Notes under the pieces: generated by a model | Seen by the model: the letters and a program-made list of their open reading frames with translations, nothing else | Database searches by the model: none | What the model was told of the DNA's origin: nothing | Shown: positions 1 through 52,911 of the stretch, piece after piece | How positions within the stretch are numbered: the first letter of the stretch is position 1 | Layout: every line of letters starts with the position of its first letter | Program-made: the position numbers and the translations under genes | Origin: an uncultured Brachyspira sp. | GTDB lineage: Bacteria; Spirochaetota; Brachyspiria; Brachyspirales; Brachyspiraceae | Assembly (NCBI RefSeq): GCF_944393015.1 | Contig: NZ_CALXYQ010000019.1 | Location: forward strand, 1-52,911 | Direction of reading: 5' to 3' | Length of the DNA stretch: 52,911 bases

Positions 1-1
1 T

Positions 2-157
2 TCTAGCAATTTAAATTATAAGGGATACCTACTTTTTTTAAACTAAAAGTGTGCAATATCTGGGGCTCTTAAACATATAAATGATAAATTTATACTTGCT
101 TTTTTTAATATACATGATACAATCCTTCCAATTTATAAAGAACAGGATAAAAAATGA
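2..157 (+). pseudogene. Possible decayed tail of an upstream gene
   Basis: One frame is open from the window edge to TGA at 155-157 except for a single in-frame TAA at 44-46. The part after that stop reads like ordinary protein and ends in the charged tail IYKEQDKK. No start codon or ribosome binding site follows the internal stop. It could be the end of a gene broken by a nonsense mutation, or chance coding-like sequence. I do not recognise a family. Confidence 0.22.
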
Positions 158-244
158 AAAACATATTTCTTAAATCCAAGATATTTTTTTATTTGCAAAC
201 CTATTCTATTTATTTAAATTTACTAAGTTGGAATTTTTTAAAAG

Positions 245-286
245 GGAATAAAGTTGTTATCTTTAACAATTTTATTCCTTTTTTTT
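245..286 (+). terminator. Strong intrinsic terminator or attenuator ahead of pyrB
   Basis: A 15-bp stem (245-259 pairing with 264-278, one G-U pair) closes a 4-nt loop and is followed by eight T. It ends 48 nt before the pyrB start. It may end transcription from upstream, or act as an attenuator in the leader of the pyrimidine operon. I see no PyrR-type binding loop and no obvious competing antiterminator, so the regulatory reading is inference. Confidence 0.8.
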
Positions 287-334
287 ATGCCAATTTTCAA
301 TAAAAACAATTAACTATTTTTTAAGGGAGAAATA

Positions 335-1414
335 ATGAGGAACTTTATATCTATCAAAGAGTTATCAAAAGAGGAAGTTATTGAAGTATTAGATGTAGCT
401 AAGGAGTTGGATAACACTGATAGTAGAGAAAGAAGAAAATTAATGGACGGAATGATAATGACAAGCATATTCTTCGAGCCTTCTACAAGGACAAGATTAT
501 CATTCACATCAGCTGCTTACAGATTGGGATGCAAAGAGTTAGGATTTGATAACCCAGATCAAAGTTCGATAAAAAAAGGAGAATCTTTAAGAGATACTAT
601 AATCATGGTTTCTGCCTATTCTGATATTATAGTTATGAGGCATAGTATTGACGGAGCTGCTAAATTTGCTGAAGAAGTTACAAACTGTCCTATTATAAAT
701 GCCGGAGACGGTGCTAACGAACACCCTAGTCAAACTTTATTGGATTTATACACATTAAGAGAAGAATTAGGAACTATAGAAAATAAAAAACTTGCTTTTG
801 TAGGGGACACAAGATACGGAAGAACTGTTCACTCTTTAGTTGATGGTTTAATGATGTTTAATGGTGAGTTCTATTTTATATCTCCTGATGTTATACAAAT
901 ACCTGATTATATATTAAAAGAATTAGATAATGCAAATATAAAATACAAAAAACTTAGCAATTATGAAGAAGTATTAAAAGAAATAGACTGTCTATATATG
1001 ACTAGGGTACAAAAAGAAAGATTTGATGATATAAATGAATATGAAGAAGTTAAACATGCATTCAGAATATCAAAAGAGAGTATTGTTGGAAAATGTAAAG
1101 ATGATATGATAATACTTCACCCTCTTCCAAGAGTTGATGAAATTAATATAGATTTAGATGATACAAAATACGCTAAATATTTTATACAGGCTAGAAACGG
1201 CGTTCCTACAAGAATGGCTATGATGGCTTTGGCTACAGATGCTATAAAATCTAAAGTAAAAAGAAAAGAAATGAATTATGAAGTTGTAGAAAATAAAGAA
1301 ATAGTTTGTCCTAATAATAAATGCGTTACACATTTTGAAGAAACAAAAAATAGAGTTGTGAAAAAAGGTTATGGAGATTTCTGTTATTACTGCAACAGAG
1401 AAATAGGAAAATAA
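335..1414 (+). CDS. pyrB: Aspartate carbamoyltransferase with fused PyrI-type zinc domain
   Basis: Aspartate carbamoyltransferase condenses carbamoyl phosphate and aspartate to carbamoyl-aspartate, the committed step of pyrimidine synthesis. Visible motifs are STRTR at residues 50-54, the KKGES loop near 80, HPSQ at 130-133 and HPLPRVDE near 264. After about 312 catalytic residues the protein continues with a 47-residue tail holding C325, C330, C350 and C353 (CX4C then CX2C). This matches the zinc-binding half of the regulatory chain PyrI but lacks its nucleotide-binding half. Full PyrB-PyrI fusions are known in Thermotoga; here only the zinc part is fused. The start has GGGAG about 8 nt upstream. 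pyrC follows after 16 nt, so the two form an operon. Confidence 0.95.
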   Translation: MRNFISIKELSKEEVIEVLDVAKELDNTDSRERRKLMDGMIMTSIFFEPSTRTRLSFTSAAYRLGCKELGFDNPDQSSIKKGESLRDTIIMVSAYSDIIVMRHSIDGAAKFAEEVTNCPIINAGDGANEHPSQTLLDLYTLREELGTIENKKLAFVGDTRYGRTVHSLVDGLMMFNGEFYFISPDVIQIPDYILKELDNANIKYKKLSNYEEVLKEIDCLYMTRVQKERFDDINEYEEVKHAFRISKESIVGKCKDDMIILHPLPRVDEINIDLDDTKYAKYFIQARNGVPTRMAMMALATDAIKSKVKRKEMNYEVVENKEIVCPNNKCVTHFEETKNRVVKKGYGDFCYYCNREIGK

Positions 1415-1430
1415 ATCATTTAGGTAAATT

Positions 1431-2663
1431 ATGATAATAAAAAATGCTAAAATTCCAAATAATGAAAAAATAGTTTCTATAATAATAGAAAATGAAAAAA
1501 TAAAAAATATAGATTATGATAATAATTTTGAAAAATATTTATCTGATAAAAAAACAGATGATATATTAGATGCTAATTATAATTATGTGCTTGCAGGAAT
1601 AATAGACCCTCATACACATATGAGAGATCCCGGACTTACTCATAAAGAAGATTTTAATTCCGGAAGCAAAGCCTGTGCCAGAGGAGGTGTTACAGTATTT
1701 TTGGATATGCCTAATACTGTACCGAACACTATTTCAAAAGAAAATCTAATCTCAAAAAAATCTATGATGATTGGAAAATCTTATGTAGATTACGGCTTTC
1801 ATTTCGGAGGAAGCAAAGCAGATAATAGTGATGATATAAAAAATATTATCAATGATGCAGCATCTACAAAAATTTTCTTTAATGCTTCTACAGGAAATAT
1901 GCTTGTAGAAGATGATAAAGTATTAGAAAAATTATTTGAAGTTTCAAAAATAGTTACTGTTCATGCCGAAGATAAAATGGTTGATAAGGCGATAAAAATA
2001 GCAAAAAATACTAATACTCCATTATATTTATGCCATTTATCACTTGAAAGCGAGATTGATTCACTAAGAAAAGCAAAAGACTCCGGAATGATAATTTACG
2101 GAGAAGCTACTCCACATCATTTATTTTTAAATACTGAAGATGTAAATAAAAATGATAGAAATAAAATGCTCCTTAGAATGAAGCCTGAATTAAGAGAAAA
2201 ATCAGATAATAAAGCATTATGGGATGCAATATTAGACGGCACTATAGATACCATAGGAACGGATCATGCTCCTCATTTGATAAGCGAGAAATTAGAAAAA
2301 CTTACATTCGGAGTACCTTCTGTTGAACATTCTCTTGAGTTGATGCTCAAAAAAGTTAATGACAATACTATAGATTTAAAATTACTTACAAAAATTATGA
2401 GTGAAAAATCTGCTGAAATTTTCTCTATGAAAGATAAAGGCTTATTAAAAGAAAATTATGATGCCGATTTGGTAATAATAGATTTAAATGACCATTCAGA
2501 AATAGAAGAAAAAGATATAATCACTAAAGCAGGTTGGTCTCCTTATATAGGTTTCAAAAGAGGAGGAAAAGTTTTAACTACTATAGTACGAGGAAATATA
2601 GTATATAATAATGGCAAATTCACTGATAATTTTATAGGAAAAGAAATAACTTATAGTAATTAA
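1431..2663 (+). CDS. pyrC: Dihydroorotase
   Basis: Dihydroorotase cyclises carbamoyl-aspartate to dihydroorotate in pyrimidine synthesis. The 410-residue protein has the amidohydrolase metal motifs in order: DPHTHMRDPG at residues 60-68, a candidate carbamylated lysine K147 in STKIFF, HAE at 178-180, CHLS at 201-204, TPHH at 227-230 and GTDHAPH at 276-282. Length and motif order fit the longer bacterial type I enzymes. It lies 16 nt behind pyrB on the same strand and is almost certainly co-transcribed. No strong Shine-Dalgarno sequence is seen (TAGGTAA lies a few bases upstream), so translational coupling to pyrB is plausible. Confidence 0.94.
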   Translation: MIIKNAKIPNNEKIVSIIIENEKIKNIDYDNNFEKYLSDKKTDDILDANYNYVLAGIIDPHTHMRDPGLTHKEDFNSGSKACARGGVTVFLDMPNTVPNTISKENLISKKSMMIGKSYVDYGFHFGGSKADNSDDIKNIINDAASTKIFFNASTGNMLVEDDKVLEKLFEVSKIVTVHAEDKMVDKAIKIAKNTNTPLYLCHLSLESEIDSLRKAKDSGMIIYGEATPHHLFLNTEDVNKNDRNKMLLRMKPELREKSDNKALWDAILDGTIDTIGTDHAPHLISEKLEKLTFGVPSVEHSLELMLKKVNDNTIDLKLLTKIMSEKSAEIFSMKDKGLLKENYDADLVIIDLNDHSEIEEKDIITKAGWSPYIGFKRGGKVLTTIVRGNIVYNNGKFTDNFIGKEITYSN

Positions 2664-2670
2664 AACAAGC

Positions 2671-2887
2671 CGAATCCAGATAGTAACTAAAGTCACTAGA
2701 TTATTACAGTCGCGAGTATAGCAATAATTAATAATAAAATATATCAACTTTTTATGGACTTTGTCAAAGTTGCAAAAGCACATATATAATAAATAAAATT
2801 GTAAATAATTAATTAAAAAACGATCCGAAACAGCTAGTAACTTTAGTCACTAGTTTATTATAGACGAAAGCAAGTATAGCAATAATA
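2671..2887. repeat. Two direct copies of a palindrome-containing intergenic repeat
   Basis: Copies at 2671-2728 and 2821-2887 share the order CGA-TCC, TAGTAACT-AGTCACTAG, TTATTA, then GTATAGCAATAAT. The core at 2834-2853 is a near-perfect palindrome (CTAGT-ACT-AGT-ACTAG). The spacer contains TATCAACTTTTTATGGACTTTGTC, split here as TATCAACTTTT and GTCAAAGTTGCAAAA, which resembles part of the element at 15161-15427. There is no gene in this gap. Confidence 0.7.
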
Positions 2888-2961
2888 ATAATTTGTTATT
2901 GATTTTAATTTTTATACATTATAATATCTATTCTATTAAAAAAATAATGAGAGGAATTCAA

Positions 2962-3990
2962 ATGATAAAAATTAAAATCTTTATTACTATTTTATCAAGT
3001 ATTATAATTCTAAACTGTTCTGCAAATAACAACGCAGAAAAAACAACTATTACAGATTATTCAGACAAAAATAATTGGCTTAGTATCCCTTCAACATCAA
3101 ATGAAGTAGATGTATTTTATCTATACCCTACAACTTGGACAAGAGCAAATAGCAATGACAGTATAGTATGCCCAATAGACTATGAGCCAATGAGAAGTAC
3201 AGTTACAAATTCAATGCTTGAACAAACAGGAATATTTGAAGAAGTTGGCAATGTATATGCTCCATTTTACAGACAAGCTGATGCTTTATACTTAATGAAT
3301 ACAAATAATAATATAAGCAAAGAAGAACAAAATAAATATTTTTATTCTTCACCTAAAGAAGATGCAATAGCAGCATTCGATTATTATATTAAAAATTATA
3401 ATAATGGAAAACCATTCATATTAGCAGGACATTCTCAGGGTGCTATGATGATAAAAGAAATATTAATAGACTATTTCAAAACAAATGAAAATTTAAAAAA
3501 CAGAATGGTAGCAGCTTATATATTCGGATATTCAGTTACTCAAAAAGATTTAGATGAAAATCCTCATTTGAGATTTGCAAACGGCGAATATGATACAGGA
3601 GTGATAATTTCTTATAATACAGAATCACCAGATTTTTACGGATATAACCCTGCACTTCTTGAAGGAGCTATTTCTATAAACCCTATATCTTGGACATTAG
3701 ATGAAACTTTGGCTACTAAAGAACAGAGTTTAGGTGCTAATATATCACATAATTACGGAAACCCTAAAGCTAATATAGTTACAAATGCAGGAAAACCTTC
3801 AAAGATAGCCGATGCTAAAGTTGATAAGGCAAGAGGTGTTATAAGATGCAGCACTATAAATCCTGATGATTTTTATGTGAGAGGCGGCGGAGTTTTTGAA
3901 AAAGGTGTTTACCATGTTTATGACATCGCTCTTTATTATTATGATTTAAAAGAAAATGTAAGAAAAAGAGTTGGAGCTTTTTGGAAATAA
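2962..3990 (+). CDS. Lipoprotein alpha/beta hydrolase, DUF3089-like
   Basis: The 342-residue protein has a lipoprotein signal at the N-terminus with the lipobox IILNC, so it is probably anchored in the outer or inner membrane. Two features fit DUF3089 alpha/beta hydrolases: VDVFYLYPTTW early in the mature part, and the nucleophile elbow AGHSQGAMM near residue 155. The natural substrate is unknown; lipase or esterase activity is likely. I chose the ATG at 2962 because GAGAGGAATTCAA sits at the right distance, and because a longer reading from 2893 would put extra hydrophobic residues before the signal peptide. The neighbouring gene on the minus strand is convergent. Confidence 0.85.
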   Translation: MIKIKIFITILSSIIILNCSANNNAEKTTITDYSDKNNWLSIPSTSNEVDVFYLYPTTWTRANSNDSIVCPIDYEPMRSTVTNSMLEQTGIFEEVGNVYAPFYRQADALYLMNTNNNISKEEQNKYFYSSPKEDAIAAFDYYIKNYNNGKPFILAGHSQGAMMIKEILIDYFKTNENLKNRMVAAYIFGYSVTQKDLDENPHLRFANGEYDTGVIISYNTESPDFYGYNPALLEGAISINPISWTLDETLATKEQSLGANISHNYGNPKANIVTNAGKPSKIADAKVDKARGVIRCSTINPDDFYVRGGGVFEKGVYHVYDIALYYYDLKENVRKRVGAFWK

Positions 3991-4010
3991 TTTATAAATG
4001 AATAAAAAAT

Positions 4011-4043
4011 GGACAGGATAATATATCCCTTATTATCCTGCCC
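4011..4043. terminator. Hairpin between convergent genes
   Basis: A 12-bp stem with one mismatch (4011-4022 with 4032-4043) lies between two convergent genes. It has no U-tract on either side, so it may act as a weak bidirectional terminator or an mRNA-end stabiliser. Confidence 0.45.
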
Positions 4044-4086
4044 GCAACATGGTTTATAAAATATAAATATACGAAATTATCAAAAG

Positions 4087-4662
4087 TTAATTAGCAACAA
4101 ATTCTTTGCCTCTTTTATCTAAAACATTCAAACTTATAGCATTAAGCTTTACAGTTTCATAATTATCTATCTCTAATATCTCTACAACACCCACAACTTC
4201 TATCCAATCCTGAGGATTAGGTATATTACCTTTATAATCGAATTCAAAACCAGCAACACCATCATATCCGCAGCATCCTGGTCCGTATCTGAATACAAAA
4301 TTAAGTTTCTCACCTGTTTCTTTATCAGTAAATCCGTCATATATTCCCTGCAATTTTATTATCTTTCCTCTGTAATCATCAGGATTCAAATAAACATCAT
4401 TGCATTGATTTATAAACATTCTCTCTTTTATCTCTATTACATTATTCATATCAAGTTTTGATGTATCTATTTTATCCTGTTTAAGCTCATTATTATTTTG
4501 AGAATTATTATCAGATTTACTTCCTACGCTGCTATAATCATATTTTTTTTGAGGTATATCCACATAATTTTTTTCTATATCAAACCAACCGTCATTGTAT
4601 TCTTTTTTTGAACAAGAAGAAAATGCCAATAATACAGCAAATAAAAATAATACTTTTTTCAT
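4087..4662 (-). CDS. Lipoprotein with a DUF1980-like domain, zinc operon
   Basis: The 191-residue protein starts with a lipoprotein signal and the lipobox AFSSCS. A polar low-complexity linker rich in Asn, Ser and Lys follows. The C-terminal half has the pattern YRGKIIKLQGIYDGF, then RYGPGCCGYDGVAGFEF, then WIEVVGVVE. This recalls the OB-like DUF1980 domain of permease-associated proteins of the YcgQ type, which have a CC motif at a similar place; that is my reading and not a proven match. The start at 4662 has a strong AAAGGAGG. It lies 17 nt behind znuB and is probably the last gene of the zinc operon. The paired cysteines make a metal-related role plausible. Confidence 0.8.
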   Translation of the reverse strand: MKKVLFLFAVLLAFSSCSKKEYNDGWFDIEKNYVDIPQKKYDYSSVGSKSDNNSQNNNELKQDKIDTSKLDMNNVIEIKERMFINQCNDVYLNPDDYRGKIIKLQGIYDGFTDKETGEKLNFVFRYGPGCCGYDGVAGFEFDYKGNIPNPQDWIEVVGVVEILEIDNYETVKLNAISLNVLDKRGKEFVAN

Positions 4663-4679
4663 ATACAATGTTCCTCCTT

Positions 4680-5507
4680 TTATTTTGCCCCTAATTTTAT
4701 AAACCTTCCTACAATAGAAAAAATTAAAAGCATAGCTAAATTTACCATAACAATGCATGCTCCTGTAGGATATTCAAGCTGAAAAGAAACTATTATACCT
4801 ATAAAAAAGCATAATACAGATAATATAGCCGATGAAATTACCACGCTCTTAAAAGTATTAAATACACGCATAGAGGTAAGTGCCGGGAATATTATCAAAC
4901 TTGATATAAGCATAGCTCCCATCATTCTCATACCTAATACTATAATCAAAGATGTTAGTATAGATATAAGCATATTATAAAATTCAGCATTTATTCCAAC
5001 AGCACGTGCGAAATTCTCATCGAATGTTACTAAAAATATTTTATTATAGAAAAGAACATAAAGTACTATAACTACAATACTTACAGCAATACTTATATAA
5101 ACATCACTTTTGCTCATAGCAAGTATACTTCCAAACATATAATTACATACATCTGTATTTATACCAGTCTTTACAGTGATAGCTATGATACCAACCGCTA
5201 AAGATACACTTGAAATCAAAGCAATAGCAGCATCTCCTTTTATTTTACTGTTTTCACTTAATCTTAAAAGCAGTATTGAAGCAATGGCAACTATAGGTAT
5301 TGAAAGCTGAAGAGTAGAAAATCCAAACATTAAAGAAAGAGATAATGCTCCAAATCCTACATTAGAAAGCCCAATACCAATCATAGAATATCTTTTTAAA
5401 ACCAAATTAACACCTAAAAGTGCAGCACATAATGATACTAATATGCCGACTATAACCGCCCTTACAATGAAGGTATATGAAAAAAGTTCCTGAATCAAAG
5501 CAATCAT
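4680..5507 (-). CDS. znuB: Zinc/manganese ABC transporter permease
   Basis: The 275-residue integral membrane protein of the ABC-3 family shows about eight hydrophobic segments, the early pattern GILVSLCAALLGVNLVLKRYS and the late pattern GAMLISSLIIFPALT typical of ZnuB/MntB/TroB permeases. It forms the membrane channel of a metal-ion uptake system. Its start overlaps the end of the ATPase gene by 4 nt (ATGA), so translation is coupled. The histidine-rich binding protein in the same operon favours zinc as the substrate, although manganese or iron cannot be excluded from the permease sequence. Confidence 0.92.
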   Translation of the reverse strand: MIALIQELFSYTFIVRAVIVGILVSLCAALLGVNLVLKRYSMIGIGLSNVGFGALSLSLMFGFSTLQLSIPIVAIASILLLRLSENSKIKGDAAIALISSVSLAVGIIAITVKTGINTDVCNYMFGSILAMSKSDVYISIAVSIVVIVLYVLFYNKIFLVTFDENFARAVGINAEFYNMLISILTSLIIVLGMRMMGAMLISSLIIFPALTSMRVFNTFKSVVISSAILSVLCFFIGIIVSFQLEYPTGACIVMVNLAMLLIFSIVGRFIKLGAK

Positions 5508-6199
5508 TTCATATCCTCCCCTGATATTTTTCTGTATATATCGGTTTTTGTATAATCCTCTGTACTTCCGAAAAAAAGAATATTTTTATTTATATGAAGT
5601 ATTTTATTAGAGTATTTAACTGCATTCGCTATATCATGCGAAACCATTATAATAGTTACTTCATCATTTAATTTTTTTATTAAATTATATAAATCAGCTG
5701 TAGCTATTGGATCAAGTCCTGTAGAAGGCTCATCAAGTATAAGTAATTCTTTAGTAGAACATAATGCTCTTGCTAATGCTACTCTCTGCTGCTGTCCTCC
5801 TGATAAATCTTTATATGACTTATTTTTTAAATTTTCTATATTAAGTTTTTTTAAATTATCTAAAGTGATTTTTTTATCTTTAGAAGTGTAAAACGGAAGA
5901 AACTTTTTCTTATTCAATCTTCCTGAAATAACAACTTCAAATACGCTTGCTGGAAATGATTTCTGCACTATTCCCTGCTGAGGCAAATACCCTATTTCAT
6001 TTTTCTTTATACTGTTAAAAGATATACTTCCTTTCTTAGGTTTTATTAATCCTAGTATTGTTTTTATTAAAGTGGTTTTACCAGAGCCATTCTCCCCTAT
6101 TATAGAAAGATAATCTCCTTTATTTAGAGAAAAATTGATATTAGATAATACCTCATTGCTGTCATAAAATACCGATAAATCTTTTATATTCAACATCAA
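5504..6199 (-). CDS. znuC: Zinc/manganese ABC transporter ATP-binding protein
   Basis: This 231-residue ABC ATPase powers metal import. Walker A is GENGSGKTT near residue 37, the Q-loop is YLPQQ, the signature is LSGGQQQRVALARAL near 133, Walker B is LLILDEP, and the switch His lies in MVSHD. The length is normal for the family. The gene overlaps its neighbours by 4 nt at both ends (ATGA type), so znuA, znuC and znuB are translated as one coupled block. Confidence 0.94.
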   Translation of the reverse strand: MMLNIKDLSVFYDSNEVLSNINFSLNKGDYLSIIGENGSGKTTLIKTILGLIKPKKGSISFNSIKKNEIGYLPQQGIVQKSFPASVFEVVISGRLNKKKFLPFYTSKDKKITLDNLKKLNIENLKNKSYKDLSGGQQQRVALARALCSTKELLILDEPSTGLDPIATADLYNLIKKLNDEVTIIMVSHDIANAVKYSNKILHINKNILFFGSTEDYTKTDIYRKISGEDMK

Positions 6200-7221
6200 T
6201 TTAAACCCTTTTTCAAACTCTCTAAATTATCCCTCATAATAGATAAATATGTAACGCCTGAATTAAATTCCTCTTTGCTTACATTTTGTCCTGAATGAAG
6301 CTTTAATTTTTCTGCCCCTGTTTGTTCTATCAAAGTATTTGCTATTTTTTCATTACTCAATTCTATATAGTATAGATAAGGTATTTTATTGTCTTTAATA
6401 TAATTCATCAAATAGGCAATAGTTTTTGGGCTTGCATCAACCTGACTGCTGCATCCTGTAAAAGGCGCTCTATATTCCAATCCGTATTCCTCTGCTAAAT
6501 ATCTGAATGGAAATCTATCTCCAAATACTATATTTTTTCTTTTAGATGTATTCACTGTATTTCTTATTTCTTCATCTAAAACTGTTAATTCCTGATTATA
6601 TTTATCAGTATTTGTTTTATATATATCAGCATTATTAACATCAATTTCTGATAATGCATTACATATTGCTGTAACCATTAATTGAGCATTTTTTGGAGAA
6701 GTCCATATATGTTCATCATAAACACCTTCATGAGTATGGCTTTCTTCAATATGATTTTCATGCTCTTCATGATTTGCTTCTTCTTCATGATTATGATCTG
6801 TGTCATGCTCCATACCTTCTACAATCTCTTCATCTAATGCTTTTACATAATCTATCAGTCTGATTATCTTTTTGCCGTTAGTATCCATAGTATTCATAGA
6901 AGATATAATTTTTTCAGCCCAAGCCTCACTTTCACCGCCTATATAAATAAATACATCAGCATTTTGTATATCTATTACATCGGCGGGTGTAGTATTAAAT
7001 GAATGAATCTCTATACCCGGTTTTATTATCATTTGAAGATTTACATTATCTACAGCTATATTTCTTGTAAAATCATATATTGGAAATATTGTAGTTACTA
7101 CTTTTAATTTACTATTATCAACTTCTTTATTATTTTCATTACTGCTTTTATTAGCATTATTACATGAAACAATAATAATTGAAAATAATAAAGTTAAAAA
7201 CATTAATATCTTTTTTTGCAT
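6196..7221 (-). CDS. znuA: Zinc-binding lipoprotein of ABC transporter
   Basis: The 341-residue solute-binding lipoprotein captures the metal outside the cytoplasm and delivers it to ZnuB. The lipobox is IIIVSC with Cys20. Metal ligands expected in cluster A-I proteins are seen as His73 in EIHSF and His171 in EHIWTSP. Between them lies an acidic, histidine-rich loop (about residues 139-164, around ten His), typical of zinc-specific members. The start at 7221 is preferred because AAAGGA stands 8-9 nt upstream; the longer reading to 7254 has no ribosome binding site and would spoil the signal peptide. Confidence 0.93.
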   Translation of the reverse strand: MQKKILMFLTLLFSIIIVSCNNANKSSNENNKEVDNSKLKVVTTIFPIYDFTRNIAVDNVNLQMIIKPGIEIHSFNTTPADVIDIQNADVFIYIGGESEAWAEKIISSMNTMDTNGKKIIRLIDYVKALDEEIVEGMEHDTDHNHEEEANHEEHENHIEESHTHEGVYDEHIWTSPKNAQLMVTAICNALSEIDVNNADIYKTNTDKYNQELTVLDEEIRNTVNTSKRKNIVFGDRFPFRYLAEEYGLEYRAPFTGCSSQVDASPKTIAYLMNYIKDNKIPYLYYIELSNEKIANTLIEQTGAEKLKLHSGQNVSKEEFNSGVTYLSIMRDNLESLKKGLN

Positions 7222-7285
7222 TAAAAAATCCTTTATATTAAAATTATATAACAAATTAAATCATTAAAATATAAAAGATCTTAAA

Positions 7286-7579
7286 TCAATTGATCAGCTT
7301 CACCTTCAGGCTTGTGGGGTTATTATTTAAAGAAAATATATACTTTCTTATTTTGACAAAAAATATACATGAAATAGATAAATATATTATCACAGAATTA
7401 TATATATTATAAAATTTTATTATCTTACTTACCGCTTTCACCATAGAAAATATTTCCATACAAGTTTCACAATCTTCGCTTAAATGATGTACATGATGAT
7501 GCGAATGATGAATTACATAAAATGCTGGAAAAACATATACAGATAGGATAAAAACAAGTAATATTAATACTAATCTCAT
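7286..7579 (-). CDS. Small His/Cys-rich membrane protein, first gene of zinc operon
   Basis: The 97-residue protein has an N-terminal hydrophobic segment, then HHSHHHVHH at about residues 24-32, EDCETC at about 35-40, a second hydrophobic segment near 62-76 and a basic tail. Small membrane proteins with a His cluster plus a CxxC motif occur beside zinc ABC transporters in clostridia, so a zinc-sensing or zinc-binding role is reasonable inference. It is 64 nt upstream of znuA on the same strand. No Shine-Dalgarno sequence is present: a TATAAT box lies only 9 nt before the ATG, so the mRNA leader would be only about 3 nt. Confidence 0.75.
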   Translation of the reverse strand: MRLVLILLVFILSVYVFPAFYVIHHSHHHVHHLSEDCETCMEIFSMVKAVSKIIKFYNIYNSVIIYLSISCIFFVKIRKYIFSLNNNPTSLKVKLIN

Positions 7580-7588
7580 AACATTGCT

Positions 7589-7620
7589 ATTATAATTTAT
7601 AATAAATAATTGTCAATTAT
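7589..7620 (-). promoter_or_regulatory. Promoter of zinc operon with 7-1-7 palindrome
   Basis: On the minus strand TTGACA (7611-7616) and TATAAT (7589-7594) are separated by 16 nt. A perfect 7-1-7 inverted repeat, ATAATTG-T-CAATTAT at 7606-7620, covers the -35 box. Fur-family repressors (Zur, PerR, Fur) bind 7-1-7 operators, so repression by a Zur-like protein is a good hypothesis. No regulator gene is present in the window. Confidence 0.65.
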
Positions 7621-7671
7621 GAATATTTATTTTTATTGTTCAATATGAAATACATATAATAATATTTTTTA

Positions 7672-8280
7672 TTATAATTCAATATATAAAACAGGGTTAT
7701 TCATACCTGAAAATATAGGAATTTCTATTAAAAATGCATCTCTTAAATCATAAACATTAACATCCTTTACATCATCATAAGAAGAAAGATAGCATGAACT
7801 TACAGTCGGTATATAAGATTTTGAAACTATTAATTTCATTTTCATAGAACTATACATAGATTCATATTCTTTATATTCAGATGTATTTTCAGAATCTTTA
7901 AAAGGAGTAAATAAAAATTTATTTCCATTTCTTACAGGCAATAATGAATTATCATCTTCTGTTATATCCTTTTCTTTTAAAACACCATTTACATAAAGAC
8001 CTATTTCATTATCATTATTTATATGCTTAAATTTAAAATTTCTAGGATAAGAATCTCTAGCTTCACTTTCCATATCTCTTAATATATCTTCATAATAATA
8101 ATCAGGAACTCCTTCTTCATAACCTTCTGAATAGGCTGCTAATTCTATTAAAGATTTAGACACTGTAACTATTGCCACAACTGTTACATTTTTATTTTCA
8201 TCTACAGTTACATACTGAGTATAATCCAAACAGCTTACAAAAAATAGACAAAGAAATATAGAAAGTATAATATTTTTCAT
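7672..8280 (-). CDS. Lipoprotein of unknown function
   Basis: The 202-residue protein begins with a lipoprotein signal and lipobox FFVSC at residues 13-17. The mature part is rich in charged residues and Tyr and has no motif I recognise. Its stretch of alternating Val/Thr after the lipobox (YVTVDENKNVTVVAIVTVS) suggests a beta-sheet start. AAGGA precedes the ATG by about 9 nt. It stands 92 nt upstream of the zinc operon promoter and probably has its own promoter, so I do not link it to zinc uptake. Confidence 0.75.
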   Translation of the reverse strand: MKNIILSIFLCLFFVSCLDYTQYVTVDENKNVTVVAIVTVSKSLIELAAYSEGYEEGVPDYYYEDILRDMESEARDSYPRNFKFKHINNDNEIGLYVNGVLKEKDITEDDNSLLPVRNGNKFLFTPFKDSENTSEYKEYESMYSSMKMKLIVSKSYIPTVSSCYLSSYDDVKDVNVYDLRDAFLIEIPIFSGMNNPVLYIEL

Positions 8281-8425
8281 AAAAAAATCCTTAATTTTAC
8301 TTCATATATAATACCATAAAAATAACAAATAACAATACAATATTATATTTTTACTATTGATATTTATTTTATGATATATTAAAATCAGGTAAAATAATAT
8401 ACAAATATTGTCGGAGTTATTATAT

Positions 8426-9070
8426 ATGTCAAAATTAATCGATAAAAAATTAGCAGATTATATCAATGATGTTGATAGTTCTCTTCCTGCTCCAGGAGGC
8501 GGAAGTGTTATGGGAGCTGTAGGAAGTTTGGCTTGTGCATTAGCTGGTATGGTTGGACATCTTACAGTTAATAAAAAAAAGTTTTTGGAATTAAGTCAAG
8601 AGGAACAAGATAATTTTAATAATGCTATAGAAAATATAAGAAATATAAAAAGCAGATTAATGGAGATAGTAGATAAAGATGCAGAAAGTTTTAATGCATT
8701 TATGGAAGCTATGAAACTCCCTAAAAATACAGAAGAAGAAAAAGCAAAAAGAAAAACTGCTATATCTGATGCTGCAAAAAAAGCTATAGATATTCCTTTC
8801 AGTGCTTTAAAATCTTGTTATGAATTAATGCCGTTTTTTGAAATAGTAATTAAATACGGAAATAGCAATGTTGTTACAGATATTGCTTCAGCTTATGTAT
8901 TAGCATTTGCATGTGCTAAAGGCTCTGTACTTAATATCAATATAAATATACCTCTTATAGATGATAATACATTTTTAAATAACATAAAAATAAATACAAA
9001 AGAATATATCAATACTATAGAAAATAATTTTTATAACATAGAAAAAGAAATATTATTATTTAGAATATAA
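8426..9070 (+). CDS. fchA: Methenyltetrahydrofolate cyclohydrolase, FTCD_C family
   Basis: The 214-residue protein belongs to the cyclodeaminase/cyclohydrolase family. The diagnostic N-terminal stretch PAPGGGSVMGAVGSLACALA lies at residues 21-40, followed by MVGHLT. A stand-alone protein of this length usually acts as methenyl-THF cyclohydrolase in one-carbon metabolism, interconverting methenyl- and formyl-tetrahydrofolate; formimino-THF cyclodeaminase is the alternative. I start at ATG 8426, with CGGAG 10 nt upstream; an in-frame TTG at 8408 lies before that ribosome site and is unlikely. Confidence 0.88.
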   Translation: MSKLIDKKLADYINDVDSSLPAPGGGSVMGAVGSLACALAGMVGHLTVNKKKFLELSQEEQDNFNNAIENIRNIKSRLMEIVDKDAESFNAFMEAMKLPKNTEEEKAKRKTAISDAAKKAIDIPFSALKSCYELMPFFEIVIKYGNSNVVTDIASAYVLAFACAKGSVLNININIPLIDDNTFLNNIKINTKEYINTIENNFYNIEKEILLFRI

Positions 9071-9367
9071 TAATATAATAATATTTATTATGTTTCTTTT
9101 TGTATAAAATTATGTTATAAATATAAGACTTTTTATACAAAATTCTAATTTTATTTTTTTATATTGATATTTTATTCATATTATGATAATCTTTATCATA
9201 CAATAAGGGTTTATAAAATATTTTGGAATAAAAATATATTAGATTATCTATATATTTTGACATAATTTACCTAAATTATTTTTTGATATTTAACAAATAT
9301 ATTTTATTCTTAAAAATCTCTCTATCCTTAATGTTAGTTATATGTATTCTTTTAATAGGAGGTTCGA
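9071..9367. other. AT-rich gap with one hairpin
   Basis: This gap has no gene. It contains an 11-bp inverted repeat (9098-9108 with 9132-9142, TTTTGTATAAA type) which could be a weak terminator for fchA. The rest is AT-rich sequence without a recognised element; the ribosome site AGGAGG of the next gene is at its right end. Confidence 0.4.
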
Positions 9368-9664
9368 ATGAGTATAACAACTAAACACATGATATCCTTA
9401 AATGAAGAGGAGAAAGAAAAAATCAAAGAATTTATTAAAAAGGAAGGAAAATCAAAAAGACTCATTTCTAGAGCAAATATCATTTTGGCATTAGATGAAA
9501 AGAAAAACACAGGACTTACTCATACTGATATAGCAAAACAATATAATGTTACTTACCACACTGTAGTAAACATTATTAATGAATATGTTAAATCAGGATT
9601 AGATGAAACTCTAACATATAAGAGAAATCCTAACAGTAATAGGAAAAAGAAACAAGCCAATTGA
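9368..9664 (+). pseudogene. IS630-type transposase N-terminal remnant (helix-turn-helix part)
   Basis: The 98-residue ORF resembles the N-terminal DNA-binding part of IS630/Tc1-mariner transposases: SRANIILALDEKKNTGLTHT followed by DIAKQYNVTYHTVVNIINEY as the helix-turn-helix, then RNPNSNRKKK. The catalytic DDE domain is missing. A different frame continues for about 12 codons (to TAG near 9690) and then meets the convergent neighbour. It has a good AGGAGG site, so a short DNA-binding protein could still be made. IS630-type transposases insert at TA, which is of interest for the MITE-like elements of this window. Confidence 0.7.
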
Positions 9665-9678
9665 AATTAATGATATTT

Positions 9679-10779
9679 CTATGTGCGGGATTTAGTATTT
9701 TCGGAAATTATCTTTAATAATCTCGCACATGAAATGATATCAGCATCTATATCTTCAAACATATACTCTACATTTTCATATACATTACTTATCAAATTAA
9801 TACCAAAATTAATACCTTTATCAATGCTTCCTGTCATAGCCAAATCATCTGTAATAACTACACCATTAAAGCCTAAATCTTTTTCTAATATATCAGCATA
9901 TTTTTTTGACATACTAGCCGTATTTTTATTGTCTATATATTTATTTTTTATATGAGCAACTAAAACCATTTCTGCTCCTGCATCTATACCGCTTTTAAAA
10001 GGAATAAACTCATTTGATAATAATTCATTTGTAGTTTTATTAATGCTTGGAAAATCATTATGAGAGTTTACAGCAGTATCTCCATGCCCTGGAAAATGTT
10101 TTAATACACTTATTATTCCTGCATCTCTTTGGGCTTTCACTGTATTTGAAACCATTTCCGCAACTATATTAACATTTGTTGAAAAACTTCTATTATATAG
10201 ATAAGAATTTGTATCATTAGGAATATCGCATAAAGGTCCTAATATCATATTAATACCTAAATCTAATAAGAACTTAGATTTTTGATAAGCTATTTTATAT
10301 GCATATTCTGAACTGTTTGAATCTCCTATATTCTTTGGAGATATATTTTTTAGCTTATCAAAATTAATGCGATTAACCTCTCCGCCTTCCTGATCTATAG
10401 AAATTAACATATTTGGGTTAACATATTTTCTTAAATCTGATGTTAACTTCTTTAATTGTTTTTCATCTGTGATGTTATAATCAAATAGTATTACTCCCAT
10501 TATATGATTATCTTTAAGAGTTTTAATAGTTTCTTCAGAAAGCACCTTATCTTTTATACCTACCATTAAAAGCAAACCTTTTCGCTCTTTATCACTCATT
10601 TCTGCCGCTTTATCTATATAATCAGATAAATCAGGATAATTTTTTTTCAATTCAGATATATACATGCGATCTCCAATTGCGTTTGAAGCGGTTTTGCATG
10701 CATATATAAACAATAATATCAAAAATAAATACAATACTGTTTTCACAACTTTTTTATTAAATTTAAGACTTTTGAACAT
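9679..10779 (-). CDS. nagZ: Beta-N-acetylhexosaminidase (GH3), NagZ-like lipoprotein
   Basis: The 366-residue glycoside hydrolase family 3 protein probably removes N-acetylglucosamine from muropeptides in wall recycling. It has an N-terminal hydrophobic segment ending in a possible lipobox (IYAC, Cys28), DQEGGEVNR at 129-137, KHFPGHG at 227-233 and the nucleophile region VITDDLAM with Asp311. The usual general acid-base motif DSH is NSH here (238-240): the His is kept and the Asp is replaced by Asn. It overlaps the preceding paralogue by 37 nt on the same strand. Confidence 0.85.
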   Translation of the reverse strand: MFKSLKFNKKVVKTVLYLFLILLFIYACKTASNAIGDRMYISELKKNYPDLSDYIDKAAEMSDKERKGLLLMVGIKDKVLSEETIKTLKDNHIMGVILFDYNITDEKQLKKLTSDLRKYVNPNMLISIDQEGGEVNRINFDKLKNISPKNIGDSNSSEYAYKIAYQKSKFLLDLGINMILGPLCDIPNDTNSYLYNRSFSTNVNIVAEMVSNTVKAQRDAGIISVLKHFPGHGDTAVNSHNDFPSINKTTNELLSNEFIPFKSGIDAGAEMVLVAHIKNKYIDNKNTASMSKKYADILEKDLGFNGVVITDDLAMTGSIDKGINFGINLISNVYENVEYMFEDIDADIISCARLLKIISENTKSRT

Positions 10780-11690
10780 ACTTCTAGATCCGTTTCTTTT
10801 ATATTATTTTTTATCATATTTTTTATATTTTTATTTCTATAATAATTATAGGAAAAAACATTTATTCCATAACCAATTATATTTTTATCGTCATTAATAT
10901 AATCAGTCATTATAATGCCTTTAAACTTCATATTGTTAATAAGAAAATCTCTGTATTTATCAGTATTTTTTATATGCGACATCACTATAATATCAGCATT
11001 GGCCTTTATTCCTGCTAAGAATGTTTCTCTATTATCCAATACGCTTTCTACATTATCTATTTTTTCATCTATATATAACTCATCATCATAGTATTTTGGA
11101 AAATATTTTAATGCAGTTATAATTCCTGCATCTTTTTGTGCTTTTACAGTTTGATATATAAGTCTTGAAGCAAGTATTTTATCATTTGTAAATATATTCT
11201 CTTTTAAATGTGATTTTTCATTACAATAGGTATTGCATATAGGAGATAAAATCATATTAATACCTAAAGACTTTAACTTTAATGCTCTTTGATATGCTAT
11301 TTTATAAGCATATTCTTCGCTTTCTCTCTCCCCTATATAACTAGGATAAACTTTAAACTTCTGATGATATGCTATACTATAAGTGGATCTATAATCCTGA
11401 TCTAATGCTATGAATATTTTTCTATTAATATTTCTTTTAATAGTTTTTATAATATTAGAAACTGTATCAATATCTAAATTATCAATATTTATTATAATGC
11501 CTGATATTTTAGTTGTATTTATTATGTTAATTAATTCATTATCATAATTCTTTACAGATATAAAAGTTAATATTTCTTTATCATTATCAATATTATTTAA
11601 ATATGTTTTTTCCTCATTATTAAAATGAGTGATAAATAAAAAAACTAATAAGGAAAATAGCATTATAGTAATTATGATAATATACAGCAC
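10743..11690 (-). CDS. Degenerate NagZ-like (GH3) paralogue
   Basis: The 315-residue protein aligns along its length with the next gene: EEYAYKIAYQ, LGINMILSPIC and TVKAQKDAGIITALKYFP correspond to segments of the NagZ copy. The catalytic signatures are eroded: DQDYR replaces DQEGG, and KYFPKYYDDELY replaces the KHFPGHG...SH region, so the acid-base His is gone. The nucleophile-type Asp survives in MTDY (263). An N-terminal hydrophobic segment would anchor it. It is therefore probably not an active glycosidase; a binding or scaffolding role is possible. The start is uncertain: the longest reading uses GTG at 11690 with no clear ribosome site. Confidence 0.75.
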   Translation of the reverse strand: MLYIIIITIMLFSLLVFLFITHFNNEEKTYLNNIDNDKEILTFISVKNYDNELINIINTTKISGIIINIDNLDIDTVSNIIKTIKRNINRKIFIALDQDYRSTYSIAYHQKFKVYPSYIGERESEEYAYKIAYQRALKLKSLGINMILSPICNTYCNEKSHLKENIFTNDKILASRLIYQTVKAQKDAGIITALKYFPKYYDDELYIDEKIDNVESVLDNRETFLAGIKANADIIVMSHIKNTDKYRDFLINNMKFKGIIMTDYINDDKNIIGYGINVFSYNYYRNKNIKNMIKNNIKETDLEVCSKVLNLIKKL

Positions 11691-11792
11691 TATTATTTAT
11701 AACAACTTTCAAGAATATTTATTTTTTATAATAAATTTGTTAGTAGTTTATATTTAGAAAAAATTAATTAATACACACTCACAAGTTTTCTA

Positions 11793-12698
11793 TTATAATT
11801 TTTCTATTTCTTCTATACTCAATCCTGTATTTTCACTTATGAACTTTATATCTAAACCAGATTTTTTGAGATTTTTAGCTACTAATATTTGATTTTCTTT
11901 AATACCTTCTTTAATACCTTCTTCTTTAGCCTTCTTTATATCTAACTCCATACTCTTATTAAAGAAATATGTATCCACTTCTCGTTTTTTATATTTATCC
12001 ATTACAGGACTGTCATTAACAAAAGTACGGCATTTCTTTTCTACTTCTTCAAATATAGTATTTTCTTTCATTAAAATAGACATATCTTCCCCCTTAAAAA
12101 ATTTAACCCAAGAAATGAATTCTCTATGTATATTATCAATATTTTCTATTTTATTAATATCGTTAAAATTGAATTTAGGAAGCTCAACAAAATGTAATTG
12201 GCAATGATCTGTTAGAATCTTATTATTATTTAATTCTTTTAATATATAACAGCTATGAACCTTATCCTCATCTGTTAGTATAAAGTTTGTAATATTGATA
12301 CTTACAGTTGGCTTTAATTCATCATAAAAAGAACCTCTATTTAAACTAGAACTATAATTATAAGCCCAATAATATAAAGCTCTTTTTATAAAATCTTCAT
12401 TTCCTCTGGATTGTATTTCTATTAAAACTGTTATTCCTGCTTCTGTAGTAGCTTTTATATCAACAATACTTTCTTTTTCACCATAATTTTCTGATATGTT
12501 AAATGGATTAAGTATTTCTATTTTTTGAAAAGTTTCAAAATTTAAATCTTTAAATACAGCATTAATAAAATTTAAAGCTATATTTTCATTACCAACATGC
12601 GAAAATAAATAGTGTACAAAATAATCATTGATTCTATTTAAATTTTCAATTGTAACAGGTTCATTTAATATTTGTTTTAATTTATCTAAATCTTTCAT
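11793..12698 (-). CDS. Rpn family PD-(D/E)XK nuclease/transposase-like protein
   Basis: The 301-residue protein looks like the Rpn/COG5464 family of recombination-promoting nucleases. The opening NDYFVHYLFSHVGNENIALNF and the core IVDIKATTEAGITVLIEIQ give the D and ExQ of the PD-(D/E)XK fold near residues 84-100. The end holds a short Lys/Glu-rich repeat (AKEEGIKEGIKE) followed by a helix, as is common in this family. Such genes are often multicopy in Brachyspira-like genomes. I place the start at 12698, since a TATAAT box lies 6 nt before that ATG; an in-frame ATG at 12713 is the alternative and has no ribosome site either. Confidence 0.82.
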   Translation of the reverse strand: MKDLDKLKQILNEPVTIENLNRINDYFVHYLFSHVGNENIALNFINAVFKDLNFETFQKIEILNPFNISENYGEKESIVDIKATTEAGITVLIEIQSRGNEDFIKRALYYWAYNYSSSLNRGSFYDELKPTVSINITNFILTDEDKVHSCYILKELNNNKILTDHCQLHFVELPKFNFNDINKIENIDNIHREFISWVKFFKGEDMSILMKENTIFEEVEKKCRTFVNDSPVMDKYKKREVDTYFFNKSMELDIKKAKEEGIKEGIKENQILVAKNLKKSGLDIKFISENTGLSIEEIEKL

Positions 12699-12704
12699 AA
12701 CATT

Positions 12705-12733
12705 ATTATACAAAAAATAATTATAAAAGTAAA
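12705..12733 (-). promoter_or_regulatory. Promoter placing the start at a leaderless ATG
   Basis: On the minus strand TTTACT (12728-12733), a 17-nt spacer and TATAAT (12705-12710) lead to an ATG only 6 nt beyond the -10 box. Transcription would begin at or next to the A of ATG 12698, and no Shine-Dalgarno sequence is present. Confidence 0.5.
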
Positions 12734-12836
12734 GTTTTAATTATTTTCTTACTTTTATATGTAAGTTAAATAACAATTGATTAGAAATAATATTAAATTT
12801 TAATTGATTTTGATATAGAAAAAGTTCATAACAAAT

Positions 12837-12868
12837 AAAAGGCTCTAGTTTTTTAATTAACTAAAGCC
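12837..12868 (-). terminator. Terminator of the DegT aminotransferase gene
   Basis: Read on the minus strand, GGCTTTAGTT pairs with AACTAGAGCC (one mismatch, stem 12841-12850/12859-12868) and is followed by TTTTATTTG. It lies 48 nt past the stop codon of the gene at 12916-14133. Confidence 0.75.
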
Positions 12869-12915
12869 CTTTTATTTTATAAATTAATTATAGTTTATAA
12901 AACTTTTATCATATA

Positions 12916-14133
12916 TCAAAATTCATTCAAATACTTAATTATGTTAAGTGCAATATACTCAGCATCTTCTTCTTTTAATGTACTGTATAAAGGCAATGTT
13001 ATTTGATTTTTATATAAATTAAATGCATTTTTATAATCATCCATTTTGTAACCTAAATCTATATAAGCCTTATGTGCAGGCAAAGGCAAATAATGAACAT
13101 TTAATGTTATACCTAATTCTGACATTTTATCTATAAATAAATCTCTGTCTACTTCTTCAAAATCCTGTATTCTTATTAAATATAAATGATATGAAGATTC
13201 ACTGTAATCATCTTTGAAATTAGGCAAATGTATTCTTTTATTTTTACCCAAAATATAATTATATATATCTACTATTTTTTTTCTGTGATTAAGCATTGAA
13301 TCATATCTCTTTAACTGCGATAAACCAATAGCAGCATGCAAATCGCTCATATTGCATTTATATCCAGGCAATTCTATATTATATCTCCAAGCTCCTTTTC
13401 CGCCTCTGTTTTTATCGAAAGCACTTTTATTTTGTCCATGTAAAGATAATACAGAAAGTTCTTTATATATATCATCAGCATTTATACTTCCTATATCATT
13501 AAAAGACAATGCTCCGCCCTCTGAAGTTGTTATATTTTTTACTGCATGAAAAGAGAAAGAAGACATATCAGCTTGAGATCCAGTTCTTTTTCCTTTATAA
13601 ATTGCACCTATTGAATGAGCTGCATCAAGTAAAAATAATGGTCTTTTTAATTCTTTTTGATATTTATTTTCTGATGCATTAAATAATTCTTTTTTACTCT
13701 CTAAAATCTTTATAATAGCATCATAATCGCAAGGCTTTCCTCCAATGTCTACTGCAATAATAGCTTTAGTTTTACCAGTAATAGCTTTTTCAAGTCTTTC
13801 TGAATCTATATTAAAATCATCTTCTTTGGCATCTATGAATACAACTCTAGCACCCAAATGAACTACAACATTAGCAGTAGAAGCATAAGTATAAGCAGGT
13901 ACTATTACTTCATCACCCTCGCCTACTCCGAATATTTTTAATGCCAATTCCATAGCTGAAGTAGCACTTGAAAATAATTTTACTCTTTTTACATCTATAT
14001 ATTTACAAAGTTCTTCTTCAAATTCTCTATTTACTGGTCCTGTTGTAATCCAGCCTGATTTTAATACATTAACTACGGCCTCTATTTCACTGTCTGTTAT
14101 ATCCGGAGGTGAAAAAGGTATTTTCTTATTCAT
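12916..14133 (-). CDS. DegT/DnrJ/EryC1/StrS-family sugar aminotransferase
   Basis: The 405-residue PLP enzyme transfers an amino group to a keto-sugar nucleotide in surface polysaccharide synthesis. Recognisable parts are IPFSPPDITDSEIEAV at the start, GWITTGP, LFSSATSAMELAL for the phosphate pocket, FLLDAAHSIGA for the PLP Asp, and SFSFHAVKNITTSEGG with the Schiff-base Lys. The sequence resembles ArnB- and PseC-like aminotransferases, but the exact sugar cannot be told. Start is supported by AAGGGAT upstream. It is monocistronic, with its own terminator; other glycosylation-type genes lie at 17.9-20.3 kb. Confidence 0.9.
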   Translation of the reverse strand: MNKKIPFSPPDITDSEIEAVVNVLKSGWITTGPVNREFEEELCKYIDVKRVKLFSSATSAMELALKIFGVGEGDEVIVPAYTYASTANVVVHLGARVVFIDAKEDDFNIDSERLEKAITGKTKAIIAVDIGGKPCDYDAIIKILESKKELFNASENKYQKELKRPLFLLDAAHSIGAIYKGKRTGSQADMSSFSFHAVKNITTSEGGALSFNDIGSINADDIYKELSVLSLHGQNKSAFDKNRGGKGAWRYNIELPGYKCNMSDLHAAIGLSQLKRYDSMLNHRKKIVDIYNYILGKNKRIHLPNFKDDYSESSYHLYLIRIQDFEEVDRDLFIDKMSELGITLNVHYLPLPAHKAYIDLGYKMDDYKNAFNLYKNQITLPLYSTLKEEDAEYIALNIIKYLNEF

Positions 14134-14378
14134 AGTTTATCCCTTACATACAATATTATGTTTAGTTTACATATTTAAAAATTATGTTTACTAAATAATT
14201 ACTATATAATATATAAAAAATAAATCAATAAAAATTCATATAAATTATTTGACAAAAAATCATCAAGGATATAATATCTATTGCTAATAAAAATTGCTTT
14301 TAAAGCTATGTTAAATAAACTTCCAGATGCCTTCAATTTTTATAATGACTTTATAATAAAAATAGTGATTCTGATATT

Positions 14379-15146
14379 ATGTTGGGTATAGAAAATTTGA
14401 TAATTATAATAATAGGCTGTTCAATAGCAGGTTTTGTTGATGCTGCTGCAGGAGGCGGCGGACTTATAAGTTTGCCTGCATATTTAATAGCTGGTATTCC
14501 ACCTCATACTGCTTTAGCTACAAATAAATTTACTTCTACATCAGGAGCTGTAGTTTCTGCTTTCACATTCTTCAAAAATGGAAAACTTACAACCAAACTA
14601 ATAAAGTTTTTGATACCAATGACAATATTAGGCTCTATTGTAGGTGTTCAGGTTATTGTACTCATAGATGCAAAAGTATTGCAGCTTTTGATAATGATAC
14701 TTATTTTAGCAGTTGGTATTTATACTTTATTTTCAAAAACTTTCGGTACAGAAAATCAATTCGATGAAAATAATCTTAAAACTAAAAACTATGTAATAGG
14801 AATGTTTTTTGCTTTCCTTCTAGGTTTTTATGATGCAGTATTCGGACCTGGTACAGGAAGTTTTTTAATAATGTTCTTTGTGCTTTATTATAAAATGGAT
14901 TTTCTTCTTGCCTCTGGTAATGTTAAGGCTTTGAATCTTACAAGTAATTTATGTTCATTAATAATATTTGCTATAGAGGGAAAAGTTAACTATATGTCTG
15001 GTGTATTCGTTATACCTTTTATAATGACATCAACATACTTTGGTGCTAAGTTCGCTATAAAGAAAGGAATAAAAGTTATAAAACCAATATTTGTAAGTAT
15101 TTCCTTACTAACTACATTGAAAATATTAATAGATATAATAAGATGA
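14379..15146 (+). CDS. TSUP (TauE/SafE) family permease
   Basis: The 255-residue membrane protein has about eight hydrophobic segments. The family marks are GFVDAAAGGGGLISLPAYLI near residues 19-38, the following ATNKFTSTSGA, and the second-half repeat GFYDAVFGPGTGSFLI. TSUP proteins export or import sulfite, sulfonates or other small organic anions; the substrate here is not known. There is no clear ribosome binding site; TATAAT at 14352-14357 would give a leader of about 14 nt. Confidence 0.9.
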   Translation: MLGIENLIIIIIGCSIAGFVDAAAGGGGLISLPAYLIAGIPPHTALATNKFTSTSGAVVSAFTFFKNGKLTTKLIKFLIPMTILGSIVGVQVIVLIDAKVLQLLIMILILAVGIYTLFSKTFGTENQFDENNLKTKNYVIGMFFAFLLGFYDAVFGPGTGSFLIMFFVLYYKMDFLLASGNVKALNLTSNLCSLIIFAIEGKVNYMSGVFVIPFIMTSTYFGAKFAIKKGIKVIKPIFVSISLLTTLKILIDIIR

Positions 15147-15160
15147 TAATATAGTATATA

Positions 15161-15427
15161 CCTAAACAACTATATTTTGTCAATTTTTATATTTTGTAAA
15201 TATATTATCAACTTTTTTGTCGCTCAAAAAAGTTGCAAAAAACGCATATACTACAGCATTATATTTTAAAAATATATATTAAAAGTAGTTTAATACCTTA
15301 AATTTTAGTAAAAAACGTAGTCCTTTTGCTTCTTTGGGTCACCAAAAGAAGTAGGGGTTCGGGGACTAGTCCCCGAAAATAATAACAATATAAAAACTAA
15401 TTTTAACAAAGTTAAAAATTTTCAGTA
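15161..15427. repeat. Family A MITE-like element, copy 1
   Basis: It starts ACCTAAACAACTATATTTTG and ends AAAATTTTCAGTA, with TAT at both outer flanks. The imperfect terminal inverted repeats share TATAC-TAAA and TTTGTCAA. Inside are the GGGGACTAGTCCCC hairpin and the CTTCTTTGGGTCACCAAAAG segment seen, in the opposite orientation, in the other copies. No ORF is present. It fills the gap between the TSUP and nuclease genes. Confidence 0.75.
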
Positions 15428-15439
15428 TATATCAAATAA

Positions 15440-16900
15440 TCATAAATTCTCTTTCAAAAGATTATAAAGCTTCATCATAGCTTCAGCAATTTCCTCTGGG
15501 CTGTCTTTTTCTGTATCTATATAAGCCCAATAAATCCAATGAGAATCATTCCATTCTTCTATTTTATTAAATATACTTTTTATGTCAAAATTTGAGTTTT
15601 TAATTTTACTTTTCATTTTATCAGATTTATCTACTATACCAAAACCAATATAATTTTCACAATTATTAGATTCCATTAAAATATATAAATCATCTGATAC
15701 ACACATCTTAATATGTGGAACATAATCATTATTTTTGAAAAGACGCTCAAATTTATCATACGGTAATATACTATATTCATTCATTTTATTATTTTTTAAA
15801 TAAGTTTCTATTTCTTGAGTAAATTGCCAATATTTATTTAATTTATTGACCATAGATATTACTTCTATTTTTTTATTAATAATATCTATAACACTATTAA
15901 ATATCTTTTTATATTCTTCTGCGTCCTCTACTGTTTGTATATCTTGAAAAATATTGTCTTCCAATAGTTTTTGTATTTTTGCTTTTGTCATATCAAGCTC
16001 CTTTGTATTATTACTTATCATATTGGCATTATGTATAGTCTGTATCATAGCAGATTTCAAAAGCCTATAATCTTTTATATATTTATTATCATTATCTTTA
16101 AATAAAATATTTGAATCATGAAGAAAAGAATATTTTTTATTTTCTAAAATATTCTCAAGCCATAAAGCTATATCGCTATGCTGTAATTTTTGGAATTTAT
16201 CTTTAAGTTTATTTCTTATATCTGAAGACAAACTATTTTCACTAGGTTCTCTTCCATTAGGCGTTAAATAAATAATATATATATTTTTTCCATAATTTTT
16301 TTTATTATTAGTATAGTCATAATAATCATTTAATTGATTAGGCTGATCTGAAGCATATATTTTATTTTCTATAATAATAGCAAATTTATTTTCACTATTT
16401 TCTATATTGTATTCAATAAATAAATCTATTCTTCTGCCATCGGCATATTCCTCTCTTTTTATTCTTATATCCGAATGATTTATTTTTTCTAATTCTTCAA
16501 TACTCTTAAACCCATAATAATCCCATTTAAATTTATCATTTAAATAAATTAGAAAATCTTTAACAAAACTTAATTCAGTATTTTCTCCATACTTTATATT
16601 TATTTGAAGAAACTTGGCAAGTAAATTACTATTATAATTCTCATGTCTTTGTAAATTTATTACATCAAATATACAAAACTGAGGAGGAAATTTTTTCATT
16701 TCCTCTTTTACTTCTTTTATTATTATTTTAATTTTAGTGAAGATTTCATTTAATCTATTTGTTTTTAATTCTTCTTCATATAAAAATGATTTATGTATAG
16801 ATTTTATAGTATTTTCTACTGCATTATATTTTTCTTCTTCATCTTTTTTGAATTCATTTATTAAGGTTAATAATGTGTATTCAATATTTTCTGTATTCAT
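15440..16900 (-). CDS. PD-(D/E)XK nuclease superfamily protein
   Basis: The 486-residue protein resembles the PDDEXK_4 family. The nuclease core shows GRRIDLFIEY (Asp) and, about 12 residues later, FAIIIENKIYASDQPNQL (ExK) near residues 175-190. Upstream LQRHENYNSNLLAKFL is typical of the same family. The remaining C-terminal half is helical and ends with a conserved-looking WIYWAYIDT patch. The function is probably nucleic-acid cleavage in defence or repair; no partner gene is adjacent. A TATACT box lies 6 nt before the ATG and there is no Shine-Dalgarno sequence, so the mRNA may be leaderless. Confidence 0.82.
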   Translation of the reverse strand: MNTENIEYTLLTLINEFKKDEEEKYNAVENTIKSIHKSFLYEEELKTNRLNEIFTKIKIIIKEVKEEMKKFPPQFCIFDVINLQRHENYNSNLLAKFLQINIKYGENTELSFVKDFLIYLNDKFKWDYYGFKSIEELEKINHSDIRIKREEYADGRRIDLFIEYNIENSENKFAIIIENKIYASDQPNQLNDYYDYTNNKKNYGKNIYIIYLTPNGREPSENSLSSDIRNKLKDKFQKLQHSDIALWLENILENKKYSFLHDSNILFKDNDNKYIKDYRLLKSAMIQTIHNANMISNNTKELDMTKAKIQKLLEDNIFQDIQTVEDAEEYKKIFNSVIDIINKKIEVISMVNKLNKYWQFTQEIETYLKNNKMNEYSILPYDKFERLFKNNDYVPHIKMCVSDDLYILMESNNCENYIGFGIVDKSDKMKSKIKNSNFDIKSIFNKIEEWNDSHWIYWAYIDTEKDSPEEIAEAMMKLYNLLKENL

Positions 16901-16906
16901 ATATTG

Positions 16907-16935
16907 AGTATAATAAACAAGAATAAAAAAATCAA
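16907..16935 (-). promoter_or_regulatory. Promoter with leaderless spacing for the PD-(D/E)XK gene
   Basis: On the minus strand TTGATT (16930-16935), a 17-nt spacer and TATACT (16907-16912) are followed by exactly 6 nt and then the ATG at 16900. This is the same -10-to-ATG distance as at 12698 and 50625. Confidence 0.5.
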
Positions 16936-16964
16936 TTAATTTAATATTAAAAAAATTATTTACA

Positions 16965-17110
16965 CACCCCGCCCTCTATCTTTATTATTTTGTTTTAAAT
17001 TTTAATCTTTATTTCCTTACTGCTTCAAATAAAAAAGCATGCCCGCCCAAGTTTTGATTAGATTTATAATTAACTAAACGCGCGATTAATAAAATATTTT
17101 TAATATTAAT
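16965..17110. repeat. Family B repeat, partial copy in reverse orientation
   Basis: The order CACCCCGCCCTC, TTTATTATTTTGTT, TTACTGCTTCAAATAAAAAAG, GCATGCCCGCCCAAG is the reverse complement of the left half of the copy at 29583-29860. The CGTGCGGT end of a related copy is found at 17440-17447, beyond the family A element that sits between them. Confidence 0.6.
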
Positions 17111-17134
17111 AATATTGTGTATTATAACTTAATT

Positions 17135-17432
17135 TATATTTGTTATTACAACTATATCTTATCAATTTTAGTTTTTTCAATTTTATTGTTTGTGGGGCTT
17201 TGCCCCCACACCCCCAGTTCTTTTATTGGTATAAAAGAACCAAAAGAACTGCATTTTTAATTAATTTATATTATACCACATTTAGTACATTTCAAACTTT
17301 TATATTTTACTTGCACTTTCGCGAAGCGTATCCAAGTTTATCGAGGATATAAGGTTATTTTACGAAGTTTGCAGAGCGTATGCGGAGGGAAAAAGAACAA
17401 TAAAAAATTGACAAACTTAAAAATTCTTAGTA
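17135..17432. repeat. Family A MITE-like element, copy 2 (eroded left end)
   Basis: The left end ACAACTATATCTTATCAA is a degraded version of the family end; the right end TTGACAAACTTAAAAATTC followed by TTAGTATAT is intact. Inside are the hairpin GTGGGGCTTTGCCCCCAC (17191-17209) and CAGTTCTTTTATTGGTATAAA with its partner AAGAACC. The right flank TATTTACCGTGCGGT is the end of a family B repeat, so the element appears to lie within B sequence. No gene is present in 16936-17478. Confidence 0.65.
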
Positions 17433-17478
17433 TATTTACCGTGCGGTATTGAATTTGTTAATTAAATAAAAATAATGA

Positions 17479-17507
17479 TTGACATTTTGTAGTTTTCATA
17501 ATAAAGT
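17479..17507 (+). promoter_or_regulatory. Candidate rnpB promoter
   Basis: TTGACA at 17479-17484 and TAAAGT at 17502-17507 are 17 nt apart. A start about 7 nt further fits the 5' end expected for the RNA (about 17514-17516). The -10 box is weak, so confidence is moderate. Confidence 0.5.
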
Positions 17508-17515
17508 AATTGACT

Positions 17516-17850
17516 ATGCGGAGCGGGTAAACGCGGTATTTAAGCAACTAATACTGAGGAAAGTCCGTACCTCTAAAGGGCTTCATGCAAGCTAACGGCT
17601 TGAAGACGAAAGTCTATGGAAAGTGCAGCAGAAAATATACCGCCAATTTGGTAAGGGTGAAAAGGCATGGTAAGAGCATACCGCATTTATGGCAACATGA
17701 ATGGCAGTGTAAACCCCATGAGAGGCAAGAGCAAATAGAAACGGATTGCCCTTTTCCTATGTTTCAGGTGGCTCGCTAAAGCATTGTAGTGATATAATGC
17801 ACAGATAAATGTTTACCTTAAATGACAGAATACGGCTTATAGCTCCGCTT
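17516..17850 (+). ncRNA. rnpB: RNase P RNA
   Basis: This is the catalytic RNA that matures the 5' ends of tRNAs. The ends pair (GCGGAGC at 17518-17524 with GCTCCGC at 17842-17848). Conserved blocks are present in order: GAGGAAAGTCCGTACCTC, GAAAGTGCAGCAGAAA, AAGGGTGAAAAGGCATGGTA, GGTAAGAGCATACCGC, AAACCCC, and ACAGAATACGGCTTATAG near the 3' end. About 335 nt is normal for a bacterial type A RNA. An ORF reading through it is spurious. TTATTTTTT after the last stem resembles a terminator tail. Confidence 0.97.
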
Positions 17851-17926
17851 ATTTTTTATAATCATATTGTTATTTTTTTATTATGAATATATTATTTATT
17901 AATCATAAATAAAAATTGGTAAATAA

Positions 17927-18766
17927 ATGGTAAGTATAATTATAACTACAAAAAATTCAGAAAATTTCATTGCTGATTGCATCAATGCAGTAAATAATTC
18001 TAATTATAAAGATACAGAAATAATATTAGTAGATAATAACTCAACTGACAGAACTGTAGAAATAGCTAAAGAATTGGGAGCAAAAACTTTTATTAAAGGC
18101 CCTGAACGTTCTGCACAAAGAAATTATGGAGCAGAAATGTCAAGCGGCGAAATAATAGGATTTTTAGATGTTGACATGACTCTATCAGAAAATGTTATAA
18201 CAGAATGCTTGGAAATTTTTGAAAATAATAAAGATGTTCAGGCTATTTATATACCAGAAAAAATTTACGGAGACAGTTTTTTTAACAGAGTAAGAAGTTT
18301 TGAACGTTCTTTTTATGATGCCACAGTCATAGATGCTGTTAGATTCTTCAGAAAAGAAGCATTTATAAAAATAGGCGGTTTTGATTTAAATTTAAATGGT
18401 ACAGAAGATTGGGATATAGACAGAAGAATAAAAGAAATAGGAAAAGCAGATATAATAAAATCGCCATTATATCATCATGAAAATCATACTTTAAAACAAT
18501 ATATAGTAAAGAAAAGTTATTATGCTTCAAACTTTGATAACTATTTCAAAAAATGGGGGCATGATGCAACAACTAAAAAACAATTTGGTATGTTTTATCG
18601 TTATATAGGTGTATATATAGAAAAAGGAAAATGGAAAAAATTATTACAGCATCCTATATACTCAATATCAATGTACTTCTTAAGATTTTTAATAGGTGTT
18701 GTTTATATACTTTCAAAATTTAATATATCAAAGAAAGAAAATGTTTATAAGGATAAAAATCAATAA
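17927..18766 (+). CDS. Glycosyltransferase family 2
   Basis: The 279-residue GT-A enzyme opens with VSIIITTKNSENFIADCINA and has LVDNNSTDRT for nucleotide-sugar binding, the DVDMT metal motif near residue 85, and GTEDWDIDRRI near 165 as the acceptor-side acidic motif. One or two hydrophobic stretches near residues 245-265 could tether it to the membrane. It probably adds a sugar to a surface glycan or lipid. The convergent gene ends 9 nt away. The ribosome site is weak (TTGGTAAATAA). Confidence 0.9.
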   Translation: MVSIIITTKNSENFIADCINAVNNSNYKDTEIILVDNNSTDRTVEIAKELGAKTFIKGPERSAQRNYGAEMSSGEIIGFLDVDMTLSENVITECLEIFENNKDVQAIYIPEKIYGDSFFNRVRSFERSFYDATVIDAVRFFRKEAFIKIGGFDLNLNGTEDWDIDRRIKEIGKADIIKSPLYHHENHTLKQYIVKKSYYASNFDNYFKKWGHDATTKKQFGMFYRYIGVYIEKGKWKKLLQHPIYSISMYFLRFLIGVVYILSKFNISKKENVYKDKNQ

Positions 18767-18775
18767 ATTTATTTT

Positions 18776-20326
18776 TTATTCTTTTTTATAAACAATATAA
18801 ATATTATTACTTGATATTATAGGCAAATTAATAATATTTGTATTATTTTGAGAACTTTCTAAATGATAAACAATATTAGCATTATTTGTAACTTCATTCC
18901 AATAACCTTTTTTATTATAAACAAATCCCATTTGACTAAAATAAGGTGAACCATTTTCTATAATAAATTCTTTGCCACCAGCATCATTAGCTATATTCTG
19001 AACTGTTTCAATATAACTTTTCCATCTATATGGTTCCTGATAATTTTTATAAAATATTACTATATTAAAAGTCATAGCTACAGCACTAAATATATAAAAT
19101 ATAGAAAGATAATTTATATATTTATATTTTAAATTAATTTTTAAATTATATAATAAATATAGCATAGGTACAAAAGATAAAGCAAAAGCACCAAAATGAT
19201 ATCTAAACTGACCTGCTATACCTCTACCTAAAAATGTTACAACTATAGTTACTGGAAAATATAATAAAAATATAAGCATTAATTCTTTTGTTAAAATCAA
19301 TATTTTATCATTGGTTTCTATATCATATTTATACCTTTTATATTTAAAAAAAGTTATTACAGAATAAAGAAAGGCAGTAAATATTACTAATATAGATATT
19401 ATAAGTACAGCTAAAGTAAATACAAAAAAAGGATTATTATTTAAATAAAAATTCATTATTTTTGCAAAATTATTTGCTGAATACATAACAGAAAATTCAT
19501 TTGTAGGAAACATTAACAAAGAATGAACCTGAGGAAAAGGAAATACCCGTCTTAAATCACTGTTAGCAGAAAAAGTAAGCATTTTATTTGTATTATAAAA
19601 ACCATTTTTTATTTCAGATACTAAATAAGGTAAATAGCTTAAAAATGCTAAAAATACACCTATGGCAAGTGCTTTAATATTTTTAATAGTGTACTTATAT
19701 CTTATAATAAGATAAACTATTATTGTAGGAACAATACCATAATAAACCGCAAAATGTGCCTGCCCCATTAGTGCTAATAAAGGAAAAAACATCATAGCCG
19801 GAATATACGGTTTATCTCCTATAATATATTCACCAAGTAACGGTATGAGAAGAAAAGATAATGAAAGAGTAATATTCGGATTATAAAATATATTATTTGT
19901 ATATACAAAATATATATTAAACAATGTTAATACAGATAATATTGACATTATAGATATACCAAATCTTTTATAAACCCATAATAAAAATATTAAAGATGGA
20001 AAAAACATTGTAATAAAATTAAATACTCTTGCTAATTCTATATTCTCATTAGCTAATTTATAGCAAGTTAAATAATGCAAATAAAAAAATCCTCCAGGAA
20101 CACGCGGTGCTACTTCTTCGGTAAGCGGTCCCATTTGAAATCTAGCACCTACTGCCGGCATAGAATTATTGTCATAATATCGTTTCATATCATAAAAATG
20201 TGTAAGAAAATCTATAAAATCTGTACCCGCTTTTGGAAAAGAATAGATTCTTGTGAATATAGTTAAAGAAATAGATATTATTAATAAAAATATAGAAATA
20301 TAAAGTGTTGTTTTGCCATTATTCAT
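18776..20326 (-). CDS. Polytopic membrane glycosyltransferase, GT39/ArnT-like
   Basis: The 516-residue protein has about 11 transmembrane segments. An early extracytoplasmic loop carries acidic residues (FIDFLTHFYD and GPLTEEVAPRVPGG), as in GT-C fold enzymes which use lipid-linked sugars. The C-terminal 90 residues form a soluble domain (YRWKSYIETVQNIAND). I assign it to the dolichyl-phosphate-mannose or ArnT-like superfamily; donor and acceptor are unknown. AGGAT lies 11 nt before the start. It is convergent with the GT2 gene. Confidence 0.8.
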   Translation of the reverse strand: MNNGKTTLYISIFLLIISISLTIFTRIYSFPKAGTDFIDFLTHFYDMKRYYDNNSMPAVGARFQMGPLTEEVAPRVPGGFFYLHYLTCYKLANENIELARVFNFITMFFPSLIFLLWVYKRFGISIMSILSVLTLFNIYFVYTNNIFYNPNITLSLSFLLIPLLGEYIIGDKPYIPAMMFFPLLALMGQAHFAVYYGIVPTIIVYLIIRYKYTIKNIKALAIGVFLAFLSYLPYLVSEIKNGFYNTNKMLTFSANSDLRRVFPFPQVHSLLMFPTNEFSVMYSANNFAKIMNFYLNNNPFFVFTLAVLIISILVIFTAFLYSVITFFKYKRYKYDIETNDKILILTKELMLIFLLYFPVTIVVTFLGRGIAGQFRYHFGAFALSFVPMLYLLYNLKINLKYKYINYLSIFYIFSAVAMTFNIVIFYKNYQEPYRWKSYIETVQNIANDAGGKEFIIENGSPYFSQMGFVYNKKGYWNEVTNNANIVYHLESSQNNTNIINLPIISSNNIYIVYKKE

Positions 20327-20393
20327 AATTGAAATTATCCTAAAAAAATTATGAATTATAATATCATATAATCATATTTTTACAATACAAGCA

Positions 20394-20990
20394 TTAAAAT
20401 TCTATTACACCATTAAATAATTGTTTATCTCTCCATTTGATAAAGTCTTTATAGTTTGTAATATTATGTTTCAAAACAGCTTTATAATATTCTATACCCA
20501 TTATTTTTATATCATCAGGAGTTTCATATTTTAATTTTAATATAATATTTCTTTTTTCTTCTGTAAGCATATTTATTATATCATCAGCAACTTTTTCAAA
20601 ATATCCGTCATAATAAGAACCTTCTAATATATGAATAATATCAATCTGCCAAACTTCATTATCATTATTATCTTTATAAAATAAATGCCACTCTATACAA
20701 TGTTCATCTGTGTCTATCAAATTTGAATAAGTAATTTTTTCTATTTTTTTATTTGAAGCTATTTTTGATATTGCCGAAAAACTTTTTTCTATATTTAATT
20801 CAGGAGTATAAACATGAAAATCAATATCTCTATTTTTCATTAATAGTCCCATTTTCAAAGAGCCTACTAAATTAATTCTTGCTCCAATACTTTTAAAAGC
20901 ATTTTCAATATCAAGCTCTTTTATAATACTAAATGCTTTTTTCTGATTATTATTAGAAATTTCTATAATTTTATTAATATCATTATTCAT
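20394..20990 (-). CDS. Nucleotidyltransferase-fold protein
   Basis: The 198-residue protein shows the pol-beta-type nucleotidyltransferase pattern: VGSLKMGLLMKNRDIDFHVY at about residues 42-61, giving GS and the DxD metal pair, and a later Asp in VWQIDIIH near 122. This architecture occurs in small stand-alone NTases which modify proteins, RNAs or antibiotics. No toxin-antitoxin partner is adjacent, so the substrate is unknown. AGAAGG precedes the start. Confidence 0.8.
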   Translation of the reverse strand: MNNDINKIIEISNNNQKKAFSIIKELDIENAFKSIGARINLVGSLKMGLLMKNRDIDFHVYTPELNIEKSFSAISKIASNKKIEKITYSNLIDTDEHCIEWHLFYKDNNDNEVWQIDIIHILEGSYYDGYFEKVADDIINMLTEEKRNIILKLKYETPDDIKIMGIEYYKAVLKHNITNYKDFIKWRDKQLFNGVIEF

Positions 20991-21015
20991 AATTTAAACC
21001 TTCTCTAAACACTAA

Positions 21016-21063
21016 AAAATAAAAAAGAAATAGTCATCTGTATTAAAGATAAACTATTTCTTT
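21016..21063 (-). terminator. Terminator of outer-membrane protein gene
   Basis: An 11-bp stem, AAAGAAATAGT with ACTATTTCTTT (21024-21034/21053-21063), lies 31 nt past the stop of the gene at 21094-21864. On the minus strand it is followed by TTTTTTATTTTT. Confidence 0.75.
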
Positions 21064-21093
21064 TTATTATTCAATAAATTATAATATTTTGTT

Positions 21094-21864
21094 TTATTTC
21101 GTTCTTGGTCCGAATTTAAATCCTAATTGTAAACCTATATCAAAACTAGAGTAATTAACTTCGTCAACTACTAGAGCATTATTACCTAAATTCCAATTTG
21201 GAAGTCCTGTATTAACTGAATATAAACTAGGCTCTACTCCGAAATCATATCCAAGATATAAACCTATATTAAATGCCATTTTTTCTATAAAGAAAATAGA
21301 ATAATCAAAAGTAAATTTGATATAAGGAATAACAGATGTTTTAAAATTTCTTTTCATATAATCTGAATCTATTTTTGTGTCAGTACTAATTGAGCCAATT
21401 TTTGAATGATAATTTCCAGCCATAGGAAATTTAATACCTCCTCCAATTCCTACAGAAAAATTAAAAAAGTTAAATTTAGGGAGTATTCCTAACTGTATGC
21501 TCTCAAAAGAATATGTATATGAAATATTTTTATCAAGTTTACTAATATAAGAATAAGTATCATGACTATAGCCTATTTCACCAAGAACGCTTAATCCCAA
21601 ATTATCAGTAAACTTAAACATATAACCAAGCTGAGCAGTTATACCTATATCAAAACCAACTCCGCTATTTTTTCCTACCGTATCCCGTATTTTACCATTA
21701 AGCCAAACATCAGCATCTTCAGCTCTATCAGTTAAATCATAATCATAAATACCAATACTCATTCCGATAGGCACATTTAATATAAACTCAAAACCGCCAT
21801 TAACTGCAAATGATGTAGATGCAATAGCAGTAAACATTATAATAGATAGTATTATTTTTCTCAT
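21094..21864 (-). CDS. Outer-membrane beta-barrel protein
   Basis: The 256-residue protein has a cleavable signal peptide (MRKIILSIIMFTAIASTSFA) and then alternating hydrophobic/polar strands with many Gly and aromatic residues (FEFILNVPIGMSIGIYDYDL, GLSVLGEIGYSHD, FFNFSVGIGGGI). It ends SFDIGLQLGFKFGPRTK, where a final beta strand is expected. It probably sits in the outer membrane as a small barrel. The family is not more closely identified. AAGGAG precedes the start and a terminator follows. Confidence 0.8.
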   Translation of the reverse strand: MRKIILSIIMFTAIASTSFAVNGGFEFILNVPIGMSIGIYDYDLTDRAEDADVWLNGKIRDTVGKNSGVGFDIGITAQLGYMFKFTDNLGLSVLGEIGYSHDTYSYISKLDKNISYTYSFESIQLGILPKFNFFNFSVGIGGGIKFPMAGNYHSKIGSISTDTKIDSDYMKRNFKTSVIPYIKFTFDYSIFFIEKMAFNIGLYLGYDFGVEPSLYSVNTGLPNWNLGNNALVVDEVNYSSFDIGLQLGFKFGPRTK

Positions 21865-22116
21865 AAGTTTTCATACTCCTTAATAATTTATACGTATATT
21901 TAAACTTTAACATTTTAAATATATTTTACAATACAAAAATTATTATTTTACATATACTAAATATGAAATATTGATACATATATAGAACAATTTTAATAAA
22001 AAAACAAACTGCAAAGATGTTCAGTTTTAATAATATTTTATATTCTTGACAATTTAAAATTTTATAGTATAAAGAATTAACATAATATTAATTCTATAGA
22101 ATGATAAGGAAAATAA

Positions 22117-22953
22117 ATGAAAAAAGGTAAAAAGTCTGAAATAAAAAAATTAAGAGTGAAAAAACATAAAAATCTTTTACTTGTAAAAAGCGACAGCGAA
22201 GAAGATAAAAAAAAATTGGAAATAATAAAAGATATACTCATAAATAAAAATGAAGATCAATCTAAATATTATTTGCATAATTACTTTTTGAATAATAAAG
22301 GAGAAGCTATTTTCAAACATCTGCCTTTTTTTGATATATATGAAAGACATTTCTCTAAATATAGAGGTAAAGATATTAATATGATGGAAATTGGTGTGGG
22401 AAGCGGTGGTGCTGTAAAGATGTGGAGAGAATATTTTAGAAACAATAATCCTAAAGCTAATGTCAACATATATGCAATAGATAGAAATCCAAAATGCAAA
22501 CAATTTGAACAGGATAATATAAAAATATTCATAGGCTCTCAAGATGACAGAGAATTTTTAAAAGAAGTAAAAAGCCAAATTCCAAAACTAGATATATTAA
22601 TAGATGACGGCGGACATAGAATGAATCAGCAAATAACTACTTTTGAAGAGATGTATGAACATGTAAAAGATGATGGAATTTATTTATGCGAAGATGTTTA
22701 TACTTCATATTGGCCTAATTTCGGAGGCGGTTATAAAAATCCTAATTCATATATAGAATACACAAAAAATTTAATAGACTCACTTAATGCCTATTGGGCT
22801 ACAGAAGAAGATGATTTATACCCAAATGCTTTTACAGACAGCACCTACTCTATTCATTATTATGATGGTATAGTAATAATAGAAAAAAGAAAAAGAGACA
22901 CTAGATATAATGATATATGTCAGCAGGCTATAATAGGCAAAACTAAAGAATGA
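22117..22953 (+). CDS. Class I SAM-dependent methyltransferase, MycE-like
   Basis: The 278-residue protein has a basic N-terminal extension (about 70 residues, Lys-rich), then the Rossmann motifs MMEIGVGSGGAV, VNIYAIDRNP and LDILIDDGGHRMNQQ. The last motif, with the later GGGYKNPNSYIEYTKNLID, recalls sugar O-methyltransferases of the MycE type that need a metal ion. A role in methylating a surface glycan is inferred from the family. AAGGAAA precedes the start. Confidence 0.82.
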   Translation: MKKGKKSEIKKLRVKKHKNLLLVKSDSEEDKKKLEIIKDILINKNEDQSKYYLHNYFLNNKGEAIFKHLPFFDIYERHFSKYRGKDINMMEIGVGSGGAVKMWREYFRNNNPKANVNIYAIDRNPKCKQFEQDNIKIFIGSQDDREFLKEVKSQIPKLDILIDDGGHRMNQQITTFEEMYEHVKDDGIYLCEDVYTSYWPNFGGGYKNPNSYIEYTKNLIDSLNAYWATEEDDLYPNAFTDSTYSIHYYDGIVIIEKRKRDTRYNDICQQAIIGKTKE

Positions 22954-23013
22954 TTAATAGCAAAACTAAAATAAATTTTTAAAATATTATATAAAAAATA
23001 AAACTATTAAATT

Positions 23014-23349
23014 CTATTTTCCTTTTCTTTTTGCCAATATATAAGCAAAACTGTCAAAATATTTCATAATACTTTCATCTGTATTATATTCATTATCTCC
23101 AAGCAAATAATCACATAAAACTTCTCTAAGTCTTGTAAACTCTTTTATACTATGTTTTTTGTATTGGGATAATATAGTCAAGTCAATAAGCTCTAAAGCT
23201 CTGTACGCAGCATTTTTAGAATATTCAAAATTATTTTTATTTTTAAATTTTATTGCTCTGTAAACTTCACTTCCAATATTAGCCATCTGTTCGGCAAGAC
23301 TCAAAGTATTCCATTTTCCATTTGCTGAATCTTTATGCATATAACTCAT
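23014..23349 (-). CDS. Small helical protein paired with DUF5674
   Basis: The 111-residue protein is predicted all-helical. Its start MSYMHKDSANGKWNTLSLAE and the blocks ANIGSEVYRAI, RALELIDLTI and RLREVLCDYLLGDN look well conserved and recall small proteins of unknown function found in diverse bacteria. A HEPN-like or four-helix-bundle fold is possible, but no RX4-6H motif is seen. It follows the DUF5674 gene by 11 nt on the same strand, so they are co-transcribed. Confidence 0.75.
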   Translation of the reverse strand: MSYMHKDSANGKWNTLSLAEQMANIGSEVYRAIKFKNKNNFEYSKNAAYRALELIDLTILSQYKKHSIKEFTRLREVLCDYLLGDNEYNTDESIMKYFDSFAYILAKRKGK

Positions 23350-23360
23350 AAATATACCTA

Positions 23361-23702
23361 TTACTTAATTATTAAATTATTTAATATTTCTATTATTTTA
23401 TTTCTAATATTCTCATCTTCAACATATCTGCTTCTATTATTATCAGAAGGTCTTATATTAATTAAAGAATCAAATTCTATAAAATCTTCATCATCTAATT
23501 CAGGATAAATATTAATCCCCCATAAATCCTTTTGTAAAGAACCATTTTCTATTAGCAAAGATTCCAAATCACTATGAAGCTCTGCATCTAAAGCTAATTC
23601 ATTTTTTTCTATATCAACAACACCTTTAACCATATCAGTAAAAAAATTTCCAAGCATATTCTTAATTTCTGAAACTTCAATGCTTTCTTTTATAATTATC
23701 AT
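23361..23702 (-). CDS. DUF5674 family protein
   Basis: The 113-residue acidic protein fits DUF5674: MVKGVVDIEKNELALDAELH, ENGSLQKDLWGINIYPE and FDSLINIRPSDNNRSRYVED are its strongest blocks. Function is not known. It precedes the helical protein gene with an 11-nt gap. The start at 23702 has GGAG about 13 nt upstream, rather far. A two-gene toxin-antitoxin-like arrangement is suggested by size and spacing only. Confidence 0.8.
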   Translation of the reverse strand: MIIIKESIEVSEIKNMLGNFFTDMVKGVVDIEKNELALDAELHSDLESLLIENGSLQKDLWGINIYPELDDEDFIEFDSLINIRPSDNNRSRYVEDENIRNKIIEILNNLIIK

Positions 23703-24131
23703 ATAATATTAATACTCCATAAACATATTTAATTAACATAATATTAACGGAAATGTAATTTTTTTATAAAGTAAATTTAATATCATATATATGTATGTAT
23801 GAATGTTTTTTATAATTTATATTCCGATAATAAGAATAGTTTTTATTATTGTTATAAAAATAATAAAAATTTAAATGATATAATTAATGCTAATTTTAAA
23901 GCTATAAACGAGCAGCTGATAACTGACAAAGGAAGTTGTCAGCTTATTAAAAGCGAGTTTATAGCTAGCAATAATAAAAATTGTGAGCGTATAGCAAATT
24001 TATTTGCTATACTTTTTTGGCGAACAATTTTTATTAATAATAGTAATAAAAAAATAATAAAAGAATTTTAGATTATTACGAAAATGCAAACGATATAATA
24101 ATCATTTCTATATTAAAACAGGAGATAAAAA
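23703..24131. other. Gap before flgL with two long hairpins
   Basis: The gap holds two strong inverted repeats. Hairpin 1 (23900-23966) pairs AGCTATAAAC with GTTTATAGCT outside and CTGACA with TGTCAG inside. Hairpin 2 (23979-24029) pairs AATTGT with ACAATT and GTATAGCAAAT with ATTTGCTATAC, and is followed by a T-rich run. A 90-codon ORF through this region has no ribosome site and is explained by these palindromes. GAGCGTATAGCAA resembles the repeat at 2671-2887. The flgL ribosome site CAGGAGA is at the right end. Confidence 0.65.
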
Positions 24132-25385
24132 ATGAGAGTTACTGAACAAGCCCAATTTAATAGAACAGTTAGTACAATAAAAAGAAACTATAATGAGATG
24201 GAAGCTTCTCAAACTAGATTATCTACTGGTCAAAGGGTGCAGTACCCTCACCAGAATGTTACTTCAACTATTAATTCTATATATTATAGAACTAGAATGT
24301 CTTCAGTAGACAGATATCAAAGCAATATAGTTGATGGTAAAGAAAAATTAAGCGTAGCACATGATTCTATGTCAGCTATCACTCAGGCTTTAAATAGAGC
24401 AAGAGATTTAGCAGTTCAAGGTGCAAACAGCACTTACGGAGCAGATGACAGAGCAAAAATGGCTATGGAAGTAGAAGAAATGATAGAGAGAATATATGAT
24501 ATATCAAAAACTCAAAGCAAAGGCGAGTATATATTCTCAGGAACAAGTATAAAAACAGCACCTTTCAGAGCATTTTACGGATATGATGAAAAAGCAGGCC
24601 GTTCTATAGTAAAATCTGTTATGTATGAAGGCGATGGAAATGCTCAAAACAGAGAAGTAGAAAACGGACAAGTTATCAATGTAGCTACTCCGGGTAATTA
24701 TGCTTTCTGGGGTACTGATATGGAAATAATATCTACAAAAGATGCTTCAACTTATGTTGCTGCTGAAGATCAGGACATTATGATAGATGATATGGTTGTA
24801 AATATTAAACAAGGCGATAATATTGAAGCTATAGTTCAGAGAATAAATGATGCTAATGGTAATGTAAGTGCAAGTATAGGAGATTTAAGAGGCGGAGAAA
24901 AAGTTATACAATTAAAAACAGGTTCTCCTCATAAAATACTTTTACAAGATTTGGCAGGCGGTACAGTTTTACAAGATATAGGTTTAATAAGAGAAGGTGC
25001 CGCTAATAATCCAGAAAATAACTATGAGCCTAGTGCTTTAGTTACAGGAAAAAGCGTATTTGAAACTCTTATTTATTTAAGAGATGCTATGCTTAATGAT
25101 GATGTAAGAGCTATAGGCGGCGAGGCTTTAGGTTATATAGATAGTTCTTTGGATAATGTTGCTACTGTTCAGGCTAATGCCTCTTCTAAAGTTACAAGAC
25201 TTGATATGGGTTATGCTAGCTTTGAAGATCAGAAATTAGCTATTGAAGAAGCTTTAGCTAAAAATGAAAATATTGACTATGCTGAAGAAATTGTTAATTT
25301 CAATATGTGGCAATATGCTCATAATGCTTCATTACAAACAGCAGGAAGATTATTAGGCAGAACTCTTATGGATTATTTAAGATAA
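24132..25385 (+). CDS. flgL: Flagellar hook-associated protein 3
   Basis: FlgL joins the hook to the flagellin filament; in spirochaetes the filament lies in the periplasm. The 417-residue protein has the flagellin-type N-terminal helix (MRVTEQAQFNRTVSTIKRNY, SQTRLSTGQRV), the motif ARDLAVQGANSTYGADDR near residue 93, a variable middle part, and the C-terminal helix ending NASLQTAGRLLGRTLMDYLR. CAGGAGATAAAAA precedes the ATG. It is followed by fliW and csrA, an order known from other spirochaetes. The 70-nt gap to fliW does not show a terminator. Confidence 0.94.
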   Translation: MRVTEQAQFNRTVSTIKRNYNEMEASQTRLSTGQRVQYPHQNVTSTINSIYYRTRMSSVDRYQSNIVDGKEKLSVAHDSMSAITQALNRARDLAVQGANSTYGADDRAKMAMEVEEMIERIYDISKTQSKGEYIFSGTSIKTAPFRAFYGYDEKAGRSIVKSVMYEGDGNAQNREVENGQVINVATPGNYAFWGTDMEIISTKDASTYVAAEDQDIMIDDMVVNIKQGDNIEAIVQRINDANGNVSASIGDLRGGEKVIQLKTGSPHKILLQDLAGGTVLQDIGLIREGAANNPENNYEPSALVTGKSVFETLIYLRDAMLNDDVRAIGGEALGYIDSSLDNVATVQANASSKVTRLDMGYASFEDQKLAIEEALAKNENIDYAEEIVNFNMWQYAHNASLQTAGRLLGRTLMDYLR

Positions 25386-25454
25386 TATAAATAAGATAAA
25401 AAATAAAATGCTGACAATATAAAATATTATTAATGTATAAAAGGAAATAATTAT

Positions 25455-25928
25455 ATGCCGGAAATAGAATCTAGGATACTAGGAAAAATAGAAGTTTCAG
25501 ATGATTCATTATATCACTTAAATGGTACTATATTAGCATTTGAGGCTTATGATGAATTTTATCTTGTCAATATGGACGAGGAAGGAACTTTTAAAATACT
25601 TCAGTCTAAAGATGATAAAAATGTATGCTTTATACTTATAGATCCATTTTTAATATTCAAAAATTATGAGCCTGATGTGTATGATGATGATATAAAATAT
25701 TTAGGTATAGAGAATAATGAAGATTTATACCTTCTTACTATTGTCAGCATTCCAAATAGTGATTTTAAATCTATGAGTGCTAATTTAGTAGCTCCTGTAG
25801 TTTTTAATATCAAAAATCATAAAGCTAAACAATGTACCGTTTCAGGTGATAAATACACAACTAGACATTCCATTCTTTTAGAAGATAATAATTCTGGCAA
25901 TACCAATACAGAAGAAAGGAGTTCATAA
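25455..25928 (+). CDS. fliW: Flagellar assembly factor FliW
   Basis: FliW binds flagellin and antagonises CsrA, so it couples flagellin secretion to translation. The 157-residue protein has the family patterns [34 protein letters not shown] and [11 protein letters not shown]-like [19 protein letters not shown] near the end. The hydrophilic tail of about 20 residues includes the csrA ribosome binding site in its codons. Ribosome site AAAGGAA; 2-nt gap to csrA indicates coupled translation. Confidence 0.93.
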
Positions 25929-25930
25929 TA

Positions 25931-26179
25931 ATGCTTGTACTTTCTAGAAAAATCAATCAAAGCATAGTAATAGGAGATAATATAGAAATAATGCTCGTAG
26001 ATATACGAGGCGATCAAATAAAGCTAGGTATTAATGCTCCTAAAAATGTAAAAATATTCAGAAAAGAAGTTTATGAAGAAATAGAAAGCCAAAACTTAGA
26101 GGCATCAAAAGAGGCTACTGCTGATAAATTGAATATTTTAAGTAATTTTGTAAAAAATAAATTTGGTAAAAAACAATAA
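25931..26179 (+). CDS. csrA: Carbon storage regulator CsrA
   Basis: The 82-residue RNA-binding protein represses translation by binding GGA motifs in mRNA leaders; with FliW it controls flagellin level. It opens [20 protein letters not shown] and has the RNA-binding Arg in [12 protein letters not shown] near residue 44. Its C-terminal tail is about 20 residues longer than the shortest CsrA proteins. The strong AAAGGAG site overlaps the last codons of fliW. GGA motifs also lie in the leaders of flgL and fliW, so autoregulation of the cluster is plausible. Confidence 0.95.
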
Positions 26180-26279
26180 TAAACAATCTTATTTTTTCTT
26201 AAAACTATTCTAAAATCTAATATTAATTTATATTTATGTTTTGAAATCAAAATAATAATAATTATATAAAGCTTACTAA

Positions 26280-27188
26280 TTAGCTTGTAAATGGATTAAT
26301 TAAACTTCTATTTTTTATTAAATTAATAGGAGTTAAAATTATATATGATATTAGAAAATTGAATAATGATATTATAGCCGAAAATATTAAAAGCATATTA
26401 TATGTTTCTAGAATTCTATTAAAAAACTGATTTATAAAAATAGGAATATCCAATTTAAAAAACACTTTCATTATAATAAATAATGTATTTAATATTAATG
26501 ATAAAGCAAATATAACTATAATACCTTTTGAAGCATGTGAAATATCAGCAGGACTTAACTCCATATGAGAAGCTATTGATATTGACAAATACAAAAATAT
26601 CCAAAAAGTAATATTTTTAAAAGAAGAATACTCTATTACATTTTTTATGATATTTATAAATATATTATAGGTATATACAAATATATTTGATATTGTATAG
26701 TAGAATATTGAAAGTATATCTGAATTAAATACTTGTTTATATTTAATGACAGGTATTTCAAATACATTATTCTTTAATTCAGGAGCTAGTAATATAAATA
26801 ATAAATAAACGATTAAAGTTCCAATAATAATCGGACCTACCCCTATAAAAAAATTGCCCATTTGCTGATACCAACTTCTTGAATCATAGCTATGAAGAAC
26901 ATAACCTATAGTATCAGATTTTGTATTGAATAATTTTATATCATTAATTTTATGTTTAAATAATAAACAAAATAAGGCATGTGATAGTTCATGTATTGGA
27001 GTACCTATCCAGCCTGTAATATACACTTCTGTTTTAGAGCCTAATGTTTTAGCAAATATTCTTCTAGTAATAGATGATAAAACATATAAAATAAATCCGA
27101 ATATTATAATGCTTCCGAATGATCTAAATAAATCTATTATAGTTTTAGATAGTATAATAACTATAAAATAAAAAAAATCTTTTATCAT
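26280..27188 (-). CDS. Integral membrane protein with HExxH motif
   Basis: The 302-residue protein has about seven hydrophobic segments. After the second one it carries GTPIHELSHALFCLLFKHKI near residues 62-81, where HELSH is the zinc ligand/catalytic motif of membrane metallopeptidases such as M50. A second M50-type motif (NPDG or LDG) is not seen, so site-2-protease activity is uncertain. No close family is recognised. A weak CGGAAT stands before the start. Confidence 0.7.
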   Translation of the reverse strand: MIKDFFYFIVIILSKTIIDLFRSFGSIIIFGFILYVLSSITRRIFAKTLGSKTEVYITGWIGTPIHELSHALFCLLFKHKINDIKLFNTKSDTIGYVLHSYDSRSWYQQMGNFFIGVGPIIIGTLIVYLLFILLAPELKNNVFEIPVIKYKQVFNSDILSIFYYTISNIFVYTYNIFINIIKNVIEYSSFKNITFWIFLYLSISIASHMELSPADISHASKGIIVIFALSLILNTLFIIMKVFFKLDIPIFINQFFNRILETYNMLLIFSAIISLFNFLISYIILTPINLIKNRSLINPFTS

Positions 27189-27407
27189 TTTTAATTCCGT
27201 ATGTGAATTTATCGGAAGAAAGCACCTTTTAATTTACTTTTTGAACGATGTAAAAAATATGTATAAAATATGCACTTGAAAAAATAGTATTTCTGCTATA
27301 AACTAGTATAGCAATTAAATTATATAAAATATATAATTACGTTTACAATATTTACATTATTAAATAAAATCTGTTTTGTAATATAATATAAGACAAGTGG
27401 AGAAAAA

Positions 27408-28493
27408 ATGAAAAAAATAATATTCCTGATGCTGTTAATATTAAATTCTTTTGCTTTTGCTATAGATGATATAGTAGATAAAGATAATTTACATAATTTA
27501 ATAGAAGGTGTAACATCAACAAGATTCGGATCTGATAGAGTAAGTACAATATACGATTTTGCTCCGCTTATGAATCATAATACGCCTTTCAAATTAGGAG
27601 TATCAATATTAGATTTATCGCATATAGTAGATAATACTTATACAAATAAAGATGGAAAAAGAATATTAGCATTTTTGCCTAAAGGTTTCGTAGGATTAAG
27701 TTACGGTATATTTGGATTTGGATATCAATTCAGTTTATATAATGATCTTAGTGATAAAAATGCTCCTATTGCTCATAGCCATTCATTTTCTTTTGGTTTT
27801 GCTTCAGAAAAATATAGATTTACTTTGCCTATATCATTTTCTATTGCTGATCAAAATTATTATGGCGGAAAATTATCAATAAGTACAACACCTAAATTTT
27901 CATTTATGTTCAGAGGCGGATTATTAGATGAATTTACAATGTCGCTTCATTATGGCATACAGCTTTCAAGTGTTACAAATGATGTAGGCGGAACAAAAAT
28001 AGCTCCTATGGTATTAGGAGGCTCTCTATATGGAAGCATAATGCTTACAAGATTTGATAATTATCCTGTACAAATAAGTCTTCCTGTAAAATTAGCATTC
28101 TATTATGGTATAGGAGCAAGATGGGCTACTATAGATGCTGGATATGCTGAAGATGCTGTACTTAATTATCTTTATGATGATGACGGAGGAAGATCTACTG
28201 ACAGTATGTATTTCTATGTATTATTACCGGCAAAATTCGAGGCTAAATTAGGAGCAATATATACCTATGTAATGCCTAGACTTATGTTTGAGGGTAAAAT
28301 ATATAAAGTAGATGGTGAATATAATTTGCATTATGGAGTTGAGGGAGAAGCTCGAATTACTTTAGTAGAAAATTTCACTTTTGGTTTGACCGGATATGCC
28401 GAAGGTCAGGGAATAATGAAAAAAAGTGCTGACTTTAATATATATAATGCATTCGGCGGCGGAATAGATATTTGGGGAATTTGGCGATACTAA
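27408..28493 (+). CDS. Outer-membrane beta-barrel protein, possibly Vsp-like
   Basis: The 361-residue protein has a signal peptide (MKKIIFLMLLILNSFAFA) and a mature part with repeated amphipathic strands (VGLSYGIFGFGYQFSLY, SHSFSFGFASEKYRFTLPIS, FTFGLTGYAEGQG) ending IDIWGIWRY, a barrel-type aromatic end. Size and style are like the 39-kDa variable surface proteins of Brachyspira, but I cannot confirm that family. GTGGAGAA precedes the ATG, and a clear terminator follows 28 nt after the stop, so it is transcribed alone. Confidence 0.78.
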   Translation: MKKIIFLMLLILNSFAFAIDDIVDKDNLHNLIEGVTSTRFGSDRVSTIYDFAPLMNHNTPFKLGVSILDLSHIVDNTYTNKDGKRILAFLPKGFVGLSYGIFGFGYQFSLYNDLSDKNAPIAHSHSFSFGFASEKYRFTLPISFSIADQNYYGGKLSISTTPKFSFMFRGGLLDEFTMSLHYGIQLSSVTNDVGGTKIAPMVLGGSLYGSIMLTRFDNYPVQISLPVKLAFYYGIGARWATIDAGYAEDAVLNYLYDDDGGRSTDSMYFYVLLPAKFEAKLGAIYTYVMPRLMFEGKIYKVDGEYNLHYGVEGEARITLVENFTFGLTGYAEGQGIMKKSADFNIYNAFGGGIDIWGIWRY

Positions 28494-28520
28494 TAGACTA
28501 TAATAATTAAAAAATATATA

Positions 28521-28552
28521 AAGCAATGCATAACAAAATGCATTGCTTTTTT
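28521..28552 (+). terminator. Terminator of the outer-membrane protein gene
   Basis: An 11-bp stem, AAGCAATGCAT with ATGCATTGCTT, closes a 6-nt loop and is followed by six T. The 314 nt after it (28553-28866) hold only an AT-rich stretch with the small palindrome TTAAGTAAGTTTACTTAA at 28588-28605; no gene seen. Confidence 0.88.
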
Positions 28553-28866
28553 ATATGCATCATAAAAAACTTTGTTGGTATTTTATTTAAGTAAGTTTAC
28601 TTAATTTTTTTATTATTGCTATTCTCCCCCACTTTTAACTATTATAGATAGTACTCTATTAAAGTAAATGAATTATTTCTAAATATCTAAAACTATTGAA
28701 CTTGCTTTCTATATTAATAAAGATTTAATTTTGATATTACTTCAATATAATTATAGTACGGAATTATATTTTCTTATTTTTTGTTTTAACTAAAATTAGA
28801 TACTTATAAATAATTTTCAATTTAATCAATAATTCTAAATATAGAAAAATTATTAAAAAAAATTTC

Positions 28867-28894
28867 TTGCTTTTATCATACAAATTGTTATATT
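28867..28894 (+). promoter_or_regulatory. Promoter of microprotein unit 1
   Basis: TTGCTT (28867-28872) and TATATT (28889-28894) are 16 nt apart. The second unit has TTGCCT and TATATT with the same 16-nt spacing, followed in both by ATTA, which supports both as real promoters. Confidence 0.6.
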
Positions 28895-28900
28895 ATTAAT

Positions 28901-28989
28901 AGATGGTTGTGATAATTAATTACAATATAAGATTAATATATCACATAAAAATTAAGGTTTATTTATGAATGAAAAAAAGGAGGTATATT
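28901..28989 (+). promoter_or_regulatory. Conserved leader with mini-ORF, unit 1
   Basis: The leader contains TGTGATAATTAAT, TACAATATAAG and ATTAATATATCACA, which fold into a hairpin, followed by TTAAGGTTTATTTATGAATG. A mini-ORF (28965-28997, MNEKKEVYYD) begins in the leader and its stop lies inside the start of the 36-residue gene in another frame. The main ribosome site AAGGAGG lies within the mini-ORF. Confidence 0.55.
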
Positions 28990-29100
28990 ATGACTAAATT
29001 ATTTAATATCTTAAATAATGAATGTACTTTTCTTAATGATGAAGATTATAGGCTATTAATAAGTGAATATTACGAAATAATGAGGAAATATGAAGAATGA
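28990..29100 (+). CDS. 36-residue acidic microprotein, unit 1
   Basis: The peptide starts MTKLFNILNNECTFLNDEDY and ends with SEYYEIMRKYEE. It shares 20 of 36 positions with the peptide of unit 2, with no length difference: common are L4, N6, LNN 8-10, C12, L15, DE 17-18, Y20, LLISEY 22-27, I30 and EE 35-36. A very strong AAAGGAGG stands 8 nt upstream. It has neither a signal peptide nor a membrane segment, so it is probably cytoplasmic and helical. Function unknown; I know no family. The conservation between units, the ribosome sites and the private terminators argue for a real gene. Confidence 0.7.
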   Translation: MTKLFNILNNECTFLNDEDYRLLISEYYEIMRKYEE

Positions 29101-29122
29101 ACGATATTATTTGTTTCTCCTT

Positions 29123-29153
29123 AAGCCTATGCCATAACTGTATAGGCTTTTTT
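29123..29153 (+). terminator. Terminator of microprotein unit 1
   Basis: AAGCCTAT (29123-29130) pairs with ATAGGCTT (29142-29149) and runs into six T. It lies 22 nt after the stop codon. The terminator of unit 2 uses the same AAGCCTAT stem. Confidence 0.8.
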
Positions 29154-29198
29154 ATTATCTATGGTAAAGATTCATTAAAAACACAAATAAAAAAGTTA

Positions 29199-29226
29199 TT
29201 GCCTTTCCATATTAATTTATTATATT
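29199..29226 (+). promoter_or_regulatory. Promoter of microprotein unit 2
   Basis: TTGCCT (29199-29204), 16-nt spacer, TATATT (29221-29226), then ATTAG. Matches the promoter of unit 1 in boxes and spacing. Confidence 0.6.
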
Positions 29227-29232
29227 ATTAGT

Positions 29233-29319
29233 ACAAATCGTGATTATAAACTACAATATAAATTCAATGTATCACATAAAAAATTAAGGTTTATTTATGA
29301 ATGAAAGAAGGAGATTTAC
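29233..29319 (+). promoter_or_regulatory. Conserved leader with mini-ORF, unit 2
   Basis: The leader repeats the blocks of unit 1: CGTGAT, CTACAATATAA, TATCACATAAAAAATTAAGG and TTTATTTATGAATGAAA. GTGAT and ATCAC still pair. The mini-ORF (29297-29323, MNERRRFT) ends in a TGA that overlaps the main start codon as ATGA, so coupled translation is possible. Confidence 0.55.
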
Positions 29320-29430
29320 ATGAGCAGATTATTAAACAGTTTGAATAATGATTGTATTTTATTAGATGATGAAGAATATAATTTATTAATCAGCGAATAT
29401 AACGACATAATAGAAAATGTAGAAGAATAA
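29320..29430 (+). CDS. 36-residue acidic microprotein, unit 2
   Basis: The peptide starts MSRLLNSLNNDCILLDDEEY and ends with SEYNDIIENVEE. It has the same length as its neighbour, and changes between the two are mostly conservative (K/R, E/D, F/L, I/M), the pattern of selection on protein. AAGGAGA lies 7 nt upstream of the ATG. Acidic residues dominate; one Cys at position 12 is kept in both. Function unknown; candidates such as an antitoxin, adaptor or regulatory peptide are guesses. Confidence 0.7.
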   Translation: MSRLLNSLNNDCILLDDEEYNLLISEYNDIIENVEE

Positions 29431-29448
29431 GCTTTATTTTTTCCCACT

Positions 29449-29479
29449 AAGCCTATGCATTTATTGCATAGGTTTTTTT
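29449..29479 (+). terminator. Terminator of microprotein unit 2
   Basis: CCTATGCA (29452-29459) pairs with TGCATAGG (29465-29472), followed by seven T. It closes the second unit and is directly followed by family B repeat sequence (ACGCACGGT near 29510). Confidence 0.8.
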
Positions 29480-29582
29480 ATTATAATTTTATTTTTTGTA
29501 TTTTTTAACGCACGGTTAGTCAATTCTATTTTATGATTAATATTTGATTTTTTATTATTCTTTATTTCTTGTTTTATTTTTT

Positions 29583-29860
29583 CGTGCGGTAAATAAACTA
29601 ATAACTTTAAAAACATTTTGGGTGGGCATGCTTTTTTAATTGAGGCAGTAAAGAAGTAAAAACTAAAATTTAAAATGGAATAATAAAGCAAGAGGGTGGG
29701 AATATGTAATTAAACTTTAAAGTTTTATTTATATTCCCCGCCCTTTAAACCTTGTTGCTTTGTTCTGTAATTATAATTTAAATTGTTTTGATGCTTTATT
29801 AGAAATTACAGCACCCACCCAAGAAATTATTAACTTTAAAAACTTTATTCAACGCACGGT
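29583..29860. repeat. Family B repeat, complete copy (278 bp)
   Basis: It runs from CGTGCGGT (29583-29590) to ACGCACGGT (29852-29860). Inside, GGGTGGGCATGC and GAGGGTGGG on the left are mirrored by CCCCGCCC and GCACCCACCC on the right around an AT-rich centre, so the element is roughly symmetrical. No ORF. Between it and the next gene (29861-30028) lies AT-rich DNA with one further GCGTGCG motif. Confidence 0.75.
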
Positions 29861-30028
29861 AAATGCATTATCATTTATGATATAAATTGTATGATAATAT
29901 AATTACATTTATGATTTATACTGCGTGCGATGGGGCTATGTTGGGTAAATAGAACTTAAAGAAGTTGACAATAAATAAAAAATATATATACTATACATTA
30001 ATATAGATTAATGATAAGAGGTGAATTT

Positions 30029-33000
30029 ATGGATTTAGAAAAAAAACTTGAATTATACTATGCTAAATCTTATATAAAAGATGACATAAAGAAATGCGAA
30101 GCTACAAATGATTTCAGCAAAATAGCAAAGTATCCTTATGATTATTTTCATGGAGGAGATGAATTTTTTAAAGATTATTTTTCTATAGAAGATGAGGCAT
30201 TAAAGAAAAGATATGAACATTTTATGAAGATACTCATTTACGGAAGAGATAAGGAAGGAGAAGGCGGAACTAGATATGTTATTTTTGATTATATAGTCAA
30301 TAGAGATTTTGAAAAGTCACTCAGATATCTTGTTTATGGATATGAGAGATATAAAGATCATGCAAGAACTTTAAATGGTGAAACTTTAATATATACAGTT
30401 TTTCAAGATTTTAATAAATACTTCAGTAAAGAGTTTGAAGAATACACAGATAAATATATTAATATTATTAATAACAATGATAATAAAAAAATATTAAAAA
30501 AAATGGACAGAGATGCTGTAATACCATTGATTGCAATATGTTCTGTTATAAAAAATAATAAAGAATGCGATGAGAAATATATAAATGCAGCTATAAAATC
30601 ATTCGATGTTCTTCCTAATCTTTATGATACTTTGAATGTAATCGCTGCTATTTTAGATCAAAATGAAGTTGTAAAAAATAAATTTATAGAAGTGCTTAAT
30701 AATAATAAAGAATATATTATTGATATGAATATTGAACTTGGAAAGTATTTAAGATTACTAGATTATACAAATCCTTATAAAGTTAAAGATAAATTTTTTA
30801 ATGCAATAAATTATCCGAATGATTTCGGATTTATAGCAAAACATTTTGAAGATTATTATCATTATGAGTTTATTTATGGAGCAAGAGATTTATATTTAAA
30901 TCATAAAGAAGATTTTTATAAAATTTATCATTTAGTAGGAAATAACCTAAATAATAATAGAAACAAAAGAATATTTATAGTGCTTAGCGGCGTTTTACTA
31001 GAACATAATGATAATAAAATAGATGCAAATAATTTAAAAATATCTTTAACTGTATTACAAACTATAACTAATAAATTTACAGAAGATAATTCGGAAGGAT
31101 ATAATACAAGACCTGTTTTCACCTCTACAGAAAAAATAGAAGAAATATTTGATAAAGATAAAAATAAACTCTTTGATGAGCTTATAAATTATTATACAGA
31201 CAAAAAAAATACATACCGTTTATACAGCAGAATGGATATAGCTCCTGGAGTTAGACTTGATATAGAACTTTATTATTTATACTCTTTATTTAATTATGAC
31301 ATTCCTGAAATGAAAAACTATAAAAAGTTTGCTCTTGATATTTTTAAATATCTGCCTGTTCAATTAGGTATAAGAAGATATATAGAAGTGCAGGCATCTA
31401 TAGGAACTAAAACTTTAAAAGAAGTTATTGATAGTTTATTAAATAATAAAGAATTAAATATTACATTAAAAGAAATTTTATTATCATATTATTTTGATTA
31501 TGCAGGAGATTTTTCAAATTATTATTATGACTATGGCGGAAAATATCTTCCTACTCTATATAAAGAACTTAGATGCATAGATGAAAATAATAATGTTATT
31601 ATAAATAGTGTAAAAGATGAATTATTTAAAAGCTATTTTGATGAAGTATTAAATATATTAAATGATGATAAGTTTATAAAAGATAATATAGCATTAAATA
31701 AAAATACAGCATTAGATATATTAAAGACTTTGTATAATAAATGTCATTATAATGATTATCATTTAGTTTATACAGTTCTTGAAAATACAAAGAGAGCCGA
31801 AGTAAAAAGACATTGTATTAAAGTTATTTCTGATAATGAAGCTATTACAAGACCTTATGTTGAGAAGATGTCAGAGAAAGCGAGATCATCAGAACTTAAA
31901 GGAGCATTAAAAAATATTATTAAGAATTGGAATCTTAAAAAATACGGCGACTATTTTAAAAGTATTGATGAGGCTTTGGAGTTTATTGACACTTACTACA
32001 ATACAAACTATGAAAAAAATATAAAGTTCTTAGACGATGTTCATTTGACAAAAGTTTTATACAATAATGGAACATTAGCTGATGAGAGAATATTTAAATA
32101 TATCATTATGGAATATATGAATTTAGTAGAGCCATCAAGATTAAAAGACTGCGACATGCTTGCTGAAATTCTTGATACTACTTCATTTACTAATGCTTTG
32201 GAAATGCTATATATTCATTGGAAAGATTCTAATTATGAAGCTACAAAAAAGAATATTTTAATACCTTATTTAATATATTCTGATGATTTGAAAATAGATA
32301 AAGTTTATCCTCTTATAAAAGAATTTGCTAAAGGTTCACGTACTGTTATGGCAGCATTTATTGTAAAATGTATGGCATTAAACGGAAAGAACTATGCATT
32401 AATACTAGTAGACGGACTTACAAGAAAATCACCTACAGCAAAAATAAAAGAAGTGGCAATAGAAACTATGGAGAACGCTGCTTATATGCTTGATATGACA
32501 GCTGATGAACTTTCAGACAGAATAATACCTAATTTCGGATTCAGTCAAAAAGGTGAAAGAGTTCTAAATTACGGCGGAGAAGCAAGAAGAACATTCACAT
32601 TATCAATAGACAATAATCTTGAACTTACAATTACAGATAATGAAAAACAAAAGATAATAAAATCACTTCCAGCACCAAACAGCAAAGATGACAAAGTAGA
32701 AGCTGACAGAGCTAAGAAAGAATGCACTACTCTCAAGAAAGAAATAAAAACTTTGATACAAAACCAAAAAATAAGACTTCAAAAAGTTTTATTAAACGGC
32801 AGAAAATGGACTTACAATAATTTCAAAACTGTATTCGTTGAGAACCCAATAATGAACATATTTGCTTTGAAACTTATTTGGGGTGCTTATGATGAGAACA
32901 ACAATTTAATACAGAGCTTTAGATATATGGAAGACGGCACTTTCAATACAGTTGATGAAGAAGAGTACAGTTTACCGGAGAACAGTTTAATAACTTTGGT

Positions 33001-33457
33001 TCACCCTTCAGAATTAGATGCTGATACTATAGCCAAATGGAAAACTCAATTATCAGATTATGAGATATCACAGCCTATAGAACAGCTTGATTTCAAATAT
33101 GAAGAGATTAAAGAAGAAGACATAAAAGAAGATAAAATTCATTCTCTTGACTCTAAAACAATAAAGGCTGGTGTATTGATGTCATTAGCCACTAAGTATG
33201 ATATGGCTAGAGGAGAAGCTATGGACGGAGGAACTTTCTGCGAGTACATATTAAAAGATACTTATCTCAATATTGCTGTTCATATATCATTTGATTATAT
33301 GTACTTTGGAATGGACGCTAATGAAGATATTGAGTTTGGAGATATAGAGTTTTGCGAGATAAATGACGGCATTGAAACTTTGATTAATCCTTTAAAAGTT
33401 AATAAGAGATTTGCTTGTTCAATTTATAGTATAGTGAAAAGTGTTTTTGGAGATTAA
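30029..33457 (+). CDS. Large DUF4132-domain protein
   Basis: The protein has 1142 residues from the ATG at 30029, which has GAGGTG 9 nt upstream; a longer reading from 30011 would include this ribosome site. The C-terminal third carries the DUF4132 pattern: RTFTLSIDNNLELTITDNE, then KLIWGAYDENNNLIQSFRYM, LVHPSELDADTIAKWKTQL and SDYEISQPIEQL. The long N-terminal part is rich in Tyr, Lys and Asp and looks like helical repeats (HEAT/ARM-like), for example TVMAAFIVKCMALNGKNYAL. Proteins of this sort (MolR-related) are of unknown function, often found with WGR domains; none is seen here. It is a single-gene unit with its own terminator and repeats on both sides. Confidence 0.85.
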   Translation: MDLEKKLELYYAKSYIKDDIKKCEATNDFSKIAKYPYDYFHGGDEFFKDYFSIEDEALKKRYEHFMKILIYGRDKEGEGGTRYVIFDYIVNRDFEKSLRYLVYGYERYKDHARTLNGETLIYTVFQDFNKYFSKEFEEYTDKYINIINNNDNKKILKKMDRDAVIPLIAICSVIKNNKECDEKYINAAIKSFDVLPNLYDTLNVIAAILDQNEVVKNKFIEVLNNNKEYIIDMNIELGKYLRLLDYTNPYKVKDKFFNAINYPNDFGFIAKHFEDYYHYEFIYGARDLYLNHKEDFYKIYHLVGNNLNNNRNKRIFIVLSGVLLEHNDNKIDANNLKISLTVLQTITNKFTEDNSEGYNTRPVFTSTEKIEEIFDKDKNKLFDELINYYTDKKNTYRLYSRMDIAPGVRLDIELYYLYSLFNYDIPEMKNYKKFALDIFKYLPVQLGIRRYIEVQASIGTKTLKEVIDSLLNNKELNITLKEILLSYYFDYAGDFSNYYYDYGGKYLPTLYKELRCIDENNNVIINSVKDELFKSYFDEVLNILNDDKFIKDNIALNKNTALDILKTLYNKCHYNDYHLVYTVLENTKRAEVKRHCIKVISDNEAITRPYVEKMSEKARSSELKGALKNIIKNWNLKKYGDYFKSIDEALEFIDTYYNTNYEKNIKFLDDVHLTKVLYNNGTLADERIFKYIIMEYMNLVEPSRLKDCDMLAEILDTTSFTNALEMLYIHWKDSNYEATKKNILIPYLIYSDDLKIDKVYPLIKEFAKGSRTVMAAFIVKCMALNGKNYALILVDGLTRKSPTAKIKEVAIETMENAAYMLDMTADELSDRIIPNFGFSQKGERVLNYGGEARRTFTLSIDNNLELTITDNEKQKIIKSLPAPNSKDDKVEADRAKKECTTLKKEIKTLIQNQKIRLQKVLLNGRKWTYNNFKTVFVENPIMNIFALKLIWGAYDENNNLIQSFRYMEDGTFNTVDEEEYSLPENSLITLVHPSELDADTIAKWKTQLSDYEISQPIEQLDFKYEEIKEEDIKEDKIHSLDSKTIKAGVLMSLATKYDMARGEAMDGGTFCEYILKDTYLNIAVHISFDYMYFGMDANEDIEFGDIEFCEINDGIETLINPLKVNKRFACSIYSIVKSVFGD

Positions 33458-33497
33458 ATTTTATCATAACGCACGGTAAATAGATTAAAAAAATTTA

Positions 33498-33538
33498 AAC
33501 TAGTTAATAATGCAGTTAGTGTTATTAACTAGTTTTTT
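33498..33538 (+). terminator. Terminator of the DUF4132 gene
   Basis: An 11-bp stem, ACTAGTTAATA with TATTAACTAGT (33499-33509/33523-33533), followed by six T. The same stem occurs at 35413-35452 behind the next gene, as part of a duplicated flank. Confidence 0.9.
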
Positions 33539-33544
33539 ATTTAT

Positions 33545-34080
33545 CGTGCGGTTTATTCTCTAAAAATTTAAATAACATTAGGGCGGGTGTTTTTAAATTC
33601 TGTTTAAGCAGATAAGAAAGAAAAAATTAAAATTGCAAATAAAATTAATAAAGAATAATGGGCGGGGTATGTAATTAAGTTTTAAAATTTAATTACACTT
33701 GCCCACCCTTTAGACTTTCAATCTTTTCTCGCATTTCTATATTATTTTTCTTTTTTATTTCTGATGTTATACCTAAACAAATACATTTTGTCAAAAATAA
33801 ATTTATATTTTTGTTTTTATATCTGGGGCTTTGCCCCAGACCCCACTTCTTTTGTTGCCACAAAGAAGCAAAAAGGCTATATTTTAGATTAAATTCAATA
33901 TTTTATCTTACATGTAAAACAAAATTAGTATGATTTAATACTAATTTTCAACTTGCACTTTTTGGTTCTTTTTGCGGCGGGAAAAAGAACAATAAAAAAT
34001 TGATAAACTTAAAAATTTTTAGTATATTCTAGCTGCCCACCCAAGATTTTTTTAAATTTAGAATGCCTACAACGCACGTT
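33545..34080. repeat. Family B repeat interrupted by a family A element
   Basis: The copy runs from CGTGCGGT (33545-33552) to ACGCACGTT (34072-34080). Without the insert of about 254 bp plus a 3-nt duplication it is about 279 bp, the same as the other complete copies. Inner landmarks are GGGCGGGTG, GGGCGGGG, TTGCCCACCC and CTGCCCACCCAAG. Confidence 0.8.
33771..34024. mobile_element. Family A MITE-like element, copy 3, with defined ends
   Basis: The element starts ACCTAAACAAATACATTTTG and ends AAATTTTTAGTA, flanked on each side by TAT (33768-33770 and 34025-34027). The uninterrupted family B copy has CTGTTAT directly joined to TTTAGCTGCCC (35681-35697), so this is a true insertion with a short TA-type duplication. 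Terminal repeats are imperfect (TATAC-TAAA and TTTGTCAA near both ends). Inside are CTGGGGCTTTGCCCCAG and CTTCTTTTGTTGCCACAAAG. No ORF, so it is non-autonomous. Confidence 0.8.
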
Positions 34081-34145
34081 AAATCAAACTAAATAATAAA
34101 ATAAATTAATAATACAACGTTTATTATATTAAAAAATCAGCTCAC

Positions 34146-34190
34146 CGTGCGGTATGTAAATTTTAAATCTAGTTAAAACAGGTGTTTGAT
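34146..34190. repeat. Family B repeat, truncated copy
   Basis: CGTGCGGT at 34146-34153 followed by about 35 nt that match the corresponding part of the copy at 35806-35971, then the match is lost. The rest of the gap up to 34304 is AT-rich leader of the hydrolase gene. Confidence 0.55.
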
Positions 34191-34304
34191 CTCATTTTTT
34201 ATACTATACCTAAAAAGTATAGTTTGTTATAAATAATAAATATTTGATATATATAAATATTTTATTATAATAAGAATAATTATAATAAAACGGAGGACAT
34301 GCTA

Positions 34305-35345
34305 ATGATAAAAACTTTTTTAAAAAGAGCTGTATTAATGTCAGTATATATGCTTTTTCCTATAAGTACAATTATGGCACAGAATAATACATTGAAATGG
34401 GATAAAACATTTAAAAAAAGCGATAAAGTAACAGTAAAAAAAGTCTCATTCTATAATAGATTAGGAATAAATATAGTTGCTGATTTGTATACACCTAAAG
34501 ATATTAATACCAATCAAAAATACAAAGCATTAGTTATAGGCGGACCTTACGGAGCAGTAAAAGAGCAGGCAGCAGGAGTATATGCTCAATCTATGGCAGA
34601 AAGAGGATTTGTTACAATAGCATTTGATCCTTCTTATAATGGAGAAAGCGGAGGTTCTCCTCATTATACTGCTTCCCCTGAGGCATTTGCTGAAGATTTT
34701 AGTGCGGCTGTTGATTTTCTTGGAACGCTTAATTATGTTGATAGAAATGAAATAGGGGCTATAGGAATATGCGGAAGCGGAAGTTTTGTTTTGAGTGCTG
34801 CACAAATTGATACAAGAATAAAAGCTATAGCAACTGCAAGTATGTATGATATGGGAAGAGTAGCCCGTCAGGGATTATATGATTCTGTATCTTATGAAGA
34901 TAGAAAGAAAATGATTGATGATATTTCTATGCAAAGATGGAATGAATATGAAGGAGGTGAGAAAAAATACCAAATAGGAACGCCTGAAACTATAGATGAA
35001 AACTCACCAGATATAGTAAAAGAGTTCTATAGCTATTACCGTACAGAGAGAGGCTTTCACCCTCGTGCAACAACTACAATGTCTATTATAAGTACTGTAA
35101 GTTTGATGAATTATTATCCTTTGGAGCAGATTGATTTTATATCACCGAGACCTATACTTTTTATAGCAGGAGAAAAAGCTCATTCAAGATATTTTAGTGA
35201 AGATGCATACGAAAAAGCAAAAGAACCTAAAGAATTAATAATAATACCTAATGCTAATCATGTTGATCTTTATGATAGAACTGATTTAATACCTTTTGAT
35301 AAATTAGCTGATTTCTTTAATCAAAATTTAACGAATAAAAATTAA
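34305..35345 (+). CDS. Exported alpha/beta hydrolase, YcjY/dienelactone hydrolase-like
   Basis: The 346-residue protein has an N-terminal hydrophobic signal (residues 1-25, ending TIMAQN) and an alpha/beta hydrolase core. Visible are the ALVIGGPYGAVKEQ oxyanion region, FDPSYNGESGGSPHY, the nucleophile elbow GICGSGSFV near residue 150, the Asp side PRPILFIAGEKAHS, and a late His in PNANHVDLYDR. The family includes E. coli YcjY; the substrate is unknown. GGAGG lies 8 nt before ATG 34305; the ATG at 34299 would be too close. It is flanked on both sides by repeats. Confidence 0.86.
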   Translation: MIKTFLKRAVLMSVYMLFPISTIMAQNNTLKWDKTFKKSDKVTVKKVSFYNRLGINIVADLYTPKDINTNQKYKALVIGGPYGAVKEQAAGVYAQSMAERGFVTIAFDPSYNGESGGSPHYTASPEAFAEDFSAAVDFLGTLNYVDRNEIGAIGICGSGSFVLSAAQIDTRIKAIATASMYDMGRVARQGLYDSVSYEDRKKMIDDISMQRWNEYEGGEKKYQIGTPETIDENSPDIVKEFYSYYRTERGFHPRATTTMSIISTVSLMNYYPLEQIDFISPRPILFIAGEKAHSRYFSEDAYEKAKEPKELIIIPNANHVDLYDRTDLIPFDKLADFFNQNLTNKN

Positions 35346-35412
35346 CAAATTTAAAAAGCATAAATATATATAATAACTTTAAAATTTTATTTTTTTAATT
35401 ATAAAATATTAT

Positions 35413-35452
35413 ACTAGTTAATAATTGAATTTATATTATTAACTAGTTTTTT
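35413..35452 (+). terminator. Terminator of the hydrolase gene
   Basis: A 12-bp stem, ACTAGTTAATAA with TTATTAACTAGT (35413-35424/35436-35447), followed by six T (35447-35452). Nearly identical to the terminator at 33498-33538 although the genes in front are unrelated. Confidence 0.9.
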
Positions 35453-35458
35453 ATTTAT

Positions 35459-35740
35459 CATGCGGCTTTATAATCTAAAAATTTAAATAACGCTATAGCA
35501 GGTGATTTTAAATTCTCTTTAAGCAAAAAAAGAAATAAAAGCTAAAATTACAAATTAAATTAATAAAGAATAATTGGTGATGTGTATAATCAAAGTTTTA
35601 AAATTTAATTACATTTGCCCGCCCTTTAGGCTTTTAGTTTTTTTCTCTCATTTCTATATTATTTTTCTTTTCTACTTCTACTGTTATTTTAGCTGCCCAC
35701 CCAAGATTTTTTAAAATTTAGAATGCATACAACGCACGCT
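35459..35740. repeat. Family B repeat, complete copy without insert (282 bp)
   Basis: It runs from CATGCGGC (35459-35466) to ACGCACGCT (35732-35740). It matches the copy at 33545-34080 along its length, including TATATTATTTTTCTTTT and CTGCCCACCCAAGATTTTTT, and serves as the empty site for the family A insertion. G-rich blocks are eroded (GCAGGTG for GGCGGGTG). Confidence 0.8.
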
Positions 35741-35805
35741 AAATCAAACTAAATATATAAATCTATTAATAATACAATTTTTATTATATTTAAAAATCTT
35801 GTCAC

Positions 35806-35971
35806 CGTGCGGTATATAGATTTTAAATCTAATTAAAACTAGGGTGGGTGCTTTTAAATTCGGTTTAAGCAAATAAAAAAAGAAAAGTTAAAATTGCAAA
35901 TGAAATTAATAAAGTATAATGGGCGGGAAGTGAAAATAAATTTTAAAATCTTTTTAACTATCCCTACCCTA
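35806..35971. repeat. Family B repeat, left half
   Basis: CGTGCGGT (35806-35813), AGGGTGGGTGC, CGGTTTAAGCAAATAAAAAAAG and ATGGGCGGGAAG match the left half of complete copies; the right half is replaced by the end of the thioesterase gene. CCCTACCC near 35963 may still serve as its mirrored arm. Confidence 0.65.
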
Positions 35972-35981
35972 ATTTATACAA

Positions 35982-36401
35982 TTACTCTGAAGGCTCTATT
36001 ACAAACATAGTGGCTATCATCTTGGCAAGCATATTGTCCTCTTCATCTCTTACAGTAGTTTCCACTATAATTAATCTTTTACCAGCACTTAAAACCTCTC
36101 CTGTAGCTATTACCTTTTTTGAAACAACCGGCTTCAAGAAATGTATCTTCAATTCAGAAGTTACTGTTTTATAGCCTTCTTTAAGCATAGTACCAGCTGC
36201 ATGTCCTCCGGCAGTATCTGCAATAGCAGCAACCATACCGCCATGCATATATCCTAAATATTGGGAAAACTCTTTCTTATTTTCACATGATATTACAGCC
36301 TTACCTTTATCTACATGCTCTAGTTTCATTCCAACAAAAGATAAAAAATCTTGAGAATCAAATCTCTTTTTTATCCTTTCATAAACTTCTTTTTCCAACA
36401 T
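35982..36401 (-). CDS. PaaI-type hotdog thioesterase
   Basis: The 139-residue protein has the hotdog-fold signature YLGYMHGGMVAAIADTAGGH, with HGG and the following Asp/Thr typical of PaaI and related acyl-CoA thioesterases, then SELKIHFLKPVV. It probably hydrolyses acyl-CoA esters in the cytoplasm; the acyl group cannot be told. GAGGAG precedes the start. The gene is followed by repeat sequence with no clear terminator. Confidence 0.9.
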   Translation of the reverse strand: MLEKEVYERIKKRFDSQDFLSFVGMKLEHVDKGKAVISCENKKEFSQYLGYMHGGMVAAIADTAGGHAAGTMLKEGYKTVTSELKIHFLKPVVSKKVIATGEVLSAGKRLIIVETTVRDEEDNMLAKMIATMFVIEPSE

Positions 36402-36626
36402 ATTAATACTCCTCTATATAAATTCATAATAATTTCAAACAATCATTTATCTTATAAAGTAATAGATTTCATAGTACAAGATAGCATAAAATACAATTAT
36501 AATTTGCTTAATCTATTATTACCATTATTTAAATTTAAAGTCAAATTTTATATATAAAATAACAAATACCTGTAATAAAAAATTATAAAAACAATTGCAT
36601 ACAATTATAATATAATAAACTTTTTA

Positions 36627-36656
36627 TAAAAAAGCCAAGTATAAAAATACTTGGCT
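36627..36656 (-). terminator. Terminator of the NSS transporter gene
   Basis: A 10-bp stem, AGCCAAGTAT with ATACTTGGCT (36633-36642/36647-36656), followed on the minus strand by TTTTTTATAAAAAG. It lies 21 nt after the stop of the gene at 36677. Confidence 0.85.
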
Positions 36657-36676
36657 ATGAAATCTAATCTAATATT

Positions 36677-38065
36677 TTACAGGAAAAATTTATATATGTA
36701 ATTAATAATAAATATAGCAAATAATATTATAGGAAGAAAATAAGTTATATATATTCTTGAGAATTTAGGAAATTTTATTCCAGACCCAGAATCTACTTCC
36801 TTAATAAAATTATCCCATCCCCATCCATATTTAGATACGCAGAATATTATTATATATATACCTCCAAGCTCAACTAAATTATAGCTTATTATAAAATCAA
36901 ATAAATCTAAGAAACTAGTATTTTCTCCCATAGGCTGTATGAATGATAATACATTAAATCCCAAAGCCGTAGGAAGAGAACATATAAATACAACTATTCC
37001 CACTAATATAGAAGCTTTATTCCTAGGCATATCAAATTGAGACATAGTAAAAGCTATTAAATTTTCAAAAACAGCAACAACAGTAGTTAATGCAGCCATA
37101 GATAAAAACAAGAAGAACAATGTTCCCCATACTCTAGGCATAGGCATAGAATTAAATATATTAGGCAATGTTACAAATGCTAAACCGGCCCCCTCTCCAG
37201 GATTAACCCCAAATGCAAAACAAGCAGGAAATATAACAAGCCCAGCAAGAAAAGCTATTAAAGTATCTAATATTACTATTATTATAGATTCATTAGTTAA
37301 AGATTTTTCCTTTCCTATATAGCTTCCAAATATAGTCATACTTCCAACACCAATTCCTAATGTAAAAAATGCCTGTCCTAAAGCAGCATACATAACTTCA
37401 AAAACTCCGCCTATTCCGCCTTGAAACATTTTAGATACATCAGGAAGCAAATAAAATTTTAGTCCCTCTACAGCGCCGTCCAAAGTAATAGATCTAATTA
37501 TTAATATTACCACTATAACAAACAATGAAGACATCATAATTTTAGATGCTCTTTCAACACCTTTCTGAAGCCCTTTAAAGCATATTAATGTTCCCAAAAA
37601 TACAGCAATAAATAAACTTAAAAGCATTATAGGAGGATTAGAAAGCATTTTTCCAAAAAAATCAGCTATTCCGTCAGGTGTAAGTCCTAAAGTAGCACCT
37701 GTTGCCATATAATATGAATATGTTATAGTCCAGCCTGTAACACTAGTATAAAACATCATAAGTATTAAACAGCCAAGCATTTGAACATAACCTATTAAAT
37801 GCCATTTAGTACCTTCTCTTTCTATAACCTTATATGAACCTGCAATATCTTTTTGTCCGGCTCTTCCTATACTGAATTCCATTATAAGTATTGGAAGCCC
37901 TATAAGAGCTAAAAATATTAAATATATAATTACGAAAAGAGCCCCTCCATATTTTCCTGTTATGTAAGGAAATCGCCATATATTACCTAGACCTATAGCA
38001 CATCCTGCTGATACAAGAATAAAACCAATTCTGCTAGATAACCTCTCTCTTTTTTCATTATTCAT
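36677..38065 (-). CDS. Sodium-dependent transporter, NSS family
   Basis: The 462-residue protein has about 11-12 transmembrane segments. The NSS signature is at the start: SRIGFILVSAGCAIGLGNIW, RFPYITGKYGGALF. Helix 6-8 patterns AALGQAFFTLGIGVGSMTIF and the later FLFLSMAALTTVVAVFEN provide the sodium and substrate sites. Bacterial members import amino acids or indole-type compounds together with sodium; the substrate is not determined. GGAG precedes the start and a terminator follows. Confidence 0.93.
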   Translation of the reverse strand: MNNEKRERLSSRIGFILVSAGCAIGLGNIWRFPYITGKYGGALFVIIYLIFLALIGLPILIMEFSIGRAGQKDIAGSYKVIEREGTKWHLIGYVQMLGCLILMMFYTSVTGWTITYSYYMATGATLGLTPDGIADFFGKMLSNPPIMLLSLFIAVFLGTLICFKGLQKGVERASKIMMSSLFVIVVILIIRSITLDGAVEGLKFYLLPDVSKMFQGGIGGVFEVMYAALGQAFFTLGIGVGSMTIFGSYIGKEKSLTNESIIIVILDTLIAFLAGLVIFPACFAFGVNPGEGAGLAFVTLPNIFNSMPMPRVWGTLFFLFLSMAALTTVVAVFENLIAFTMSQFDMPRNKASILVGIVVFICSLPTALGFNVLSFIQPMGENTSFLDLFDFIISYNLVELGGIYIIIFCVSKYGWGWDNFIKEVDSGSGIKFPKFSRIYITYFLPIILFAIFIINYIYKFFL

Positions 38066-38238
38066 ATAGAATCACTCCATAAAGTTTTATTAGCCTTAAT
38101 ATTATACAAAATTTATAAATTACTTCAAGAAGTAATAATTAAAATATTAATTTTTTATTAATTTTTTTATCTTTTCATATTAAAATATAATCAGCAAAAT
38201 ATATGTATTATAAAATTCAAATAAATATAACATCTTAT

Positions 38239-39084
38239 TTACACATTGAATCCTAATTTATTTATATCAACATCTTTAAACTCATTATCTATTAACATTT
38301 TTACAGATTCAACACCAAGCTTCTTTAATTCATCAATAGTTTCCAAATAACAATTATCTATATTATTACATTGATGAGCATCTGAATTTATAGTGATAGG
38401 AATATTTTTTTCTAATAATTTTTTTATAGTTTTTTTATTAGGGTAATGAGCATTCAAATTATTTTTGTTCATAAGTTTAGTATTTACTTCAACTATACCT
38501 CCATTTTTCTCAATAACATCTATAACTTCATCTACCTTTTTTGTATACCAATCTTCCTCTTCAGTAAAATATTCTTTATTCAAATTATATTTTCTCACCA
38601 AATCCAAATGACCTATAATATCAGGTTTTTGAGTTTCTATCATTTTTATAACATTATCATAATATCTAAAAATAACTTCTTTAATATTACAAAAATGTCT
38701 TATCGTTTCATTAAAACTTTCTCTAGACATATCTATAGGAAAGTAAGAATTATGATCATCATCAATATAATGTACAGAACCTATTCTATAATCAAGTCCC
38801 ATTTCTTTATCAGTATCTTTATTTAAATTTGAATAATAATCTCCTTCTATTCCTAAATAAACCTGTATCTTATCTTTATAAATATATTTTGCTTTTTTTA
38901 TATTCTCTAAATATTTAATAGTATTCTCTTCTGACATAGATGTATCATCTATATAAAAATGAGAATGCCCTGAAAAACCTAAACTTATTAATTCTTTATC
39001 TATAGCATATTGAATATTTTCTTCTACTGTATTTTTGCCATCGCAGTATGTAGTATGTGTATGCAGATTCGATATATATTTCAT
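38239..39084 (-). CDS. PHP-domain histidinol-phosphatase family protein
   Basis: The 281-residue protein is a PHP-type metal-dependent phosphatase. Metal ligands are visible in NLHTHTTYCDGKNTVEE (HxH), GFSGHSHF, GIEGDYY, IGSVHYID, IGHLDLVRKY and NSDAHQCN. This order is that of HisK-type histidinol-phosphatases, which make histidinol in histidine synthesis; no other his genes are in the window, so a different phosphoester is possible. AAGGAAA precedes the start. Confidence 0.85.
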   Translation of the reverse strand: MKYISNLHTHTTYCDGKNTVEENIQYAIDKELISLGFSGHSHFYIDDTSMSEENTIKYLENIKKAKYIYKDKIQVYLGIEGDYYSNLNKDTDKEMGLDYRIGSVHYIDDDHNSYFPIDMSRESFNETIRHFCNIKEVIFRYYDNVIKMIETQKPDIIGHLDLVRKYNLNKEYFTEEEDWYTKKVDEVIDVIEKNGGIVEVNTKLMNKNNLNAHYPNKKTIKKLLEKNIPITINSDAHQCNNIDNCYLETIDELKKLGVESVKMLIDNEFKDVDINKLGFNV

Positions 39085-39171
39085 TTATATTTCCTTATAT
39101 CATAAAATAAACAATTATATAAATATATATTAAAAAATATTTTTTAAATACAAAATTGAAAATAATAATAT

Positions 39172-39199
39172 TTGACAAAATAATAATTTAATATATAAT
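39172..39199 (+). promoter_or_regulatory. Promoter of tRNA-Leu
   Basis: TTGACA (39172-39177), 16-nt spacer and TATAAT (39194-39199), both perfect boxes. The expected start near 39206 leaves a short 5' leader before the tRNA. Confidence 0.8.
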
Positions 39200-39218
39200 T
39201 GTCTTCATTAATATCTAA

Positions 39219-39300
39219 GCTCGGGTGGTGGAATAGGTAGACACAACAGCTTGAGGTGCTGTCGGGTAACACCGTGCTGGTTCAAGTCCAGTCTCGAGCA
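39219..39300 (+). tRNA. tRNA-Leu(GAG)
   Basis: The 82-nt gene folds as a type II tRNA. The 7-bp acceptor stem pairs GCTCGGG with CTCGAGC (one G-U). The anticodon arm is ACAGC-TTGAGGT-GCTGT with anticodon GAG, followed by a variable arm (CGGGTAACACCG) and the T arm with GGTTCAAGTCC. CCA is not encoded, so it is added after transcription. It reads CTC and CTT codons. Confidence 0.96.
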
Positions 39301-39325
39301 AATCCTTTTCTAATATATTATAATA

Positions 39326-40621
39326 CTATTCATTATCTGAATTATTTTTATCAGTCTTTTCTATTTTGTTTACTATAACTTTATCTATTCTAGCTCCGTC
39401 CATATCAACAATTTCTAAATTTAAATTTTTCCATTCTAAAGACTCACCTTCACTAGGCACATGCTGAAGTAATTCTAAAATTAAACCGCTTATAGTATTA
39501 TAATTATTAGAAGCATTTTCATCTTCTATTTCAAAATACTCTAAGAAATCATATATAGGACACTGACCATCCACAAACCAACCTCCACTCTTTCTCTTTC
39601 TAATATCCTTACTATCTTTTCCTTCCGCTACAGAACCAACTAAAGCCTCAAATATATCGCTTTGAGTAATCATTCCGTCTATATTACCAAACTCATCTGA
39701 TACAAGCCCTATTTTAGTATTATTCTTTTTCATCTCTTCAAGCACCAAATAAACTTCCATATTGTTATGAAAGTAATTAGCTTTTTTAACAAACTTTTCT
39801 ATTTTAGCCTTTGAAGTATTTAATTTATCAAATATATCAGTTACCCTCACAACACCAATAACATTATCCAAATTTTTATCAACAACAGGATAAGCAGAAA
39901 AAGAATGTTTTGATACTATCTTTTTTATCTCATCATTACTCATATTAATATCTAAAAATACTATATCATTTCTATGAGTCATTATAGATTCTATTTTTCT
40001 GTCCCCCAAAAAGAAAGCCCTCTCTATAATATCCTGTTCTATCTCCTTAACTTCCCCGCCTTGTCTGCCCTCTTCTATCATAGATTTTATTTCTTCTTCA
40101 GTAACAGGACTTTTATCATCTTTTATTCCTAAAACTCTTGAAACTAATAATGCACTATTAGATAATATCCACACAAAAGGAGCACCTATCTTTGCAAGTA
40201 TTGTCATTGGAGCAGAAACAACTTTTGCTATTCTTTCAGGCATTACCATACCTATTCTTTTTGGTACAAGTTCTCCAAATATCAATGTAAGATATGTTAC
40301 TAATGCCACAACTAATACCTGAGCTATTAAAGAAGCATAAGATAATGGTACATTTATTTTTACAAGTAAATTTGAAACTTCTTTGGCAACTGTATCACCT
40401 GAGTAAATACCAGTCAATATACCTATTAAAGTTATACCTATTTGTATTGTAGATAAAAATTTATCAGGATTATCTGCTAAAGCTAATGCAGTCTTTGCCC
40501 CTTTATTTCCTTCTTTGCTGTCTTTCATAAGTGAAGACTTTCTAGCAGAAATTACTGCAATTTCCGACATGGCAAAAATACCATTTAAAAGTATTAACAC
40601 TATTATTATAATTATATCCAT
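39326..40621 (-). CDS. CNNM/CBS/CorC_HlyC domain membrane protein
   Basis: The 431-residue protein has the hemolysin C/CorC architecture. Residues 1-190 form the CNNM transmembrane domain (GIFAMSEIAVISARKSSLMK; LIFGELVPKRIGM). Residues 205-320 hold two CBS domains (MTHRNDIVFLDINMS; GVVRVTDIFDKL; FGNIDGMITQSDIFEALVG). The last 90 residues form the CorC_HlyC domain (GGWFVDGQCPIYDFLEYF). Such proteins are linked to magnesium or cobalt homeostasis; the hemolysin name is historical. AAGGAT precedes the start. Confidence 0.92.
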   Translation of the reverse strand: MDIIIIIVLILLNGIFAMSEIAVISARKSSLMKDSKEGNKGAKTALALADNPDKFLSTIQIGITLIGILTGIYSGDTVAKEVSNLLVKINVPLSYASLIAQVLVVALVTYLTLIFGELVPKRIGMVMPERIAKVVSAPMTILAKIGAPFVWILSNSALLVSRVLGIKDDKSPVTEEEIKSMIEEGRQGGEVKEIEQDIIERAFFLGDRKIESIMTHRNDIVFLDINMSNDEIKKIVSKHSFSAYPVVDKNLDNVIGVVRVTDIFDKLNTSKAKIEKFVKKANYFHNNMEVYLVLEEMKKNNTKIGLVSDEFGNIDGMITQSDIFEALVGSVAEGKDSKDIRKRKSGGWFVDGQCPIYDFLEYFEIEDENASNNYNTISGLILELLQHVPSEGESLEWKNLNLEIVDMDGARIDKVIVNKIEKTDKNNSDNE

Positions 40622-40859
40622 TTTGATTTATCCTTAAAAATAAAAAAATATTTATTAGATTTAAAAAATTGAAAAAGAAAATAATACGATTTTACAGAGG
40701 GAAGTATTAAAATATTTGTATAAAAAGAGTAAGTACTGAAAGTATTATCCTTAATAATAATTAATTTTTGTGATATTTATTATAATATAATTTATATAAA
40801 ACTTCAAGTATTTGTAAATAAAATTTTACTATATAGTATTATAATATAGTCATTTTTTT

Positions 40860-41238
40860 ATTTATTTCGTAATTCATATATTATAGTATTTGCACTTTCG
40901 CGGAGGGAAAAGTTGATAAAATATATTTTAGATCTATTTATATACCTAAACAATTATATTTTGTCAAAAATTATTTTCTTAGTTTTATTATTTGTGGGGA
41001 CTAGCCCCCACAACCCCAGTTCTTTTGTTGGCACAGGCGAAGCCCGCCTGCGGCGAGAACCAAAAAGACTGCATTTTTAGGCTATATCCTATATTTAATA
41101 GGCATGTTTTTAATATAAAGTTCTAGCAATTGCGTTTTCGCGAAGCGTGCCTGCGGCAGCAACTTTGACGAAGTCCGTAGAGAGTATGCGGCGGGAAAAA
41201 GTTGACTAAAAAAATGACAAACTCTAAAATTTTTAGTA
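40860..41238. repeat. Family A element, copy 4, plus a right-end fragment
   Basis: The full copy begins ACCTAAACAATTATATTTTG at 40944 and ends TTTTTAGTA at 41238. Inside are GTGGGGACTAGCCCCCAC and CAGTTCTTTTGTTGGCACAG, with added G+C-rich blocks (GCGAAGCCCGCCTGCGGCGA). Just before it, at about 40890-40920, TTGCACTTTCGCGGAGGG and AAAAGTTGATAAA are a separate right-end fragment of the same family. No gene seen in 40622-41506. Confidence 0.72.
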
Positions 41239-41241
41239 TAT

Positions 41242-41468
41242 ACCTAAACAACTACATTTTGTAAATTTTTGATTATTTTTGAATGTAATTATAATTTATA
41301 AAATATTAAGACATAGTAGTAAAATATGTTTTATCTGTAATATAAATTGTTAATTTTATACAATAACAAGTAATAAGCCGCACGTATAGCGGACGTTTGA
41401 TAAGAGTAAGCAATACCGTGCGGGAAGGTGCCGCAGCTCGCGGTTGACAAACTTAAAAATTTTCAGTA
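41242..41468. repeat. Family A element, copy 5, in tandem with copy 4
   Basis: It begins ACCTAAACAACTACATTTTG and ends AAATTTTCAGTA, 227 bp, separated from copy 4 by one TAT only (41239-41241). The inside differs from the other copies and includes a CCGTGCGG motif (41415-41422) as in family B. The right end lies 38 nt before the next gene. Confidence 0.7.
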
Positions 41469-41506
41469 TATTATAAAAATTGAATCCATAATAAAAGGAA
41501 AATTTG

Positions 41507-42577
41507 ATGAGCGATAAAAAAGCAAAAGCTATTTTACTATTATCCGGCGGATTAGACAGTATGCTTGTAGGAGCTATACTAAAAAGAGAAAATATTGATG
41601 TTCTTGCTTTAAGATTTGTTACAGGATTGGAATATGCTGTTATAAAAGAAGAATTACTTGAAATATATAGTGAAGATCCTGCCAAAAAGGCTGCTGATTT
41701 TCTTAATATACCAATAAGATTTGTATCATTAAAAGATGTTTATTTAGATATGTTTTTAAATCCTAAATACGGATACGGAAGTGCAATTAATCCATGTTTG
41801 GACTGTCATATATTAATGCTTAAAACTGCTAAAAAAATAATGGAAGAGGAAGGATACGATTTTATAGCTACAGGAGAAGTTAAAGGACAAAGACCTATGA
41901 GTCAGAAATCACAGGACTTAATCAATGCTATAAAAGAAAGCGGACTTGAAGGAAGATTATTAAGACCATTATCCGCAAAACTTCTGCCTATAACAAAAGC
42001 TGAAGAAGAAGGATTAATAAACAGAGAAAATCTTTATGATATATACGGAAGAAGCAGAAATGTACAAATGAAATTAGCTGAAGAGTTCGGAATAACAAAC
42101 TACCCTATTCCAGCCGGTGCAGGATGTGCTATAGTAGATAAAGGATATGCCAGAAGATATAATGATTTAGTTTCTAATAATGGAAAAGACATACTTAATA
42201 TAGAGCTTATGCAGTATTTGGCTATAGGCAGACATATAAGAATGAATAAAAATGTTAAGCTTTTACTTGGAAGAAATGAAAAAGAAAATGATGCTTTGGA
42301 GAAAAGAAAAAGAATAAACTGCATAGTATTAAGACCTAATTATAATAGAGGACCTTTTGGCTATTTAGAAATATATGATGATAATGCTGAAAATATTGAT
42401 AAGGATATAGTATATAAATCTGCTATGATAATGGGATATTTTTCAAAAGAAGAAAAGGACACTCTATCAATAACCGCATCATATTATAATGATTCTGATA
42501 ATAAAGAATATAAAAGCGAGATAATAGAAATAAATAATAAAGAATCTAAAAACACAAAATTTGAACAAATAGTTTAA
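41507..42577 (+). CDS. PP-loop tRNA thiolation-type protein
   Basis: The 356-residue protein starts with a PP-loop ATP pyrophosphatase domain, SGGLDS at residues 13-18, and has NPCLDCH with Cys97 and Cys100 and a later Cys in PAGAGCAIVD. This resembles MnmA/ThiI-type sulfurtransferases which adenylate a uridine in tRNA and replace oxygen by sulfur. The longer C-terminal half (about 150 residues) has no clear match to MnmA. I start at ATG 41507 with AAAAGG upstream; a TTG directly before it is also in frame. Confidence 0.82.
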   Translation: MSDKKAKAILLLSGGLDSMLVGAILKRENIDVLALRFVTGLEYAVIKEELLEIYSEDPAKKAADFLNIPIRFVSLKDVYLDMFLNPKYGYGSAINPCLDCHILMLKTAKKIMEEEGYDFIATGEVKGQRPMSQKSQDLINAIKESGLEGRLLRPLSAKLLPITKAEEEGLINRENLYDIYGRSRNVQMKLAEEFGITNYPIPAGAGCAIVDKGYARRYNDLVSNNGKDILNIELMQYLAIGRHIRMNKNVKLLLGRNEKENDALEKRKRINCIVLRPNYNRGPFGYLEIYDDNAENIDKDIVYKSAMIMGYFSKEEKDTLSITASYYNDSDNKEYKSEIIEINNKESKNTKFEQIV

Positions 42578-42588
42578 AAATAATAATA

Positions 42589-42614
42589 CCCTTCTAAATT
42601 TTCATTTAAAAGGG
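42589..42614 (-). terminator. Hairpin between convergent genes, terminator of the SPOR gene
   Basis: A 10-bp stem with one mismatch, CCCTTCTAAA with TTTAAAAGGG, lies between the convergent thiolation and SPOR genes. The minus-strand side continues TATTATTATTTTTAAAC, so it works best for the minus strand. Confidence 0.6.
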
Positions 42615-42643
42615 CATCACTATAACTTTTAGGATATTTTTAT

Positions 42644-43462
42644 TTAACTTACTTTCTTATCGGAATAAATATAACTATCTTTATATGCTGGAATCTTTTT
42701 TATTTCAGCTAAAGCCTTTTGAGCTTCTTCTCTAGTTTCATATCTGCCTACTTTTAACTTATACATCATTTTTCCGTCAGACATAGTTTCTTCTTTTATA
42801 AAAGCTTTTGGGAATTTAGCTTTTAAACTATCTCTAGCAGAATAAGTATTGTCTTTGTCATAACCTACAGCAACCTGTATAAAGTATATGGAATCTGCTG
42901 AAGAACTTCTAGTATAAGGAACAGTACTCTTTTTAGTAGTAGTTGTTGTCTTAACAGGTGCTATACTAGCCATTTGCTGAGGCGGAGTATAAGTAGTATT
43001 AGGTGCTAATCCAGCTGTATCTTTTTCTTTGATATTCTCATTGATAGCATCTAATTCTGAAGCCAAATTCTGAGTATATTCATTGTATCTGTCTGCTGAA
43101 GTATTGCCTTCTCTAATAATGCTATTATTATTAACTGCAGCATCATATTCGCTTAATGCTGTAATATCATTATTAGGCATATCTGCAGTGCTTACTTCTG
43201 TTGCTGCCATATTTTCGCTGTCCTGAGCATTTCTCATTAAAGCTGCAATAGAATCATCAGTATTATTTGCATGAACAGGTTTTGAACCGCCTAAATGAAA
43301 ACCTAATACAAATATAAATAAAATTAAAGCAACAGAACTGATAGAAAATATCAATAATCTTATAGGGGTAAAATTAACTATATAAAGAGTTTTTTTTCTG
43401 CCAATATTGTGATTAATAGAAGCGCCTTTTTCTTCTACATTTGGATTTTGATTTAACTCCAT
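42644..43462 (-). CDS. SPOR-domain cell-wall-binding membrane protein
   Basis: The 272-residue protein has a short cytoplasmic end, one transmembrane segment (about residues 35-57), a long low-complexity periplasmic linker rich in Asn, Thr, Ser and Ala, and a C-terminal SPOR domain (about 190-270: YFIQVAVGYDKDNTYSARDS, KVGRYETREEAQKALAEIKK). SPOR domains bind denuded peptidoglycan at division sites, which fits its place behind ftsZ. AGGAAGG precedes its start, inside the end of coaE, which it overlaps by 50 nt. Confidence 0.9.
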   Translation of the reverse strand: MELNQNPNVEEKGASINHNIGRKKTLYIVNFTPIRLLIFSISSVALILFIFVLGFHLGGSKPVHANNTDDSIAALMRNAQDSENMAATEVSTADMPNNDITALSEYDAAVNNNSIIREGNTSADRYNEYTQNLASELDAINENIKEKDTAGLAPNTTYTPPQQMASIAPVKTTTTTKKSTVPYTRSSSADSIYFIQVAVGYDKDNTYSARDSLKAKFPKAFIKEETMSDGKMMYKLKVGRYETREEAQKALAEIKKIPAYKDSYIYSDKKVS

Positions 43463-44033
43463 AATACCTTCCTAATTTTTTAGAGATCATAATTAAGTTA
43501 TTATAATCTTTCATGTTGTTTATTAGAATATCGGCATCAAATCTATTATTTTTAACATCTCTTTGCATTTTTAATCTTTTTCTTGCTTCTCTTTCTGAAA
43601 TATTTCTAGTTTTTCTCATTCTTTTGATAATATCAGAAGTTTTTGCATTAACATATATCAAACTGCTGCATATAGAAGGTATTTTACTTCTCATAATGAG
43701 AGCTGCCTCTATAACAACATCTTTATCTGTACTATCAACCATTTCTTTTACTTTATTTTCTATATAAGGATAATTAAGTTCCTGAAGTTTTTTTAATTTT
43801 TTGGCATTACAAAATACTATATCGCCTAGTTTTTTTCTGTCTATATTATTATTTTCATCTAATATAGATGATGAAAATTCTTTGACTATATTATCTTTAT
43901 TTTCAATCAAAGCCTTATGCCCTATCAAATCGGCATCAATATATAATGCATTCATTTCCTTAGCAAGCATTTTAGAAAATGAACTTTTTCCGGAGCATAT
44001 TAGTCCGTATACTCCTACAATATTTCTTTCCAT
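43413..44033 (-). CDS. coaE: Dephospho-CoA kinase
   Basis: CoaE phosphorylates dephospho-CoA, the last step of coenzyme A synthesis. The 206-residue protein has the P-loop VYGLICSGKSSFSK at residues 8-21, ALYIDADLIGH, IDRKKLGDIVF, and the lid-type region TRNISEREARKRLKMQ. The C-terminal end is basic (KSKSKCRRKRRF) and overlaps the SPOR gene. No strong ribosome site is visible; it follows the TPR gene by 19 nt and is probably co-transcribed with it. Confidence 0.9.
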   Translation of the reverse strand: MERNIVGVYGLICSGKSSFSKMLAKEMNALYIDADLIGHKALIENKDNIVKEFSSSILDENNNIDRKKLGDIVFCNAKKLKKLQELNYPYIENKVKEMVDSTDKDVVIEAALIMRSKIPSICSSLIYVNAKTSDIIKRMRKTRNISEREARKRLKMQRDVKNNRFDADILINNMKDYNNLIMISKKLGRYYGVKSKSKCRRKRRFY

Positions 44034-44052
44034 AATTCTTAACTATTTCAAA

Positions 44053-45981
44053 TTAATTAACAGCATTAGTATTAGTGCTTTGAACTGTATTTGTTATATA
44101 AGGCATTACTATTTGATTTAAATTAACTTTATTTAAAAGCCTTCCGTCTATAAGTTTGGCCAAAGAAACATTTTCATCTGCTGTTATAACCTTTATCATA
44201 CCTATAGCACTATTATAACCTCTAGTAGACAAATCAGTTCTAGGAACTGAAGTATCATAAAGAATCAAATTCATATTATTAGTTACACCCTGCATTCTTC
44301 CGGCATTTATGTATATATTATCATTATGAATCTTTATAACCTTTGAATAGAAAGGAATACTATTGTTTACAACTCTTCCTGCCATAACAGCAGCACCCAT
44401 TACCTTTTCTCTGCCTCTAGTCATAACAGTAAAATTAGTAACAACTTTTTCACTCTTAACATCTACTAAATCAAGCATAATAGTAAAAGTATCATTATTC
44501 TGAAAAGCAGAACCTCTTAAAAAATAATCAACATTTCTGCTATTAAGTTCTCTATATAAATCTATTGTATCATAATAATTTGTATACATCTCTAATACTT
44601 TAAATCTTCCGAATTGAGGAAGCACATAAGCTAATGTTTGATATAAAGATGTATTCAAAAATAAAGGACTATCCTTCTGTGCTGTAATAGTATCTGTTAT
44701 AGCAACTGTAAATCCAGGAGTTTCAATATTATACTGTTCTATTCCCCAAGATTTTGAAACTATATTTTTATCTAATTTTCTTTTATAACTATCATATTTG
44801 TATATAATAGATTTTTCTGAAGGGTTAACATTTTTTGCTATTTCTAATTCTTCTAAAGATTTTTCTTCTAATCCCATTCTTCTGTAAACATCTGAAAGCA
44901 TTAATCTAGCATAAGTATTAGCCGGATTTAATTTTAACATATGTTTTAAATATGCCTGAGCTCTTATATTATCTGCAAGTCTTGTATAGTAAGAAGCTAA
45001 ATTTCCATAGTATAAAGCAGCTCTGTCTCTCTCATAATCAGGAGTAGGATTTGTATGAAGCAATACTCTTTCATAAGCAAGTCTTCCAAGTTCATCATCA
45101 GGCTTAGTTCTAAGATAATTTATATATGCATTTTTAGCACGCACATAATTATCAGCACCCTCATAAACATTACCTATATAATAATATTTGTAATTATTTT
45201 GGAATCCTGTATCAGGCATATATTCTAACATAGCTATCGCTTCATCATATCTGCCCAAAGAAATAAATACATTAGCTTTTAATATTTTAGCATCATTATA
45301 ATTTGTATAATAGAATAAAGCATTATTGATTTCATTTAAAGATTTATTATAATCCTTATTTAAATAATAATAATTAGCTAAATGATAATAAGATTCAGCC
45401 ATTCTAGGATTATTAGTCATATTTTCATTGAATAAATTCAAAGCAATTTTATTATCGCCGCTAGCTAGATGCAAATATGCTAAAGCCACAGTAGCTTCAG
45501 GTCTTACTCTGTCAATAACCCTAGCTCTTTCATACATATTCATAGCTGTTTGATAGTATCCGGCTCTTTCACTTAAAACACCTTCACTATAATTAGCTAT
45601 ATAATTTTTACTATCTAATCTTTTTATATCATTAACTGTTATTCTAGCTTCTGAATTTCTATTATTCATAAGCTCCATCATTAATTTTCTTTCAAGTAAT
45701 TTATAACTTCTTGAATGATAACGCTCAGCATCAGCTATTAAAGTTTCAACCATAGCAAAGTTCTCAAGCTTCATATAATTATCTATAAGTAAAAGATATG
45801 AATCTAAATCACTAGGCTTAACATTAAGAGATTCTAATATTCTTATAGAACTTTCATAATTTCTTTCATTATACAATTTCAAAGCATCTTCTACAGTATT
45901 TTGAGCAAATGCATGAAAAGTAAATATTTGAAAAATAAAAAGACTTAATAATAATCTTTTTTTAAAAATATTTTTCTTCAT
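44053..45981 (-). CDS. Exported TPR-repeat protein with FlgT-like C-terminal domain
   Basis: The 642-residue protein has a signal peptide (KRLLLSLFIFQIFTFHAFA) and at least nine tetratricopeptide units between about residues 28 and 400 (ANYSEGVLSERAGYYQTAMN, AESYYHLANYYYLNKDYNKS, AYAYL-like ATVALAYLHLASGD). The rest forms a beta-rich domain near residues 430-560 (YFLRGSAFQNNDTFTIMLDL) and a C-terminal part with SKVIKIHNDNIYINAGRMQG, as in FlgT-C-like domains. It is probably periplasmic and works as a scaffold. It follows ftsZ by 15 nt, so a role near the division site or envelope is possible. Confidence 0.82.
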   Translation of the reverse strand: MKKNIFKKRLLLSLFIFQIFTFHAFAQNTVEDALKLYNERNYESSIRILESLNVKPSDLDSYLLLIDNYMKLENFAMVETLIADAERYHSRSYKLLERKLMMELMNNRNSEARITVNDIKRLDSKNYIANYSEGVLSERAGYYQTAMNMYERARVIDRVRPEATVALAYLHLASGDNKIALNLFNENMTNNPRMAESYYHLANYYYLNKDYNKSLNEINNALFYYTNYNDAKILKANVFISLGRYDEAIAMLEYMPDTGFQNNYKYYYIGNVYEGADNYVRAKNAYINYLRTKPDDELGRLAYERVLLHTNPTPDYERDRAALYYGNLASYYTRLADNIRAQAYLKHMLKLNPANTYARLMLSDVYRRMGLEEKSLEELEIAKNVNPSEKSIIYKYDSYKRKLDKNIVSKSWGIEQYNIETPGFTVAITDTITAQKDSPLFLNTSLYQTLAYVLPQFGRFKVLEMYTNYYDTIDLYRELNSRNVDYFLRGSAFQNNDTFTIMLDLVDVKSEKVVTNFTVMTRGREKVMGAAVMAGRVVNNSIPFYSKVIKIHNDNIYINAGRMQGVTNNMNLILYDTSVPRTDLSTRGYNSAIGMIKVITADENVSLAKLIDGRLLNKVNLNQIVMPYITNTVQSTNTNAVN

Positions 45982-45996
45982 ATTTTAAATAACACC

Positions 45997-48000
45997 TTAT
46001 CTCATAGTATTTCTTGCCTGTATTTGACGTCTCAAAAAAGCAGGTTTTTCCAAATCAGTATCAACTGTATAAGTTTCACCAAATATAGACATTTTAGAAC
46101 CCATTTTATTATGTTTTTCCATATAATCATCTGATACTATATCAAATGGTTTTTTATGATAATCTGAATGAGGATTATTATGCTTCTCTTCATCTTCAAA
46201 ACGCATCTCTTCTGATATTCTTTCTCTTGTTTCATATCTATGAGCATATTCTGAATTATTATTAACTATAGTTCTATTAAATGTTTCTATAACATCATCA
46301 TTTTTATTATAGTTTTCCTCATTACTAATACTGCTTTTACTTTCTTCTTCTATAAAATTATTTTCATTGATATTATTAAATCTATTTGTTTTAGTTATTA
46401 GAGGCTTTTTAAGATTTCTAATATTATTTTCAAATTTATATTCTTTAGTTTCATGAATATCATTATTATTTGATACTAATACCTGTTCTTTAATTTCTTG
46501 TTTTTCTTCCTCTACTACTATTTTATCTGCTGCTTTATTATTTATTATATTAACTGCTTCAACTTCTGTTTTAGTCTGTGCAGTTTCAAGTTCAACTTCT
46601 TTTTCTTCTTCTGGTTCTTTTACTATTGTATTTATATTATCTATTTCGATGATATTTTCAGCTATATTTTTTGATGCTGTTTTACTTTCAGCTATAATCT
46701 TTTCATTGATTTCTACTTTGTTAACTTCTGATTTATTATTAACTTCTACTTTGTTAATTTCTAGTTTATTATTTAATTCTTCTTTATCATTAACTTTTTT
46801 ATCATCAACTTTATTATCAGACTTACTTTCTACAACAGCTTCAGCTCTTTTATTAGTAACTGCATCATTAGAAATATTAGTATTATTATTTATAACTTCA
46901 TCTTTTTTATTAGATGTTACAGACTTATTTATTATATCATTTGCATGTGAATCTACATCTTTATTTTCAGAATCATTTTTTGAATTAGCATCAAATCCTG
47001 TAGCAACTATTGTAACGATGATTTCATCTTTAATATCTTCTTTAGGACAAACACCTATTTTTATATTAGCATTATCATTAGCATAATTATTGATGATTTT
47101 ACTAGCTTCTCTATACTCTTTCATAGCAAAATCTTTAGGACAAACTATATTAGCAAGTATACCTCTAGCATTTTTGATACTAGAAACATCTAAAAGAGGA
47201 TTTTCAAATGCATTAGTTATAGCCTTTTGAAGTCTGTCATCGCCTTTACCTACTCCTATACCTAAATGAGCTCTTCCATTAGATAAAGAAATCATAGTTT
47301 TAACATCGGCAAAGTCAACATTGATGAATCCTGTTTGAGTGATTATATCAGATATACCTTGCACGCCCTGACGAAGTATATCATCTACTACAGATAAAGC
47401 TTCTTCATAGCTGTAATCGTCCATATCAACCATATCATAAAGGTTTTCATTAGGTATTATGATAAGAGAGTCCACTACTGTAAGCATTTTATCTATACCA
47501 GATTCAGCACGGCTCATTTTTAATTTACCTTCGTATTCAAAAGGTTTAGTAACAACACCTATAGTTAAAGCTCCAGCCTTTTTAGCAGCTTCAGCAACTA
47601 CCGGACTTGCTCCTGTTCCTGTACCGCCTCCGAAACTGCTGGCAATAAATACCAAATTAGCTCCGCTTACAACTTCCTCTATATTAGCAATATCTTCTCT
47701 AGCAGCTTCAGCACCTTTATCTGGATCTGTACCTGCTCCCAAACCTTGAGTTACTCTGTCTCCCAAAACTATTCTTGTAGAAGCATTAGAACGAGATAAT
47801 GCCTGAGCATCTGTATTCATGGCAATAAACTCTACATCTTTTAAACCTTCTTCTATCATTCTGTTTACAGCATTACATCCGCCGTTTCCGACTCCTATTA
47901 CTTTTATTACTGTATCCAATGATGAAGAATCATTCTTAAATGCCATTTTTTCGCTCCCTTTCATATTATCTGCCAATTGTATGCGATAGTTAGGATTCAT
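45997..48000 (-). CDS. ftsZ: Cell-division protein FtsZ with very long linker
   Basis: FtsZ is the tubulin-like GTPase that forms the division ring. The GTPase core has GVGNGGCNAVNRM, the signature GGGTGTGASPVVA (Ser in place of the common Ala), and the T7 loop NVDFADVKTMI. After about residue 345 comes a linker of about 300 residues, rich in Asn, Lys, Glu, Val and Ser, with repeats such as NKVEVNNKSEVNKVEIN. The end KPAFLRRQIQAR is the conserved C-terminal peptide that binds FtsA and ZipA-like partners. Start 48000 has AAGGGGAG upstream; an internal ATG at 47946 also has AAAGGGAG and would give a typical short N-terminus. Confidence 0.95.
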   Translation of the reverse strand: MNPNYRIQLADNMKGSEKMAFKNDSSSLDTVIKVIGVGNGGCNAVNRMIEEGLKDVEFIAMNTDAQALSRSNASTRIVLGDRVTQGLGAGTDPDKGAEAAREDIANIEEVVSGANLVFIASSFGGGTGTGASPVVAEAAKKAGALTIGVVTKPFEYEGKLKMSRAESGIDKMLTVVDSLIIIPNENLYDMVDMDDYSYEEALSVVDDILRQGVQGISDIITQTGFINVDFADVKTMISLSNGRAHLGIGVGKGDDRLQKAITNAFENPLLDVSSIKNARGILANIVCPKDFAMKEYREASKIINNYANDNANIKIGVCPKEDIKDEIIVTIVATGFDANSKNDSENKDVDSHANDIINKSVTSNKKDEVINNNTNISNDAVTNKRAEAVVESKSDNKVDDKKVNDKEELNNKLEINKVEVNNKSEVNKVEINEKIIAESKTASKNIAENIIEIDNINTIVKEPEEEKEVELETAQTKTEVEAVNIINNKAADKIVVEEEKQEIKEQVLVSNNNDIHETKEYKFENNIRNLKKPLITKTNRFNNINENNFIEEESKSSISNEENYNKNDDVIETFNRTIVNNNSEYAHRYETRERISEEMRFEDEEKHNNPHSDYHKKPFDIVSDDYMEKHNKMGSKMSIFGETYTVDTDLEKPAFLRRQIQARNTMR

Positions 48001-48303
48001 TGCAGCTCCCCTTGCTATATTTAGAATTTTTAATAAAAATTTCTTTAAATTAAAAATAAATTTATAATAAACATATTTCAATAAACATAATTATATTAAC
48101 ATAATTGTCAAATTCTGCAAGTAGTAAAAATAAAAAAAATATGTTATTATGTTAATCGGATTTTTTTTACTTTTAATTATAAAAAATATTATGTTAATTG
48201 ATTTTTATTGTTTGTATTATTCTTATTTTAAATATATACTAATAGATAACTAATATTACTTATAATAACAATAAAACAACAATAATATACAAAGAGAATA
48301 TTT
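48001..48303. other. Divergent promoter gap between ftsZ and mtaB
   Basis: This 303-nt AT-rich gap separates divergent genes. For ftsZ, TTGACA (minus strand, 48106-48111) has TATGTT 17 nt further, a fair promoter. For mtaB no clear promoter is seen; its ribosome site AGAGAA is at the right end. No repeats or RNA structures were recognised. Confidence 0.4.
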
Positions 48304-49557
48304 ATGAATATACATATACATACTTTTGGATGCCGACTCAATCAATATGAAAGTGAGAAAATATCTTATGAATTAAAAAATTTAGGTGCAAATATAACTG
48401 AATTAGACAATGCAGAGGCTATAGCTATAAATACATGCACTGTTACTAATGACAGTGATAAAAAACTTATGTCATATTTAGAAAAATTGGGTGATATAGA
48501 AAATAAAAAAGTATTTCTAATAGGATGTTATGTTTCAAAAAAAGATAAAGATTCTTCTATATTTAAAGATAATATTGTACTAATACCAAATGAAAAGAAA
48601 GAAGAGGCCTCTGAAATAATATTCAATACTTTACATAATAATTCCAACAATAAAATAGACAATCCAATATTCTTTCCTCAGGAACAGAGCAGAGCCTATT
48701 TAAAAATACAGGACGGATGCAATGTTTTTTGTACTTATTGTATAGTATCAAGAGTACGCGGAAGTCATAGAAGTGTTGAGCCTTCAAAAATATATGATGC
48801 TGTAAAAATGGCTAATGATTACAACTATAAAGAAATTGTTCTAACAGGCTTAAATCTTGGTTCATACAACTATAATAATGAAATAAACTTCAGAAAAATA
48901 CTGCAAAATATACTAGAACATTCATCTAAATATGGTATAAGAATAAGACTTTCATCTATTGAGCCTATTTATTTTGATGATGAGCTTATAAGCCTATTTA
49001 AAAATGATGATATACTTTGTCCGCATGCTCATATACCTTTACAGTCTGGAAGCAATAAAATATTAAAACTTATGAACAGAAGATACACAAGGGAAGATTA
49101 TCTAAATATCACAGAAAAACTGTATAAAACTAATTCAAATATGTCTATAAGCAGTGATGTAATGGTTGGCTTTCCTCATGAAGATAATAATGACTTTAAT
49201 GATACTTATGATTTATGCGAAAAGTCAAAATTTATAAAGATTCACATATTCAGATATTCTAACAGAGAAAATACTCCTTCATCAAAGATGGATAATCAAG
49301 TGGGATACAGAGCTAAATTAAAAAGAGCTAAAATACTCAATGATTTAAATAACAAACTTAAAGATTCATATTACAAAAATGCTGAAGGAAGAAATTTAAA
49401 AATGGTAATAGAAAAAGCCTTACAAGATAACAACTATATTGGAACTAGTGCTGAATATTTAAAATGCAAGCTTCATAGTCAAAATGCCCTAAACAAAAAG
49501 GAGCTTGTATCAGCAAAGGCATTGAAATATGAAGGCGGTATTATGTTTTGTGAGTAA
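48304..49557 (+). CDS. mtaB: tRNA methylthiotransferase MtaB-like
   Basis: This radical SAM enzyme adds a methylthio group to threonylcarbamoyl-adenosine 37 in tRNAs. The 417-residue protein starts with the UPF0004 domain (HTFGCRLNQYESEKI, Cys in INTCTVTNDSDKK and LIGCYVS), then the radical SAM CX3CX2C motif DGCNVFCTYCIVSRVRG at about 138-154, and ends with a TRAM-like region (GRNLKMVIEKA). Motif style fits MtaB better than MiaB or RimO. The ribosome site is AGAGAATATTT, weak. Confidence 0.92.
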   Translation: MNIHIHTFGCRLNQYESEKISYELKNLGANITELDNAEAIAINTCTVTNDSDKKLMSYLEKLGDIENKKVFLIGCYVSKKDKDSSIFKDNIVLIPNEKKEEASEIIFNTLHNNSNNKIDNPIFFPQEQSRAYLKIQDGCNVFCTYCIVSRVRGSHRSVEPSKIYDAVKMANDYNYKEIVLTGLNLGSYNYNNEINFRKILQNILEHSSKYGIRIRLSSIEPIYFDDELISLFKNDDILCPHAHIPLQSGSNKILKLMNRRYTREDYLNITEKLYKTNSNMSISSDVMVGFPHEDNNDFNDTYDLCEKSKFIKIHIFRYSNRENTPSSKMDNQVGYRAKLKRAKILNDLNNKLKDSYYKNAEGRNLKMVIEKALQDNNYIGTSAEYLKCKLHSQNALNKKELVSAKALKYEGGIMFCE

Positions 49558-49562
49558 ATATA

Positions 49563-50486
49563 TTAACAAAAAAATAAATTGCCTTTCCAATTATTTATTA
49601 TACCTATATCGCTTATTAATGCTTTATTCTTTAATATCTTATTATTTGATATATTATTAATCATATTATATATACTTTGTATAATAGGAAGTGTAAATTC
49701 TGTATAAATATCAGAAACTTTTACAATGTATTCCAATGTTACTATAAAATTGAATAAATGAGAATTTGAAAGTAATTTCCAATCATAATTACTATTAAGT
49801 ATAATATTTTTAGGTATAATGGGAGGATTTAATAATTGTCTGCATAGAATTCTTGAGTGATGCACAGATCTATTTCTTATTTCAGTTATAGCAAATAACC
49901 AACTTTTTAAATATTTATAATGGTACAAATTCATATTATTAGTTATTAAAGTTTGTAATTTTCTTTCAGAAGAAGAATAAAATTTTGATAATGTACCAAG
50001 ACTCATTATTTCTACACTTATCCAGATTGGTATTTTAGGATAATTTAAATATTCATTTTTATAGTGGTTAATGAATATCTCTTTTGAACGTTCAACTTCT
50101 TTATTTATTTCATTATTTACATTATAATATTTCATTAAATTATAATTAGCAAATGGATCATTATTATATACATCTAAAAAATTTCTAGATATAATATTTC
50201 TCATAAATATTTCTATATAAGAAATGCAAGAAAATAAAAGCTGTCTTATTTGTACATCATATTTAAAAACTTCAAATATCTCTTCAAAAGTAGTATTATT
50301 TGAAAAATTATGAGTTCTTTTATTTGATTTATCTTCAAATATATAAGTATATCCGCTAAAATTATAATAATTTAATTTTTCTAAAACAGTCTTAGCATAA
50401 TTTATATCTTTTATTATTAAACCTCTAGATTGAAGTAACTTTATTTGATCATTAATTGATAAAGCTGGTTTATTATAATCTTTCAT
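49563..50486 (-). CDS. Abi_2 (AbiD/AbiF-type) HEPN protein, candidate phage-defence effector
   Basis: The 307-residue protein fits the Abi_2 family of abortive-infection proteins: KPALSINDQIKLLQSRGLII at the start, LEKLNYYNFSGYTYIF, YDVQIRQLLFSCISYIEIFM and the HEPN-type RNase motif EIRNRSVHHSRI (R204 and H209, RX4H). HEPN proteins of this kind cut RNA. The start at 50486 follows the hairpin RNA; a longer reading to 50546 would translate through that hairpin and begin inside the -10 box. No ribosome binding site is visible ahead of the ATG (TTTTTATTT), so expression may be limited by terminator read-through. It is divergent from the SMI1/KNR4 gene. Confidence 0.87.
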   Translation of the reverse strand: MKDYNKPALSINDQIKLLQSRGLIIKDINYAKTVLEKLNYYNFSGYTYIFEDKSNKRTHNFSNNTTFEEIFEVFKYDVQIRQLLFSCISYIEIFMRNIISRNFLDVYNNDPFANYNLMKYYNVNNEINKEVERSKEIFINHYKNEYLNYPKIPIWISVEIMSLGTLSKFYSSSERKLQTLITNNMNLYHYKYLKSWLFAITEIRNRSVHHSRILCRQLLNPPIIPKNIILNSNYDWKLLSNSHLFNFIVTLEYIVKVSDIYTEFTLPIIQSIYNMINNISNNKILKNKALISDIGIINNWKGNLFFC

Positions 50487-50538
50487 AAATAAAAAGCCCG
50501 CAGAGTGAGCTACCAAAGGTAAGCCCTGCGGTACGATC
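50487..50538 (-). ncRNA. Small structured RNA upstream of the Abi gene (abiF-RNA-like)
   Basis: On the minus strand a promoter (TTGACT, 16 nt, TATAAT) leads to an RNA of about 50 nt which starts near GATCGTACCGCAGG. CCGCAG (50526-50531) pairs with CTGCGG (50498-50503), and inside GCTTACC pairs with GGTAGC with one bulge. TTTTTATTT then follows, so the hairpin is also an intrinsic terminator, and the Abi ATG is next. A conserved structured RNA upstream of abiF-type genes has been described by comparative genomics; this fits in position, but I could not compare it with the motif model. Confidence 0.6.
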
Positions 50539-50544
50539 AAATAC

Positions 50545-50618
50545 ATTATAACAAAATATATTATAAAGTCAAATAAAGTAATTTAATAATTTGACTTTAT
50601 GTATTCAAAATGTATAAT
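50545..50618. promoter_or_regulatory. Mirror-image divergent promoters (Abi RNA and SMI1 gene)
   Basis: Minus strand: TTGACT (50567-50572), 16 nt, TATAAT (50545-50550). Plus strand: TTGACT (50591-50596), 16 nt, TATAAT (50613-50618). The two -35 regions form a 10-bp inverted repeat (AAAGTCAAAT with ATTTGACTTT) which could also be an operator. The plus-strand -10 box lies 6 nt before the ATG of the SMI1 gene. Confidence 0.7.
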
Positions 50619-50624
50619 TAATTA

Positions 50625-52022
50625 ATGAGCAATAAAAATAAAGATCTTAATAATAAAAGAAAACAAAATATTTTAAATCTCATAAATAAATGCAAAGAAA
50701 CAGATAAAAACTTCAAACAATTTGCATCAGAAAGTCATAAATATAAATTAAATCCTCCTATAAATAAAAATAAAGTTATAGAATTAGAAAATAAATATGA
50801 ATTCAAACTTCCTGAAGATTATTTTTGGTTTATAACAGAGGTTGGAAATGGAGGTGCTTGTCATGGCTACAGTATGGATAAATTTGAAGATATGGATTTT
50901 GGTTATTTGAAATATGATAACAGAATTGATTTAATGATAGAATATTCAAAAAAGGTAAATGAAGGAAATGCTAACGATATAGAAGATATAGACTTTGAAT
51001 ATTACGGAATATTGAGATTTGGCACTTTAGGCTGTTCTTCATCTATAGGTTTAATAGTAACAGGCGAAAATAGAGGAAAAGTTGTTTATTATGATGATGA
51101 GTTCTATGAAGAGCCTTTTATAACTTGTTATGATAATTTTGTTGACTATTATGAAAATTGGGCTTTGGAAACTTCTCTTGATTATAATATGGGTTCTTTT
51201 GGGATAAGATTAAAATTTGAAATTGATGATTTAATTAAATACTATTATGATATATTAAATAATAATAAAAAAGAAGATAATATTATAAATAAACAAAGTA
51301 TTATAACAACGATGCATAAATACAAATCATTAGAAGAAAAATATTTAAATGAAATATATGATTTATACAATTTGGAAAAAGATGAAAATTATAAATTAAA
51401 ATTTGCTGTTTTATTAATAAATCATAATTATAAAAATATAGAAAAAAATATAAAAGAAGCATTTCAAAATAAAGATATTATAGATTCTTATGTTAAAGTT
51501 TTATATTTAAAAGTTCATGCGGACACTGATTTGTATGTAGGTAATTTTAAAAAAGAAATTTTTGATTGGACAGATGAAATAAAATCAGCATTGGAATATT
51601 ATAAAAAGTTAACTAACGAAGAAAATAAAACAAATAATTACAGACTTCTTATTGATATGGCTTTATATCTCTATAAAAATAATTTAATCGATTTTAAAGA
51701 ATTTGATATATTTATTAATAATAGAAACTCTACTATATTATATATTCTCTCTATAAATACTTTAGAAAATGATAATATATTCAATATTTACATAAATGAA
51801 TTTGTAGAAAGCTGTTCAAATAAAGATGCTCATCAAATAAGAAATACAATTGCATATTTAGAAAATATTTTAAAAAATAATAAAAAATATAAAAAAGAAA
51901 TAACAAACACAATAAAAACAGAATATCAAAAATTATTAGAATATTATAAAATCAATGAGCCAAAAGATGAATCTATAATACATTTTATAAATAACACTTC
52001 AAAAAGAATATTTAATTATTAA
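50625..52022 (+). CDS. SMI1/KNR4-domain protein
   Basis: The 465-residue protein has an N-terminal SMI1/KNR4 domain (about residues 50-185): VIELENKYEFKLPEDYFWFI, TEVGNGGACHGYS, YGILRFGTLGCSSSIGLIVT, GKVVYYDDEFYEEPF. Such domains are common in immunity proteins of contact-dependent toxin systems and in cell-wall regulators. The rest is helical, Lys/Asn-rich, with a HEAT-like feel and no recognised motif. No Shine-Dalgarno sequence is present; TATAAT lies 6 nt before the ATG, so the mRNA is probably leaderless. The DUF285 gene follows after 16 nt. Confidence 0.85.
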   Translation: MSNKNKDLNNKRKQNILNLINKCKETDKNFKQFASESHKYKLNPPINKNKVIELENKYEFKLPEDYFWFITEVGNGGACHGYSMDKFEDMDFGYLKYDNRIDLMIEYSKKVNEGNANDIEDIDFEYYGILRFGTLGCSSSIGLIVTGENRGKVVYYDDEFYEEPFITCYDNFVDYYENWALETSLDYNMGSFGIRLKFEIDDLIKYYYDILNNNKKEDNIINKQSIITTMHKYKSLEEKYLNEIYDLYNLEKDENYKLKFAVLLINHNYKNIEKNIKEAFQNKDIIDSYVKVLYLKVHADTDLYVGNFKKEIFDWTDEIKSALEYYKKLTNEENKTNNYRLLIDMALYLYKNNLIDFKEFDIFINNRNSTILYILSINTLENDNIFNIYINEFVESCSNKDAHQIRNTIAYLENILKNNKKYKKEITNTIKTEYQKLLEYYKINEPKDESIIHFINNTSKRIFNY

Positions 52023-52038
52023 TATTATAGGAGTAAAT

Positions 52039-52911
52039 ATGAAATATAAACCTACAAGCAGGAAAGAATTAAAAGATTTAGTAACAGATGAAAGTATTTA
52101 TTTGGGAAATATTGATACCAGCCTAATAACTGATATGTCAGGCTTATTTGAGTTTTTTAATAGAGATAATTATGAGGGTATAGAAAATTGGGATACTTCT
52201 AATGTAGAAGATATGTCTGGTATGTTTACTGCTAATAGGAATTTCAATAAAGATATTAGTAAATGGAATGTATCTAAAGTAAAAAATATGGCTAATATGT
52301 TTTTCTCGGCTGAAAAATTTAATCAGCCTTTGAATGATTTGGATGTAAGCAATGTAACAAATATGAATAGCATGTTCATGAATGCTAAAAGTTTTAATCA
52401 GCCTATCAATAATTGGAATGTAAGTAAAGTTAAAAATATGGACAATATGTTTCATAATGCTAATAGCTTTAATCAAGATATAAATGACTGGAATGTAAGC
52501 AATGTAGAAAGTATGAATCATATGTTTTCATCTGCTCATAAATTTAATCATCCTCTTAATAATTGGGATACTAAAAAAGTAAAAAGGATGTCTGGCATGT
52601 TTTCATTAGCTTATGCATTCAATCAAAATTTAGATGATTGGAATATTGATAATCTTTCGGATATGACTAATTTTAATAAAGATTCCGCATTAGAATTAAC
52701 TCCTAAATTCAAAACTTATTTATATGCTTTTACTTTAGATAAAAAAGAAAAAAATAATTTAAATGATTTTATAAAAAACAATGCCAAAGAAGTATACAAA
52801 ACTATAGAAAATAATAAAAATAAAAAAATCAATCTTCTTAAAAGATATTTAATAAATAATTTTTATAATGAATTAAAAGAATTAATACCAAATTATATTG
52901 AAAGTTTTAAT
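52039..52911 (+). CDS. DUF285 (BspA-like) repeat protein, cut by window end
   Basis: The reading frame is open from ATG 52039 (ATAGGAG upstream) to the last base, 291 codons without a stop. From about residue 25 to 215 it has seven or eight repeats of 23-24 residues of the type FNQPINNWNVSKVKNMDNMF, the DUF285/BspA leucine-rich-like surface repeat. The last 75 residues are helical, with no repeats. No signal peptide is present, so it may be cytoplasmic or exported by another route. It is behind the SMI1/KNR4 gene with a 16-nt gap and is probably in the same transcript. Confidence 0.88.
   Translation, partial: MKYKPTSRKELKDLVTDESIYLGNIDTSLITDMSGLFEFFNRDNYEGIENWDTSNVEDMSGMFTANRNFNKDISKWNVSKVKNMANMFFSAEKFNQPLNDLDVSNVTNMNSMFMNAKSFNQPINNWNVSKVKNMDNMFHNANSFNQDINDWNVSNVESMNHMFSSAHKFNHPLNNWDTKKVKRMSGMFSLAYAFNQNLDDWNIDNLSDMTNFNKDSALELTPKFKTYLYAFTLDKKEKNNLNDFIKNNAKEVYKTIENNKNKKINLLKRYLINNFYNELKELIPNYIESFN

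Follow-up and report, generated by a model that had tools for sequence, protein, structure and literature searches.

Two tandem microprotein genes of an uncultured Brachyspira sp. belong to a seemingly undescribed family with its own leader element

The window analyzed here, a stretch of 52,911 nt from an uncultured Brachyspira sp. (contig NZ_CALXYQ010000019.1), contains two short adjacent units between an outer-membrane-type gene (27408-28493, named by eye) and a DUF4132 gene (30011-33457). The units raise the question of whether they are real small genes, and which of their densely packed signals are genuine features. They are 77% identical across 290 nt (E = 1.3e-48), the ORF starts at 28990 and 29320 are spaced by exactly 330 nt, and the two peptides are identical at 20 of 36 positions. 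Each unit consists of a promoter-like sequence (TTGCYT-16-TATATT), a leader, a Shine-Dalgarno sequence, a 36-codon ORF, and a strong intrinsic terminator (Table 1). The promoters, ORFs, overlapping mini-ORFs and terminators named in a preliminary description of the locus were all found as letters at the places given there. For the terminators the statistical evidence was clear, i.e., four were detected in the intergenic region versus 0.1 expected from shuffled sequences, and the fold z values in the two units were -4.5 and -5.5. In a region this rich in AT, the promoter hexamers alone did not exceed the chance level (15 found versus 17 expected), but despite this they are conserved between paralogues as well as orthologues. 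We interpret the two units as tandem paralogues, each of them a complete monocistronic gene, and as real small genes.

Table 1. Features of the two tandem units, with positions in the 52,911 nt window
Feature	Position	Strand	Basis and remarks
Promoter-like TTGCTT-16-TATATT, unit 1	28867..28894	+	Sequence; kept in orthologues and in unit 2
Leader element, unit 1: GTGAT-N5-ATTACAATATA-N10-TATCACATAAA	28909..28949	+	Three half-sites, 41 nt
Mini-ORF MNEKKEVYYD	28965..28997	+	Stop overlaps main start; judged non-functional (frame and presence not conserved)
Shine-Dalgarno AAGGAGG, unit 1	28977..28983	+	Sequence; GGAG-type site retained among u-type members
Acidic microprotein 1, 36 aa (MTKLFNILNNECTFLNDEDYRLLISEYYEIMRKYEE)	28990..29100	+	Profile E = 1.7e-18; dN/dS about 0.15, nine orthologues
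Intrinsic terminator, unit 1	29123..29149	+	Fold z; shuffle comparison
Promoter-like TTGCCT-16-TATATT, unit 2	29199..29226	+	Conserved between paralogues and orthologues
Leader element, unit 2: GTGAT-N5-ACTACAATATA-N10-TATCACATAAA	29240..29280	+	Gap-free alignment; family-only pattern matches
Mini-ORF MNERRRFT	29297..29323	+	Stop overlaps main start; judged non-functional, not conserved
Shine-Dalgarno AAGGAGA, unit 2	29308..29314	+	Sequence
Acidic microprotein 2, 36 aa (MSRLLNSLNNDCILLDDEEYNLLISEYNDIIENVEE)	29320..29430	+	Profile E = 6.4e-18; dN/dS about 0.16
Intrinsic terminator, unit 2	29449..29475	+	Fold z; shuffle comparison

Selection on the peptides was analyzed with pairwise NG86 dN/dS values, which were pooled per orthologue group. 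The pooled values were 0.145 for u1 (nine species), 0.164 for u2 (eight species), and 0.154 for c (five species), and a value of 0.54 was obtained for the c2 set, which comprises three close relatives with too few changes to be informative. Non-overlapping pairs contained 28 synonymous and 21 nonsynonymous changes; with 16% synonymous changes expected the excess had a P of 4e-11, and with 30% expected the P was 7e-5. The dN/dS check that had been proposed for the locus yielded about 0.15, not a value near 1, and indicates purifying selection. Judging from the synonymous/nonsynonymous test, the peptides are products of translated genes.

A family profile retrieved 52 stand-alone small ORFs (E <= 4.1e-4) with lengths of about 28-59 codons in 18 of the 26 Brachyspira genomes, and each carrying genome has one to six copies. 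The further copies that the preliminary description had asked for are, hence, present. The next matches below these 52 were weaker and were mostly located within large frames. In the source genome there is a third copy (G000:C10:49793-49882) in addition to the window pair. Among 296 Spirochaetota genomes convincing matches were confined to Brachyspira and none was found in the other 270, a scan of public genomes yielded Brachyspira records only, B. innocens and B. hampsonii among them, and a search of viral contigs and plasmids gave no relatives. The core consensus is [LFI][DNT][DE][DE][DE]YxxLIxEYN[DE]II (short form LxDEEYxxLIxEYNDII); Y20, E26 and Y27 do not vary at all, L23 and I24 hardly vary, and nearly all members are acidic. 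Both window peptides are encoded by stand-alone small ORFs and have the invariant Y...EY core that marks the family. Neither Pfam nor NCBIfam gave a match above the curated cut-off for the peptides. Weak matches in large proteins were rejected as chance, e.g., one to the C-terminal region of a G022 protein resembling AAA+ ATPases (E about 0.01, one of 26 genomes). The suggestion of a small regulated gene family without a described counterpart has stood the comparison, with 52 members in 18 genomes, purifying selection on the orthologues, no match to a described family, and a leader element private to the family.

The structure of the products was modeled with AlphaFold2 on 35 sequences, and helices were predicted for residues 2-9 and 17-35, with two helices in microprotein 2. 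The mean pLDDT was 79, and it was about 90 across residues 21-30. The helical hydrophobic moment was larger than the shuffle mean in 34 of 35 members, the individual tests being mostly not significant. A Foldseek search with the 36-residue model gave no match, the fold being too small, and a profile search of the PDB with the peptide family revealed nothing credible. We regard a small helical acidic protein that would bind a partner protein as the most likely product. Bacillus subtilis Sda and MciZ are encoded by stand-alone genes, have about 40-46 residues, are largely helical, and bind a larger protein. The Brachyspira microproteins resemble them in being stand-alone, small and predicted to be helical, and, by analogy, possibly also in binding a partner; in contrast, the PDB profile search revealed no sequence relation, and the microproteins are found in Brachyspira only.

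Next, the genomic context of the copies was compared. The neighbourhood of the window pair is retained in G004-G007, G009, G024 and G025. About 3 kb upstream of the pair, fliW (25455-25928) is followed by an adjacent ORF of csrA position and size (82 aa, 25931-26179). Further copies are found directly downstream of rpsT (loci L111:3181-4546, L061, L181, L182, L171, L172, L178 and L180), and they differ in type, i.e., c-type on contig 10 of G000, u-type in G008, G010 and G016, and y-type in G002, G019 and G021. In G015 a triple tandem of family genes lies directly downstream of rpsT, and at L061:1514-2380 three tandem family genes, two with u-type leaders and one with a c-type leader, have rpsT on one side and a PepSY-like gene on the other. 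The site is a hotspot for differing subtypes with one to three copies, and the G011-G014/G017 clade has a cleanly empty rpsT site. Another group lies directly 3' of a flavin-reductase/rubredoxin-like gene, which was named by eye (loci L102, L103, L106, L108, L109, L110 and L099:1561-1740). The subtype at this second site is shorter (28-32 aa), and in several genomes a hairpin-like inverted repeat is found in between.

The leader was described before as containing conserved blocks, and this was borne out by the comparison. An element GTRAT-N5-RYYACAANA-N13-TCACA followed by WAAA is present without any indel in 20 leaders from 13 genomes. The half-sites GTRAT, RYYAC and ATCAC begin at element positions 1, 11 and 32 and are, thus, 10 and 21 apart, which equals one and two helical turns. 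When the 41-nt pattern was searched in the 26 Brachyspira genomes with zero to one mismatch, 20 matches were found, and all 20 were located at family genes. With two mismatches there were three matches outside of family genes, versus two for a reversed-pattern control, and a genome-wide regulon was rejected on the basis of these numbers. The -10 box is located 6-22 nt upstream of the element, and this variable distance places the element outside of the core promoter. Clearly more than half of the examined family leaders contain TCACAWAA, while about 0.01-0.02 are expected per leader. The c-type genes have only TATCACAAAAA of the element, at a different distance (TCACAWAA at 33-38 nt), and it is missing from the y-, r- and x-type genes, showing that the element is dispensable for the family as a whole. 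Operators of the CRP/Rex type are TGTGA-N6-TCACA palindromes. The leader element has similar inverted half-sites (GTGA...TCAC), but the spacing is one base longer in the 20 leaders (GTRAT-N5-RYYAC), the second half-site mostly reads TTAC or CTAC, a third half-site follows 21 bp further, and there is no genome-wide regulon; the CRP/Rex-type palindrome itself was not found in the element. The element is unusual in being private to family genes, and it appears to be new.

Such an element could act in the DNA or in the RNA. The preliminary description had proposed a GTGAT/ATCAC pairing and a covariance analysis of the leader. The letters of the pairing are indeed present, but the RNA stem could not be upheld. 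It showed no covariation and is broken in 6 of 20 sequences, i.e., at position 3 in G008, G010 and G016, in which ATCAC is still kept, and at position 5 in G004, G005 and G006. Neither for this distal, long-loop hairpin nor for an alternative near hairpin (GTGAT/ATYAC, 5-nt loop) was there a single case of changes on both sides, and both candidates were rejected because of the missing compensatory changes, the broken pairs and the lack of fold energy. Folding of the two leaders gave z values of -0.8 and +1.4, thus no fold signal, and the consensus fold contained zero base pairs. With Rfam covariance models at the gathering score the window yielded no leader family, only RNase P and a tRNA; the former is a class A RNase P RNA at 17515-17855. 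It was also considered that the transcript of about 250 nt is a dual-function RNA, both regulatory RNA and mRNA, with the leader blocks as single-stranded sites for base-pairing or proteins. We regard this as unlikely, although several observations fit. The predicted transcripts are short and separately terminated, the conserved blocks TACAATATA and TATCACATAAAA fall inside the inferred RNA, and in u-type genes TCACA keeps a rather uniform spacing of 46-50 nt to the start codon, as an RNA-level role would predict, which speaks against an operator. In addition, the 3'UTR of unit 1 (29100-29123) contains TTTCTCCTT, which can pair with the AAGGAGG of the same unit, and this CUCCUU complement of the Shine-Dalgarno sequence is kept in eight of nine orthologues. 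However, it is not shared by unit 2, in which the pairing is weak, and since the duplex energy does not exceed that expected from composition (P 0.05-0.40), anti-Shine-Dalgarno pairing was rejected in spite of the conserved letters. Furthermore, the peptide is under clear selection, and rigidly spaced, phased half-sites fit DNA more naturally. Based on the lack of an RNA fold signal, the phased and rigidly spaced half-sites, and the variable distance to the -10 box, we favour the interpretation that the leader element is a dedicated operator, i.e., protein-bound DNA, and an unstructured RNA signal seems less likely.

The mini-ORF had been taken as a hint to translational control, with ribosomes reinitiating at, or being coupled to, the peptide start. 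It is present in both window units, and an AAGG is located about 8 nt ahead of its ATG. Nevertheless, a comparison of 22 aligned leaders makes such a role very improbable, because neither frame nor presence is conserved. It is largely the closest relatives that have an upstream ATG whose frame differs from that of the peptide and ends in an overlapping stop. In G004 (u1), G009 (u1 and u2) and G015 (u2), the upstream ATG shares the reading frame of the peptide. G005, G006 and G010 have no ATG within 60 nt ahead of the start, the sole upstream ATG of G008 and G016 leads to a stop about 20 nt before the start, and in u2 of G023 the upstream frame ends after MN. A conserved mini-ORF with overlapping stop, as expected for a uORF-controlled gene, was therefore not found. 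The overlapping stop itself comes free with the main start ATGA, which automatically terminates every frame that an upstream ATG opens in the matching register. The mini-ORF is, thus, judged to be a by-product of the purine-rich ribosome-binding region without a conserved role. The arrangement of short ORF, terminator and large downstream gene could also indicate leader peptides of an attenuator, or a structured riboswitch, ahead of the DUF4132 gene. This we consider extremely improbable, since about 535 nt separate the second terminator from the latter gene, which is preceded by a promoter-like sequence of its own (TTGACA-16-TATACT, 29965-29992), there is no Rfam match, the amino acid sequence is conserved without a run of control codons, and the family also sits elsewhere, i.e., after rpsT or the rubredoxin-like gene. 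Precursors of modified peptides (RiPPs), peptide signals, or small toxins/antitoxins would agree with multi-copy tandem short genes whose acidic helical segment is similar to peptide leaders in general. However, it is the C-terminal part that is conserved, a residue-rich core and a hydrophobic segment are both missing, and neither maturation nor toxin genes were noticed beside the examined copies, so that this reading is also quite improbable.

Taken together, we propose that the units are tandem paralogues encoding Brachyspira-specific acidic cytosolic proteins that would be operator-controlled and would dock onto a partner, with the mini-ORF as a by-product; as a whole, this model has in our view about an even chance of being correct. 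The selected coding frame, the Shine-Dalgarno sequence, the terminator, and the family-exclusive leader element with fixed spacing are the parts of it that are established at the sequence level. Transcription would start just 5' of the leader element. A dedicated DNA-binding regulator, either a repressor or an autoregulatory complex, would bind the three phased half-sites; with their spacings of 10 and 21 bp, GTRAT and both copies of the reverse half-site would lie on one face of the helix. The regulator would act in the initial transcribed region and would control expression. The protein would fold into a short helix and a longer acidic helix, and its conserved Y-L-I-Y-I face would dock onto the partner protein, similar to small bacterial inhibitor or adaptor proteins. 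A more speculative version, which we consider rather unlikely, is a self-contained cassette, in which a regulator serving this family alone, and possibly bound by the microprotein, would recognize the tripartite element. This would be a private feedback circuit that was duplicated and moved around Brachyspira chromosomes, notably to the rpsT site.

The family is seemingly undescribed and appears to be new, while lineage-specific small proteins are a known kind. No described counterpart turned up in the libraries and publications that were searched, and these publications held nothing relevant on small proteins, RNA-seq or start-site maps of Brachyspira. Like the GMSC smORF families (PMC11364881), the Brachyspira family is lineage-restricted, conserved, shorter than 100 codons, and devoid of a known domain; in contrast to them, it has the private leader element as an extra feature. 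Brachyspira is not mentioned in the text of the GMSC paper (PMC11364881). The comparison across species was able to part real features, i.e., the peptide, the element and the terminator, from by-products such as the mini-ORF and the apparent stem. Brachyspira, a genus that includes gut pathogens and commensals, gains a seemingly undescribed small-protein family, of which a genome can carry as many as six copies. The leader element offers a direct handle on the regulator, and the target could be caught through the invariant Y/EY face.
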